Source: Bryopsis sp. KO-2023
Taxonomy: Eukaryota > Chlorophyta > Ulvophyceae > Bryopsidales > Bryopsidaceae
NCBI GenBank assembly: GCA_030272585.1
Contig: BSYQ01000009.1
Location: 1,116,001 to 1,180,000 of the forward strand
Reading direction: 5' to 3'
DNA: 64,000 nt
Shown: in pieces, positions 1-64,000 of the stretch
Position numbering within the stretch: position 1 is the first letter of the stretch
How the letters are laid out: each line of letters starts with the position of its first letter
Notes under the pieces: model-generated
Told to the model about the DNA's origin: nothing
Databases searched by the model: none
What the model saw: the letters and a program-made list of their open reading frames with translations, nothing else
Position numbers and translations under genes: made by a program

Positions 1-3000
1 GCCGCCAGAGTTAGCCGACCATGCGCTGAGTTTTTTCACTATCCTTGATATTGCACGCTTCAGTTCCACTAGTCGAGATGCTCTGCGGGTTTGTCGAGTG
101 AGTGCGCGTCCATCCAATGTTTAAATTTTAAAACTCGAGAAGTAACGCCAGTGGCGGATCTATGGGGAGTTTCATCCCACCTCCTGAGCTGAAAATCTGA
201 CCTTTTTCTGCTTGCCTTCCAGTCAAATCCAACATATAAATGACTGCAACATGAGTGTGTTTGTTGTTGCAGCGTGCATTGAATGCCCGCTCCTCCATTA
301 CTAATAAAGATGTTCTGACATCATCAATTACCAGGAACATTGCGATTATCAGGTCAGATTTTTCAGAAAAGGATTCAACCCTTGTATGTGGAAGAAGGGA
401 CATTTCTTGAGGTCAAAACCCATTATTTGTTGATTGGATTTCAGAATGCCCTCCTAAACGCTCAAATTAATACCGCCCAGCTTCACCCTTTTTCGAACCA
501 CAGTTTTCAATTTTCGATTTCTTCACATTTTAACTACAGATATTCACCCCTGCTTTTTTCTCCAATTTTTTTTTTTCCATTCCTTCATGTCAGGTTCATT
601 GCAGAGCACTGTTTCAGCCTTCAAACGTTTTCGGTGTCCTTTCCCGAACAATGCTGGATTTCCAGCGTTATCTTGGAATCAATGGTGATGCTTGCACACA
701 AGACATCTCACCTTGTGGAGCTGAATCTGGTCAACATCAATCTGGACGATCGGGCCCTCGTGGCGATGTCTTGGGCAGCCCCCAACCTGGCTCACATTAT
801 TCTGGGCAGCACCACTCCCTCAGTGCCAAATAACAGCTTCGGAGGTGAGATTTTAATATGCATGTGATGTCTAAGAGCTGCTCCAAGGCTAAATTTCCAC
901 TAGAAGGGGGTTCGGTGGGGTCGTGTGCGTGCTGTGTGTGGAAATACTTCATCATATGTCGACATCTGGCAGTCAGTTTGCTTCCCTGGCTCGGCAAAAG
1001 GCCGTACGCTTTGGTGTGCATATAAATAAATAACATTAAACATTGCGGAGCATTTGTGCTTATGAGCCAAGTAGATACAAGCAGCGTGGAGGAGCAGCCT
1101 AAAAATAGCTCACGTGATTTTGAAAGTTTTGATGCATTTTGTAGATGTGGGGATGAATGCCATTGTGGAAAGATGCTCGAAGCTGGAGTCGCTGGGGTTG
1201 GTTCAATGCCACGGCTGCAGCGATGATTTTTTGTATGCTATGGGGTCGTGTTGCAAGGGGATGAAACAATTGATGCTCCATTCATGTCTGCATGTGAGGT
1301 TTTTTAACTGTGGGAAAAGAATTGAAAAAAAAAAAGATAAAGAAAAAGCACTTCTTTTCATTCAACTGTTGAATAGGATTTCTCTCTGATGGTGCTTCCA
1401 CTTCTTTGACATTTTTTGAATCTGATTTTGAAAAACAAAACATGCATAATTAGATTGATTGAAATTGATTTAATTTATTTACTTATTATTATTTCTTTGT
1501 TTTTTGCCCAGATAACGGAATTTGGAATAAGTGGATTTGCAAGTCTCTGTCAAAATCTGGAACTCCTTGATTTGGCAGGGATGAGGCTCCTTCTGGACGA
1601 GGTCAAGGATGGTGATATCTCCAAAATATGGAGTTCTTGCTCAAAAAACCTGAAGGTGCTGCTTCTTGGCAGAAACTTTGTTTTTTTATTTTATTATATT
1701 TCCCCTGAGTGATTGCACATCTCATGGATATAAAAAAACATGTATGTTAACCTAGTTTTCAGCCGGTGTTTTATCGGCTTTACTTTCGGAAAATCGTGGA
1801 GAAAGAGTGCACAATTTTTGGTTTTTGCGTAAGACTAGAAACCGAATTGATTTTTATTCAAGCATCAGAAATAGAAGGGGGAAAACGAAAAAGACAAGCG
1901 CGCCAGTGCGATTTGCATCATATCCCAATTTGCGTGTGAATACTGCGCAATGGAAGATTTTGCTTCAACAGAGGTGAAGGTCATATTCAGCTGTGCCGAA
2001 AAATCCTCTTTGGAAAAATTTGTCGACGAAGAGACACATAAATTTCTCCATGATTGGAATTTTCAGGTACTTCGACTGAAAGAGGGTTGCAGGTTCAAGA
2101 AGGCCTCCCTTGTCCAGTTCTTCTCCGATGCAACGAAACTCGAGAGTGTGGAGCTGCATGGCTGTCGAGTGACTGATGAAATCCTCGCCACGGTATTCAA
2201 CACCTTGCACTGTTTTTTTTTTAATTTATTTCTTCCCTTCATGAACAGAATCCATCATCAACGGGTCGTTCGTGATTTTATTTTTTTTGAGAAAAGAATT
2301 GGTGGTTGCAATAATAATTGGTATTATTCTTCTACCTACTGATCATATTCTTGAATTGAATTTATGGCTTTTCTTTGGTTTTTTAATTTGTTTGGCTCCT
2401 CTTTTCTAAGTGAAAGGATGGTATAATGGCCTGGCATCGTAGATTGCTGCCAACTGCCAAGGTCTCCAATCCTTGAAGTTGAGAAGTGCCAAAGTTACTC
2501 CCCAAGGATTGAACCTTGTGACCCAGCAGTGTCCGAATATCAAGGAGATAGGGTTGACGAGTGAGTCCATGACTGACCGATAAAAGAAACAAGAAACTGC
2601 ACGCACGCTGCTGGAAAAAGAAGTACATATATTTCAAATAACATAAATAAGAAAAAAAGGTTGAAAAACAGAAAAAAAAAGGAAAAAAAAAGGGAAAAAA
2701 AATAAAAAAGGAAAAAAATTAAAATGGATTTCTGAGAGGGGAGCAGAAAGAGGGGAGGGGGACTGGAAGTGTACATGCAAGAACGCTTCAAAACAGAATC
2801 GGTTTGCCATTTTATCTCCATTAGGGTCCTTTTTCTGTGTGCCGACAGGAGAGGGGCTCATTCATAAGACACGAGGGATTTCACTCTCATACTGTTACCC
2901 GTTTTTGCCAGATATCTCTAAGAATTGCAAATCCCTCACTTCAGTCGAGGTCGAGGGTTTATCGACGGTTCCAGCTTCAGAGGTGGAATGCCTTTTGGAC

Positions 3001-4298
3001 TCCGATCTAACTGGGAGGTTGGAAGATTTGAGTCTGACTTGGGGTGATTTGTGCGGATCCGATGGGGGTAACGAAAGGAATGGTGTCGAGGTGGGGGGCT
3101 ATCTATGTGGGTGTCGATGTTTGAGGTCTCTGCGGATGGAAAACTATCCTGGGACGGCTGATATGGTGAGCATCACTGATCAAGGTTTTTCTTCCAGCAA
3201 TGATGATTTACACCTGTTGAATTGAAATTTGTTTTTTACACATAAAGGTCCAGTGCAGCCCGTTCACGGAAATGTGTCCTAGGCTGACTCAGAAAGAAAC
3301 CACCGTATCATCACAATGTCCATATCTGAAAGCTCTCTATCCCTTGCCCCCACATATATATTGTCTTCTTATTTATCTTTTTTTTTGGGGGGGGGGGGAG
3401 AGGTGAACAAAAAGGTAAAGTGAGTGGGATGCACAATGGATGTGGGGAAATCGTTGCTGTCAAAACCGTACAGATTCACGTATTGCTGCACAGGTTGCTC
3501 ATGCAATCAGCTGTTTGGGGAATCCTCTGACCTGTTTGAGTCTGTCTGGGAGCAACATCACCGATGAAGGCCTGAAGTATCTAATACATGCCAACATCCA
3601 CGTCAGACAAATAGATCTTTCATGCTGCAATAGCATTTCGTCTGAGGGGCTGGTGGAGACTGTCAAAGCGATCGGACAGTATTGGCAGGTATTTTATTCT
3701 TCTTTTCTGAACTGTTGCTTTTTTTTTTTTGCTTTTTTTTCCCTGGTGGCCCTTTGTCATCATCTCAACTATCAGAAACAGTTTGTGTGTTTGGTAACAT
3801 TATCTGTAAAATACAGTTATGTAATTTTACATTAAAAAAAAAGAAACCCAGCCAACTTTTTTTTAAAGATTTAAAAAGCGAGAAATAATATTGGACTTTC
3901 TTCTTGAATTTTTTTTTCTTGTTTTCTTTTCTCAAGTGGAAAGAGTGTTTTCTTTTTCTCTGACTCTTGCAACTCTTTTTGAATCTTATCGATGCACGCG
4001 GTGAGCAAGAAACTCAGCATCTTGTTTTAATTTTAATTTTCTTTTCCCTCTTCTCTTTTGAATCCAGGAGGTAAATTTTTCTAAAGTGACGGCAGTATCA
4101 GACGAGGTCATTGATGCAATTTTGGATACATGCCACGAAATAGAGTATCTGAATATCGGGATGCCACCTGATGCTCGATCCAGAATCACGGGAAGTGGTG
4201 TCAGAAGATTGAGGGCAGCCGTGCACTCTCGATATTTCAAAGTGGAGCGCATGTCCGGAACTCCGCGGGCAAAATCGTTGGATTGGAGGCGGCATTAA
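1..4298 (+). CDS. F-box/LRR protein, 5'-partial, 10 exons
   Basis: This is a likely substrate adaptor of an SCF ubiquitin ligase. Exons read as <1..98, 273..352, 594..844, 1145..1293, 1512..1655, 2067..2192, 2443..2560, 2912..3184, 3474..3688 and 4068..4298, and all junction phases agree. The first exon carries an F-box-like helix (PPELADHALSFFTILDIARF, frame 2). The later exons carry cysteine-containing leucine-rich repeats of the AMN1/FBXL type, for example LESLGLVQCHGCSDD, LTCLSLSGSNITDEGLKYL and IRQIDLSCCNSISSEGL-like units. The protein ends in ...KSLDWRRH before a TAA. The exon 8 donor is chosen at GATCAAG|GTTTTT, because the earlier GTGAGC would break the frame into exon 9. The 5' end and start codon lie outside the window. 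The F-box/LRR fold is seen directly; the SCF role is inferred from the family and no substrate can be named. Confidence 0.8.
3248..3332 (+). repeat. Dispersed repeat copy 1 (intron 8 of F-box/LRR gene)
   Basis: An 85-bp block that includes GCAGCCCGTTCACGGAAATG, then a CTGACTCAGAAAGAAAC stretch and ATCATCACAATGTCCATATC. It recurs with high similarity at 9498-9599 and 37904-38016, always in + orientation. No terminal inverted repeats were seen. Confidence 0.75.
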
Positions 4299-4975
4299 CA
4301 ATATCGCAACCACATCATTAGTTTCATACAGACATACTCGGCAAATTACTCTTTGGAGTTCTGTTGGTGTGGGGTTTTTTCTGGTTAGTCGTTGTGTTAG
4401 TTCTTGCCCTGTTGGTTTTCTTTTTCAGCGCACGGTTCGATAATTTTTTTTTGTATTGCCTTTTCTGTTTTGGATTGTTTGTACATGTAATGTAAATTTT
4501 CTGCGGGGAAGCGAGTCCAACCCATCAATCATCCGCGGTGAAATGTCCCTCCTTTCATCCACTTTAGGGGTGCCGACGGACCATCAGAAAATTCTTTAGG
4601 GAAGAGGTCTGGATTAGTCATTCCAGAGTGCCCAATCCTGAGTCTAAAAAGACACTAGGCCAGTCCCATCCTCTCCTGTCTGTCTGTCTTTAGACAATTT
4701 TGCTGGAAGAGAATTGACAAGACCACCAGAGCTATTTTGGTATTTTTTTTTTTTGGGGGGGGGGTAGTAACTCTTATTGGGTTTTTTTTTCCAAATTAAA
4801 CAGGAACCAAAAGCCACCTTATCACAGACTGAGAACCTGACATATTTCTTTTACACCCTCGAAGACCCCCCCCCTCAATTTCTGTGCTATCTTCCCTGCA
4901 TACTTGTGGTAAACAAAAGAAAAAGAAAAGAGAAATCTGATTTTCAGCTGCGAATACACATATGCCTTTGAAAAT
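4299..4975. other. Convergent intergenic spacer
   Basis: This spacer separates the 3' ends of the F-box/LRR gene (+) and the unknown acidic gene (-). It is T-rich with homopolymer runs. I see no gene, and only 3' untranslated sequence is expected here. Confidence 0.5.
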
Positions 4976-6854
4976 TCAGCTGCTCGAGTGATGCGAGTCG
5001 ACCTTGTCACGGAGAGCCTTTTTCATTTTTTCAACATCTTCCAGGTCAACCATTGCATTCGGACCTTTTTCTTCCCTTACGCTGGTGAACATCTCCCTGC
5101 CCAAGGAAAAAATTACAATAACACTTTCAGGTTTGAAAAAAACAAAACGGCAGAAAAAGCATTGGGTAGGAGCTATGGCAAAAACTTACGCTAGGGAACT
5201 CTTGAAAGCTTGGAGGCCTGTGGCAAGTTTCATTTGAGCTGCTACCGGCATCCCTCTGACCTCCTCCGAGTTGAAAATATCAGCCACACTGGCGCAATCC
5301 ACACACACACACACACACACATGCACACACTTAAACACCAAGCTGAAGAAAGGAACCCAAAGAAGCCTTGCAACCCAACAGCATTTTTTTTATAAAACAG
5401 CAGATATATCTTTTCACAAACATATCATATGTATATACATATAATTGGGAGGTAATGTTCCCCACCTCTCCCCATCGTCCAGGTCTTCAAAAACTTCATC
5501 CAGTGTGACGGTGTCATTTTCCAGCTCAGCTTCAGAAGTGTCCACATCTAGTTCGCCTTCTTTCCTCCACACCATGTCTGCATCTTCACCAACATCAACG
5601 AGGCGACCTGTACACAAAAACCCACATCCACCACTCAAAAGAATCCACACCACACATATCTGCACACTTTCTCAATGAATTAATGAACATCATGACTCTG
5701 TTTTTTAGCAACGATTTCTTTGCTCGGCCAAAGTTTTCGGAAAGTTGTGGTGGAGCCCTATGTATGATTGGAACCCTGTCTAGACAAGGACACTCAATAT
5801 ATCTCAGGAAGAAACTGCGACAGACGTGAAGGGGGGGGGAGAGGACCAAAAGTTATCTTCCATTTTAAGTGTGGGATGTCTGACACCAGTAGTTACGTTT
5901 CGAGAAGAATCTGACGGTCGCCTCCGCCTCCTCAAAATCGTCGAAAGCATCATATCTGTGGAGCCATCACAAACAGAAATCTTTAACCTCGGATGAGTGG
6001 TCAGTCAGTGTGTTTCTCAAGTGGTGGATGAATTTTTTGCCCCCCAAATCTATGCCAAAAGAAGATAAAGCTGCCATATGCAAATCATTTGCGAGCTTTT
6101 TTTTGTTTTTTTCCCAACTTTCTTATGGGTAATCTGCTTAAACCACATGAGGAAGACAATGAGCAAAATGCGGACAGATCGATCCGGCCCCCCACCGCAG
6201 CCTTACCAAGATTAGACTCACCGGATCACCCAACCATTTCCTTCAGAATTTCCTTCGCTTTCTTCACTGCGTATTATTCTTGCACCCCACCACTGCAGCC
6301 AAGAAAAAAAACACTAAATAAACGCAAGAATATACATATGCATGCAAAACGAAGAACTTCAATCGAATTTTTGCAACAGAAAGAAAAAAAAGAAGAAAAA
6401 AAGCAAGTACTAAAGATGTAATCAAGAGCATGCAGCTGCCCAAGGACACCAGTTTGCTTTACTTTCAGCCCGCACCTTTTCATAAGAAGAACCATCTGCT
6501 TCTTCCAAAGTCCATTTGACCTTTGCTTTTCCCACACAGAATTGAAATCAATGGATCAATTCAAAAGACATGCATCAAGCATGCCAGATGGGCACACCTT
6601 TCCAGCACCACCATAGAAAAAACGGTAGAAGCTCTTTTATATTCCACAACCAAACTTTCACCTGTTTCGTTCGCTACAGAAAACACATATCCACACTGGA
6701 AAACACGCACCTCAATTTTATCGTTCACGCCCAAACCCACGCTAGCGAGCGACAAACCATTCTCAACGGGGTCGCAGCGTTCACTCTGCTCGACGGCGGG
6801 ATCCGCTCGTTCGGCCCAGGGAAGTACTAGTTCTCCTTTTGCTGGGTTCTGCAT
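4976..6854 (-). CDS. Unknown acidic protein, multi-exon
   Basis: I do not recognise this gene. A chain of minus-strand coding blocks starts at ATG 6854 (MQNPAKGELVLPWAERADP...) and ends at TGA 4976-4978 (...RDKVDSHHSSS). Intermediate exons read KIE|VKWTLEEADGSSYEK, VKKAKEILKEMVG, DAFDDFEEAEATVRFFSK, APPQLSENFGRAKKSLL, LVDVGEDADMVWRKEGELDV...LDEVFEDLDDGERWG, KLATGLQAFKSSLA and EMFTSVREEKGPNAMVDLEDVEKMKKALRDKV. The middle is strongly acidic and the C-terminal block is probably helical. The junctions around 5240-5450 and near 6200 do not resolve cleanly, so an exon may be missing; a CA microsatellite lies in that intron. Its start codon faces the ENT gene across 154 bp, so the two probably share a promoter region. 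No signal peptide or membrane segment is seen. Confidence 0.55.
5300..5330. repeat. (CA)n microsatellite
   Basis: A run of about fifteen CA dinucleotides, interrupted once by TG, inside an intron of the unknown acidic gene. Confidence 0.9.
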
Positions 6855-7008
6855 GTCTTCAATGCAAAAGCGACAAGGAGGGGATCGGGTTTATTTCAAC
6901 GTGTTTGTACGGCACCGAGGACGTGGCAAAAATGCGGAACGTATCAAACCAAGCATCCACCACACGAAAAAAAACGAAAGTGGGCGCACCTCCGCTGGAA
7001 ATCGCACG
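6855..7008. promoter_or_regulatory. Candidate bidirectional promoter
   Basis: 154 bp separate the start codons of two divergent genes, the unknown acidic protein (-) and the nucleoside transporter (+). Both 5' untranslated regions and the shared promoter must fit here unless there are upstream non-coding exons. No TATA-like element stands out. Confidence 0.45.
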
Positions 7009-10000
7009 ATGGATCCTCCGCAAGACAAAGTGCGATCACGAATGTTGAATGAAGCAGATGAAAACAACAGCAATGTCTAAGGATACCAGTGTGTGTGCCT
7101 GTTCCTGTTCACCTTTTGGGTGTTCTTTCTTGTGGTTTAGTTGTTTTTTTGAGTCAATGATTTGACCTCCAGGGACAAGTGGCATATTGGTCGGTGTTTC
7201 TTCTGGGAGCAGGGGTCCTGGCTCCATGGAATTCGTTCATAACTGCTGTGGATTATTTTGAGGCAGTCTATCCGGTTGGTGAACGCAATTCAACACACAT
7301 CTGAATGCAATCTGCATCCTTGATGTGAGATCTCTGCTCATTGTGTGGTTACTTTTGTTCATATACGTATACGTATACAGGTATTTTTTTGTTTGTTTAT
7401 TTTGGGGTTTACAGATGCATCAATCCCTTATTCATAAGTGCAACTCTCCGTTGTTAAAAAATGTCGAACGAAACAAGAAAAAAAAACCTCTACTCCCTGA
7501 AGTAATCCTTGATTTGTACGTTCCATCATAAATTTCCTGCCTGTTGATCATCAGTAGTATTTTTCAATCCTTTGTTTTTCACATAAATCTATGTACATGT
7601 TATTCATATTTTCTGTTGTTTAATGTTTTTTGGGGGAGGGTAGGAGTGAAAATAATTGCATCAAGAAACTAGATGAATGGATGTCCATGTTATGTTTCGT
7701 TTTCTGCAACTCTCTCTTCGATATAGTAAAATCATGGGTGCTTTGACCAGGGGAGCCACATGGACAGAAAATTCTCGGTGTTGTATATGCCTGCGATGCT
7801 GGTGACCTTGTCCATCATGGTTGTCTGGAACAAACTTTTCAGTCTCACCGCCAGAGTTCGGGTTGGACTCTCAGCATTCACCGTAATTCTGATCCTCGTC
7901 CCAATCGTAAGCACTCCCCAAAAGAAAAAAATATTTGCGCGAAGAAATATTAAATCAGCTGGAATCCCCATATTTGTTTCTTTTGCATAATCGCTCATGT
8001 CACATGCAGTGTAATAAGTCGGGAATAAACTGTCAGGATTTTTTCCGGCTTGCTTTTTGCATTTTTCTTGTATTAATGGTCCTGCTTGTCTGGGTTTTTT
8101 TGGAATTACAATGGAAACGTCACATTGGCTCCGCAGAATTGAGTTATTGTTGATTGATTGATTTGTTGCTATCTTGTGCTGCATTTTTCTGTTTAATAGA
8201 TCGATGCTATTTTTGTCCATGGGGTGAAAGCCTCTCCAGCTGCACAAATCATAACGTTGGCTGGGTTGTTTCTCGTTGGAGTTTTCGATGGAGTCTGTCA
8301 AGGGGCAGTCATTGCGGAGTCTGCCTATCTCCCGGGACTCTACCAGCAGGTCAGCAGCCCATAATCAATCCAACACAGCACACTGCTATTGTTTATTGAC
8401 ACACTCCATCACAACAAATAGCTCAAATAGTTCTCGACCAAGACTTGAGGAATTTTGTGGGAAAGGATGTGCTCCCTTTTTTCCTTTTTTTATATGTATA
8501 AATATATATGGTTGTTCATAGTGTTTGATTGGGGCATCGAATGCCATTCAAAGAAGAATAACTGAACCAGATCACACACTGAAGAGTGCCTGCGTGTCTC
8601 TCTTCCTTGAATGCTATACCTATGATTTCTTTTAGTAATTTTTATCGCTGTTTTACAGGCATACACATCTGGGACTGCGGCCTCAGGTCTGCTCATCAGT
8701 TTTCTCAGAATCGCCACGAAACTTGCTCTGCCGGACACCACCAAGGGGCTTCGAGTCAGCACCACCATTTATTTCCTCACTTCAGCCATGATTTGCTTTG
8801 CATGCTTGATGATTCACTCCAAAATCCTCCCCACCCTGCCCTTCGTCAAGTTTTACAAGGAGAAAGCCGATCGAGCGGACCAAGGTTGGAACGGCATGTG
8901 TCAGACTGAACAGCCCGTCGATGCGTTTCTCTGGGAAGAGGTCCTTGGAAATCGTAGAAGGAATAAAAACATGGTCGAGTTGCATTCCAGTCAGACCTGC
9001 TTGTTGAGGATTCCCTCGAATGCAAAAGGAGCTGGTGATGCTCTTGTGTTACGGCAGCTTGACTGCGAATGCTCCCCTGCCTGTATATTTTCTGGGGTGG
9101 ATTTTTCCTTAAAGTTTCTTCTTTCTGTGCCGACCAACAGATCAAAAGGGGATTTCATTTACTGAAAATGATGGAGACAATGGAATCGAGGCCGACGACG
9201 TGGGGTTGGTGTCGAAATCCCGGAAAGGAAGAGACTACGTTCAAGTCACGCGCAAGATGCTCCACCCGGTCATCGCTTTGATGATGATGTACCTCGTCAC
9301 TTTGACCATATTTCCGGGGGTGCCTGCAGAAGACGTCCACGTGAGTTCGCACTCCATTCGCAGCCAAAAAATGCTATTCTCCCTGGTGGCTCAGGGCAAG
9401 TTTGAGAAACCTAGTGGGGTGGATCATCCGGTTTATATATATATGTGTGTGTAGATTTAAGGCCATATTTTTTGAATCGAAAATTGTTCTACACAAGGTG
9501 AAAAGTCGAATGCAGCCCGTTCACGGAAATGTGTAAAAGGATGACTCAGAAAGAAACGACCGTATCATCACAATGTCCATATCTAAAAGCCCCAAAGGTA
9601 AACCAGGAAGAAACTGATTCGGGAACCTCCAGGAAAATCGCTGACCTAAGGCCCTGTGCATTGATGTGTGTTTTTGTGGTGATTGTGCTAGTCGAAAGTC
9701 CTGGGGGATTGGTACGGCATTTTGCTGATCACCATTTACAACATTGCGGATTTTGTCGGTAAATACATGCCAGCATACACCCCCGCGATTCAAAAAGGCT
9801 GGGTGCTGACAATGGCGACTGCAAGCCGGCTGTTGTTTCTGCCGATCTTTTTGCTGGCGATGAAATTCAGCCCTATTCCGGTCCTCCTCTTCTTCTTGGT
9901 GTTCGCTTTGGGCTTGACAAACGGGTGAGTCATTTGTGGTGGGAAAATATGTACAGGGTTGAAGATCCATCCATGCCCAAATGCTCATAGGTTTTCTTCT

Positions 10001-10405
10001 TTTTCCCAATATATATTATATTGAGGCTGAAAACCCCATGCAGCCCATCCACTGTCCAAATGAGTGTTTTTGACCCTCCTGTTTTTCTCAACTTTTGACT
10101 AGCTTTTTCAATTTCCTCCACGTTTGTCTTTCTTTTCCTTTCATTTTCTGTTGATTTGTCCTTTTTTTGCTGGGCTCTTATGCAAGCAGAATTGTGTGTG
10201 TTCATTTCCTGTCTGTTTTAATGCTATTCCTCACATTTCCCCCCCTCGATTTTGCAGTTACTTGACCACGAATGCTTTCATGATGGGGTCTGCATCTCTA
10301 TCAGGCAATGAATATGATATTGGCGGAAATATTATGGTCCTTGCTTTGGTGATTGGATTAGTCATGGGGGCTTTCGGAGGGTGGGCCATCCTCGCATTCG
10401 AATGA
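7009..10405 (+). CDS. Equilibrative nucleoside transporter (SLC29/ENT family), 8 exons
   Basis: This is a multi-pass membrane carrier for nucleosides or nucleobases. Exons are 7009..7074, 7173..7274, 7751..7906, 8200..8349, 8659..8884, 9141..9340, 9692..9924 and 10258..10405, giving 426 residues, a normal ENT length with consistent phases. A short hydrophilic N-terminus precedes TM1, which has the ENT signature LLGAGVLAPWNSFITA. Then follow YPGSHMDRKFSVLYMPA, a TM segment with VFDGVCQGAVIAESAYLPG (TM4 region), TSGTAASGLLISFLRI, a long charged loop after TM6, the C-terminal half starting near RKMLHPVIALMMMYLVTLT with WYGILLITIYNIADFVGKY, and a final helix ending ...GWAILAFE. About eleven helices are expected. 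The exon 1 donor (AAT|GTCTAA) is weak and could be off by a few bases. The plasma membrane or an organelle membrane is equally possible, and substrate preference cannot be read from the sequence. Confidence 0.9.
9498..9599 (+). repeat. Dispersed repeat copy 2 (intron 6 of ENT gene)
   Basis: It shares GCAGCCCGTTCACGGAAATG and ATCATCACAATGTCCATATC with copy 1, and the tail CCCCAAAGGT with copy 3. A degenerate fragment (ATGCAGCCCATCCACTG) near 10039 in the next intron may be related. Confidence 0.75.
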
Positions 10406-11776
10406 TCCAGCCGTTCCCCATATCGTTTTTCTGTGGTGGTGTTTGACTGGGAAGGAAAACAAAAGAAAAGAGCAAAGTGGACAAGGAAGGCACCAGCTAG
10501 TTCTTCCGAACTTTTTTTTTTTTTTAATTCGAGTTGGTCGACTGTTTTTCTAAGACTAAGTTTCAACTCGCAAGCGTTCAGAGCATTCCGAACAGTAATT
10601 GACTCGACTACAACTTACTGAAGATTGTCGGGAATTTGGGGTAACTGGGTTTGCAATGATGGCTAGCGCCCATACCGCTCATGTGGTGGGTTGACAGGGC
10701 TTTCAGTTTGGATGTATTACATTGAGAAAACAATTGATGGCTGGGTGAATCTTGCAGATGGACCTATATGCAGATATGTTTGCCCCCGATCGTAGCAACT
10801 AGGACAATATGAAGTGTGGGAGTGTTTTAGACATTCGTTAGATTGCTAGAGACAGTTTTTAACCAAGCAGTCAAGTCTGAGGGGGCAGTAACGGTATGTA
10901 GACACTTGGCGTTGTGTGATAGGCTGACTTTAGTACGGTTTTAGTCAGCGCCACTCACTCCACGCTTTGTAAAAAACAGAAAGGCTCATAGCTGCACTTG
11001 AAAGAATTTAACAGAAAATATGGCTGCTGATGTCCAGGAGCCCAAAGCGCAATAGATTTCCTGTATGAAGCAGTCACGTGTTGAGGTGTCTTCTTGCCAG
11101 AAAGAATAGTTCTTTTTGAATCAGGGAGTAAAAACCACTACTTGTTGGGATATGGATCTACATGAGCATGTACAGGGAAACAATACTTTGTATTGTAGTT
11201 ATGTTGCAGTCTTTAGCCAACAGTCTTTAATCATAATTCTACATATCATGTTTGTTGATATACATCGAGATGGTCACCCGCACCAGATTTTGGTGCATGC
11301 TACTGAAATAGCCATTTATTTTCATTTTCGTTATATTGGCGCAGATAAGATGCTCAGCTCATCATTTAAGTCACCTGCCAAACACTACTGATTTTGTTAC
11401 ACAAAAAAACAAATACCCCGGACAAGGTCAACGTCACCTGGAAAGACGTCACCTACAAAAATTTCCTTCCCCCAGGCCCATAAAAACAAAGTTAAATCAC
11501 CTAGAACACTTGCAAAACGCTCTAATTGCACCTAACAAAACCACCAAAAATTCTCCCCACTTGCCTCTGTGAACAAACCAACTTCATCTACCACGATTCC
11601 AACGCTCAACTATTTCAAAAGCATTGAACTTGCCTTTCCAGATGCCTGTCAAGGCCATCTTTTTTGTCAGCATATTGTACATAAATTATCATGTAGCCAT
11701 TCTCCGAACCATCCTCGGAAACAGCCCCCCCCCCTCTTACACCTCCTTTGAAAAGTGACTGTAAACTCAATTGCGT
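10406..11776. other. Convergent intergenic spacer
   Basis: 1.4 kb lie between the ENT stop codon and the Argonaute stop codon. Open frames here are short, have no recognisable protein and no consistent splice signals. I see nothing I can name. Confidence 0.5.
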
Positions 11777-14700
11777 TCAAATAAAGTGCATGGAAGACGC
11801 CAATGCAGGGTTGATCGACACGATTTGATTTTGAACTTGTCCGACGTAGTCAGGATTCAGCTCCCTTGCCCTGGCAGCTGCCAGATGTGCGTAATAGGCT
11901 GGAGGGCAGTATGAAACAGCCCTACAGAAAACCCAGGAAAACAACTTTAAAAAAATATATCAGGGAATGCAAGACTGAACAATGAAAAATGAACCAAAAC
12001 AGATAAGGTTGAAATACAAACATATGATACGGTACAAGTTTTGATTAGCATGCATTTCACTGATTGTAATCGAGTCAGCATTGCTCCTTGGGTTCAAATT
12101 CATAATATCAGATAATGAATTTCGATTGTTGCTTAGAGGAATTCGCCGAACCCTGTCAGTAAGCCAACCCAAAACTAGCGATTTGGTTAGGATTGGGGGT
12201 TTGCGGTTTTTTTCAAATTTTGCCACCGATTTCCCCACCTTGTGCAACGGGCATACAAATAGCACAGGTAATTCGTCAGAAGCTGCGCCCCATCAGCTCC
12301 AAACCCAATTTCATCTTGCAAAACATGGTAATGGGCTGCTTTGGATGTCCCCAAAATGCCGGCATGCGAATTCAAGTAGAAATCGAAAGCATGTGGATGG
12401 CATATGTCTGTATCCACCACCGTGCCTGGCAAAATGTTTCCAGACTTGTCCTTTTTGTTGTCCAGCGGCTCGAATCTGGTAAGGTGGCGTTTTTGCACCA
12501 CGATAAAGGTCACCAGCGGTTGATAGTTTGGGTCGACCTTACTGCATCCCTGTAAGAAACCCCACCCCACCCCGATGTTCAGATTTTGAAAACAAACAAG
12601 AAAACCCCCAAAAAAACACAGGTTCTTCTCGGGAGTTTTTTTATCAAAACGTTGGATAGGTTGACCTAATGTTGCTTGAGATCATTTTGTGTGGTTTTAC
12701 ACCTACAGGATGGGGAAAAAGTGGGGTTTGAATTTGAGAAAGTCATGGTCGAAAGCCGAACAAAACAAAGAAATATATATAGTATTAAAAAAGAATTTTT
12801 TTTTTAAAGATGTTGCTGCTTACCTGTTGAATTTTTGGGATTTCTTTCTCACGGCACTCGGCAAACTGGTTGTCTGCAATTCCATCCCTGTAAAAAATGA
12901 TGGCGTCAGGTCGATGCCCATTGCGAGCTTGGTACATGTTGACTAAGCTTGCTACGGCCTCGTCCAAGCTGTTGATCATTTCATTCCGGCTGGGCAAGAA
13001 TAGATCGCATGCTGCATACTGACAATTGTCCCTACAAGAAAACGAAAATCAGCACTCGATTCAGTAAAACCAATGGGTTGACTAAATCAATGCAGAATAA
13101 ATATGTATGTAATAGTTAATAAAAAAAATCTAAAAAAGGAAAAAATAGTATTTATTTATTAAAAAATGTATCTCCTTTTTTTCCAAGGAAATGGGATAAA
13201 AACACTGATGCTTTTTCTGAAAGTTCTTTTACGATTATTGATGAACCAAAAATGGGGACATCTATCCACTATGGAATTTAAACCAAAATAAAAAGGCAGA
13301 AAATAGAATGAAAGAACTCACGCATCCATGCTGCCCACTACTGCTGCGATGGATTGGCCTTCCTTTCTGGCCGGATGAGTCACATCAGCACCCATGAACA
13401 TCACATTCTCGACGCCACAAAATTTCTGGATCACGGCACTTGGGATTCTGCAGTTTTTCCCTCCCAGCTTCTTGTTGATTTTCAACGTGATGTTGGTGCA
13501 ATACTGATCATTCACCCCCCCGGCAAGCCGAGATTTTGCCGACAGCATCACTTGACTCACTACACCGAGGTCACTGTCGCATCGCATCTTGACATCCGCT
13601 TTGTTCCGACCTGATCCATCAACCGACAAAAAAAACGAACATCAGTGTGTATACTAACCACCCCCTCCCTTTTGCAACTATTCACCAAAGGAAGCAATAG
13701 GAGCGACCTATGCCCGATTGGATTTTTGAGCTTTGTTGTCAAGATTGTGCGTAAGATTAAAAAAAAAAAAAAGGATTCAAGCTCACTTTCAGGAGGTTTG
13801 AGATTTGTCTTGTCTCTCAAAACAGCAAGGATCATTTTCGGCCTCGATTTGAATTTTTTCTGGGCTCCGTCGAAGGCTGCATCAATCACATCCTCCACAA
13901 CTTGGTTTCTTTTCATGACCGCCACTGGAGGATCGTCAACCACATCCATACCCATGGCCCGCATTTTGGCCACCAGTTGTGGCACAAATCTCCTCACCCC
14001 TGATGCAACAGCCACCCCAAAAAGAGATCACACAATTAACTAGCAATATGTGGTCTTTTCCCCAATAGATTTCACAGGGGAAAAATGTACATGATATTTT
14101 TTTACCCTCGACCTCCTCCTTCCCCACCAGCAACTTGGTGAAACTTGGTGAAACGTTCCAAAAATCTTTTCGAATCCATGCATTTTTTTCTTTACCTGAC
14201 ACTGTTTCCTGTTGGTTATCCACGCACGCAACCGCCCATGAATCCAGCTTGCCACCCTCATAAAATTTGCTGTTCATGATATTCCAGAAACCGTCCTTGC
14301 CTACATCGATGTACTTTTTCTGACCATACTCCAGAGCTGGAGAGGGCAACACGCGTGCCTTGATCTGAATAAAAAACCATGAGTCATCCTCAGTCAACCA
14401 TAATGGTGTCACCATGTCTGACTGTCAAGCTCTGCTTCACCAGCTGCGAAGAAACAAGAAGCCGCAGCAAACCATGACACGTTGATTGCTTTACGGTTTT
14501 TTCGCCCCCCCCCCCACCCCCCCTCCCGATAAACTCACCTCCTTCCCTTGCTTCGATATCCCGATTTTGAACTCGCTCAAAAATTTTTTGCTCATGTCTC
14601 TGACATTGGCTTGGATCATCCTCATTCTCTTGTCAGGTTTCGCTGCGGCTGCTTGAATCACAGCAGTCGATTCTCTTTGAGAAGACTTCTCTGACTTCTT

Positions 14701-17525
14701 CTTCTCAGCAACCACGCTGATCGAACAAACAAACAAAAAATCAATCAAAATTCAGATATATCGATGCATGCATTCGTCTGGAAGCATCAATTGGATTCGT
14801 TTTTGCTGATAAAGCTGGAATTTTTTGAGGTGATGCTCTTACCTGCAGAACTCCGCTGGAATGTAGCAAGGTCTGCTGTTCGAGAGGCTTACATCCACAC
14901 ATGGCAATTTTGGATATTTGACTGTCCTGCCTGTCTCTATGAAATATTGGAGAACAGTGCATTTCTCGCCATTCAATAGAAAGGTCTGTTTTTCGCTGGA
15001 TTTCAGGATGCCCTTCACTTTGTATTTTCTCTTGAAGGGTTGTGTCACTTGAATCTGAAATGAAAATATTCACACGAACTCAGCCCATCAATCGAAAAAT
15101 TTGGATTCGAAATTCACAAAGCACAAGAACTAAATTCCACCCCTTTTTTTTTGAAGATTAAAAACAAAAAAAATATATTAAATAAATCAATAAAACCCTA
15201 TCAACTATGGTGTTATTTTTACAATATATAAATTTGCGACCAAAACTATTTCCAAGAAAAAAAAGTACACAAGCTTCCTCCAAGAAAAATTAGCAGTTCA
15301 ACCAAATGAATTCAAGACTGCGATTCTCTGAACAACAGCCATATACCTCCAGAAATGATTAATTTTTTTGTCGGCTTTTTACCATGAGGCCCTTCAGTGT
15401 GGCTTCTAGATCGTCAAAACCCCGTTTTGAAAGCTCCTGCTGGTCACCATTCCATCTTGCAACGTGCTGTATTACATCCAACACTGGGGAAGCTGGAAAA
15501 AACGCTGCAGCCTTTGTGTCCAGAATGAACTGCAGTCCACCCTGGCAGTTTCGCACCGCTTGCGAAACCCCGTTTCGAATCTGAAAGCACACCAAAAAGC
15601 AGCACAGAGCATTGACCTCATTTTTTTTTTTTTTTTCAAATGTCCAGCCCAATGTACCTGAAAAATCGGAGACAATTGCAACTGCAATTGTATTCGAGTT
15701 GCAATTGAAAACAAGAATGGGAGGAAAGAGTCTGTCGAAAGTGAAAGGACTGTAAAAAAAAATCTGTATCATCGAGGATTTCCCTTTCTTTTTCGAAACA
15801 TGTTGAATCTATGCACAGCTGCGATCTGAAATCTTTACATGTTTATATTCTTATCATTTAGGAGGATGCAAGCATTCAATTTAGGCTCCTGTCTGGTTGC
15901 TGGAAGAGATTACCTCAAGGACGGGGTCAATGAATCTTGCTTCCGCACTGGTGTATATGGACCGGCCCTGGATCCAGGATGCAGGATCCGTGGCATATGC
16001 TTGTTTCAGCACCGAGTCCATCACTGAGATAGAATTTCTATCCTCATGATTGCTAATATCAATTTGGGAGATGAACCTCACCTCGACCTGAAAATTTCCA
16101 GCCCAATCTTTTTTCTTTAGCTTTCAAGCAACCTTAACATCGAATCGAGATGGATTATTCGACACAGGATTGCCAGCTGTGGGTTGCTGGAACAGCGACT
16201 GACTGATCTCACTTGGTAGAAAATCTGACCTGGTAGGAGATTCTTGCAGTGTCGCCAGGTTCGTTGAATTCGATGACTGTTGGCTTGCCGAGACAAGAGT
16301 CTGGAAGCTTGTTCTTCGCATACAAACATTTCCAGCCATCATAAACCCAGCCAGCAATGCTTCCTTCTTTATCCAGAAACTTGGCAAGGGCTATTTGGCA
16401 CAGCTTTGCTGGGAGCTGTTTCGGGGGTTCTCCCTGAGGTGGAAGATCGACTCGCAATGGTGCACGTTCCCCTGCAGCAAATTTCCATCAATCAAGTCAA
16501 GGTCACACTAAAATGACAGTCACAAGTCACTGCTGTAACAAACAAACATGATAGAATATGCGGCATCTATCTATCTATCTATCACAAACAAAATAATTTA
16601 CTTTTGAAATTTTTGTTTGTTTATCTATAACACGTCACTGTACCAGCCTGTGGATTGCAAACAAACAAGTACTCAAGTACAAGTACTCTGTGTCTGGGAC
16701 TTGACAGCGTTAAGTACTGGCCGCCATGGTTCATTTATGGGGTCTGACCTGGCTTTGCGGCTGCCTTGTCAGGCTTCATTCCGTATGCGATCACGTCATA
16801 TTGAAAAGCTTTGTGTACGCCACACTTCATATCGAAGTGGTTAGTCAGGAGTCTGGTCGCTTCCCCGACCTTTCCAAACCCGGGCCTTGGAACTTCCTGA
16901 GCACCCTGCACGACACCACCACCATGTGACAACATCCTATCATTTCGAAGCACTGATACACAGAACATTCACAACACCTCTTCAGTTTGAATTGTAACCG
17001 ATTCGCCAGCCTCTGGAAAAGTGTTTGTTGTGTGGCACTCCAAACGAGTCCATCCCCACGGATCCTACCGCTGTTGGGGGGTCCGCATCCAGATCGCCGA
17101 CCGACATATCATTTTTGTAGCGTTGCATAGCCTGTTGCATGGAAATTTCTTTCCCACGTGCACCGCCTCCTCCTCGACCGCCACCACCTCGACCGCCACC
17201 ACCTCGACCGCCTTGATATCCGCCACGGCCTCGACCGCCTTCTGGACCACCCCTGCTACCACCACTGCGACCCCTACCGCGACCGCCATCAGAACTTCCT
17301 CCACGACCTCGGGATTGGGAGCCTCCCTGGCCGCGACCACCTGCGCGGAGGATCGGAACCGTGTGTCTGAGAACTCAGTCGAGTTTTCAAATAGATACCA
17401 CGAGTACACAGTATCTCGCTAGAACTCCCTGGTTTCAGGTGCCGAGTGTGGAACAAGTTTCTCTGTGTTCGGTGTCGTGTAGGCCTCGGGTTCTCACCTC
17501 TATTTGGCCGTCGTGGTGGTTCCAT
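11777..17525 (-). CDS. Argonaute (AGO clade) with RGG-rich N-terminus, 16 exons
   Basis: This is the small-RNA-guided effector of RNA silencing. Sixteen exons run from ATG 17525 to TGA 11777 with all phases consistent, giving 957 residues. Exon 1 (17498..17525) and exon 2 (17069..17340) encode [16 protein letters not shown]... followed by about 60 residues of RGG/GRG repeats. A 33-nt micro-exon is at 16978..17010. The N domain starts at [20 protein letters not shown]. The PAZ domain lies in exon 8 (14843..15054, [15 protein letters not shown]... ending CYIPAEFC). Linker 2 and MID follow in exons 9 to 12. PIWI spans exons 13 to 16, with slicer residues in [10 protein letters not shown] (Asp), [13 protein letters not shown] (Asp) and [14 protein letters not shown] (His). 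The C-terminus is [18 protein letters not shown]...MHFI. Slicer competence is therefore likely. The RGG tract resembles those of other Argonautes that are arginine-methylated and bind Tudor proteins. A retrotransposon sits 538 bp upstream of the start codon. Confidence 0.96.
16564..16583. repeat. (TATC)n microsatellite
   Basis: About five TATC units in Argonaute intron 4. Confidence 0.85.
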
Positions 17526-18062
17526 AATATCACTGTCTTCAATAGTTTTCTTTCAACGAAACTCGCTCGCAATAATTCATACTGCCAGCGCTCAGGTTCC
17601 TTTTTGTGGCAACTGAACCTCAACACGTCCGTGTGGAACACGGATCGGTTGTCAGACAGAAGCCGCTGTCACGGGACGTCATTGCAAGCAACATATTCGA
17701 TTGGGTATCCCAGAGGTTAGCCCCTATGTCTCACTGTCTTCCAATTCATGAGTATCAGGTGGTCAGGAACTCTCACGGCTGAGAAAGGCTGGACCGGCTG
17801 GACCGGCTGGACCGGCTGGACCGGATGGACCGGATGAAGTCACCCAACGAGACAGAAGGAGTGCCCTGCTATATCTGCAGCTAGCAGTGTCTCGTTTGAC
17901 GCGTACAAGAATTAAATCGCGCTGGAAAAGTCTTGCAGGCGACAACGCCACGTGTGCACAACATTTTTCCCGAGTGTACCCGTCGCCAATTGCCATTTGC
18001 AAATGGAACCTTGTCTAAAGTGGCGTTCCACCCACAGAATAACTCCAGAAGGGTGGAAAAAT
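17526..18062. promoter_or_regulatory. Argonaute 5' flank
   Basis: These 537 bp between the Argonaute start codon (transcribed leftward) and the left end of the Ngaro element must hold the Argonaute 5' leader and at least the proximal promoter. No TATA-like motif is obvious. It contains the 9-bp minisatellite listed separately. Confidence 0.4.
17789..17836. repeat. 9-bp minisatellite
   Basis: Four tandem copies of CTGGACCGG plus one ATGGACCGG and a partial unit, about 265-310 bp upstream of the Argonaute ATG. On the minus strand it reads as repeated Gly-Pro-Ala/Ser, but no gene is supported. Confidence 0.9.
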
Positions 18063-18213
18063 AATGTTATTTACCTTAGTAAATGAGTTTATGTTCAGAA
18101 TCGAAGGGTGGGACAGTTTTTGGGATCTGGGGCTAGACTGGTGATCTTACAAGGTAAGATCACCACAAACAGTTCTTAAGGAGAGCTAGCTCTCCTATTT
18201 TCACTTTCGTTTC
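18063..18213 (+). repeat. Ngaro-like element repeat A1
   Basis: Left terminal copy of the A repeat, identical to 22224..22374. It contains a short palindrome (TGATCTTAC...GTAAGATCA) and the dyad GGAGAGCTAGCTCTCC. Confidence 0.95.
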
Positions 18214-18276
18214 TTTCGCTCATACTTCGCGAAGAAGCACCTAGCCTCGCGCTAGCGCCTACACGGCGGACTCTAT

Positions 18277-18948
18277 ATGGATCAAGAGCTGTTCCAAGCC
18301 TTAGGGCATCTGTTGTCACGCGACTTATCTCACTACTCCCAGGCGGAAGTAGCCAGTTTTTTCGTCCGCACACCGGACGCTATTCGACATCTGACCGAGA
18401 ACCCAGTTTCCCGACCACCCGACACCAGGCTCGGCTCTTTCTTTCCGATCGAGCAGACCGTACAAGGTTTACAACTTGTAAACCGGTTGGGACCAGGCTC
18501 CTTTTCCTCTGAACTACGGACGTGGGCTCCAGTGGTTAGCTCTCTGTTCGACACGACGGCGGGGTTACTCGCGATCCTGTGTTGTGGCGAAACTCCTCCC
18601 ATTATCCGTGCCGTCCTCGGACCATACGTCTTGTCGAACTATAAGACGTTGTGCCTCGCTGTGGATAGCTTCGACGTCCTCAAGCTTCGTGCAGACTGCC
18701 AAGACACACATCCAGGCGCCTGGAAGTTACTACAGGAAAAGATCAGGCTGGGTCACACCGCCAACCAGTTTTCGAGTTCCCTCACGGTCGAGACGCTCGA
18801 GTCGCTTTCAGCTGACTACCTCCGCAGCCTTTCCAAGAACTTGGGCAAGCAACGCGCGGAGCATCGAAAAGGAGGAGGAGGAGGAGGAGGGGGAGGCCGA
18901 CGTCCCCACCATCCGCCGTCCACCAAGCCCGCTGCAAAGCAGGAGTGA
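18277..18948 (+). CDS. Ngaro-like element ORF1, Gag-like
   Basis: The first open frame of the element, 223 residues, ending in a glycine-rich basic tail. It has no recognisable enzyme motif. By position and composition it is the putative nucleic-acid-binding Gag-like protein. Its stop codon overlaps the ATG of the next frame by one base, a layout compatible with coupled translation. Confidence 0.7.
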   Translation: MDQELFQALGHLLSRDLSHYSQAEVASFFVRTPDAIRHLTENPVSRPPDTRLGSFFPIEQTVQGLQLVNRLGPGSFSSELRTWAPVVSSLFDTTAGLLAILCCGETPPIIRAVLGPYVLSNYKTLCLAVDSFDVLKLRADCQDTHPGAWKLLQEKIRLGHTANQFSSSLTVETLESLSADYLRSLSKNLGKQRAEHRKGGGGGGGGGRRPHHPPSTKPAAKQE

Positions 18949-20987
18949 TGGATCCCGACTGGGATCCCTGGGCGCACTTGCGGGTACGTAAGCGGATCGC
19001 TGCCTGGCGTCGTATCGGGACCTCCCCTACAGTTTTGCGAACTATCCAGGAAGGTATACGAGTGCGTTTTCAGACGTACTGTCCGCCTTTCAAACGACTG
19101 CACAGTCGTTTGCGCACTACTGCAGATCGCGCAGAGTGGGCGAAGATCAGGGAGAAATATGTGGCGAAGGGAGCCATTTCACAGGTTCGGTCTGGAAGCG
19201 AAGTGACGCACGTCAGTCACGGTTTTCTGATCGACAAGAGGGACGAACAGGGAACAGTCTGTGGCAAACGCCTTTGCGTGGATCTCAGGCCGTTGAACGC
19301 CCACACTGGCGACTATTCCGTTCGTTACGAAACACTGGAGAGTGTTTCGCAGATTTTGCGACCTTCTGATTATATGATAAAATTCGATTTCGCGGATGCG
19401 TTCCACCATGTCGGCGTGCATGACGCATCGCGCAAAAATTTTGGGTTCTGTTTGGATGGGACGATTTACACCTCGAATTCGCTCCCATTCGGTTTTAAAG
19501 GGTCACCTCGCGAGTACTGCGAGCTGATTCAGAATTTCGTCAATTTTGTTCGTGATCCTTCGATTGTGGATCATTTGGATTCTCAGGGCCCCCGTGATTA
19601 CATTTATCAGTTTTGGGCCCGATACCGCTCTCGGGTTGATCGGGTGCGGTTATCTTGGTATTTAGATGATTTTTTAGCTTGCCATTCTGATCCTGGTGAG
19701 CTGGAGGTGTTTGGGGAATTGCTGCAGGGCTTGCTTTGGCAGTTGGGCTTAGAGTGTAAGTCCAGCAAATGTCACTGGCAGCCCTCTCAGGTGATGCAAC
19801 ACCTTGGATTGGTCATTGACACCAATCGGTCCCTGTTTATTTTACCTCCTCACAGGCTCAGGAAGGTTCGTCGTTTGGCCGCAGCCACCAGGGTCAAGGC
19901 GCTCCAAGGCCAGCGACGCATTCCAGCCAGGGATTTGGCTCGTTTCGCTGGCCTCGCGGCTTCGACAGCTCGAGCCGTACCAACAGCTCGCTTCCACCTC
20001 CGCGAGATTTACAAATGCCTGCAAGGTCGTCGTTCCTGGGCGGCTTTCGTCCAAGTGTCCCGCCTGGCCCTCCAGGCTCTTCGTTTCTGGGCCAACCTTA
20101 CCCCCTCCCAGAGCCAGCATTGCGTGTGGAGAATTCCCACTTCGGGCGTTTTGGCTACGGACGCGAGCACCTCGGGGTGGGGCGCGGAGCTCCATCTGCC
20201 AGAAACCCCTGGCTCGAGTTTGGTGAAGGCGTGTGCGGCGGGGTTTTGGAATTCCCGTCGACCGGTGCATATCAACGAGTTGGAGCTTCGCACGCTCCGC
20301 CTGGCGATTACCTATTTCCGGCACCAGCTCCAGAATCGTCACCTGACGCTTCTTACCGACAGTCAAGTCGTCGCGGGCATCCTTCGTCACCATGGTTCCA
20401 GGTCCACTCCCCTCCAAGCGGAGTACCGTCGGCTCTTCTTCCTCACGGAATCTCTGAACCTCAACCTCGAGGTTTCGTGGATCCCTTCCGAGCAGAACAC
20501 GATGCCCGATTACCTGTCGCGCCTGGAGAACGCCCAAGAGTTTCGGCTCCACCCCAGGATTTTCCAGCTGCTGGCCCAAGCGTTTACCTTGACGGTGGAC
20601 CGCTGCGCCAGCCTGGGGACGCGCCAGCTGGCGCGTTTCAACTCGCGCCATCGCGACCCGGGCACAGAGGCCGCGAACTGCTTCTCGGTCCCCCTCTCCC
20701 ACTGGCGTTTGGAGCGGAACTGGATCTTCCCGCCATTGGAGCTCATTCCTCGCATGGCGGACTTTCTCCTGACGACTTCTCCCCCACTTCCCTTCCTGCT
20801 GCTCCTGCCGAACTGGCCCCGTCGTTGGTGGCTCCCAGCGTTGACAGCCCGGTTCCCAGTCGTCCTGGAGCTTCCCCCTCATCCCCACAACCTGTGCCCG
20901 GGCAAATTCGGCGGCACAGTTCCCCCCCAAGCGTCGAGCTGGCCGTGGATTGTCTGCGGGAGTCTGACTGGCTCCCTGCCCTTGTGA
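18948..20987 (+). CDS. Ngaro-like element reverse transcriptase / RNase H
   Basis: A frame of about 680 residues. The reverse transcriptase part carries the conserved palm motifs, including YLDD, and the RNase H part carries its DAS, E and D-containing motifs and ends near a PDYLSR block. The domain order RT then RNase H matches the DIRS order. The 3' third overlaps the recombinase frame, as is usual for these elements. Confidence 0.92.
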   Translation: MDPDWDPWAHLRVRKRIAAWRRIGTSPTVLRTIQEGIRVRFQTYCPPFKRLHSRLRTTADRAEWAKIREKYVAKGAISQVRSGSEVTHVSHGFLIDKRDEQGTVCGKRLCVDLRPLNAHTGDYSVRYETLESVSQILRPSDYMIKFDFADAFHHVGVHDASRKNFGFCLDGTIYTSNSLPFGFKGSPREYCELIQNFVNFVRDPSIVDHLDSQGPRDYIYQFWARYRSRVDRVRLSWYLDDFLACHSDPGELEVFGELLQGLLWQLGLECKSSKCHWQPSQVMQHLGLVIDTNRSLFILPPHRLRKVRRLAAATRVKALQGQRRIPARDLARFAGLAASTARAVPTARFHLREIYKCLQGRRSWAAFVQVSRLALQALRFWANLTPSQSQHCVWRIPTSGVLATDASTSGWGAELHLPETPGSSLVKACAAGFWNSRRPVHINELELRTLRLAITYFRHQLQNRHLTLLTDSQVVAGILRHHGSRSTPLQAEYRRLFFLTESLNLNLEVSWIPSEQNTMPDYLSRLENAQEFRLHPRIFQLLAQAFTLTVDRCASLGTRQLARFNSRHRDPGTEAANCFSVPLSHWRLERNWIFPPLELIPRMADFLLTTSPPLPFLLLLPNWPRRWWLPALTARFPVVLELPPHPHNLCPGKFGGTVPPQASSWPWIVCGSLTGSLPL

Positions 20988-22033
20988 CCTCGGGGTTCGC
21001 CCCCTTTTGGTCCGACCTGGCGGACGACGTGGGCGCCCAGCGTGCCGCAGCTCTCCTCCATCAGCGTTTCGACGCCTTGGCGGATTCCTCCCAGAAAGGG
21101 CTGCAGGGCAAGTTCCTGCGTTTTGCGCTCTTCTGCCGGTCGGAAGGCTTCGTGTTGTTTCCCCCCTCGGAGCCGGTCATCTGTGCCTACATCCATGCGC
21201 TGCGAGAATCGGGTTCCGTCAGTGCAGCTTCTGCCCCCCAATATCTGGCGGCCATTTCAACAGTGAACCAGCTACTCGGTTTTGACGTCTCCGTGTTCTC
21301 ACCGATGGTTTCGTCGTTGCTGACGGGCTGGTCGAAACAGGTCGTCCGCGTCGACGCTGTTCGTGGGGTTCCAGCGGACGTTTTCCTGCAGGTGCTGGGT
21401 CACCTGACCCCAGACGTCGCCCTTTCGGTCTGGCGTGACTCTCTGCTTTCGTTTTCCCTCTTCCTGTTCTTCGGTCGCTCCTGCTCGGGCACTGGGGTCA
21501 CCATCACGGACCTGTATATCGAGGAGCCCGACAGTTTGTTTTTTCGAGAACGCTACACCAAGACCCCCAGGAATGGAGCCGCCGAACAGCGCCTCCGTCT
21601 GCGTTCCTTACCATGCCCCCAGCCGGTGCTCGACGTCTTTCGCTTCTATTTTCAGCAGCGACGAGTCGCATGGGAGCAGACGTCAGCTGACGACCCTCGC
21701 TTCCTCTGGTTATTACCTGATGACACCGCCTCCACTCCGTGCTCAGCTGTTTTCGTCCGGCGTTGCTTCAACGCGTTTGTGGCCCGCTTTCGCGACGTTT
21801 TTCCCGCGGGCGACTGGACCAGCCACGCACTCAGGAAAGGTGGAGCGACTGGCGCCCTGCTCGCAGGCGTGCCACTCTGGAAAATCCGTTCCTGGGGCAA
21901 CTGGGCCCCTCAATCCAAGGCCGTCTGGCGCTACCTGGATCTGAATGCGCCCTCCTCTCTGGGCGGCGACTCTTTGTTCGCGGGTCTCAAGTCGACCACC
22001 GCGGAGCTCGTTGTCGACTCCGCGCTCGCTTGA
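20015..22033 (+). CDS. Ngaro-like element tyrosine recombinase
   Basis: A frame of about 670 residues that overlaps the RT/RNase H frame at its 5' end, where it is proline-rich and may not be translated. The C-terminal third holds a tyrosine recombinase core with the HxxR block (HALRKGGATGALLAG) and the downstream tyrosine (AVWRYLDL). This enzyme replaces integrase in the DIRS order and acts through a circular DNA intermediate. Confidence 0.9.
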   Translation: MPARSSFLGGFRPSVPPGPPGSSFLGQPYPLPEPALRVENSHFGRFGYGREHLGVGRGAPSARNPWLEFGEGVCGGVLEFPSTGAYQRVGASHAPPGDYLFPAPAPESSPDASYRQSSRRGHPSSPWFQVHSPPSGVPSALLPHGISEPQPRGFVDPFRAEHDARLPVAPGERPRVSAPPQDFPAAGPSVYLDGGPLRQPGDAPAGAFQLAPSRPGHRGRELLLGPPLPLAFGAELDLPAIGAHSSHGGLSPDDFSPTSLPAAPAELAPSLVAPSVDSPVPSRPGASPSSPQPVPGQIRRHSSPPSVELAVDCLRESDWLPALVTSGFAPFWSDLADDVGAQRAAALLHQRFDALADSSQKGLQGKFLRFALFCRSEGFVLFPPSEPVICAYIHALRESGSVSAASAPQYLAAISTVNQLLGFDVSVFSPMVSSLLTGWSKQVVRVDAVRGVPADVFLQVLGHLTPDVALSVWRDSLLSFSLFLFFGRSCSGTGVTITDLYIEEPDSLFFRERYTKTPRNGAAEQRLRLRSLPCPQPVLDVFRFYFQQRRVAWEQTSADDPRFLWLLPDDTASTPCSAVFVRRCFNAFVARFRDVFPAGDWTSHALRKGGATGALLAGVPLWKIRSWGNWAPQSKAVWRYLDLNAPSSLGGDSLFAGLKSTTAELVVDSALA

Positions 22034-22141
22034 GCCCGTCTGCCCGTTTGGTTCGTCGGGGTCCCCTGTTTTTCGCTGATTTGTCATGGTTCGTAATGGT
22101 TTTGATTTTTTGGTTTTTTTGGGTTTTTGTTTTTTCTTTGG

Positions 22142-22228
22142 GGCAGTTTTCTGACTATTTGAATGTCAGCCCAGAGTGTTGTGAGTTAAGGTTCAAAGGG
22201 TGGGAACTGATTCCCAAATCATAAATGT
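22142..22228 (+). repeat. Ngaro-like element repeat B1
   Basis: 87-bp B repeat, identical to 22487..22573, and overlapping the start of A2 by five bases. Confidence 0.95.
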
Positions 22229-22374
22229 TATTTACCTTAGTAAATGAGTTTATGTTCAGAATCGAAGGGTGGGACAGTTTTTGGGATCTGGGGCTAGACT
22301 GGTGATCTTACAAGGTAAGATCACCACAAACAGTTCTTAAGGAGAGCTAGCTCTCCTATTTTCACTTTCGTTTC
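22224..22374 (+). repeat. Ngaro-like element repeat A2
   Basis: Internal copy of the A repeat, identical over 151 bp to A1 at the left end. Confidence 0.95.
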
Positions 22375-22486
22375 CCCTCCCACCCGGCCCTTTTCTTTGT
22401 TTTTTGTTCGGTGGATCAAGTGATGGGATTGGATAATATTGGGACAATTATTGATCTGTATGGAGTTCTGACCTTTGGTGTAAGAA

Positions 22487-22573
22487 GGCAGTTTTCTGAC
22501 TATTTGAATGTCAGCCCAGAGTGTTGTGAGTTAAGGTTCAAAGGGTGGGAACTGATTCCCAAATCATAAATGT
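22487..22573 (+). repeat. Ngaro-like element repeat B2
   Basis: Right terminal copy of the B repeat. It defines the right end of the element. Confidence 0.95.
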
Positions 22574-23576
22574 AAGGAGAGACTGAATTCTCTGTTGCAC
22601 TGAAGCCAAGTCTGAAAGAAAAATCTTCCACCTTTCCCCAGTCAGAATCGTGTACACAGTGGCCAGTATTACAATTCACATTTCCAGAGACAGGTTTTAA
22701 AGTGGTTTGTATCTGGACACTGTTGTCTGACATTTACGGAGATGTTCTGCCGTGTAATTCACTGGTTTTTCAAGGGGGAGGATCTGTTTTGTGTTGACTG
22801 CAAGATAAAGAGGGCTGTTCCAGGAGGGCAGCTTGTGTCTGTTCTTGTGTAGGTAGGCCCAGAGGATTTGACTGCGCCAGTCGTAAATTTAAAAAATGTC
22901 CTGTGGGTTGTTGGGTTGGAGGGACCATGAACTTTACATTTCGCTGTCTGACGTGGTTTTTGGGCAAACGTAGAATGTGCACAAATGAACTGGTCCAACT
23001 GATCCTACCAAAAAAAGAACAAGAAACCCACCAGGACGCTTTGGAATCCTGGAAAATAAAAAGCCAGAGGGAAAAAGAAGGTTCGGATGGTTGTACAATC
23101 GTGTTTTACACTCAGTAGAGTTACACTGGCACTGCCAGAATCACAATGCAAGAGTACAGACACATTGTACAGATACAACCACTTGCCCCGCCCTCCCCAC
23201 AAAATCCCCTCATGTTGCCAAAGGAGAAGGTCAAAACCTCAAGCACCCAATCCATTCGTTACCCCGATCACTTCTCCTTAAGTAACTTGCCTTCCCATAA
23301 CTCACTTCCGCACTATCAATTGATGAAAAAAAAAAACACCCCCTCCCTTTTCCAGGGACAAAAAAAAATGAAAAGAAAAACGCTTGTCCCTCCGACCATA
23401 TTTCCAAATCCCCTCTCTTCTCCCAACACGTTGTAGGTTAGGAAACGAAAAAGAAAAAAAAAAAGATTGTGATTATTAGGATCAGTTTCTTTGCATAGTT
23501 CATAGCTAATCACCAAGGTAGCTCTGAAAAACCCATACCACCAACCAGGTCCCAGGATCGAATCCCACTCTACGCA
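22574..23576. other. Spacer right of the Ngaro element
   Basis: About 1 kb with no supported gene. The part next to 23577 is probably the 3' untranslated region of the minus-strand coiled-coil gene. Confidence 0.4.
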
Positions 23577-23941
23577 TCAGAACTCTGATTTTTCGTAAGA
23601 GCAGGGATTTTCACGGACCGGCGAATTGTCAGCCACCGAAGGAGAGTGTGGATAACTCGATGTGGCAGCCAGCTTGGCTTCCAATTCTTGTAGTTTTGCC
23701 CTCAGCACCCCGTTCTCCTCCTGAAAGTGGCTGATAATGGACGCCCGACATTGCATCGCTTGCATTATCGATGGGGACAGTTCCACCGACGGGGATGGTG
23801 GGGCATTGAAATTTACGCTCTCCAGTTTTCTGTCACTTTGTGGCATAGGGCATCCTTTTCCTGGATGGTTTCTTGGCAGACCTAAACTCCCAGCACGTAC
23901 ACTAGGCGATCCTCGCCAATCCCGAAAGGGCCACTCTGCTG
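23577..23941 (-). CDS. Terminal exon of an unknown coiled-coil protein
   Basis: I do not recognise this gene. A minus-strand exon with acceptor TTTTTTTTCAG near 23941 reads AEWPFRDWRGSPSVRAGS... and ends at a stop after ...NPCSYEKSEF. Its middle is a short coiled-coil (ASIISHFQEENGVLRAKLQE, continuing LEAKLAA), flanked by Ser/Pro-rich, phosphorylatable sequence such as PPSPSVELSPSI. Upstream exons could not be connected with confidence. The RG-rich block starting at 25789 on the same strand is a candidate 5' part of the same gene, but phases through the AT-rich stretch 23950-25110 were not resolved. Confidence 0.5.
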
Positions 23942-25114
23942 AAAAAAAAACACCACCCAACACAGCAATGTCAGCATTTTTGGTTAATAAATTGGCTGGC
24001 CAACCATCCACATGTACGACTCACACCATGCCGAAACAATGCTGAAGAACTTCTTCCAAATTTACCCCATTTCTTCAGTACAAAAAAAACCCAACCAAAC
24101 CTCGTTTTTTTAACATCAAAATTAACAGGATATAGAAAAAGAAAGAAGACACAGTGGAAAATTCAGTTGCAAAGCGAAGAGAACTTCAGAAAAAAAAATG
24201 ACTAAAAAAAATCACAAGACATATGAGGAAGAATCAAAGATTGGATACCATAATTTCAATTGCATGTTTTTGCCTCATCAAAACCAGTCCAAGCATTATT
24301 GTCACTGGACACAGTTGGCAGGGAGGCAGGTTGGCTGGCAGGCCACTTTTCACAACAAAGTGTACTAAAATTTTTAAAAGAATTAAAAAACCTAGCAGGG
24401 GGATGTAACATATATCGTAATCGAAAATTTCCAAAGAAATTCCACCCTCACTCATCTTTTTTCGAGCTGTCGGGTTGTGATGGGGTCTAAAAAAAAAAAA
24501 ATTAGAAAAAAATAGGGGAGGATACAACCACCTCCACACCCTTCCCCTCCCTTCCCAACAAGAGGTGGGTTATTTAAAAAAAAAAAAAAAAAAGGAAAAA
24601 AAAAAAAGGAGAAAGACCTGGTGTGGAGTTGGGTCCTGTGAAGGTAGGCCTCCAGGGTCAGCCCAAGGCGACCCGATCTCAGACCAGGTGCTTGATCGAA
24701 GCTGAGTTGGGCGCTCAACCACAGAGCCCTACAAGTGCAGGGGCATTTTATCGTCATTGCCGACAGAAATTATTCTTAGTCGATCTTCACAAAACCACCC
24801 TGAAACAACATCGGTGGAATAAACTTCGACAGACAGGGTTCCGTCTCTTCGGGTTGCCTTTTGTTTTATGTGTTTGTTTTATTGTTTTTGCTAACGTTTC
24901 TGCGGGATGTTCGCTAACTTTTCGTGTATTTAAGAAACGCAGGGGGGAGGGAGGGACGTTCGAAATGTGATGTCGATTTCTGGCCTGCCGACAACTCTTG
25001 CCCCCCGAACCAACCTTGGGACGCACCGAAACAAAAAGGAAAAAGTTTTCGGTAAAGAAAACCCTGGGTACCACGTCAGAACAATTCAGACTACGGTTCC
25101 ACCACCTTTTCACT

Positions 25115-25789
25115 TCAGACCCGATTCGCACCTTCGCGCAAGTACTGTGGTTCGTGCCTCGGCGCAGGTGGACAGCAGCGTCCCTCCAAACTGTACATCA
25201 AACTGTCGGCATCGCCGTTCGCCTGCCTTTGCGACGAGAATGTCGCGGAGACGTCTCTAGGAAGCGTCCCAATACGACGTGACGACTCCAGTCGCTCATT
25301 CATTCCAGTTTCGCTTCTGGCATCGAAACCCTGAAAGCCATCATTTCCTGAGTTACTGTGAGGCGCGAAGCTGTTCGTCGACACTTGCGTGCCGCAAGTC
25401 GAGCTGCGCCCCATCGACCTCGAAAGACCGCTCGCGCGACTTCCTCCCCCGCCGCCGCGCTGTTGCCTCTGGTTGAACTTGCGCGGTCGATTCCGCCTGA
25501 CCGAAAAGTTCCCACCGGCGACGAAAGGATGCTGCTGAGTCCGACGTCTCCATCTCGGTTTCTTATTGGGATATTCATTACGCAAACGGCCGCCCGGGCG
25601 TTCGCGATATTCGTGGCAGCGACGTTCAGAGCGCTGGTCAGCCCTGTCTCCACCGCGCTCCGTAGGACCTCCATCGGGAGACAAGTGCGGAGTTTGAACC
25701 CCTCCTCCTCCACGCCAATATTGACGTGGATAATTAGGCGTCATAGTCGCGACCACCCCTCCAAAGAATAACTCAACCAAGTCGTCCAC
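25115..25789 (-). CDS. RG-rich open block, possible RNA-binding protein N-terminus
   Basis: A GC-rich minus-strand open frame of 224 codons in otherwise AT-rich DNA. A plausible start is the internal ATG of MTPNYPRQYWRGGGGVQ. The translation is rich in Arg, Gly, Ser and Gln (YPNKKPRWRRRTQQHP, FNQRQQRGGGGGSRASG) with no folded domain visible, like the disordered arginine-glycine tails of RNA-binding proteins. The end given is the frame's stop; a splice donor may cut it earlier. It could be the first exon of the coiled-coil gene that ends at 23577. The + strand also has long open frames here, so coding strand is judged on composition only. Confidence 0.4.
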   Translation of the reverse strand: MDDLVELFFGGVVATMTPNYPRQYWRGGGGVQTPHLSPDGGPTERGGDRADQRSERRCHEYRERPGGRLRNEYPNKKPRWRRRTQQHPFVAGGNFSVRRNRPRKFNQRQQRGGGGGSRASGLSRSMGRSSTCGTQVSTNSFAPHSNSGNDGFQGFDARSETGMNERLESSRRIGTLPRDVSATFSSQRQANGDADSLMYSLEGRCCPPAPRHEPQYLREGANRV

Positions 25790-27188
25790 GCGTCCGACGA
25801 CAAAAGCGCAGGTAACCGGGCAGTTTCTGCGCTTTCCGCGCTGCTATTTTCGTCTCAGGAAAGAGATATTCGCTCGGCCGAAGTTTATCCTTCATGGGCG
25901 ATGTTGGGCTGCGGGTTCCTCGCCTGGCGATTGGCGCCGCAGCCGAATTTATAGGTGGGCGAGGGGTGCGCTGTCGTGCGGTGTGCGTCGAAACTTTCGT
26001 CACCAGTGTGGCAGAGTTGATGCGACAGTTCTTTTTCCAAGGATCTGGGGGCTGCGTAAGAAAAAGGCGCCTGCAGCACACCAAATTCTGCATTCAGGAT
26101 CATTAATTACCAGCTGTTTGGGGGAGTTGGGTTTTTCCCCGGTTACGTAATACGATTTCACCCTCAAGCAGCGACGATTGATTGGAGTTTTTCCATTCAC
26201 CACAAAATTCACCCCCTGACCCCCATCCAAAAGAACGACAGATTATCACAGGGAGCAAACTATCCACTAGGACTTCCTTTTTCGCGCGTTCCGGGCGTGT
26301 CTTCGTCCAAGCGCCGCCCTGGATCAATCAAGTGCGTGGGTTCAGTCCATTGGTGGTGTAGATCTTGCTCATAGGAGATTTGCCCTGAAATCTGGCTGAA
26401 GTGCATGTGGCTCCATGACATTGCTTGCAAACTTCTGTCCTCAACATATATGGTCTTGGAAAAACACACACACGATTCACCATCCCTGTCTGACGGACAA
26501 CGTTCATGTCAAAACCAGATGCATGGGTTGGTCAATTCCCCTGGCAACCATCACTCCTTCTGCTTCGCATTCCAGAGACCCTCCTTTCGAAGTCCTTCTC
26601 TGCAGTGGATTGTCACGAGGTGCATTTCATTTTCTTCTATTCAGAAGCCGAGGTTCATAACATGACCTTGCAGGACGCTGTTGCTTGTTGATTTTACTCC
26701 TGGGAGAAAAAACGCTGGTTCTTGTAGAGATTCGGCCTTCGAGGGGAGTTTGGTTCAGTTATTGATTTCGGGTTGAACGGGTGTGAATGCAGACACACAC
26801 CAAGGACATGCTGCAAACGGTCAAACCGAGTGGAGACAGTCGTCACAGCAGAGGCTAAGGTAAACTCCTAAGTGTGACCTTCACTCTTTCAGCATTCGCA
26901 TGTAAAAGATGAATTTAATAGATGCAACACTCTGGCTCTGTAACCCAGTAAATCAAATGCTGCCAATGCAACATGCTCCCCCCCTCCTACAGTTGAAAAA
27001 CAAATCCTTCGCACATAGTGGAACCAAGCTGGGACATTCCGGAAGTAGATCGTCGCCTTATCAAGGCCTTATCGTTGATGAATATGAAAATCATTTGATG
27101 GAATCCAGGTTGGGTGATCTGAACCAAAGCGGCTGTAATTCCAGGTCAGAGACATGCCAGGGTGAAGCATGTTTTATGTTTTAACCAG
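25790..27188. other. Unresolved region
   Basis: The GC-rich part 25800-26330 has short overlapping open frames on both strands. The stretch 26900-27150 has a + strand open frame that might hold an upstream exon of the RAP gene, but its donor phases do not fit the next exon. I could not assign a gene. Confidence 0.3.
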
Positions 27189-30100
27189 GATGATTCCTCG
27201 CCCTCCGATTTTAAATCGCGAACTGGCGGAGCAAAATCCACCGGCTCCAAAGTAACGCAACCTCTGCGAGGTTTAACAAAGCCGACTCCGAAAAGGATGG
27301 CCGGTTTTCGACCAACGGTTAAGAGAAAACGCAAACCTCCAATAAGGGAACAAAATCAGGTCAGTCAGTGGAAGAGCAGAGAAATTATGCATTCATTTTT
27401 TTTAAAGGAAGAAAGCAGGGCTGGGACGGTTTGAATCGATCGAGGCATGGTTGGCTTATTCTAATCTTGAGGAAAGGTTGATGGTGTGGGCTTAATTTTG
27501 GGATTGACAATTGTTCAGAGAGGAGCTGTGGAAGTTGAAAGCAGTGGACCTCTAAAAAATGGGCTGGGAAAACCACCACCCCGTATGGATGCTGTTCGGA
27601 GGAAAGGTGAGCCTTTTTTTGTGGCATGCATGAAAAAGTCAGGCAAACATCCATCTCCGTTGAGGAAAGAATTGAAACAACTAGCAGTCAGAAGAATAAT
27701 GCACACCTGAACTTTTGTGGTACAGGATGATAAATCAACACTCGCCTGTATGAATAAAACTCAAGATAGAAAGGGTTGGAGCAATAACACTGTACTTTCC
27801 TGTCCGTGTCGGTCCAACAGCTCCAGGATCGATTTCAACATCTTCTCAAGAGGTGGAAACCCTCCCAAGCAAAAACAGGCAATCGCCAGGCAAAATCCCC
27901 AAGCAGCCCACCACACCAAAAGCTAGCACAAGCGATCCAGACTCCATGCCACCTCAATCAAAACCACCACAGCCTAACGCACCCCCGAGAAGTCAACCGA
28001 GTCGGTTTGGAAAAAAGGAAGTGGAGGAAAGGGCTCGGTCACTTCCTGATGAACCTTTGGCCACTCCAGTGAAACCTCCTGTCGAAAGACAGGAGGGAAA
28101 AAAGAAGGTACCGTCGATGGTGGAAGGTGGTGTGTCTTTGGGGGATCTCAGTCAATATCGACAGAGCGCTTTCGAGTTTGTGGAGGAGAAGCAGGGTGCT
28201 GATCCTAAAGGAAGTCAAACGGCGTCAAGGTCAACTTCTGGGCCCTCAGCCAGTTCCCAAGGAGTCCCTCCAGGTGTGTACGTTTATTGTACGTTGAATA
28301 ATGCCTTGCGTTATTCTCATCAACATAGGTTGTGGTGAATCTCAGTTCAGTGCTGGTGCCACCAACACAGCTTTCAATCGTTTTTCTTTTGTGAAGCAGT
28401 CGATCAATCTACATTGTCAAAGAAAAAAGACACCAGTTTGTCCCAACAGAGAAAAATGTAAAAAGTATATCTAAATATTCCCAATTATTATGTGTTTGTT
28501 TTAATTCTTCTGTTCAGAGATTAGTTGAAAGGAGCCCTAGCTGGGGTCCATTCACATTATTTTTTTTTTAAGCAGACTGAAATTGGTAAGGATTGTGCTA
28601 TATAAGATTTTGAAAACACTTCACGTGTGTGTTGCTCTGACCAGGATTCGACCCCAACAATCCGAAGATCCCTGATTTCGACATGTCAGATTTAGACCTG
28701 TCGAAAATCGATCAACAGGAAGTTAAAGAGGTTTTGGACGAAATGATGAACGAAGGCTACGAAGGGGAGGAGGCAGAAGACTTTTTTTCCAAGGATAATT
28801 ATTTCGCTTCCCAGGAGGAACTGGACAGAAGGAGCAACGCTTTCGATGCAGATTTTCCCCAGAATTTAGCTGAGGAGGAGCCGGCGCCGCCCCAGGAGAC
28901 TTCCGAGATGTCTGACATGCCGGAGGAGGACGATTCTCAAGGTTTCAATATGGATGAGCTGTTTGGGACGGAGAGTTTGGATGATATTTTGGAAAAGCTC
29001 AATGCTGCCACGGAAGAGGAGGGGGAGGAGGAGGGGGAAAGTGGGGCCAAACCATCCGAGAAAGCGGAAAATATCGAAGGTATTGATATCTAGGGAGGAA
29101 TTGGCTGAATGGTATAGGACACAGAGAGGATCCGTAGAATGGCCACGGAGAGGAGAATCAATCTTGATGCATAGGTTATTAGGGGTATATATATATATAT
29201 ATCTTGAAAGCCTATGCATTGCCAATATCTCACCAAAAAAAATGTGTCTTTGTGAACTGTTCAACTTTGTGCCCATTTGGATTCAAGAAAAATTTGCTGT
29301 ATCCTGATCAATGTTTGTCGAGGCTGGTCGGTGGATGTGGCGTGGTGTTTTTCATCTCGACCTTGGTTTTGCTGGTGGAACGCAGATGGAGATCCCAATG
29401 TCCAGCCAGAAATTGATCTGACGTTCACCGATGATGAGGCTCGGATGTTTGTGGAGAAGATGAAAAACGTGGACCTCAACGACCTCCTCGAGGTGAATTT
29501 CTTTTGCCTCCCAAAATCATATGCCATCTTTGCTCAAGACGAATTTTGGTTTTATTTTCACTTTTCGACCTTCCTGTTTTTCTGTCAATCTTTTTGGGAG
29601 ATAGATCGAAGGTATGCGTTCATGATGGAATGGTGTGCCTGACATATGCTCCGGGTGGTGGTTTTCGTTCAGGGTAAGAAAAACTTGATAGGGGAATTTG
29701 AAGACACTATTGGAAAGAGTCTCAAGGCCCCTGGATTCGAGGATGAGCTGTTTGAAAATCCTTTCGAGAGGCTCGTCTGGGAGATAGCTCATTATCTTTA
29801 CCCAAGAAAAGGCAAAAAAGTGAGTTGAGGGTAGGTGCTGTTTGGATTCGGGGTGATTTATCTAGCCAAAAAACAAGTTTGCAGTGTGGTTTTTTCTTAC
29901 TCAATCGAGGGGTCGTGTTTTTTCTTTCAGCCATCTGTTGGGTCTAATCTGCTCCATCTTTTCTTGCAACGGAATTTTCGTTTTGTTGTTCTCGTTGAAT
30001 TTTATGTTTTTGAATCCCTTGAAACAGACAAACCGTCAGAACTGGGCACACATGAATGTTTCGGAGGAAGTCAAAGAAAAACGCAGAAGGAAAAAATCCA

Positions 30101-31725
30101 AGGGTTTTGCGATTTGGCTGAGCATGGAAATCACCAAAGCTGCTAATGACGCAACCGGCCAGCTCCGAAAAGTCCAACATGGGTCGGAGGATGCAAAAAG
30201 TATCGTGGAGAAATGCATGCAAATGTTCATGGGATTTCTGAACGGACACACCAGCAAGCTCGCCTTGCGACATTTCTGTGCGTTGATTCAACGCTTTGCA
30301 TTGGTTGCCTCCAGGGGAGGCCTGCAAGAATGGATTTTGATGGTTTATCCATCTTTGTTTGTGACGCTGATAGCTGGGGTGAGGTCACGGGTGGAGGAGC
30401 TGGATGCTCGGCAAGTTTCCGAACTGGTTTGGGCTTTCGGAAAGCTGGGGCCGAAGGTTTTCGATGTGGAAGGCCAAGTCATGGAGCTGGACATCCTTCC
30501 GGACCGATCGGAGGTGAATGTCGGAGGGTTCTATGGGGACGTAATGAAACGAGCAACGGAAATCGCGGAAGATTTCGGCCCTAGGGATGTGGCTAACTTC
30601 GCATATGGAGTTTCGATAATGCCAGAGCGGTTTCAGAATGTCGGGTCGGTTGGGATATTGATAGATGCTTCTGCTGAGAAAGCGGAGGAATTCAATGCCC
30701 AAGACATGTCGAATTTGTGCTGGAGCATGGTGAAGCTGGGAATCGAGGACCGGAGCGGGATTATCGGAAAGCTGGTCAGACATGCAGAAACCAAGGTCCC
30801 CACGTTTAGGTGTCAGGGTTACTCCATGCTGGTGAAATCTCTGGGGCATATGGACCGAGAGGATTGCGAGAGCTTGCTGACCAGAATCGTCAACGAGCTG
30901 AAGTATCGAGATGGGTTGAAAAAATTCAAACCCAAGGAGCTGGCGAATTTCGCATGGGGATTGGCTAAGTTGAGGTATTACCCATCCGCCTGGTTCTTTG
31001 CTGCGGTGGAGGACGATTGCTTAGCTAAGCTTGATCAATTCAATGGGTCAACCACATGTGTGGTGTTGCTGGCTTTCGCCACTTGGGGTTCCGACAGCCC
31101 TCGGCTGACCTCAGCGTGCAAGGCAAAGCTCCTGTTCACCACAGACAGGTTGACCTCTCGAGATGTGGTGAATTCGGCTTGGTCGTTCGCGATGTTGGGG
31201 CTGCTGGATGAGGAGTACCTCAGTTTCTGTGTGGAGCAGCTGAACGGCATGAACTGCGAAGATATGAAAGCCCAGGAATTGAGGCAACTTCGGCAGTGTG
31301 CCATGGATGCTGCTATTTTTAGCCCGCAGTCGAAAGCTATGGACAAGCTGTCGAAAGAGTTGGTGAATGCAAGCAAAGCTGCCTGGGAGGAAGGCCAACT
31401 ATCGTACGAAACACCGAGCGAGGTCCAGGAAGCTCTGGAGTTACTCTCCAGCAGCGGGCTGAAGTGTGAATCCCGGACTTGGCTAAAAGACAAGGCGTTC
31501 CTGTCGAGTGTGGTGGAATTCGCTCCTGGGGTCGATTGCTTGATCGAAATGAAAGTCCCGGGGTGTAAGTTTCAAAACCAGCCGAATTTGTCGATCGGGA
31601 AGGTCAGGTGGAGAGAGAAGGTTCTGGCTTCGATGGGGTATTTTGTTCTACAGCTGGACCCCACGGTTTGGAATTCCTTAACTACGGATGAAGAAAAATT
31701 GCAATACTTGAAAAGCAAGATATGA
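27189..31725 (+). CDS. RAP-domain protein with OPR-like repeats and long disordered N-terminus
   Basis: This is a predicted organelle RNA-binding protein. Exons 27189..27359, 27519..27606, 27821..28273, 28645..29079, 29386..29492, 29673..29819 and 30028..31725 join in frame to at least 1,032 residues. The true start is not fixed: an upstream exon may exist, or MAGFRPTVKRKRKPP may be the start. The first 450 residues are low-complexity, basic and Pro/Ser-rich, then acidic (EEEGEEEGESGAKPSEK). The last exon carries OPR-like helical repeats, each with a core such as PRDVANFAYGVSIM, NAQDMSNLCWSMVKLG, PKELANFAWGLAKL or SRDVVNSAWSFAMLG. It ends with a RAP domain (VRWREKVLASMGYFVLQLDP...EKLQYLKSKI). 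Known RAP/OPR proteins act in chloroplast or mitochondrial RNA processing and translation. No transit peptide can be judged without the true start. Confidence 0.85.
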
Positions 31726-32210
31726 GAAAGGAAAAAAAAGAAATGATATTTGTTTTGAACCATAAGATTATGCAGGTTTTGGGAGAGGCTGCACCCCTGG
31801 GGTGAATTTTGGGATTTTTTTTTTCTTTTGTTGCTTTTTTGGGGGGGGTTGGGTAGCTGTTTGATTTCTTTCGATTATCAAGGAATATGTATGAGGGGAA
31901 AAAAGTGTGATTGATCTGCTTTGTTTCGACGGGTGGAGAGGTCAAATTGTATTTTTGCTATTATTGTGGATTTCTTTTGACATTTGTCCAGCGACAGGAA
32001 ATTTCGCATCTGGCGTTGAACAAACCGCTGTGACACGATAGGCTGTCCCAAAGTTTTACAAACATTCGACCACTTTGGCATATTAGGCGGCGGTTTGGGG
32101 TGCTCTTGAAAAAACAAAATGCCCCGCTCATCCAAATTTAAAACACTTTGTGTTCCATACCAGTCCCCTGTATCTTGCTGTTCCAGTGAACATTGCGGAG
32201 CATTCTTTTC
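31726..32210. other. Spacer downstream of RAP gene
   Basis: 3' untranslated region and spacer with homopolymer runs. No gene is seen. Confidence 0.5.
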
Positions 32211-32218
32211 CACCAGTG

Positions 32219-32600
32219 CAGTGTATTTTTTTTCAATTTCACTGGCCCCAAAGTGGCCCTAAATTTGGCCGTTTCATCCAGTTGTGGCCCATTTGTGGCC
32301 CCAATTTGTCCGAAAATAATAAAATGTGGCCCCAACTTCAAAAACAGAAATTACAAGGCTTGGTGTTTATCTGGCATTTACTTAATGTTGTTGGTTTTGA
32401 TTTTTGTGGAAACTCGATTGATTTCTTGGATGTGGCCCAGGCCTTACAAACTTCGGGTGAATGTGGCCCTTTTGTGGCCCAAAATTCATCTTGTAATAAA
32501 ACGTTTTGGCCCTTTTGTGGCCCCAAAATTTGCCATTCTGATTTTTTTGGGGGCCAAAATGGGCCAAATGGGCCACAATGGGCCACAAAAAAATACACTG
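32219..32600. mobile_element. Non-autonomous hAT element (MITE), 382 bp
   Basis: The element begins CAGTGTATTTTTTT and ends in the exact reverse complement (AAAAAAATACACTG), a 14-bp terminal inverted repeat with the hAT-type CAGTG start. It is flanked by an 8-bp direct repeat CACCAGTG (32211..32218 and 32601..32608), the target duplication length of hAT transposases. Inside both ends are many GTGGCCC/GGGCCAC motifs in opposing orientation, resembling subterminal transposase-binding sites. No transposase is encoded. A plus-strand open frame that runs through it is a by-product of the repeats. Confidence 0.9.
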
Positions 32601-32784
32601 CACCAGTGCAAAGTAATGTCTGGCTAGAATGTAACGCTCGCCAAAAAGTGGTTAAAGGCGTTACGGCCTCAAATATCAATTTCGAGGTCGAAATTCGATC
32701 CCACCCCTTTTTCCAACAGCAGTGCTTTGAAAAGGCGGATCATCAGCGGGGTGCCACCTTTTTGTTCGAACGCGGCGGTGGAAA

Positions 32785-33965
32785 ATGGCGACCTCAGATC
32801 CTGCACCTCTCGACTCGCTTCCTGAGTTTTCGTCTGGCGAGCTGAAAAGGAATTGCGGCCGTTGGGGCAAACCCATATACCTTGCCATCAAGGGAGTGAT
32901 TTACGACGTTTCGCAGGCTCCGGAGCTCTACGGCCCTGGTACTCGTGTCCGCTGCTCAACAAACCTGAATTCCGTCATATTTCAGTGGAAGCAATTCAAT
33001 GCCTTTTCTGGAAGTGTGAGAATAAACAGAGCAACACCACCACAGTCTTCACATCATCAGTGGGGGCTGATCAGTTTTGTGGCAGGGGAAAACCCACAGA
33101 ACCACCATCTGGCCCCCAGTAATGCGAACCCCAGCATTCTCAAGTTTCATAAATCTCTCTTCCTTCTTTCACTGATTCTCAACCATTCTGGAAAGCCTAT
33201 CTTTCAATTTTTATCGTGGAAATATTACATCAATTCTGAAACCAAACGGCAGCCCTATCCACCATGCGTATGGCTGATGTGGACCTCCACACCTCTTTTT
33301 GCTGATTTCTCAGTTTATCTGATTCTCATCCTTGCCACTCAGATGGACCATATCACATCTTTGCTGGAAGGGAGTGTGCGAGGTCGCTGGCTGCTCTGGA
33401 TCTATCCGAGAAAATGCTGACTGACAAGACGGATGATTTGGATGACAAGTGCCAGAGCACCCTGAGCGATTGGATTGCGAAATTCAACACTAGATATCCG
33501 GTCGTTGGAAAGGTCAGTGAAGTTCAAATTGCAATACAATAGAATAAATCACAATCAGCGATACGGAGCAACCCTTTTTGATGTTTAAAGAAGACATTGC
33601 CTTTCTCGATGTGGGTTTCTGGCACCAACAGAAAGTCGGAGTGGGTTTTTAAGATTAGGGCTTGATTTTGTCTGACTATGGGGGAAGCATGTGAATTAAG
33701 ATCTTGAGTGATTCTTTTTTTCCATATCATTTATTTGCCCATCGGATAGACTAGGGTTTTTTTTAAGTGCGTACAGTTTCACACCACCAGCATCGCCGTC
33801 GGAATCTCGGACTCCTGAGAATATGCATGACACTCCTCCTGTTTGTTTTTTTGTCTTTCTCTCCAGGTTTCGAAACGAAGGCTGATTACGGCAGGAACTT
33901 GGTTTCAAATCGGAGCTCTAGGTTTGGTAGCAACGATATGCTTTTTGGGAAAGAGAGCCACCTAA
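32785..33965 (+). CDS. MAPR-type cytochrome b5 domain protein with C-terminal membrane anchor
   Basis: This is a heme-binding protein of the membrane-associated progesterone receptor (MAPR) group. Exons 32785..32938, 33343..33512 and 33867..33965 encode 140 residues. Exon 1 opens MATSDPAPLDSL and carries PIYLAIKGVIYDVSQAPELYGP. Exon 2 continues GPYHIFAGRECARSLAALDL and DDLDDKCQSTLSDWIAKFN, ending YPVVGK, all classic MAPR landmarks; the Tyr of the YGP motif is a known heme ligand in the family. Exon 3 adds a basic stretch (VSKRRLITAGTW) and a hydrophobic segment FQIGALGLVATICFLG before the stop. Family members usually carry the membrane segment at the N-terminus, so this tail-anchor arrangement is unusual. 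Likely site is ER or outer mitochondrial membrane, facing the cytosol. A partner role in P450 or sterol metabolism is inference from family knowledge. Confidence 0.88.
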
Positions 33966-34522
33966 ACGGACGCCTCTGTAAAAAGAGGTTGTGTGACAAT
34001 AGCAACGGTGCCTGGTTGGAAAACCTTGGTGTAAAAACGCTCCGTAAAGGGAGGGGCTAAGAGGAAAAAAAAATCGGTGGTTCAATGAGAGCTAAAATCA
34101 ATGCGATTCTGGAAGGCATGAACTTTTGTAGTTACATGGCCTCTGTGCTGCCGTCGGTTCATATGGCCACAATTAAAGGAAAGATATATATTGAAATTCT
34201 GGCAGGTATTTCGTGGTGGAGGTCAGGATCAGGGGTCAATTTGCTGCCAGACAGGTGAAGCTGTGCTTCGTTTCGATTGTGAAAAAACAAAAAAAATGCT
34301 GGTGTGAAGTGATGGGGTGGTCGCACATGCAGAACTTGTAAAGTATTTCTGGACAAGTGGAAAGGATCATAAAAATCAACGAAATTGAAAAATGCTAAAT
34401 ATACGAATTTGGAAAGCTTTGGGGTTGAAAGATGTGGGATGAAAAAGAGCAGACAGCCATGTAACATAGGGTCAGAGAAGCTTCAGTGGAATACCTTTTC
34501 GATTGCCAGTGTGTGCCTCTTT
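33966..34522. other. Spacer
   Basis: 3' untranslated region of the MAPR gene and spacer. Short open frames only; no supported gene. Confidence 0.4.
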
Positions 34523-34770
34523 CTTGCCAGAATATAACTGGGTGTCTGGCAACTGGCTGGCAACGAAACCAAATTGAGAAAGGGACGATATACATATTCA
34601 AAAAATATTCAATATAGCAATAGCTATATTGATTGAGAAGTGGAATAGACCCCAGGTGTACAGCCATAGCGACCTACTCAAGTGTTACAAGATTTCAGAA
34701 TTCAGATTCCTTTCTCGATTTTTTTTGGGTTGCCAGCCCGTCGCCAGACCCCCAGTTATATTCTGGCAAC
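34523..34770. repeat. Imperfect foldback (63-bp arms, about 250 bp overall)
   Basis: The left arm, 34523..34585, includes TTGCCAGAATATAACTGGG. The right arm, 34708..34770, includes CCCAGTTATATTCTGGCAA. They are inverted copies with a few mismatches through GTTGCCAGCC and TTTCTCGATT-like segments. The 122-bp loop holds a second small palindrome, CAATATAGC-AATA-GCTATATTG, near 34609. It lies about 180 bp upstream of the second RAP gene's start codon. It could be a MITE, or a hairpin transcript precursor. Confidence 0.75.
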
Positions 34771-34950
34771 AGCAACAGCAACAGCGTTCTGATGGTGAAT
34801 GCTTATATGGATTTCATCGGATGCTGAATCCATCCAACGCTCGCAGGACAGAGAATCCTCACAGTCTGACAATTTGGTCAGCATTTGACGAATCCTCCTC
34901 CCAGGTTTCTGGCTTCCACCCAGGTTTCTGTCTTCTTGTGGCGACTGGGG

Positions 34951-37277
34951 ATGTTTCGCTCTTGTGACAGCCTGAGGGCCATGTCGACGACCCCCCTCTC
35001 CTGGTTAAGTCAGCTGAGATGTCTCAGCGCTCTAGCTTTGGATTCTTTCCTTGTCGGCGGCGACTTGGGTGGCGTGCAAAGATTTCGCTGGCTTCGTCAG
35101 ATCTCGTCGATTTTCAGGAGAGAAGGAATAGGAGTGGCCTCGTTAAGCCATGATGGAGGCACGTTGATCCAGCGTGCCGTTTCTGCATCCCCTTGCTTCT
35201 TCGGGAGCGATCTAGGTCCGTCGCGAAGTTGCTGGACAGCTAATGGTGGAAAAACTAAGGTGTGACAGTGTGAAAGCTTTGGAGCAAACCGTTTTTATTT
35301 TTGTTTTCTTCAACCTGAGAGGATGAATGAAATGCAAAACATCCTTTGGATTCAAATCAGGAAAACTCATTTTATGTAAGAAGCCTTTTCTGGATTATCC
35401 CTATCCAGAATGGGGTCTATGTGATTTCTGATTTACATTCTTCAAGTTCCTTTTTTGATTTTTCTGTTTGTTTTTCAATTTCCCCTTTTTTTTTCTTGTA
35501 GGGGTGTGTTGAGCAAATCCGGTCGTTGTCTGATATTCCTTGCAGCGATCCTAGGGCGGGGCCTTTCCGTAAAGTCTCGAAACCTATCCCCAACATTTTC
35601 TTGACTATTAACGAACAGATAATGAATTCTGTAGCTGAGGGTTTCGAGGATTTGCGAATAAGGGACCCCAAAATCACGATGGAGGCCAAAGTGGATGCTC
35701 TGGTGGCCAAATACAAAGACATCATTCGAAAACACCGCCTGAGTTTCAATCACGTGAATGTCTCAACGCTGGTCCATAGAATAGGGAGGTTCATAGCGAG
35801 GTGCGAAATGCAGGATTATCTCTGTACAAGGCACTCCGATTTGGTGGCTGAACTTCTGGTGTTGGTGTACGCCCAGGCCGATAATTTTGCCAGTCGGAAT
35901 TTGGCCAACGTGATGTGGGGTTTGGGCAAAATCGGTCCCGGGTTGAAGGGCATCCCGGTTCCTCTCTTAACTTTTCAGCAACTAATGCAAAAGATGGGCG
36001 AGGCAGCCAAAGTTCAGTTCCAGATCAACACCTTTTCACACAGGCATTTGTCGAATTTTCTGTACGGGGCAGCTCGCCTGGAAGACACGACGTCGATGCG
36101 AGCCTTGATTTTACAGTTCGCTCGGCATGGGAAAACCATCGTGGACGATTTTCTGGATCAAGAATTGGCGAATTTCGTGTGGGCTCTGGCGAAGCTCAAC
36201 TACTTGGATAATCATGGGGTGCTGCCGGTGGTGGTGGAGTCTGCGAAAAAGCGAGTGGATACGATGGCTGCCCAAGAGGTGTCGAACATTCTGTGGGGGC
36301 TGGCGATGATGAATTATTACGATTGCGAGGAGCTGCTGGATGGATTGCTGATTCCGCAAACGCAGAGCAAATGGAGGAAAACCATGTCCTCCCAGTCGCT
36401 GTCGAATTTCGTGTGGAGTGCGCATTCGTTGCACATGAAGATCGACGAGGCTGAAGGATTGAGGTTATTGGACGGGTTGTTTTCTGGTCTGAAAGAAACG
36501 ATCCAGGAGACTCCATCTTACCACCTGGATGATTTCGATGCCCAGCATGTCACGTCATGTTTGTACGTGTACAGCGAATTCGGCTATAAATCCAAATGGG
36601 TGTTTGCTTTCGTGAGGGCGACGAAGGTGTATTTCGAACATTACAAAGATCGCTTCAACATGCAGGATATCTCGATGCTGGCCTGGTCGCTGGCCATGCT
36701 GGATGAGCTGGACGACAAAACGATGTCTGCGGTGTTACGTTTCGTCAGGTTTTCGAAACCAACTGATCCGCTGAAGCCTCAAGATGCTCGGCAGCTTTAT
36801 CAGTGCCTTCTGCATCTCAAGATATTCCACCCCGAAATCAAATTGACGGAAGACATTCCGGAAGCGGTGGAAGCTCTGTGGAGGCACAATTGGGTGGAAC
36901 GGCAGAAAACGTCCCCTTTGCCTGAATGGATGTCGGTGGCTTTGGTTTACTTGGAGCAAATGGGGTGCGTCTGCAAGGGTAGGAGCATGGTGGGTGGCAT
37001 CCTAAACACATGCACTCTGGATTTTGAGGATGGGTTGAAATTCGCGGTGGAGGGGCTCAGTTATGCACGGAGGTTTTATGGTGGGCTGTATCCGCCGAAA
37101 GCGAGGTTTCTTTGGAAGAGAAAGACGCTGGAGGCGCTGGGGTATGAAGTGATTGTGTTGGACGAACGAAAATGGGCTCTTCTTTCAGGCAAGGAAAACA
37201 CCCAAAAGTATCTGCAAGAAATGGTCGATGCTGCCAGAGCTAAAACGAGGTTGTCTATGCTGGGGACGAAAGCCTGA
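34951..37277 (+). CDS. RAP-domain protein with OPR-like repeats and organelle presequence
   Basis: This is a predicted organelle RNA-binding protein of 694 residues from two exons, 34951..35259 and 35502..37277, joined in phase 0. The start MFRSCDSLRAMSTTPLSWLS... is rich in Arg, Ser and Leu and poor in acidic residues for about 60 residues, as in mitochondrial or plastid presequences. A second ATG at 34981 is possible. About eight OPR-like repeats follow, with cores SRNLANVMWGLGKIG, SHRHLSNFLYGAARLE, DQELANFVWALAKLNY, AAQEVSNILWGLAMMNY, SSQSLSNFVWSAHSL, AQHVTSCLYVYSEFGY, MQDISMLAWSLAML and PQDARQLYQCLLHLK. The C-terminal RAP domain reads RFLWKRKTLEALGYEVIVLDE...NTQKYLQEM. It is similar in layout to the RAP gene 3 kb upstream, so the two may be old duplicates. 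The likely role is maturation, stability or translation of specific organelle transcripts; the target is unknown. Confidence 0.92.
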
Positions 37278-38881
37278 GCCAGACAGAGTTGGGAAAATGG
37301 TTAAAAAGAAAGAATTGATAGGGGGGGTGGGCTGGAGGGGCTGGCAGGGATCGAGCATTCTTGTCGTCTCCAGTAGTTAAGAAAATGTGGTTGATGTTAC
37401 AGGTGAATATGTATTGAATGAATCATTGCAGTTTGTGCTTGTTTTTTGGCTTGCTGTAATTGTATATTAATGGAAAGAAAAATCGTCAGTTTCAAACAAT
37501 CCATTGCAGCATTATGAAATGCCACATTGCACGTTTCTTTGGACATCATATATTGGTGGTCGTCGGATTTTTCGATCACCCTGACCAAACACTCCCTGAT
37601 ACCCCATCAGTTTCTTGCATGACAGTTCACCGACATTATCAATCTTGCCCCGTTTCACAGAGCAACAGTGTAGCAGAATGTATGTGTAATAACAAAAGTA
37701 AATATATTGTGGTATGTATAGTGGTGAAAATACACGAGCCTGTACCGACTGTTTATAATGAGCAATAAAGGAGCTATTTATGTGCTGGTTGGCATGAAGC
37801 ACTCTCATTCGACATGGATTTATCCATCATCTTGTACTTTTGGCAGAAGTTTCGTCCAGCACACCTTCTGATACCTCTTTGAAATTGAAATTGTTTTAAC
37901 ACATGGTCAAAAGGCCGAGTGCAGCCCATCCAAGGAAATGTGTTCTAGGCTGACTCAGAGAGAAACCACCTTATCATCATCACAATGTCCATATCTGGCT
38001 CGGTACCCCAAAGGTGAGACACCTCTACCATCTGTTTCAGTGTAGAATTAAGAAATTTATTTCTGAGTGTCTTCTGAATAAAAACGTTAAGAATCGTTTC
38101 CCCAAACATCAGCTATGTGCATGCTCCAACAGCTATTTCTTCCTTCCTTCCTGTCTTTCTTTCTTTATCAGACATTCGCATTGCATTGCATTTTTTAATT
38201 TTTTAAAGCATTTTCACAAGGTTTCCTTCTTTCGCCTTATAACCCCAAGCCAGCGGCAAAACCAATATAGCGATTTGACATGATCCAAAACAACATGATC
38301 TTTCAACTAGCAACAGCCGCTTCTGCTTGAGTACAGGGAGAAAGCCATTCCCCCATCAAATCAAGGATCAGTTTGAAATTAAATAAAATGAAGCTTCGAT
38401 AATCAGATCCATGAGGTGAAGCAAACGTCTAGTAGTTTTACACGAGAGCAGCACAATTATACTGCGTAAGTCAATCTTTTCTTCCCTTAAAAAACCGTGG
38501 AACAGCGGATTTTCCAAATGACACTTTTTTCCTTCCTGCAATTCTTTCTTTGCTTTTTTCCCCCTCTGCAATGATTGATATAAAAACTCCATCTCCACAA
38601 ACTAGCAATTGCCCATTCAAAAAAAAAAAGAACGAAAAGAAATAAAAAGGAAAGCCCTTAGGGTGAAGGACTCCATCTAGAAAGAAACCCACCGAACTGT
38701 AAATTGAGAATGGATGAAACGAAAACCCAGACGCATTTCAAATGTTATTTTTATAAAAACAAGAGGGGAAAAATAAAAAAGAATGCAAGAATTTGCCTAT
38801 AAACGATTGGCTACATCCCCCCGAAATGCTATCTAAGCAAAAAAAACGTGAGGGCAGAAAGGCCAAACCAGAAAAAGGCTT
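37278..38881. other. Convergent intergenic spacer
   Basis: 1.6 kb lie between the RAP gene and the acetyltransferase gene, with stop codons facing each other. It has an AATAAA-like signal near 37763 that could serve the RAP transcript, and dispersed repeat copy 3. No gene is seen. Confidence 0.5.
37904..38016 (+). repeat. Dispersed repeat copy 3 (intergenic)
   Basis: The longest copy. It reads GGTCAAAAGGCCGAGTGCAG, then a GGAAATGTGTTCTAGGCTGA stretch, ATCACAATGTCCATATCTGG and CCCCAAAGGTGAG. It differs from copies 1 and 2 by a few substitutions and a 3-base insertion in the ATC run. Confidence 0.75.
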
Positions 38882-41086
38882 TTACACGAAAAAATGCTCA
38901 TCATGCTCTTCCTCGGCCAAACAGTCTCCTAAAAATGCTGGTTGTGGTTTGTGAAAGCTGGAGTTGGGGTTCGATGGAAGATTCCGGAGGTGGTCCAGGA
39001 CTGACAAACAGTTGCCTGTGAATTCAACCCACTCCGTCAGCTCGAGGACCTGCCCAGAACATGTCCTAATGAATTTCATAAGACTTTTTTAAAACCAAAA
39101 AAAGTGAATCCTCCCTATGGTTCCCCTCCTGTATCACGAATTCAGTGAGGTTTTCCTGACGAGAATTTCCACATCATAAGTTGCTGGTGTGGTACGACCC
39201 CCGCTCTATCCAGAAGGGGGAAATCCTTGAAACTCAAATCAACCCTTAATTGACACACCTCTGGGCAAAGAAAGCCTAAACACCACCACCACCACAACAT
39301 ACCTGCAAGCGAAAGGCCAACACGTCCCCCATGCATTCCTTATCGGAGCGATTGCCTCCATTACTGGCCCTGTGCTGACCTTCAATTCCATAGGCACCCA
39401 TTTCATGAACAGAAACCCGTCCCATCGAGTTCGACGGGGGTCCGGCTGGCGTCCGCTTTTGATGCAATAGAAATTTCTCAAATTGGCTACACACCGGAAG
39501 TGGCACCGAGTGTAGAGTCGCACCGCCGGCTCATTGTAAGTTATTACATGGAAAAACATTACCCGGGCTCTGGAGTGCCAGAACAAACACTTTTAATAAA
39601 AATAAAATAGTGGGATGATGAATTACAATCATGGGGCACTGGGTCGCATCATTGCTCAATTTATTTTTATTTTTTTAGCAATAAATGCATCTTCGCACAT
39701 CGTTGCATTTCGCCTTGAAAATATATATAGATCACCAATATATTAGCAACACACATCAGACGAATTTGCATTCAATATTATTTTTCGGGTCCAGGATTGG
39801 TTACCCTAAGTTTGCGGAATGCTGCTCCAATTGCCCGATCAATGTTGTGGCAATCCCTTGTTTTTGGTACCCTGGGACAACCCCCAAAGTCAGAATGTAG
39901 ACGGCGCTCACACTATTCCAGCTGGATGCGAACACCCCCATGTGCTGCCGATCCTGAAATCAAATCACACACCAGATTTATTTATCTCTGGTTATTTCTC
40001 GTTTCTTTGGGGGGGTAATTTCCACTTTCGTCAAAAAATGTTTCTTCCCCCCAGAGTCGTCTCGATGTTTCAACACTCGACGTGAAAAGAAGGATTTTGA
40101 TCAAATATTCCCACAAAAAAAAATCACAACAAATGATGCGGCGAAAAATGGCTGATCCAGAAGAAGTCAACGTTTCGATTCCACAAAAGCCAAAAATAAA
40201 AAGCAAGAAACTGTGTATGTGTACAGTGATGGATCTAGCAAATTAGTCATATGTCACACTTTTTCAAAAGAATGAAATCCTCCCAACAAATCCACGACTC
40301 CATGGATGTACCCAAAAAAAAAATAAAAAAATGACACAAAGAAATTGGCATTGAGCACGAGGCTTGAATTCTTTCACACACCTAGACCCCATTACCGTCT
40401 TTTCGACCTCCGACATGGGAACGAGACGAGCTGTTACAAAGCCCACCAGTTTTTCACAGCCTCCAGTTATATCAAACGCTGCCAGGGAAAAAATCCTGAA
40501 ACAGAACGCAATGTTCAAAATCAACCCACACACAGTTGCACAAAAAGTGGCTAAAAAAAAAATAAGTTTGGACGAGACATAGCTCCATATGAAGTGAAAG
40601 ACATCAATCGAACATTGGAATATGTTTGGACATCAAATCCTCTTGCAACTCTAGGTGGCAAACTGCCTCCACTCAATGAATCTAAACTTTGCACATAATG
40701 CACATATCCCATGTCTCGAAGCCTCACCTTGCCATACCATTCACAGCTTTCGAAAAAAATCCATCATCATAGTCGATTGGAAACAAGTCCAAATGTGCAG
40801 CCTAGAGTTCACCAAAAAGTAACCACACAGTTAGTATATTGATCTGGAGCATCCCTCCCGCCCCCCCCCCAAAAAAAAGAAGGAAACCAAAACTGGTGTG
40901 GACATCTTTTGGTTTTATTTTGAGTGGAATAAGAAGAGTTCAGAAGCAATAAAGGAAGAAGAAACAGAGAAGATTAAACAAAAAAAAAGGAAATGTATCG
41001 ACCTTGAGTTCTGCGAAATCGCCAGGCCGCAGGGGTCGATAATAAAGTTGGCCCTTTTTCATATCCAAGACAGGAATGGACTCCAT
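38882..41086 (-). CDS. NAA60-like N-alpha-acetyltransferase (GNAT fold), 6 exons
   Basis: This enzyme transfers acetyl from acetyl-CoA to protein N-termini; NAA60 acts on membrane proteins at the Golgi in animals and the plasma membrane in plants. Exons 41003..41086, 40728..40801, 40396..40495, 39805..39953, 39380..39569 and 38882..39049 give 254 residues with consistent phases. The start is MESIPVLDMKKGQLYYRPLR. NAA60 landmarks follow in order: LDLFPIDYDDGFF, IFSLAAFD, then strand 4 and the acetyl-CoA loop YILTLGVVPGYQKQGIATTL, then VMFFHVITYNEPAVRLYTRC and WDGFLFMKWV. The CoA loop is QKQGIA where the family motif is RxxGxG/A, so the first basic position is replaced by Gln. The C-terminal tail is about 55 residues and lacks a clear amphipathic membrane helix. 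A slightly different donor for exon 5 (near 39305) is possible. Confidence 0.88.
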
Positions 41087-41272
41087 CACACTCGAGCTGA
41101 ATTTGTTTTCCCCAAGAAATCCTGAGAACAGAAACAGCGACCAGAACAGATCAGGAAAGAGTAGTTTCTAGCCAGTTAGAAACGAAACCAACCTTATATT
41201 TTTCTGAGCGTCACTCTCGGTTTTCTAGCAAAGATTTCCAGTTTCGTCCAATTTCAGAAAGTGTCGTGGAAA

Positions 41273-41672
41273 ATGCTCAAGAAAGTTGGCAAGTGGCAGA
41301 GATTGGTTTCGAAACCATTTCGAGCGAAAGGGAGTTTCGGAAGCGAAAACCAGAACGCGCTCTACGAAGCGGAAGGGAATTCAAGTTCTTGCCGTTGCTC
41401 ACCTGAGCGACGTGCGGTTGACGTCCGCGCCAAATCCTGGAAACCAGGAGTTCAAGACGAGCGCTTCGGAGCGCAGTCAGCTCAAGAAAAGAGCACAAAT
41501 CGACCGCGACCTCGTTTTCCGAATTTTGGAAACCTTAAAATTGTCGAACCCGGACGAAAGTTGGGACTGGTTGGGTTCGACAGAAAAAGCCACCGTACTT
41601 TTTCGCGCGCGCGTTAAAGCACGCACCTTCGAACAAACCGAACTGCCGCCGTACGCACGCACAATACAGTAA
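41273..41672 (+). CDS. Unassigned GC-rich open block
   Basis: GC-rich DNA between the NAA60-like start codon and eS6 with open frames in two plus-strand registers and one minus-strand register. The register that ends at 41672 looks most protein-like (RSQLKKRAQIDRDLVFRILE followed by TLKLSNPDESWDWLGS) but has no ATG of its own. The other begins MLKKVGKWQRLVSKPFRA. A spliced short gene divergent from the acetyltransferase is possible, and so is GC-rich promoter DNA without a gene. Confidence 0.25.
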
Positions 41673-42073
41673 AACTAGAAAATTCAGGAAAGTTTGCTCC
41701 TCCCAAGAGAGATACGCCTTAAAAGCACGAGCGCGTGCGTGCGAATCGCGTGGACACCAACCGAAACGAAGGAGTGTCAATTCCGACGCGCGAAAATCCA
41801 CACGTCCGATTGACTGACTGTACCGTCGGTTTGATCTTGCATGTCGTACATTTACAATTTCTCCTTTTCTTTTTTTGGGAGAAAGAACGTTTCGGATTTG
41901 TTGGATCAATTCGGAGGCAGTTTCGGCGGCTGGGGAATTTTCAGGATCCCTTTTTTTACCCCACACGCAGGTTTTGGGTTTGCTACAGGCGCTGCGGCAG
42001 AAAGGGGCTCGAGCGGAGCGGTGGAGAGTCGTCTTGAAAACGGAAACGGAGCTCTGAGCGGAGAGAGGCGGCC

Positions 42074-45000
42074 ATGAAGGTTTTTTTTCCCAAAAAATAA
42101 ATAATTCGAAACAGAAAGAAAAGAAAACCAGTTTTCCCGACAGTCCGTCGGCCAGTTTGGAATCCTTCCTTGATGAAAATATTGAAACGAGAGAAGGGGG
42201 GTATCGGAGAAGGTTTTTTCTCTTCCACTGTGACGTCTGGAGTGGTTTAGCTGGGAATGGGCAAGTATCGCTCTTCTAATATTAGTATGCTGGATGCAAT
42301 GGCTGTTGGAACGAGCTTTCCTTGAGCAAAAGAAGGCTCTATCGATAGCTCCTTGTCCTGACACCGCTGTTTTCTCGTGGATATGTTTTGATTGACACCG
42401 TTTTTTTTGGATGGAACAGCTCAACATCGCTTACCCAGTTACTGGGTGCCAGAAAAAGCTTGAGATCGACGACGAGTCCAAGTTGTGAGTGTCTTCACCG
42501 CCACACGATAGAGCTTAGCGTCGTGCGGCGACGAACTGGGTTTCCCCCCCCCCGAATCTTAGCCGCGCTCAATACTTCCTCGTTTTTTCTTGATTTGCTG
42601 AAATGTTGTTGCTTGGTCCTCAGGCGAGTGTTCTACGATAAGCGCTTGGCCACCGAAATCGATGGGGAAGCTTTGGGAGATGTAAGTTGAAAAAATGGAC
42701 TCAGAATATTTGCTTTATATTACTTTTTTTTTTTTTTTTTTTGGAGTAATTAGAGTTGATTGAAAGGGAAATAAAACACCACTGATAGTGTGCTTTTGGG
42801 GCCCTTCTGGGGTTGGTGAAATTTTTCTCCAAACCAACACTGGCCGATGAACTTTAAACATTGAAAGGGAAAGTGAAAAGTGCTGCCACTGCTGATGATG
42901 ATAAAAACTTTTGCTTACCAGAGCTGATTTTAGTGTGATTACACTCTGTATAAGTCTGAGGCATTTTCAGCACAAAAAAACAGGACGCCCAAAATAGCTT
43001 ATTGCAGTCGAATATTTGGAAGTTTTCTTTTTGTTCACCTTGTGAATGTGGAAGAAAACTTCGACCCTTGCTTCTTATTTTCGGATAAATTTGCAAGAGG
43101 GATTTTCTTTTCGAAATCATTTTTCGAACCCTTGTGCAAGCATGTGTGAGTGTTTTTTTTCTCCACGGAGCTGGGAAAATATTGATGTGTGTGTGTTTTG
43201 GGTGGTGATTCAGCCTCTTCTACCGAATTGTACAATTCATCATTTTTTATTTTGTTTTTAAACCAATTATTTTTTTTTCCCTTGACTGTGAACAGGAGTT
43301 CAAGGGGTACATTTTGAAGGTTACTGGAGGGGTGGACAAACAAGGGTTCCCAATGAAGCAGGGAGTGTTGACTAATGGACGTGTCCATGTCCTCATGGCC
43401 AGGGGTGTCTCTTGCTTCAAGGTGAAATATTTGACAGCTGAGGGAAAAATTATATATGTATATGTTTGTTAGGGGCGAAGGACTATTTCGGGGTGTTGAC
43501 AGGGTGATATTCGATGCAATAGTAGGCTATAACTAATTTCTGTGAACGGGCGTGCACTGGGCTTTTTGGCCTTGGGTAAACAAATTTCAATTCAAAAACA
43601 TGCTTGGTTTGAAGTATATATTTATATGTATCTTTTTTAAGTGTTTCTCAAGCGTTCGGAAAACAGAAGAGCATGCGTTTTGATATCAAAAGAAAGTAAA
43701 TTCCAGTCCCAGTGCTGATTCAATTTAATGCATTTCTTTGTGCAAATAATAAGATGGAATGTTTTTTTCGTTTCTGTTTTTGCTTGGGTATATTGGTTCG
43801 ATAGGGTTATGGAAGGAGAAATGGGGAAAAGAGAAGGAAAGCTGTCAGGGGATGCATTATGAGTCCGGATCTTTCCGTGATCAATTTGATCATTGTCAAG
43901 AAAGGTGACCTTTTTTGGGAAAAAAAATTGGGCATCCTGAGATCTAGAAACTCTGAAATTACGCAGCTCAAGTTTTTCAGCTGTGATTTGATGTGGAAAT
44001 AAAGTCTACACAATAAAGAACCAACAGAGGTCAAGAGTCCAAGTTTTAAGTATTTTGGGGAGGGGAAGCAAAAGGGATGAAAACAAAAGCATAGGGCAAG
44101 AAACTGAAACTTTGGTTTTTGATTATTTTTTTATGGGAGAAACAAAAAAAATTCTTGAAGCTTCTCATGAGAAACCTTGAACCCTTCCTAACACAATACG
44201 ATCATTTTAGGACCATCCACATTTTATGGGTTCACTCTGTGCCAAGGGGAAATTTTGAAATTCTCCTTGAAAGGCTGGAACAACTGAAGGTACTTTTTGT
44301 TCCTTTTTTTTTCCTCGTTCAGGCGATAATGAGCTCCCAGGACTGACTGATAGCGAGCGACCTAGAGTCAGGGGTCCAAAGCGTGCCTCCAGAATTCGCA
44401 AGCTTTTCAACTTGTCCAAAGGTTGGTGGGTTCAATGACAGACATCCATCAACCAAGCAGGGTGTAGCAGAAAATATCAATACCTCCTTGATCGTATCGA
44501 AGTCATTTTGGACATGAGGACCTTGATGCTTGGGATGGTTGCATCTCTGGGCTTTTCTGCTCGCAGAAAATAGCTCACAGTCGTTATCTATGTGTAGTGC
44601 CAAGGGGGGGTGGGAGGGGACAAATTATTGATCAACTTTTCCCCACCGCTCCTTGCATCGCAGTGAATTGCATCATGGGTTTCTTCATGAAGAGTGCATT
44701 GTGTTATTTTCCATTCGGGATCACCGAACTGTGGCAAAAACATGGAAGAAGAGTACGAAAAAAGTCACTTAGTCATCTCCTTTTCTGTCTCATATGAGCT
44801 GGATGGCATATTTTCATTTTATCAGGTTGATGCTGCATTTCGACAGGAAGTGTAAGAAGAGACGGAGAAAATGTTCACAGGCTCAATGGAATTTGTGTTT
44901 GTGTGTCAATCCAGATGATAAGCTGATCGATTACGTGAGGACCTACTCCAAGAAAATCGAGAAGGGCGGAAAGGTTACTTACAAGAGTCCAAAGATTCAA

Positions 45001-45717
45001 CGGCTCACCACACCCACCAAGAAATTCAGAAGAGCCCAGCGAATGGCTCTCAGAAAAAGGAAGAAGGAGCAGGTAAAGAATCGCTGCAATGTTAACATAT
45101 TTCTGGCATAACTATAGTGAGGTCGAGCTAGGATTCACAAGCTCAACTCTTTGATCAAAACACGATTATTGAGAAAATGAAACAGGGACTGGGTGTGGTG
45201 GTCGAAGAGGCTGCTGAAGGATCGTCGATGATGATATATATTTTTTGCTTACCAGAGCTGAATTTGAATTGATTATATCATTTTGACTCTGAGACAATCC
45301 TGCCGCCCATCAACCTTCCAACCTGATTTAGACATGTTCATAGCACATTCCCCCCCAAAGAGGTTTTTTCGACACACAACTCCCCCGTTTTCTGTCATCA
45401 GACAGAATGGGTTCTTGCATGTGGACCAATTCTATTTTTCCAAAGTTGTTTGAGAAAACTGGAGGCTTCCTTGTTACAGACGAGAGCGTATGTGTTTCAG
45501 TAATTGAACGGGAGGGTACAATCTCAATCTGTCTGTTTCATGCTGAGAGGTGAAATCCATTGGTTCGTGTCGATTTTCACAGAGCCAGGCCGACTTGGAG
45601 GCTTTCCATCAGCTCCTCCAGAAACGCCTGAAGGAGGCCAAGGAGAGGAAGTCCGAGTCCATCGCTAAGAGAAAGGCCAGAGCATCCCGCGCCTCACAAG
45701 CTTCCAAGGAGGGTTAG
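42074..45717 (+). CDS. RPS6: 40S ribosomal protein eS6, 8 exons
   Basis: A structural protein of the small ribosomal subunit. Exons 42074..42079, 42420..42484, 42624..42681, 43296..43421, 43805..43904, 44323..44421, 44915..45072 and 45583..45717 give 248 residues, the usual length. The first coding exon is only ATGAAG. The family is unmistakable: [116 protein letters not shown] and [20 protein letters not shown]. The C-terminus [16 protein letters not shown] is basic and serine-containing, with RxxS sites like those phosphorylated by S6 kinases in other eukaryotes. Introns 3 and 7 share a diverged repeat. Confidence 0.98.
42882..42962 (+). repeat. Intron repeat in eS6 intron 3
   Basis: It contains TTTTGCTTACCAGAGCTGA and a following GATTA...TCTGAG stretch that recurs at 45209-45292 in intron 7 of the same gene. 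Confidence 0.55.
43505..43575 (-). repeat. Possible diverged copy of the dispersed repeat (eS6 intron 4)
   Basis: On the minus strand it reads AAGGCCAAAAAGCCCAGTGC followed by CGCCCGTTCACAGAAAT. It resembles the left half of copies 1-3, and the right half does not match. Confidence 0.4.
45209..45292 (+). repeat. Intron repeat in eS6 intron 7
   Basis: Counterpart of 42882-42962, including TTTTTGCTTACCAGAGCTGA. Confidence 0.55.
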
Positions 45718-47351
45718 ATTGATCGGGTCGATTTTAGCAAATTGATGCGTGGATGTTCACCCCTGTCCGTCTTCAGAAGGAAACATTCCCATCCACAAAA
45801 AAAAGGGCAAAAAAAAAACAAAGAGTGGGTGTTTGTTGGGGGAGGTACGATGAAATGTGTGTGTGTGGTGTCTGTCATGTGTGTTTTTAACCTTTTCCAG
45901 TGGTGAAATCTTTGGAGTATAGCGGTGGTGGCTTGTGGCGAACGGGCGTGTCGAGGAGGAAGTGGACGTTGATGTGGTGTTGAATTTGGTGGATTTGTGT
46001 TTGCAATGGGGCGCTTTTATCTGAACTTCACGGTGTCGAAAAGCCAGCAGTGTGAGGAGGTGGCCAACTCGATACAAGTAGATACTAAAACAAATTGGCT
46101 TCCTTTCTGAAATTGATAAAGCTTGTGTATGGGGCCCAAAAAACAAATACAGGAGTACCAGGATATCAAAGTTTTTCAAGAGTGAACACCATATATAATA
46201 AGCTTCCCAGTCTCCCTCTTGTACTAAGGATGCATTGGATTTATGCCAACGATTCAACACTCCTCAAAAAAACAAAGCGTTTTTGAGAAATTGCTGATGA
46301 TGCTCCCCCATCATGGTGTACCTTTCATAACATTTTTTGTGATGTCTTTCATAAACGTCCCAGGAGATCACTGGGGGGTCTATTTTATGCTCATGAAGAG
46401 CGACCTTCCTTTTACAGGACCAAGAACACCTTCATGTTTCGAACACGAAACCGCAGCCAAGGGGAAGGGAATCAAACACTTGTTGAATTCAGCTTCGAGA
46501 ACACAAGGAAGCCCCCTTTCCACTGACAAATTCACACATTGCAATATAATCAATATATATTTGATGGTTGCAACATACCACAATAGACACAATGCAGCAA
46601 CTCCTACCCCAAGTGACCTCCCTTGCCTTTGTCTATGTTCGTGTTTGTTTATGTGTTTTCCTCGCTTTCGGATAAGGGGGAAAATGACGTATTGAACATA
46701 TCTTTCTGTAGGACGTTGATGGTCACTTCTTGTTTGGGTTTTGTTAATATTTTTCCCATGAATCTGTGTATATCTGTGGAAAGAAAATATAAACCTGCAA
46801 AAGCCTCCCAGTTTTTCCTACTGAACTGGTGGCTCTCTCTGCTTCCAGATTGGCAGAAAGACAGCTTCCATTGGCTTCACACTCAGGTTTTGATCTTGGT
46901 TATTACTAAGAATTTCTGCCCTTACACACACGTGCAACAGTCTCTTTTCAGCACCTATTGTCACTATTTGCTCCTTCCAAGCAGATATATCACAATCACC
47001 AGCCAATGCACAATATCCCAATTCACTCCTACAATCACAGCCAACCTTGTTTGCATCATTACCATAGCCGGTAAAAAAATCACTGCATGGCCAGAGAAAG
47101 CCGTGACAAAACACCACAATTTTGCATTTTTTGACAGTCCGATCCGTATTTTTACAACTCTGCACATGCAGAACCCTGCATTCCCCCTTTCTTTTTCACA
47201 CATACAAACCACACATAATATTAAAATTGAGCGGGTTCGAGGGGAAAAAAACCCGCTGGAAAGCAGGTAGAATTCCCTCCATCCCCCTTCCCCCACCCTT
47301 TCGAAAAGATTTTTTTTTTCCAAGTCTTTTCTTCCAATAAAACTTCCAGTG
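45718..47351. other. Convergent intergenic spacer
   Basis: 1.6 kb lie between the eS6 and F-box/LRR stop codons. Open frames of up to about 215 codons exist on both strands, but none has a recognisable domain, coding-like composition or matching splice sites. Confidence 0.4.
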
Positions 47352-48773
47352 CTACCAAATCCTTCCACCAAGCCGGATAGAGCACCTGGGCAACACTTTT
47401 TTCAATTGAATTGCAGAGGCATTTGCGTAACCGATATCTAAACTCTTCAGTTTTGGCAAGCTTGCCAGATGTGTTGCAGCTTTGCTGTATTCCTTCCACG
47501 TCCATCTCGACAGCCCCAGTGTCAGACTCTCCAGATTGCACAGAGGCACCAAACACTCCAAATCGTCCGGAATGATCGCAGTCTCACCCAAATCTAAATC
47601 TGTGAGGTTGATCAACTTGGATACTGCCCTCAGCCCCTCTCTTGCCGTCTTGGTGCAACCCAAATTGAGTGAAGTGAGCGTCGTGACTCTGAAAATCAAG
47701 GCCACGTTCTCGTCAGAAATCCAGGTTCCCCAGAGACTGAGCGATTTTAGTTTCGGCAGCATGTACAGGTGCTCCACGCCGGCTGCAGCCCGATGCGACT
47801 GCAACGAGGTGATGTTGGGGAAAGCATCGCCCAACTTTTTCAGTACTTCTGGTGCCTGCATTTCGTTTTAAAGACATATGTTGGCTGGGTATCCTAGATC
47901 CTCCGTATCAAAAATTCGGTCCAATTACATGACAGAGTAACATCACATTTTTTGAACTAAAAAAAAAATGCCAAGCACAGTCCTTCAGAAAACAGAAATG
48001 ATTTTCAGGTTTTCCCGAACACAAATAGTTTTTTTCCTATTTAGATGGATACGGATGCAAGTAATGCATGAAAATTGCAACGATAATATTTAAAAGCTAT
48101 TGTTTGAGCATCAAATAATGTATTAGTCATAGATGCCACCTCCATATATTCTCCACACAGTCTTCCTTCATGCACAAACAGAAAAAGATTCCATAACATA
48201 GATAACTAAAAAAAATCAACGTTTACCTCCGGTTCCTCCAGATCACGATACATTTCCGTGACCGAAAACCCGACGGCTGTTTTCCAATGAGTGTTGATGA
48301 GTCTCATATTCTTCAGGGTATCCCCCCAACGAAGGGAGCCCCGTTTAACATACTCCACAATCATATTCACGATTTCAACAGGAAGCTCATCCCATGATGT
48401 AGATGCCGGCTTCACCTCCTCCTCCTTGGCATTGGCCCCACCCTGATATTAAGAAAAAACCCAAAAACTTTTCGAACTCCATCCGAAAACCAGCCAGACC
48501 CCCTTCAGCTCACGGTGATTATGTTTAATCTGTTTATATAAACTTCTATTTTTCAGTTTTTTTGTTACCAGTAGACAAAAATAGCACCGTCAGACATATA
48601 AGTTTTGAACTGGGTCTTACTTTCTTTACAGCCGAATCTTTCTTTCCGTAGATTCGAATGGCCCTCCTGTATCGTCTTCCAGTGGACCGCCCCAAAATAG
48701 AGTGCATGCCAGAAGTCCCTTGAAACTCAAACCCTTGACTCTCTCCACTGGACGCTGCCGTCGTGGGGGCACT
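47352..48773 (-). CDS. F-box/LRR protein, 5' end unresolved
   Basis: This is a likely SCF ubiquitin-ligase adaptor. Three minus-strand exons join in phase 0: 48621..48773, 48227..48442 and 47352..47855. The first reads SAPTTAASSGESQGFEFQGT... and ends GKKDSAVKK; an internal Met (MHSILGRSTGRRYRR) could be the start, or an upstream exon exists. The second holds an F-box (WDELPVEIVNMIVEYVKRG, then MRLINTHWKTAVG). The third holds five or so leucine-rich repeats (LPKLKSLSLWGTWISDENV, LTSLNLGCTKTAREGLRAV, LTDLDLGETAIIPDDLECL, LESLTLGLSRWTWKEYSKA, LPKLKSLDIGYANASAIQL) and ends ...CSIRLGGRIW. Its repeats are shorter and less cysteine-rich than those of the F-box/LRR gene at the left edge, so the two are not recent duplicates. 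Confidence 0.75.
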
Positions 48774-49933
48774 CTTAACACACACAAAAAACACATCAAA
48801 ACACTAACCCTCACCGCCACCCTTTAACCAACCAGCTCCACAAACACCCCACCCCACATAGACACAGCACATGATATGAAGTTGTGGATACGATGTAACA
48901 CCATTGAATCAAAAAAAGGAAAAAAAAATGCAGCAGGTGCAACCCAACACACCAGTTGCCCAGGTTTATTAAATTTGATGCCAAATCTGCGTCAGGATGA
49001 TCTCCATGAACCAAAGCATTAATGAGTACATCCCCAACACATCGACCCCAAACACACAGCCCCACAAATAAGGTCAGGGCCATCTTTAGATGGATGAGAG
49101 GCTGTACGGTTACTGGGAAATGACTCAAGACATCGACTGGTTGGGTGTACGTACAGAGACCCAAACCAAGACTACCTGATCAGACCGTTGGGCTGATTCC
49201 AGTGGCATTTTGGTCATGACCAAACCAGGGACCTGCACAAGTCACACACCACCACCATATCTACCGCTTGCCTTTGGAACACAAAAGACTTTCTTACAAT
49301 AGACCCCATCCACCCACAACCACACCTCCTAATCGACACAGCCAAAACACCTGTCTGATCCCAAATTTCCTCCACCCAAGAAACCCTACTGCACAAATCA
49401 GACACCAAAGACTGGAAATTTGATTTAGCCATTCTGATCGACTGGCCATCCATAGACATTCACGAAACATGCAACAAACAGGTCACCCTCCACATAGAGC
49501 TGCAAGATTCATTACACTGAGAAAAATCTCCACCTTTTCTTTTATTTCTTACAACACCATGGTTTGTTCTGGGGACTCGACCAAATTCCATAATTCATCA
49601 GAAAATCCCCTTAGTCAAAGACCTCTGCATGTCTGACTATCAGCACTGTGCCAAAAAAGGATAGATACAGACAGAATACAGCCTAAACCTCCACAGACAA
49701 TTGGAAAAACCCTTACCCTACGCACAAGTAAAGAAACACAGCCACACCCATCAGCACGGACTCGACACACTGGGTTGACGCCCTAACAGCGACTTCACGG
49801 GGGGAACAAAGAGCAGGGTTCAGGCACGTGTCAGACTCATATCGATACAAGTCACATTCGACATTCGACCCGTTCTTCAGGCAACAGAACTCACGTGGAG
49901 AGGTTTTTTTTTGTCCTTATCCCCTTCGCTGCT
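48774..49933. other. Unresolved stretch
   Basis: About 1.2 kb of CA-rich plus strand. Minus-strand frames at 48811-49164 and 49214-49459 look faintly protein-like but have no recognised domain and no splice chain. It may contain the 5' exon of the F-box/LRR gene. Confidence 0.3.
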
Positions 49934-50177
49934 CCCCCAAATACAGGTTCGGTTCTCAGAGGAAACACCTCGCGTCCGTGCAGAAGGACTGTCTAACGAG
50001 CGAAACACGAGTAGCACAACTCACTTTGAGACCAATCAACACAAGGGCGAGTTTGCTCCGGGTCCTGATTCGCTCTTGTCCAATCGGCAACCAGTAGATT
50101 CTCGTCGTTCTTTGCATTTTGCCCACCTGGGCCAGTTTTATGTTGATTGCGACGTGGAACAGTTGACACATGATCTG
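49934..50177 (+). CDS. Possible exon of unknown gene
   Basis: After an acceptor-like CCCCCAAATACAG an open block reads VRFSEETPRVRAEGLSNE... to ...FYVDCDVEQLTHDLFELSN before a possible donor. It is hydrophilic and coding-like but unrecognised, and no flanking exons could be tied to it. Confidence 0.2.
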
Positions 50178-50637
50178 TTTGAGCTGAGTAATGTGATTAC
50201 ATGTTCATTTCTCACTCCTTTTTCGATCCTCACCTGTGGTGAGCGGGATTTGGGTGCGTCCAAAAGCACGCATGCACGAAAAATGGTGTTCTGCTGGAGA
50301 GGATTGGCTGGGAGGCCTGTCGAACGTTTCAACAGCTGGGCCGGATGGCAGAAAAGTCACGAGCGCCGCCGAAATGGAAGCGCGACCGAGCCTAGTTCTT
50401 CGGGGAATTGCTGAATTGGACACCTGCTGTTTGTGTTGTGGTTTACCCTTCCCCAGTGAATTCTGGTGGATTCGTTTGACTGAAATTTAAAACCAACCAG
50501 CTTCGCCATCTCTCCCTTAGACCCAACCGTCTACATTTCCAATGAAAGCTATCTCGTGCTTATCCTCCCAGTGGCAAGACAGCCAATGTCAAGCTAACAT
50601 TGAGGCAACTCCGCACCGCGAGCGATTACGAAACCAC

Positions 50638-50666
50638 TTGACCCGCACTTGACCCTCGCTTGACCC
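50638..50666 (+). promoter_or_regulatory. Three TTGACCC motifs at 11-bp spacing
   Basis: TTGACCC starts at 50638, 50649 and 50660, that is every 11 bp, ending 20 bp before the ATG of the EF-hand gene. Helical phasing suggests a protein-binding array in the promoter or leader. It could also be a chance tandem repeat. Confidence 0.45.
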
Positions 50667-50685
50667 AACGGAGCGGAAGGATCAA

Positions 50686-51551
50686 ATGACAAGCCCGAGC
50701 CTAGACGAAGCTCTCGCCCGATGCAAGAAAATTGTGTTTAAAAACCGGATTCGCATCAAGGAATTCTTCGTCGATTTTGACAAACTCAGATGCGGACATG
50801 TACAGCCCAACCTCTTCGTGACTGCTTTGAGCATAGCCGGCCTGGATAGATTTCTTTGCCAGGACGAAATTGGCGCTCTGGAGCAGGGATATTCGGTGGA
50901 GCAACAGGATGGGCTCAGACTGGTGGAATACAGGCGTTTTTGCGAAGATGTGGACACTGTTTTCACCCTTAAGGTCAGTCCAAAAGGAACGTGTCTTTGC
51001 ACAACCTCCTGAATATCTTTGCTTTGTCTCTCCCGATGCTCAGTTTCTATTCGGAGTCCATGTCGTCACTTGTTCATTGTTCCCTCGAACCAATCATTAA
51101 AGTGGGGAGCAGGCCTGATGTGTGGATCGGTGTCCATCTGCAGAATTTGGAGAGTGACCCGCTGACAATCGTGCCCGACGAGCCGCTCGAACTTCTGGAC
51201 AAGACTCGCTACCTGCGCTCTTCGAAATCCCTGGCGGCGGAAGATGACCATGTGCATGACATTCTGTTCAACATTTCTGACATCTGCAAAAAGAAGGGAA
51301 TCCTGGTGAAGCCAATGTTCGACGATGCCGCGGGAGATAACAACAGCAGCAAACTCGTGGGGCACGTCACGAAAACGCAGTTCGCCCAGTGTTTGAACGT
51401 GAAGCTTGGACTCAAATTGTCGGAGGAAGACGTCCGCTTGGTCGTTCAGAAGTACCTGCACGATGATTACGCCGAAATGGTGAACTACATCGCTTTCGCA
51501 AACACCGTGGATCCTCCTGAAGAGCCTTTCGATCCTTACAAGTTGAGATGA
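50686..51551 (+). CDS. Degenerate EF-hand protein, 2 exons
   Basis: Exons 50686..50973 and 51144..51551 join in phase 0 to 231 residues. The start MTSPSLDEALARCKKIVFKN leads into an EF-hand-like helix-loop-helix, IRIKEFFVDFDKLRCGHVQP. There the loop starts D-x-D but places Gly at position 8 instead of 6, so calcium binding is doubtful. A second hand follows at LRLVEYRRFCEDVDTVFTLK, and a third weak pair lies near THVTKTQFAQCLNVKLGLKL-like sequence and LSEEDVRLVVQKYLHDDYAE. The DFDxLRxG motif and the VDTVFT block resemble a family of EF-hand proteins that I recall from ciliated and flagellated protists, which would hint at an axonemal or cytoskeletal role. That role is inference only. Confidence 0.78.
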
Positions 51552-51791
51552 ATTTATTTTTCATTGCGCCGAGCGGCGTGGGGAGATAAGATGCTGCGGA
51601 CTGTATTTTTCTTTCTTGGTGGGTGGGTGTGGTAACGGGAAGTGGAGGTATCGAACAGGAGAAAACTATTGGGCGTCGTGTGGCTAGACGGCATCTTTTT
51701 GTTACAGTTTTCGTGGTTCACGACCAGCACAATATTTCGGCCCCATCGTTGGAAAACTGTCGGCCGTAAAAGTCCAATATCGAAAATGTGA

Positions 51792-51863
51792 GGGGATGTC
51801 CGGGAATCGAACTCGGGACCTCTCGCACCCGAAGCGAGAATCATACCACTAGACCAACATCCC
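51792..51863 (-). tRNA. tRNA-Pro (anticodon CGG)
   Basis: A 72-nt cloverleaf. The acceptor stem GGGATGT pairs with ACATCCC, and the discriminator is C. The D arm is TGGTCTAGTGGTATGA, the anticodon stem CTCGC/GCGAG with loop TTCGGGT (anticodon CGG), and the T arm has loop TTCGATT-type sequence GAGTTCGATTCCCGG. No intron. It decodes CCG. Confidence 0.95.
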
Positions 51864-51931
51864 ACACGACAAATATCTGAAAACAATAGTATAAGATCTA
51901 TTTCCTTGCCTAGAGCAGCAGCGGGTGAAAG

Positions 51932-52018
51932 TGCCCCGGACCAGGATCGAACTGGTGACCTCCGGATTGCTCAACTGTGTTATGAGACCGACGCGCTAAC
52001 CAACTGCGCCACCGAGGC
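51932..52018 (-). tRNA. Elongator tRNA-Met (CAT) with 13-nt intron
   Basis: An 87-nt gene. The acceptor stem GCCTCGG pairs with CCGGGGC (one G-U), discriminator A. The D arm is GCGCAGTTGGTTAGCGC, the anticodon loop CTCATA, then an intron of about 13 nt (ACACAGTTGAGCA) at the canonical position 37/38, then TCCGG. The T arm is ACCAG-TTCGATC-CTGGT. The TCTCATAA context and T-A-containing D loop fit the elongator, not the initiator. It is transcribed leftward, like the tRNA-Pro 68 bp away. Confidence 0.93.
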
Positions 52019-53737
52019 TTCACGTTCATTCAGTTCATATTTCGTTATATATTGTTTAGATTTTAGCATACGGTAACGAGGGGGCGATACGGGCCGCTGT
52101 TATGTGCTGGCTGATCTGTCTTTTTCGTCGTGGAAATGAATGTGCAGACAGACAACGGCACAGCCGACAAAATCATGCCTGGCTGAAAGACCTCCTCCAC
52201 AGTAACCTGCATTTACCCACAGCAAGTACACCGGGGATGCATGCAAATGAACAGAACATCAATCAACGCACTGTTTGCTATGAACCGAGAGCTTCTCCCT
52301 GTTTCACCTCAAACCGATCAGCCACTCACGATTCCGACAATTCCGACCCATTTTCGAAGATTGGCATTACACGGAGAACACCATTATTATTTCCTTGCGA
52401 AACGTCTCTGTTTTTCTTTCTTTCTTTTTTCCCCTTTTTGAATGTGACCGCTGCGCAATCCCCAAACTCTTGCACTCTCGTGAAAACAATAAAAGAAACA
52501 CCCATGGACCAACCAAACAAGGTGAACCTGACAGAGGCCGACTTGTCTCAAATGAACAAAGAAAAACACCCTCCAAAAATCCAAGCACTTGCTGTAAAAC
52601 TATTCTACTTTCCCAACCCCCTTTCCTCGAATTCGACCCCATCAAGAGACAAAAATAGAAAACCCTGGTTGATTTATTTTCGTCCTTTTTTTTCCCCTGA
52701 AATATTTAACTGTTGACCAGCCGGTCGATCACATAATATATTATCCTTGGCACCTCTTGGTTTGGGCCCCTTCCAAGCGCAAACAACATCTTTTCCATTA
52801 GAATCACACCCAATTATAACACTTACATCCCTATTCCCGCCCAGAAATTGACACCACTAGTTTCTTTGATTGATCGGTGAATGGTCAGCGAAAGGAGGCG
52901 ACAAAATAAGAGAAGCCACAAGGGTTTAAAAAAAAAAAAAACGAGAAAAGAAAAAGAAAACCTTCGTGTCACTTGCCCAGCGACTTCCATTTTGATTTTT
53001 GATCTGTTCTTTCTGCCTTTCCCTGTGGGTCGATTTTAACCTTTCCGTTTCCCAAAAAGTTTTGTCCATTCCCTTCTTTTTTAAACATTTCTCAATGGAA
53101 AGGGACATAGCATCAGGACAAGGCAACCCAACAGCCCTTACACCAAATAAAGCCATAAAATCAGATTTTTCATGAACAAAAAACCACGATTTCTGCAAGG
53201 TGATCTTTTTTTTGTTTGTTTCAGGCGGTCATTTGATTTGGACCAACGATGTTGATCTCACTCCTTTTTTTTTGCTTCAACTCTCACACTTTTTTTTTCT
53301 TCCTTCCCTTGCAACCCCCCCGGAGAAATCACGAAAATGAGCGGCACTCCATCCAAACCACCAAATTGCACACAGAAAAGGTTTTGACACAAAAAAAAAG
53401 ATAAAAGCAAAAGAAACAACGAACAAGAAAGAAACCCCCACTTCTTTTATCTTTTTCATCTCCTCACTCTTTTTTTTGTTTGCATTTTTTGGGTGTTCTT
53501 TGAAATCCCTTTTTTTTTCCTCCTTTCGTTTGAGAGTATAAATAAAAAGATTCGAAACTTTACGTAATTCTCCCCCCTCATATGTATATTGACCCGTTTT
53601 TTGTTAAAATAACACTCCCCCCCCTCCCCTCATCCCCCCAAACCAGCCACAGAGACCCCACACGAAATCACATTAACCACCACAAAATACACATACAAAT
53701 AAGGATCTAAACCTCCTCCTGTTTCTTTCCTTTTCCA
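52019..53737. other. Intergenic spacer
   Basis: 1.7 kb with many homopolymer runs. The longest open frame (about 200 codons) has no coding character. Upstream control of the tRNA genes and the 3' untranslated region of the muniscin gene are all I expect here. Confidence 0.5.
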
Positions 53738-56700
53738 CTATTGGTAATTAACATCAGCGGCATATTGCCCACTCACACACATCGAGTCGCAAAAGAGTGA
53801 TTTACATATCGCCGTCGACTCATCCTCCTCTCCGAAAGACTCAAAACCCGCCTCCTCTCGCTCCCTTTTTTCCACCCACCCTTGCAGAGCGGTCCCAGAC
53901 AGGGTGGTGTGCGGCATGACGAAATTGACCTCCGCCGAGAGATGCTTGTAGGCATCTTGATTTTCGGCGGCTCGATCGTCCATGACTGCCAGTCTCAGAT
54001 GGCGAACCCCATCTTCCGGATACACCACAGGGACCCGCCATTGAAACGCACTGGCCTGTTCAGCAAAATCCCAGCCTCAGAATTACCAAAAACGCAAAAA
54101 AAACTCGTTAACGATTAGAGGGATCCCTTCTCTAGTGGTCTTCCCAACCCCCCAAAAACAGATCTATATAAATATATATAGATGATCGAAAAATTATCAA
54201 AGCACAATGATTTCTTCTTACCTGTGCGCTCCATTCTGCCTTTGGGGTTGACTTTCCTTGAGGGGGGCCTTGCTCCACCGACAAGTGCTCCAAGCCTTTC
54301 AACGTGACTGTTACTCCCCATAAACTCCCTGTGAGCCGAGGGCTGGGCAACAGGGCTACATCCACAACCACACTCTGACCAGCTTTTCTTGGCCTCCGCC
54401 AACGCACCTGCACATCCCAACAAAAACCTCAATCAGCATTGCCCCATACAATGCTTTTTCTCCCAACTGTGGGGATTTTCCTGAAGGCATCATAACCAGC
54501 CCCATCTTGAGATTTCTACCTGCTCTGACTAATTCAGCTAAGAATTTTCAACCTGTCAGACTGTGGATTCGGGCATTTTGACCAAAGTTCCAAGATACTG
54601 TTTCAATTGCATCCAAAAAAGGATCGAACGGTGCATAATGAGTGGCTCACCTGTGCACGTAGAGGAGCGCCCAAATTGGAGCGCACCGAATACCTGACAG
54701 AAAAAGGAATAAAGACAGAAGAATCAGCAACGAAAAAATTCCTGGCCAGATAGGCAAAAAACAAACTCGGCCTCCAAGCCCTCTAAGAACAAAACCAGCA
54801 AACAGAAGAAGAAGAAAAAAAAAGGCACCTGAGAAGCGTCACGGCCTGACTCCCATCATCCCTGATGGTATGGGCAGCTGTGATACACTTGCCCAAATTC
54901 CAGCGGAGCACTTTCGACTCCACTATTCCTTGTCGAGCCTCGTTCATGCTAAGACTGTGATTCCGCCGATGGTGCCCCTGGTGGCCAGTCCCTCCCCCAC
55001 CGACACCACCACCTGGTCTCTCATTGACTTTGTCCAAATCATCGATCATTTCCAAGTTTGCCAGAAATTGCTTCAGATAGACGTTGGCCGACACGCATTT
55101 TAACTGGAACGCCACTACGTAAGGGTCGAAAGCATCCGAATCTGGGAGGGGGCGACCAGTTGGGCTGTCGGGCGATTGCCCCGCGGAGAGCTTCATTCGT
55201 ACATCGCCCCGGACCACATAGCGTGTGAGGCGATCCCCCGAGAAAATGGCATTCACCGTCTCGATAACCTGTTTTCGAACAAAAAACCTGTTTTTACCCT
55301 CCATGCACAATCCAATGACATCTAAACCCTATTTCATGGAAAACCAAAACGTGAACAAGAAGTGTAGATTTGGGAAATAGTGTGGCCCATACTTTTTTTC
55401 TGTTTTTTTCTGGAATTTCCACCGTAAAAACACCAAATACGATTAAGAGTGTACCCGATTTCTATCAGGATACAATGGATGAAAACAGGACTTCGGGGAG
55501 CAAGAAAACTTGCCTGGAGTTGAGGTAACCCGGTCTTATGAAACGCAGCATCTAGAATGGTGTCTTTCACATATTCCCCCGGCACAGCGAAGCTGCCCTC
55601 CAAAACCCTACGCTCATCCGACACCGCAGAGTCAGACCCATCAGCGAAAGGGTTGGGAGTCCTCACTCGATGCAACCCTGATGGCCCCGGCGAAGCTGAC
55701 CGCCTGATTTCATCCTCCCATTCATCCATGAAGCTCTCAGGCTCCGCAAACGGATTGGGCGGGGTGTCTAATACCAGCACAGAAGAGTTCCCTAACGACT
55801 CCTCTGTGTGCGACATCTCAGATTCTGCCTTAGACCCTTGGGTGTCCTGATCCAAGTTTCTCTCCACCGCTTGTTCCCCAGCTTCATCCTCCATCCAAGG
55901 GTTCAGATTGTCGGTGGGGGCCGGAGCGGTGTGTGTGCTCTTTTTGATTTCCTCATCCAATGGAATGGAAAACTGTTGCCAATCGGGAGGTAGGGGCAAG
56001 CTGGGGCTACGGGCGAAGGAGGACCGAGATGGGTCTACCATTGCGCTTCTCATCGAATGATTCCTACCCGTATGGCGGCTCCTTCGATGGCCGCCTGTGA
56101 GATCATGCAGAAAAGAAGTTTCTAGGCAGCTACTCTTTGGATTCCATGTTGAGTCTCACCCTCTTTTCCTTACTTTTGATCTCAAAGCGTTACAGCAACT
56201 GTTCTGGATTCTGGAGGGAGAGATGCAATGTTTTACAGCGAGGTTTAACACAATCAAGTTTCACTTGTTGCAAAGGATTGGACGGTGTTTCCACCAGTCT
56301 TACTTTTAGGGGACTCGATCGCACACTCCAACGCACTGCCAAAAGACAGATTCCCCTGCGAATCCCTGGCGGTATAAAACGTCCCATCATCCGACTCCAA
56401 ATCTTCCTTCGGGCTGCCACCTCTCTTCAGATCATCCCCAGCCTCGCTCGGCCCTCGCACGCTCTCCGCATTCTGATCGCCTACACTTTGCTTGTCAGCC
56501 CCAGTCACACTTTCCTGATCCACCCCGGTCACACTTCCTTGATTGCCACCACTGTCTGTCCCCCGCTCCACACTGCCTGGCTTGGTGATATCCTCATCTG
56601 CTATACTGTCAGTGTGCTCTGCTTTGTTTGATTCTGAGTCTGGGGGTTCTTCAGGGGGTGGGTGGGGACTGGCCACTGTCGACATCACCGGTAACGATGC

Positions 56701-57735
56701 TGTCATATGTAACGGAGAAGGGGACGCAGGGCCAAAAGCATCCCACTCCACATCTTCCTCGAAATTAGACTCGTAAGGAGATCGCATGGGCGACTCAGGT
56801 ACAGACATGCTTGATTTTAACTGGGTTACACTCCCATTTTCTGAGACTTCGTTGGCGGAGGCCTCCGACGGGGCAGCCCCGTTCGATATTCTCGACCGGT
56901 CAACAGAACTGAAGCTGGCTCCAGAATTGGCCGGTCTGGAGGGGTGCGAATTTCTGGAGCGGGGGCTGCCCATGGCATTCGATGACCGAGGTCTTGTATC
57001 AACGTGAACGGTTGCCGTCTGACATCGGAAACGGAAAAGAAAAAAACAGTCATTAATGCGATTATCCGAACTTTTCATTCAAAAACATTGCGAAGGATGC
57101 CATTAACAACTTCGCACGATAAAAAAAAAACGGTGCAACGAAAGCAATTGGGGCTGCATTTTGCAATACCTCTGCTCCAGACGAGATTGCCGAGGTGACG
57201 CTGTTTCTAGGTTTCAGACTGCCTCTTGTTGACAAGAGTGAGCCTTCGAGGGATGCCCTCATGTCCAGCGAACCTCTGGAGCTGGCGGAGGGAGGGGGTG
57301 GAGGTGCCAGTCGAGGCAAGCTCCCAGGATTCAAGGGCGAAGAATGTCCCTTGGACATCGATCGAATTCTCAAATTGTTCAGACACTTCATCAGATCAGC
57401 CGACGTGCCCCCCACACTGCAAACACCCACTGAAAAACGTAAACGAAACGACCACCCGCACTGAGGTTTCCTCTCTGACCCCTGTTTTGGTCTGGATTAC
57501 TGCATGCAAAGAACTGTTTTATATTAGACGACAGTTGCGGGAAATCCATGTGTGGAGTCTTGCTGTTGGTTGACATTTTAAGAATTAAAAGAAAAAAAAA
57601 ATCATTTTTTTCCCTACCTGTTTGTTTCCTCTGTTTCCCAATCACTGTCATCATCCTCACCAAGCTCAGCAAGATCATCACTGATCTGACACAAAGCCAC
57701 CGAAAGAAGTTCAATCTCCCAGACTTGGTGATGAA
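53738..57735 (-). CDS. Muniscin-type endocytic adaptor (mu-homology domain, NPF motifs)
   Basis: This is a likely clathrin-mediated endocytosis adaptor of the FCHo/SGIP/Syp1 group. Connected exons are about 57618..57735, 57174..57415, 56307..57020, 55514..56097, 54829..55268, 54651..54693, 54222..54407 and 53738..54055. The N-terminal part is acidic (DDLAELGEDDDSDWETEE). A long disordered middle carries WDAFGP and two NPF motifs (TPPNPFAEPESF, RTPNPFADGSDS), known ligands of EH domains such as Eps15. The C-terminus is a mu-homology domain: VIETVNAIFSGDRLTRYVVR, FDPYVVAFQLKCV, YSVRSNLGAPLRAQVRWRRP, RLTGSLWGVTVTLKGL and ASAFQWRVPVVYPEDG. The intron after 55514 has a GC donor (CAG|GCAAGT). The 5' end is unresolved, and an F-BAR membrane-bending domain expected for FCHo/Syp1 was not identified. 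The end coordinate on the right is therefore provisional. Confidence 0.75.
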
Positions 57736-58179
57736 AACTTCCCCGCAAGATATTATGTAATATGTCTGCTCGTTTTCACATATAATCCTACATAGATTCC
57801 TTTTTCAACTACTTTACTATCGAAATAAGCATAATTCAATAATAAATTAATAAATGTGTCCTATTGTCCCCAAGCCTCCCCCCCCCAACTATTGATAAAG
57901 TGGAAAACTGGTGCCTAGCCATCCATAAAATGAAGGTATTATAGCGTATACTGAATGTATTTTATCATATACAAACGTCGCCAAATGGTTAATTCACACA
58001 TCAAGTCCAGATATTGTTAAAAACAATTTCACGTTCCATCTTCATGTTTAATGGCATTTGCAGGTCACCTAAAATTTCTGACTGGTTTATCCCCCAGTTT
58101 GTTTTTTTCTAAGATGTCATAAATTTGATGATTTCTGGAAAATCTGGAAATGCGGAAAAAAAGGGGTGAAGTAGCTGAC
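57736..58179. other. AT-rich stretch
   Basis: Probably an intron of the muniscin gene or a spacer. No gene signal is seen. Confidence 0.35.
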
Positions 58180-58311
58180 CTCCAGTTTCAGAGGGGGCGA
58201 AACTTTGTCGTCGACGGGACTCCCTGGACTGCGTGCAGCATCTCCAAAAGGCTCCAAGTTTGCTTCGTTGATTCGATGCAAGGATGTCTCCCCACCCGTC
58301 CCTTGGGCAAC
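58180..58311 (-). CDS. Isolated minus-strand exon, possibly 5' part of muniscin gene
   Basis: A 44-codon block between acceptor TTTCGTGCAG and donor GAG|GTCAGC reads VAQGTGGETSLHRINEANLE and continues with PFGDAARSPGSPVDDK. It looks coding and is phase 0 at both ends, but its junction to the block at 57735 does not fit in phase 0, so another exon must lie between if they belong together. Confidence 0.4.
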
Positions 58312-58756
58312 CTGCACGAAAATCGGCGACAAAAACAAGTTCGAAATGCCCCTTGCTGTACAGTTTTCGAGAAGAAGATACAAAAACTCGCGCTATCCTT
58401 CCGACGAACGTATTGCACGACCTAACGTTGCTTGGGAGGGCATTCTTTCTTTCGGGTTGTCGAAATTCTTGGGCATGCACGGGTTTGAATGACGATATCA
58501 ACAGTCCCTTTATTCGATACGTGGGGAGGTGAAGTAAAACCAGTGAGATTCGAAGGTTTTCCGTTAAAAAGGAGAAATCAAGTTTCAAGACGTCGCTTGC
58601 CACGAAATTGGGGGACGCATAAAGACGGGGACTTCGTTCGACCGAATCTACCAGACCGTCGAATACAAACCAACATCATTACCATTGTTTCAGTCTGCTA
58701 GAGAACGGGCGAAATTCTCGCTGACCCAGACCCCAAAAAAGCAAAACTTGAGATTA

Positions 58757-59200
58757 ACCTGAGAAAAAACTGACGCTCACCTCGTCTTTGGCCGATTTTT
58801 TCCGCGAAGTTAGTTTTTTCAGCAGCTTGGGCTTTTTCACTTTCATCTTTGTTCCGCGCAACTGTCAAAGCAAGGTCGGCACCGCCAAACAATGTCGAAC
58901 GGAAATGGGTGGGCGTTTGTTTGGAAACATCAACACACTTTTCTTTCGAACAGAATTTCCGGAATTCCGCCAAAGTTTTCCCGCGGCTGTGACCAACCAA
59001 ATCCTCCCACCTTCGCATTTTCCACAGTTTTTCCACATCTTCATGCACCACCACGTGGCGTCTTCTTGGTGTTCTTGGTGGATTTGACATGCAGACCATG
59101 TCCAACGGACGTTTTCTGGTGCGCTTTCCAGCGTCAGATACTGTTGTGTGCCAATGGAAAAGCCATTCAGCACCAGCTTTGAGAATGGATCTGGCAGTCA
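58757..59200 (-). CDS. Unresolved minus-strand coding-like block
   Basis: A GC-rich open frame. One stretch reads EDVEKLWKMRRWEDLVGHS and then RGKTLAEFRKFCSKEKCVDV, charged and helical, ending ...NKDESEKAQAAEKTNFAEKI. This could be the N-terminal part of an F-BAR-like domain of the muniscin gene, or a separate short gene; another register in the same place is also open. Start candidates are MTARSILKAGAEW and MVCMSNPPRTPRRR. Confidence 0.35.
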
Positions 59201-59717
59201 TTGAGATTTGCCTTCTTTCACACAATGGAGCTCAACGACATAACTTCGTTTTGCTTGGAATGAGATGGAAGGGTGCACTGGCGTTTTTGAATCAATCAAT
59301 CAATAATTACAACCAACAGCAACAGAGAGCCACCACCCTCCATGATGCTGGAGTAATACGAACAACACCACCCCCCTCAGAAACTGGCGTTTTTAGTAGT
59401 ACCACGGTTTCCCTTCTTTTGTAACTTTCTTCTTCCCACACCCAACGAATGGTGTTTTTTTGCAAGGATGGCCCAAAGTCTGAATGCCGCCATGATTTCC
59501 AACGTTGTCTTTTTGTTCCCGTGTTGGAGAGACGGTCAGGGCTACCCGTTGCAAGTCCCCCGCTGTCGAATCCTTCTCGTGCCTTCTCCTTCTCGCTGTC
59601 AGCGTTGATTTCACGGCGTTTTCAGTCACATCCATAATCTGGGTATTTGTTTGCGGGAAGCGAGTGGTGTTGATGTGAATCACATCCCGCTGCGGAAAAC
59701 GCTTAAGCACCTACATC

Positions 59718-61291
59718 ATGGCGCTTGGACGTGTACCCTGGTTGCTTCTCTTGGTTATATTTGTCGACGCCCAAGATGATCTTCTTAAAAGCAAGAATCT
59801 TGTCAGCGTTACTGGTCCCGGCTTTGGTGGTATTGGAGCTCTCCCCAGTGTCGTGGGGGGTACTCCAGGTATCGGCGGGAACGGAGGGCCTATCACTGCT
59901 TTTACTCCCAGTGATTTCCCTCAGGTTGCCTCCCTCCGTGTTCGCAAAGGGTACAAGTCAAGTAGGCAGGTCGGCACGCATTTCTGTGGCGGCACTCTGA
60001 TCGCTCCAAACGTCATACTCACCGCCGCCCATTGCGTAGTTGTGGACAAAGGGAAAAATCCAGACGTGCACTTGGGCCGGGTGAATCGAGCGGGAGATGA
60101 TTCGGGGCGTTTTCAAGAATTCTCGGTCAAAGAGACGCGCATTCACCCCAAGTACGAAGAACGGGGTGGGTGGAAGAATAACGACCTCGCTTTGCTGGTG
60201 ATGGATAAGTCGGCGTCCGTCAAGCCAGCGATTCTGCCAAAAAATGACTGTGTGGAGCGAGGGAAATGCAAAACCGTCGTGACCGTCGGCTGGGGGCTGA
60301 CGGTGGCGGACAATCGACGATCGAACGCCGACGTGATTCAGAAAGTTGAAGTCCCCACCATGAAGAGGGCGGCATGCGACGCAGCCATGGATGAGGAGGT
60401 TACGGACGCTATGATTTGTGCAGGGGAGGAAGGAAAGGACGCATGTCAGAATGATTCCGGCGGGCCCCTGTTTTTCAAGGACAAAATCGTCGGGGTCGTG
60501 TCTTGGGGCGTCGGCTGCGGTGAAAAGGGGAAGCCCGGCGTCTATGCTTCCGTCCCCGCCATGTTCGACTGGATTCGAGGAGAACTCGACGATATTGCAG
60601 GGGTGCGACGTCGACGTCAACACTGCACACCACAATCAACAGTGTTGATACTCAGGGTGGTGAGGGTTTTTTTTCCTTATTTTTTCCTGCCCTCTGATCA
60701 ATCGCAATGTGTCATTCCAGGGAGCGACGAGCCCTCCTCCTCCAACCCCGAGTCCGACGCCGCCTCCTCCTCCTCCGCGACCACCTTTGCCCCTTCGTAG
60801 TAATTATCTCCAGTTTTTTTTTTCCTTTTCGAAAAAAAGCATCAAGTCTGAAATATATTTTTCGATGATGAAATTGAAAATGATAAGTTTGTGGTGAAAT
60901 TGAAAATCCTTTTTGTCTTTGTTCCAGCATCATAGAGGGTGATGGCTCTCTTTTGCTGTGGGTTGTAATTATGATTATGATGATGATGAAAATCATAATT
61001 TTGTGGTTTTGACAGGGTGCGGGTACGTACACGGAAAGTGGTTTCCTCCAGGCTGCCGAGGTATCAACATCAAATTCATCAAAACTCATAAAACCTCCAC
61101 ACAATCTCCATTGGTTTATTTCGTTTAAGTGGAGTTTTTGTCCTTGGATTTTGAAGGGGTTTTTTAGACAAAGTATGGGTCTTCCTTGATGTTGGATTCA
61201 GTATATCAAAATGATAAATTTGTGACTGGAAGTTTTTCCTTCCATATGCTCGTGTTTTCACTGGCTTTTTGTTTTTTTACGTTCAGATTAA
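59718..61291 (+). CDS. Secreted trypsin-like serine protease (S1) with Pro-rich tail
   Basis: Exon 1 (59718..60602, 295 residues) begins with a signal peptide (MALGRVPWLLLLVIFVDAQ) and encodes a full S1 domain. The catalytic residues are His105 (LTAAHC), Asp156 (NNDLALL) and Ser247 (NDSGGPL). The specificity-pocket residue is Asp241, so cleavage after Arg or Lys is expected. Two oddities: the residue two before the catalytic Ser is Asn245 instead of the usual Gly of the oxyanion hole, and the VVGGTP site is preceded by Ser, not Arg/Lys, and followed by a glycine-rich insertion. By phase, exon 2 (60721..60796) adds a Pro/Ser/Thr linker (SPPPPTPSPTPPPPPPRPP). Exon 3 (61016..61060) adds CGYVHGKWFPPGC, and a stop falls in exon 4 (61287..61291). 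Exons 2-4 are provisional; without them the protease would end soon after residue 295. Confidence 0.85.
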
Positions 61292-62155
61292 GAGGCAATT
61301 CAACTGATGCCTGAGGTTCTCAAATGAAAGCTAGCTTTTGTGAAATGCAAGTTGGAGAGCAGCAAACTTAATATTTATGCAAGTATTGTGCCTGGGGCTG
61401 ATTGATTTGATTGTGTTTTGTACGGGACTAGGAGTGGGGGGGGAGGCTTTTTTCAACCTTTTTTTGTTTATGGCAGTATTGTTGAGGGAGTTTCTGCAAG
61501 TTAAACGAGCAGCTAACTTCAAACTGAATTTTTTTTCATATGAGTGTGAGTAGTTGATTAATTTGATTATGTTTCCTAAGGGTTTAGGAGCATAGGGACT
61601 CCTATTTTTCTCACTTTTTTGTTGTTTGTTTTTCCCACTTTTTTGTTGTTTGAGTTGAAGGAATGAATATTGGGGTTATGTATTGAGACTCAGTCCAAGT
61701 GCCGCAAGTGTTTGGAATTGTGTTGAGAGTTGAGGGTGTGTTGAGGGTGTGTTGAGGGTACTGTAACGAGTTTTCATCACGCTCTTGGTACGCAGATCAT
61801 TGGGGAAAAAGTGAAAGCGTCGAATGTACTCACAATCTCACTAACATTATTTTTGCCTGATACCAGTTTCCGTCATGTCTAAAAAATACAATGAACTTTT
61901 TTTTGTGTGTGTGTGGTGGCTTTTGGAAGACTGATTTCCTGTTCTAAGCAAACAGGACAGCTGAGACCCCACCCCAGCACCGATCGATCATTATTGGTTT
62001 CATTAATGTACAGCTCCTCGTTGCCATTTGTCGTCTGTACCGTCACTTGTCCCTCTCCACTTCATAAGTCTTTTTTTCCCGAATTGGACGTTCGTCTTTG
62101 GAATTGCTCCATCCACAGCCAACCGCAGCGATTCGGCTGAGAGGTCTCCTCCAAA
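61292..62155. other. Intergenic spacer
   Basis: T/G-rich spacer between two plus-strand genes for secreted proteins. It contains a duplicated CCCACTTTTTTGTTGTTTG around 61620-61655 and short TGTTGAGGG tandem units near 61728-61758. No gene is seen. Confidence 0.5.
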
Positions 62156-63760
62156 ATGGCTTGGAACAAACTCGCGATCGTTGTTTTCGTCGTTTCTCTC
62201 GCGTCACCAGCGTTGTGCATACGCCCTCTGCGTTTTGAAGGTGGGGATACCTAGCTTAGCGTATAGGCTGTCTGTTCGTTGATCAGTGTGTATTGGCCAT
62301 GTGCCGACTTCTCTCTCTGGGTGGATCATATGGTTTGATCTATGCACAGGCGGCGAAGCATCATTGGGCAGGAATGATCGAGTCCATGGCCGAGGGTTAC
62401 GAATCTTTGGCGGCGTGTTGCTCAACGGCCTGGCGAACGCGTTGCAAAGACCCGCGCAAGGAGAGCTTTTACGGGCGTTCGCGACGTTGGTCGCTGGACA
62501 AGCGGGCAGAGGCGCGAGCGTGACAGTACAAGACGGGTTCTTGTCGATCAACGGTGTGGAGGGCAGCCAAGATTTCAACGTCGAGATTCAGACGGACCCC
62601 ATCACTGGCCAGTCATTCACGATCGACCCGACGACTGGCGCGCAAATATTCGTGGATCCTTTCACTGGACTGCCGCTGACGGACACCGGAGACCAGATCC
62701 AGTTTCAAAACTCGGGATTCGTGGCGGCGGGACCTGGCGTGCAGTTCGATCAATTTGGTCAAGCATTCACCATTGATCCGATAACTGGTACTCCAAAAGA
62801 TCAAAAAAAACCTTTGTTTTTTTCTTTGTTTAAAATATTGTTAAGAGATTTTTTTTTTCAAATTGATGGGACCCATTGAAACTGTGGGAGTGTTGGGAGG
62901 GTCTCTTGCCTATGCTTTTTAATGAATCAAGCAAATGTTCACAGTCTGACTGAAGAATTTGTTTTCCAAGGTGCCCAAGTCAATGTTGATCCCAACACTG
63001 GACTTCCATTGAATCCAGTGGGGGCAGATCCATTTGGCGGTGCAGGTCAGATTCCAAACCAGTTTGGCCAGGTGAGCTGCTTTAGTGCTTTCTACCCTTG
63101 GCCCGAGGAAGTCACTCAGAACAAGTTTTTAAAATGTTCACTGTAGTATTGTACATGACAGCCAGGAGAAAAAATCTGTGGGAACTATTGCCGGGTGTTG
63201 ATTGATTTGCATGGTGCTGCAGTTTCCAAATCAAGGCTTCGATCCGTTCACTGGGCTGCCAACGCCACAGGTATTTGTTTATGTTGTGTTACTTTGGCCA
63301 TGCAACAAACAGCATATCGAAGCTTACAGAAAGACCTGGATACAACCGAGAAGAAGACTATATCCTTGCTACCAAGATCTGATCTGTACTATAATTAATC
63401 TCATTCAATTGAGTCTGACACAACAGTTGGTATTTTTCCTGTGATTTTTGTCTTTTCGGCGATCATGGCCTAGATGCTTTTTAATGAAATGAAAACCCAC
63501 TTAGTGTGCATGATTTAGCTCAAAATTTTTTCGTGTTTTGGTTTCTTGATGATTCTTCTTGAAAACTTTGAAATCCTTGGGATGAAATAAAGAAGGGAAA
63601 AATATCTCAATGTGACTACAAACAAAGTTGCGATCTTTTGGATTTTCTGTTCCCCTGACATGAAAGAATCTAAAGATGGCTTGAGTGGCACAATGTCATG
63701 ACATATTTTTGAACAAAAAAACTCTGTGAATTGATGCAGGTTGGGTTGCAAGGCTGATGG
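62156..63760 (+). CDS. Secreted DPxTG-repeat protein, 3' end provisional
   Basis: I do not recognise a family. Exon 1 (62156..62240) encodes a signal peptide, MAWNKLAIVVFVVSLASPAL. Exon 2 (62350..62787) starts with a Gly-rich region and a helical stretch (LLNGLANALQRPAQGELLRA), then turns into repeats with the core D-P-x-T-G: TDPITGQSFT, IDPTTGAQIF, VDPFTGLPLT, IDPITG. Exons 3 (62971..63071) and 4 (63223..63270) continue with VDPNTGLPLNP and FDPFTGLPTPQ. All junctions are in phase. A last exon at 63746 (VGLQG-stop) fits by phase, but the gene may run past the window. The repeats are about 10 to 25 residues apart and rich in Phe, Gln and Asn. A secreted, possibly cell-surface or adhesive protein is a guess from the signal peptide and repetition alone. 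Confidence 0.7.
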
Positions 63761-64000
63761 GGTTTACAACCAAGCTGGATGGATGATTTTGAAAAGAAAC
63801 TGGCAGCACAAATCTTTTGGTGGATGGAGAGTCGATAGTTGCTGGTGCAGCAGTGGGCGAAAGCAATTTCTTGGAATAATAGTTTTAGTGAACTCTCATT
63901 GGTAGAGTGTTTAGCTGGCCTGAAGAGAGGCTTGGAATAATTTCGAGAATAACACAAAAAGAAAGATTAGAGAAGCCACTGCAGTGGTTAAAACGTGATA

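Follow-up and report, generated by a model that had tools for sequence, protein, structure and literature searches.

Element boundaries and surrounding window

The window, the whole 64-kb stretch of DNA that was analysed, has a GC-content of 46%. Within it, two pairs of direct repeats, A and B, delimit positions 18063 to 22573 (4,511 bp by repeat scan); the pairs interleave and enclose three open reading frames (Table 1). The order is A1-genes-B1-A2-B2, with the internal repeats 3' of the recombinase. The first-pass annotation had given this order and these end points, and had judged both repeat pairs to be identical by eye; the repeat scan returned the same arrangement to the base and showed each pair to be identical along its full length.

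Table 1. Features of the repeat-bounded element (positions in the 64-kb window).
Feature	Position	Strand	Remarks
A1, left split direct repeat	18063-18213	+	151 bp; 151/151 identical to 22224-22374
ORF1, gag position	18277-18948	+	223 aa; no internal stop; role from position only
ORF2, reverse transcriptase and RNase H	18948-20987	+	RVT_1, RT_RNaseH; no internal stop
ORF3, tyrosine recombinase in 3' part (about 21071-21940)	20015-22033	+	5' part overlaps ORF2; no internal stop
B1, internal repeat	22142-22228	+	87 bp; 87/87 identical to 22487-22573
AATGT, presumed circle junction and crossover core	22224-22228	+	B1/A2 overlap; within TAAAT-GTT-ATTTA
A2, internal A copy	22224-22374	+	151 bp; 5-bp overlap with B1
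B2, right terminal repeat	22487-22573	+	87 bp; identical to B1

In a scan of the whole window (minimum 40 nt, seed 16), no direct-repeat family other than A and B had identical copies; chance does not produce perfect repeats this long in 64 kb. When the 5-bp B1/A2 overlap is counted in both pairs, none of the 238 compared positions differ, which sets an upper bound (95%) of 1.25% on divergence. No inverted repeats of at least 30 nt were found between 17000 and 24000, and at this length neither the inverted terminal repeats nor the internal complementary region of DIRS1-like elements is seen. Base composition changes along the element: the coding part has a GC-content of 57-61% and the repeats 40-41%, compared to 45.1% and 47.5% in the two 5-kb flanks. 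Searches of the window for further pieces of the element found none (tblastn E 0.1; blastn E 0.01).

The A repeat contains a hairpin with 12-bp arms (18139-18165) and a perfect palindrome with 9-bp arms (18179-18196). Together these account for a strong predicted fold as single-stranded DNA (z -4.34; none of 200 shuffles as good), and both may be candidate signals for the recombinase or for the RNA.

Elsewhere in the window, two ORFs on the forward strand about 4 kb apart (29884-31725 and 35526-37277) match RAP and FAST_1, the second RAP match falling just below the Pfam cut-off; they likely encode organelle RNA-binding factors. RAP genes are described as numerous in alveolates and green algae, and Plasmodiophora has many too (PMC8190603). 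Their presence is a weak hint that the host may be an alveolate or a chlorophyte; Chromera velia was among the species considered. A further ORF (59718-60800, +) matches the trypsin-family proteases (E 7e-50) and begins with a hydrophobic stretch resembling a signal peptide; the 10 window ORFs scanned also include one with an LRR match and one that matches muniscin weakly. Two tRNA genes adjoin on the reverse strand (51792-51863 and 51931-52018), of which the second was not named by ARAGORN and may hold an intron. A dispersed 90-nt repeat is present in three copies (3244-3333, 9501-9590 and 37910-37999), of which the latter two share 90% and 72% identity with the first copy, and a MITE-like inverted repeat (34524-34769) consists of 50-nt arms, 86% complementary, lying 146 nt apart.

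Coding content

All three frames run without an internal stop between the perfect repeats, which bears out the earlier description of the element as whole-looking. The position of ORF1 suggests a gag-like protein. Its C-terminus is glycine-rich and basic; inspection by eye revealed no CCHC zinc finger, and no homologue was found in Pfam, PHROGs or NCBIfam.

The ATG of ORF2 overlaps the ORF1 stop codon as TGATG. Reverse transcriptase (RVT_1, E 8.7e-12) and RNase H (RT_RNaseH, E 2.7e-6) are matched within this one ORF; the YLDD motif of the polymerase begins at 19659, and we take the D-E-D-D residues of the RNase H to lie in motifs starting at 20157, 20271, 20349 and 20502. Matches to solved structures are weak: 4ol8 'Reverse transcriptase/ribonuclease H' (E 6e-4), 7q5b Ty3-G (E 0.004) and, as a third of reverse transcriptase type, 8r0s 'Enzymatic polyprotein' (E 0.026), presumably that of a caulimovirus. 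Two ribosomal eL32 chains (E 0.018 and 0.028), taken as chance, score like this third match, and the solved-structure search therefore counts as weak support. At E 0.1, ORF2 matches nothing among phage records. AlphaFold models built without relatives are meaningless both for ORF2 (mean pLDDT 34.1) and for the recombinase part of ORF3 (35.9).

ORF3 lies downstream of pol on the same strand. At full length it has no Pfam match; Phage_integrase (PF00589) scores below cut-off (E 0.38 and 0.21), so the recombinase is divergent. Among PHROGs, ORF3 matches the PHROG_1 integrase (E 8.8e-4). Its 3' part (20975-22030, 352 aa) matches a single record among phage records, a Vibrio phage 'DNA breaking-rejoining enzyme' (BLASTP, E 2e-5, 20.8% identity over 80% of the length), and in that alignment the positions of the Arg (GRS/LRS), the Lys (TKT), the His-x-x-Arg and a Trp coincide. 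A Tyr follows the Trp after 10 residues in ORF3 and after nine in the phage protein, as seen by eye beyond the end of the BLASTP alignment; in a MAFFT alignment the two are not lined up. A plasmid search turned up only a site-specific integrase, matched weakly (E 0.04). Neither a DDE integrase nor an aspartic protease was matched in the three ORFs (Pfam, NCBIfam).

Overlap of ORF2 and ORF3

From 19820 on, 1,165 nt ahead of the end of the last ORF2 codon, the ORF3 frame stays open; the overlap measures 970-1165 nt. Codon scores over this region favour ORF2 in six of eight blocks, while in the remaining two (20120-20269 and 20870-20984) ORF3 scores slightly above ORF2. As a null model, ORF2 codons were shuffled synonymously 5,000 times and stops counted in the ORF3 frame. 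With the next base kept, the mean was 5.8 stops compared to zero observed (zero being reached in two shuffles), and with the next base free it was 10.7 (zero reached in none), for a stretch that had itself been picked for being open. Upstream of the overlap the ORF3 frame holds 11 stops against shuffle means of 14.5 and 17.8, with 488 and 60 of the 5,000 shuffles as low.

The only ATGs in the ORF3 frame are at 20015 and 21305. Since the latter falls inside the recombinase homology, which starts near 21071, translation of the recombinase probably begins at 20015 or is reached through a -1 shift from ORF2; splicing or an unusual start codon may provide other routes. A -1 shift from ORF2 into ORF3 would be in register at two CCCGGGC heptamers (20657 and 20897). 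The motif is outside the best-known slippery type, and as candidate frameshift sites the heptamers are a lead only. For a shift from ORF1 into ORF2 no slippery heptamer was found.

Ends, flanks and a model of integration

The pentanucleotide AATGT stands at the start of A1 (18063-18067), at the B1/A2 junction and at the end of B2 (22569-22573); at the junction it sits in a small palindrome (22222-22234). Beyond the shared AATGT, the next 3 to 8 bases of the flanks hold no target-site duplication, and the flanks are otherwise unlike.

DIRS1 elements are described as integrating from a circle, which recombines where a few bases are identical and leaves no target-site duplication (PMC3266345). 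If this statement is extended from DIRS1-like elements to Ngaro, then AATGT ends without further duplication are what circle integration would be expected to leave. The model of reverse transcription for Ngaro and PAT has A1/A2 and B1/B2 nearly identical at insertion (PMC6681497), and the anatomy of the element fits both models. Under these, the RNA of the element would be copied within gag-like particles by the reverse transcriptase/RNase H. The internal B1A2 would act as a template that joins the missing outer ends into a circle with the junction ...AAATGTTATTT..., and the recombinase would then cross the AATGT core of the circle with a matching few bases of the chromosome. Such a crossover would leave a single copy of the core at each end of the element.

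The absence of any difference at the 238 positions, with divergence below 1.25%, points to an insertion of recent date, unless the repeats have been evened out by gene conversion or in assembly. Identical repeats are read in the same way in PMC6681497, and the earlier claim that the element is young is to this extent upheld.

Some likeness between flanks and repeats was also noted. The 8-mers AAGGGTGG in the left flank (18049-18056) and AAGGAGAG in the right (22574-22581) both recur inside the A repeat. An 8-mer common to each flank and A or B was matched by 64-67 of 5,000 random flank pairs; the full count of 8-mers shared with A or B (three left, one right) was reached by 28 of 5,000. The left flank resembles the end of B, a likeness equalled in 13 of 2,000 shuffles and by 59 of about 5,000 random 40-mers of the window (draws from the element skipped). 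The right flank has no likeness to the start of A, with 1,775 of 2,000 shuffles scoring as well. These likenesses were sought post hoc, after inspection of the sequence, and are no evidence on their own. A more specific proposition, that this is an intact Ngaro of an alveolate (a chromerid, for example) whose recombinase is made only by way of the dual-coding overlap and picks chromosomal sites that resemble the A repeat, as the left and right 8-mers do, we consider rather improbable.

Classification

Ngaro elements are defined in the sources consulted by the arrangement A1-[ORFs]-B1A2B2, by gag-like, reverse transcriptase/RNase H and tyrosine recombinase products, the last in place of a DDE integrase, and by the lack of a methyltransferase (PMC8547959, PMC3783388, PMC4157794, PMC9210276). 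Structure and coding content fit this definition: the element is very probably a complete-looking, recently inserted tyrosine-recombinase retrotransposon of Ngaro type. The type proposed at first pass is supported by the repeats, the reverse transcriptase/RNase H, the recombinase, the lack of a detected methyltransferase and the agreement with published definitions; DIRS1 is excluded by the split direct repeats. Against the placement stand the recombinase, with its score below the Pfam cut-off and its single matching phage record, and the long ORF2/ORF3 overlap, since overlaps of ORFs are stated not to be usual in Ngaro and Viper (PMC3266345); elsewhere, the ORFs of tyrosine-recombinase elements are said to be able to overlap (PMC3783388).

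An alternative is a PAT-like element of the DIRS branch that has lost its methyltransferase or carries it in degraded form. Split direct repeats are common to PAT, Ngaro and VIPER (PMC4157794, PMC6681497), and loss or degradation of the methyltransferase has been proposed for a lineage of Caenorhabditis briggsae (PMC4157794). The stretch of ORF2 that follows the RNase H is where a Dam-type methyltransferase was sought. No Dam match was found there in Pfam; the best match, a PCIF1 domain (0.28), was taken as chance. Compared to six Dam segments by hhalign, the stretch gave P 0.65, which lies within what 10 shuffles gave (0.11-0.96); a held-out Dam, run as a positive control, was recovered at 96% probability (2e-9). 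No methyltransferase family of any kind was matched by Pfam in the ORFs of the element, and judged by this absence of matches it has no detectable Dam domain. The same stretch, about 160 aa long, presumably resembles the extension of DIRS-order pol proteins, which speaks for PAT; against it, the internal repeats lie 3' of the recombinase, as they do in Ngaro (a position compatible with the echinoderm form of PAT as well), and no zinc finger is seen in ORF1. With no methyltransferase detected PAT is disfavoured, and we regard this origin as unlikely.

A VIPER/TATE-like element outside the kinetoplastids is very unlikely. The VIPER elements of T. cruzi and C. fasciculata share the repeat order (PMC6681497), but VIPER is described as known from kinetoplastids only (PMC9210276, PMC3783388). 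With its long stretches of non-coding DNA and host ORFs that are short, the window gives an impression unlike that of a trypanosomatid. In VIPER, moreover, the recombinase precedes the reverse transcriptase/RNase H, which is opposite to the order in the element; it is host range together with this gene order that disfavours VIPER.

Hardly credible is either a Gypsy-like LTR retrotransposon with odd repeats, for which the best solved reverse transcriptase/RNase H matches are of Ty3 type but which is at odds with the encoded recombinase, with the lack of a DDE integrase or aspartic protease match and with the absence of paired LTRs and of a target-site duplication, or an assembly artefact, for misassembly can yield perfect repeats but random duplication would not interleave B1 and A2 with a 5-bp overlap and set the same 5 bp at the outer ends.

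Comparison with known elements

Read as a Ngaro, the element is close in plan to those of the bicosoecid Cafeteria burkhardae as described in PMC8547959. Both have A1-[ORFs]-B1A2B2, an ORF1 that is gag-like in Cafeteria and at the gag position here, reverse transcriptase (PF00078) and RNase H in ORF2, and a recombinase with HxxR and Tyr in ORF3, and both are GC-rich compared to the DNA around them (virophage DNA in Cafeteria). The Cafeteria elements, however, are typically about 6 kb long and many lie in virophage elements, whereas the present one measures 4.5 kb and lies among host-type ORFs (10 scanned); its recombinase also differs in falling below the PF00589 cut-off. DIRS-53_XT of Xenopus tropicalis (PMC9210276) likewise has repeat pairs that are 100% identical (236 and 152 bp, compared to 151 and 87 bp here), reverse transcriptase/RNase H and tyrosine recombinase without a methyltransferase, and overlapping frames; Xenopus elements also encode, according to the same source, an SGNH hydrolase in a fourth ORF, and neither such an ORF nor the domain was found here. 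SymbioDIRS-Dnmt3 of Symbiodinium (PMC5890265) shares A-coding-B-A-B repeats and a tyrosine recombinase, but carries in pol a cytosine methyltransferase, of which none was matched in the element. In the brown alga Ectocarpus, which can be set beside the element by description only, Ngaro comprises 15 families and 3,893 copies, 689 of them intact, an example of its being common in some protist lineages (PMC12477816).

Searches for relatives gave no confirmed case. Pattern searches of viral contigs returned one stretch with ORF2, none with the reverse transcriptase part and two with the recombinase part, and a search of genome contigs with ORF2 returned 75. Two consensus DNA patterns, used in three scans, gave four, zero and three loci. 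All seven were taken as chance, there being no ORF2 or ORF3 tblastn match on them better than E 0.59; the best tblastn match of any ORF was that of ORF1 on one locus (L004; 37 aa, E 0.02-0.04). The words 'DIRS' and 'Ngaro' are absent from the main text of the Chromera velia genome paper, the transposable-element table of which is in its supplement (PMC4501334).

Implications

Besides animals and fungi, the reported hosts of Ngaro include a brown alga (PMC12477816) and a bicosoecid flagellate (PMC8547959). With hosts so varied, the element alone does not place its own; at first pass it had been expected to help do so. The Ngaro type is already established; the element adds a tidy example and no new type, and leaves the general picture unchanged. 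For a group with a patchy record, an apparently whole and recent Ngaro would add a usable reference, and the defined AATGT junction together with the dual-coding overlap would make both target choice and expression of the tyrosine recombinase testable.
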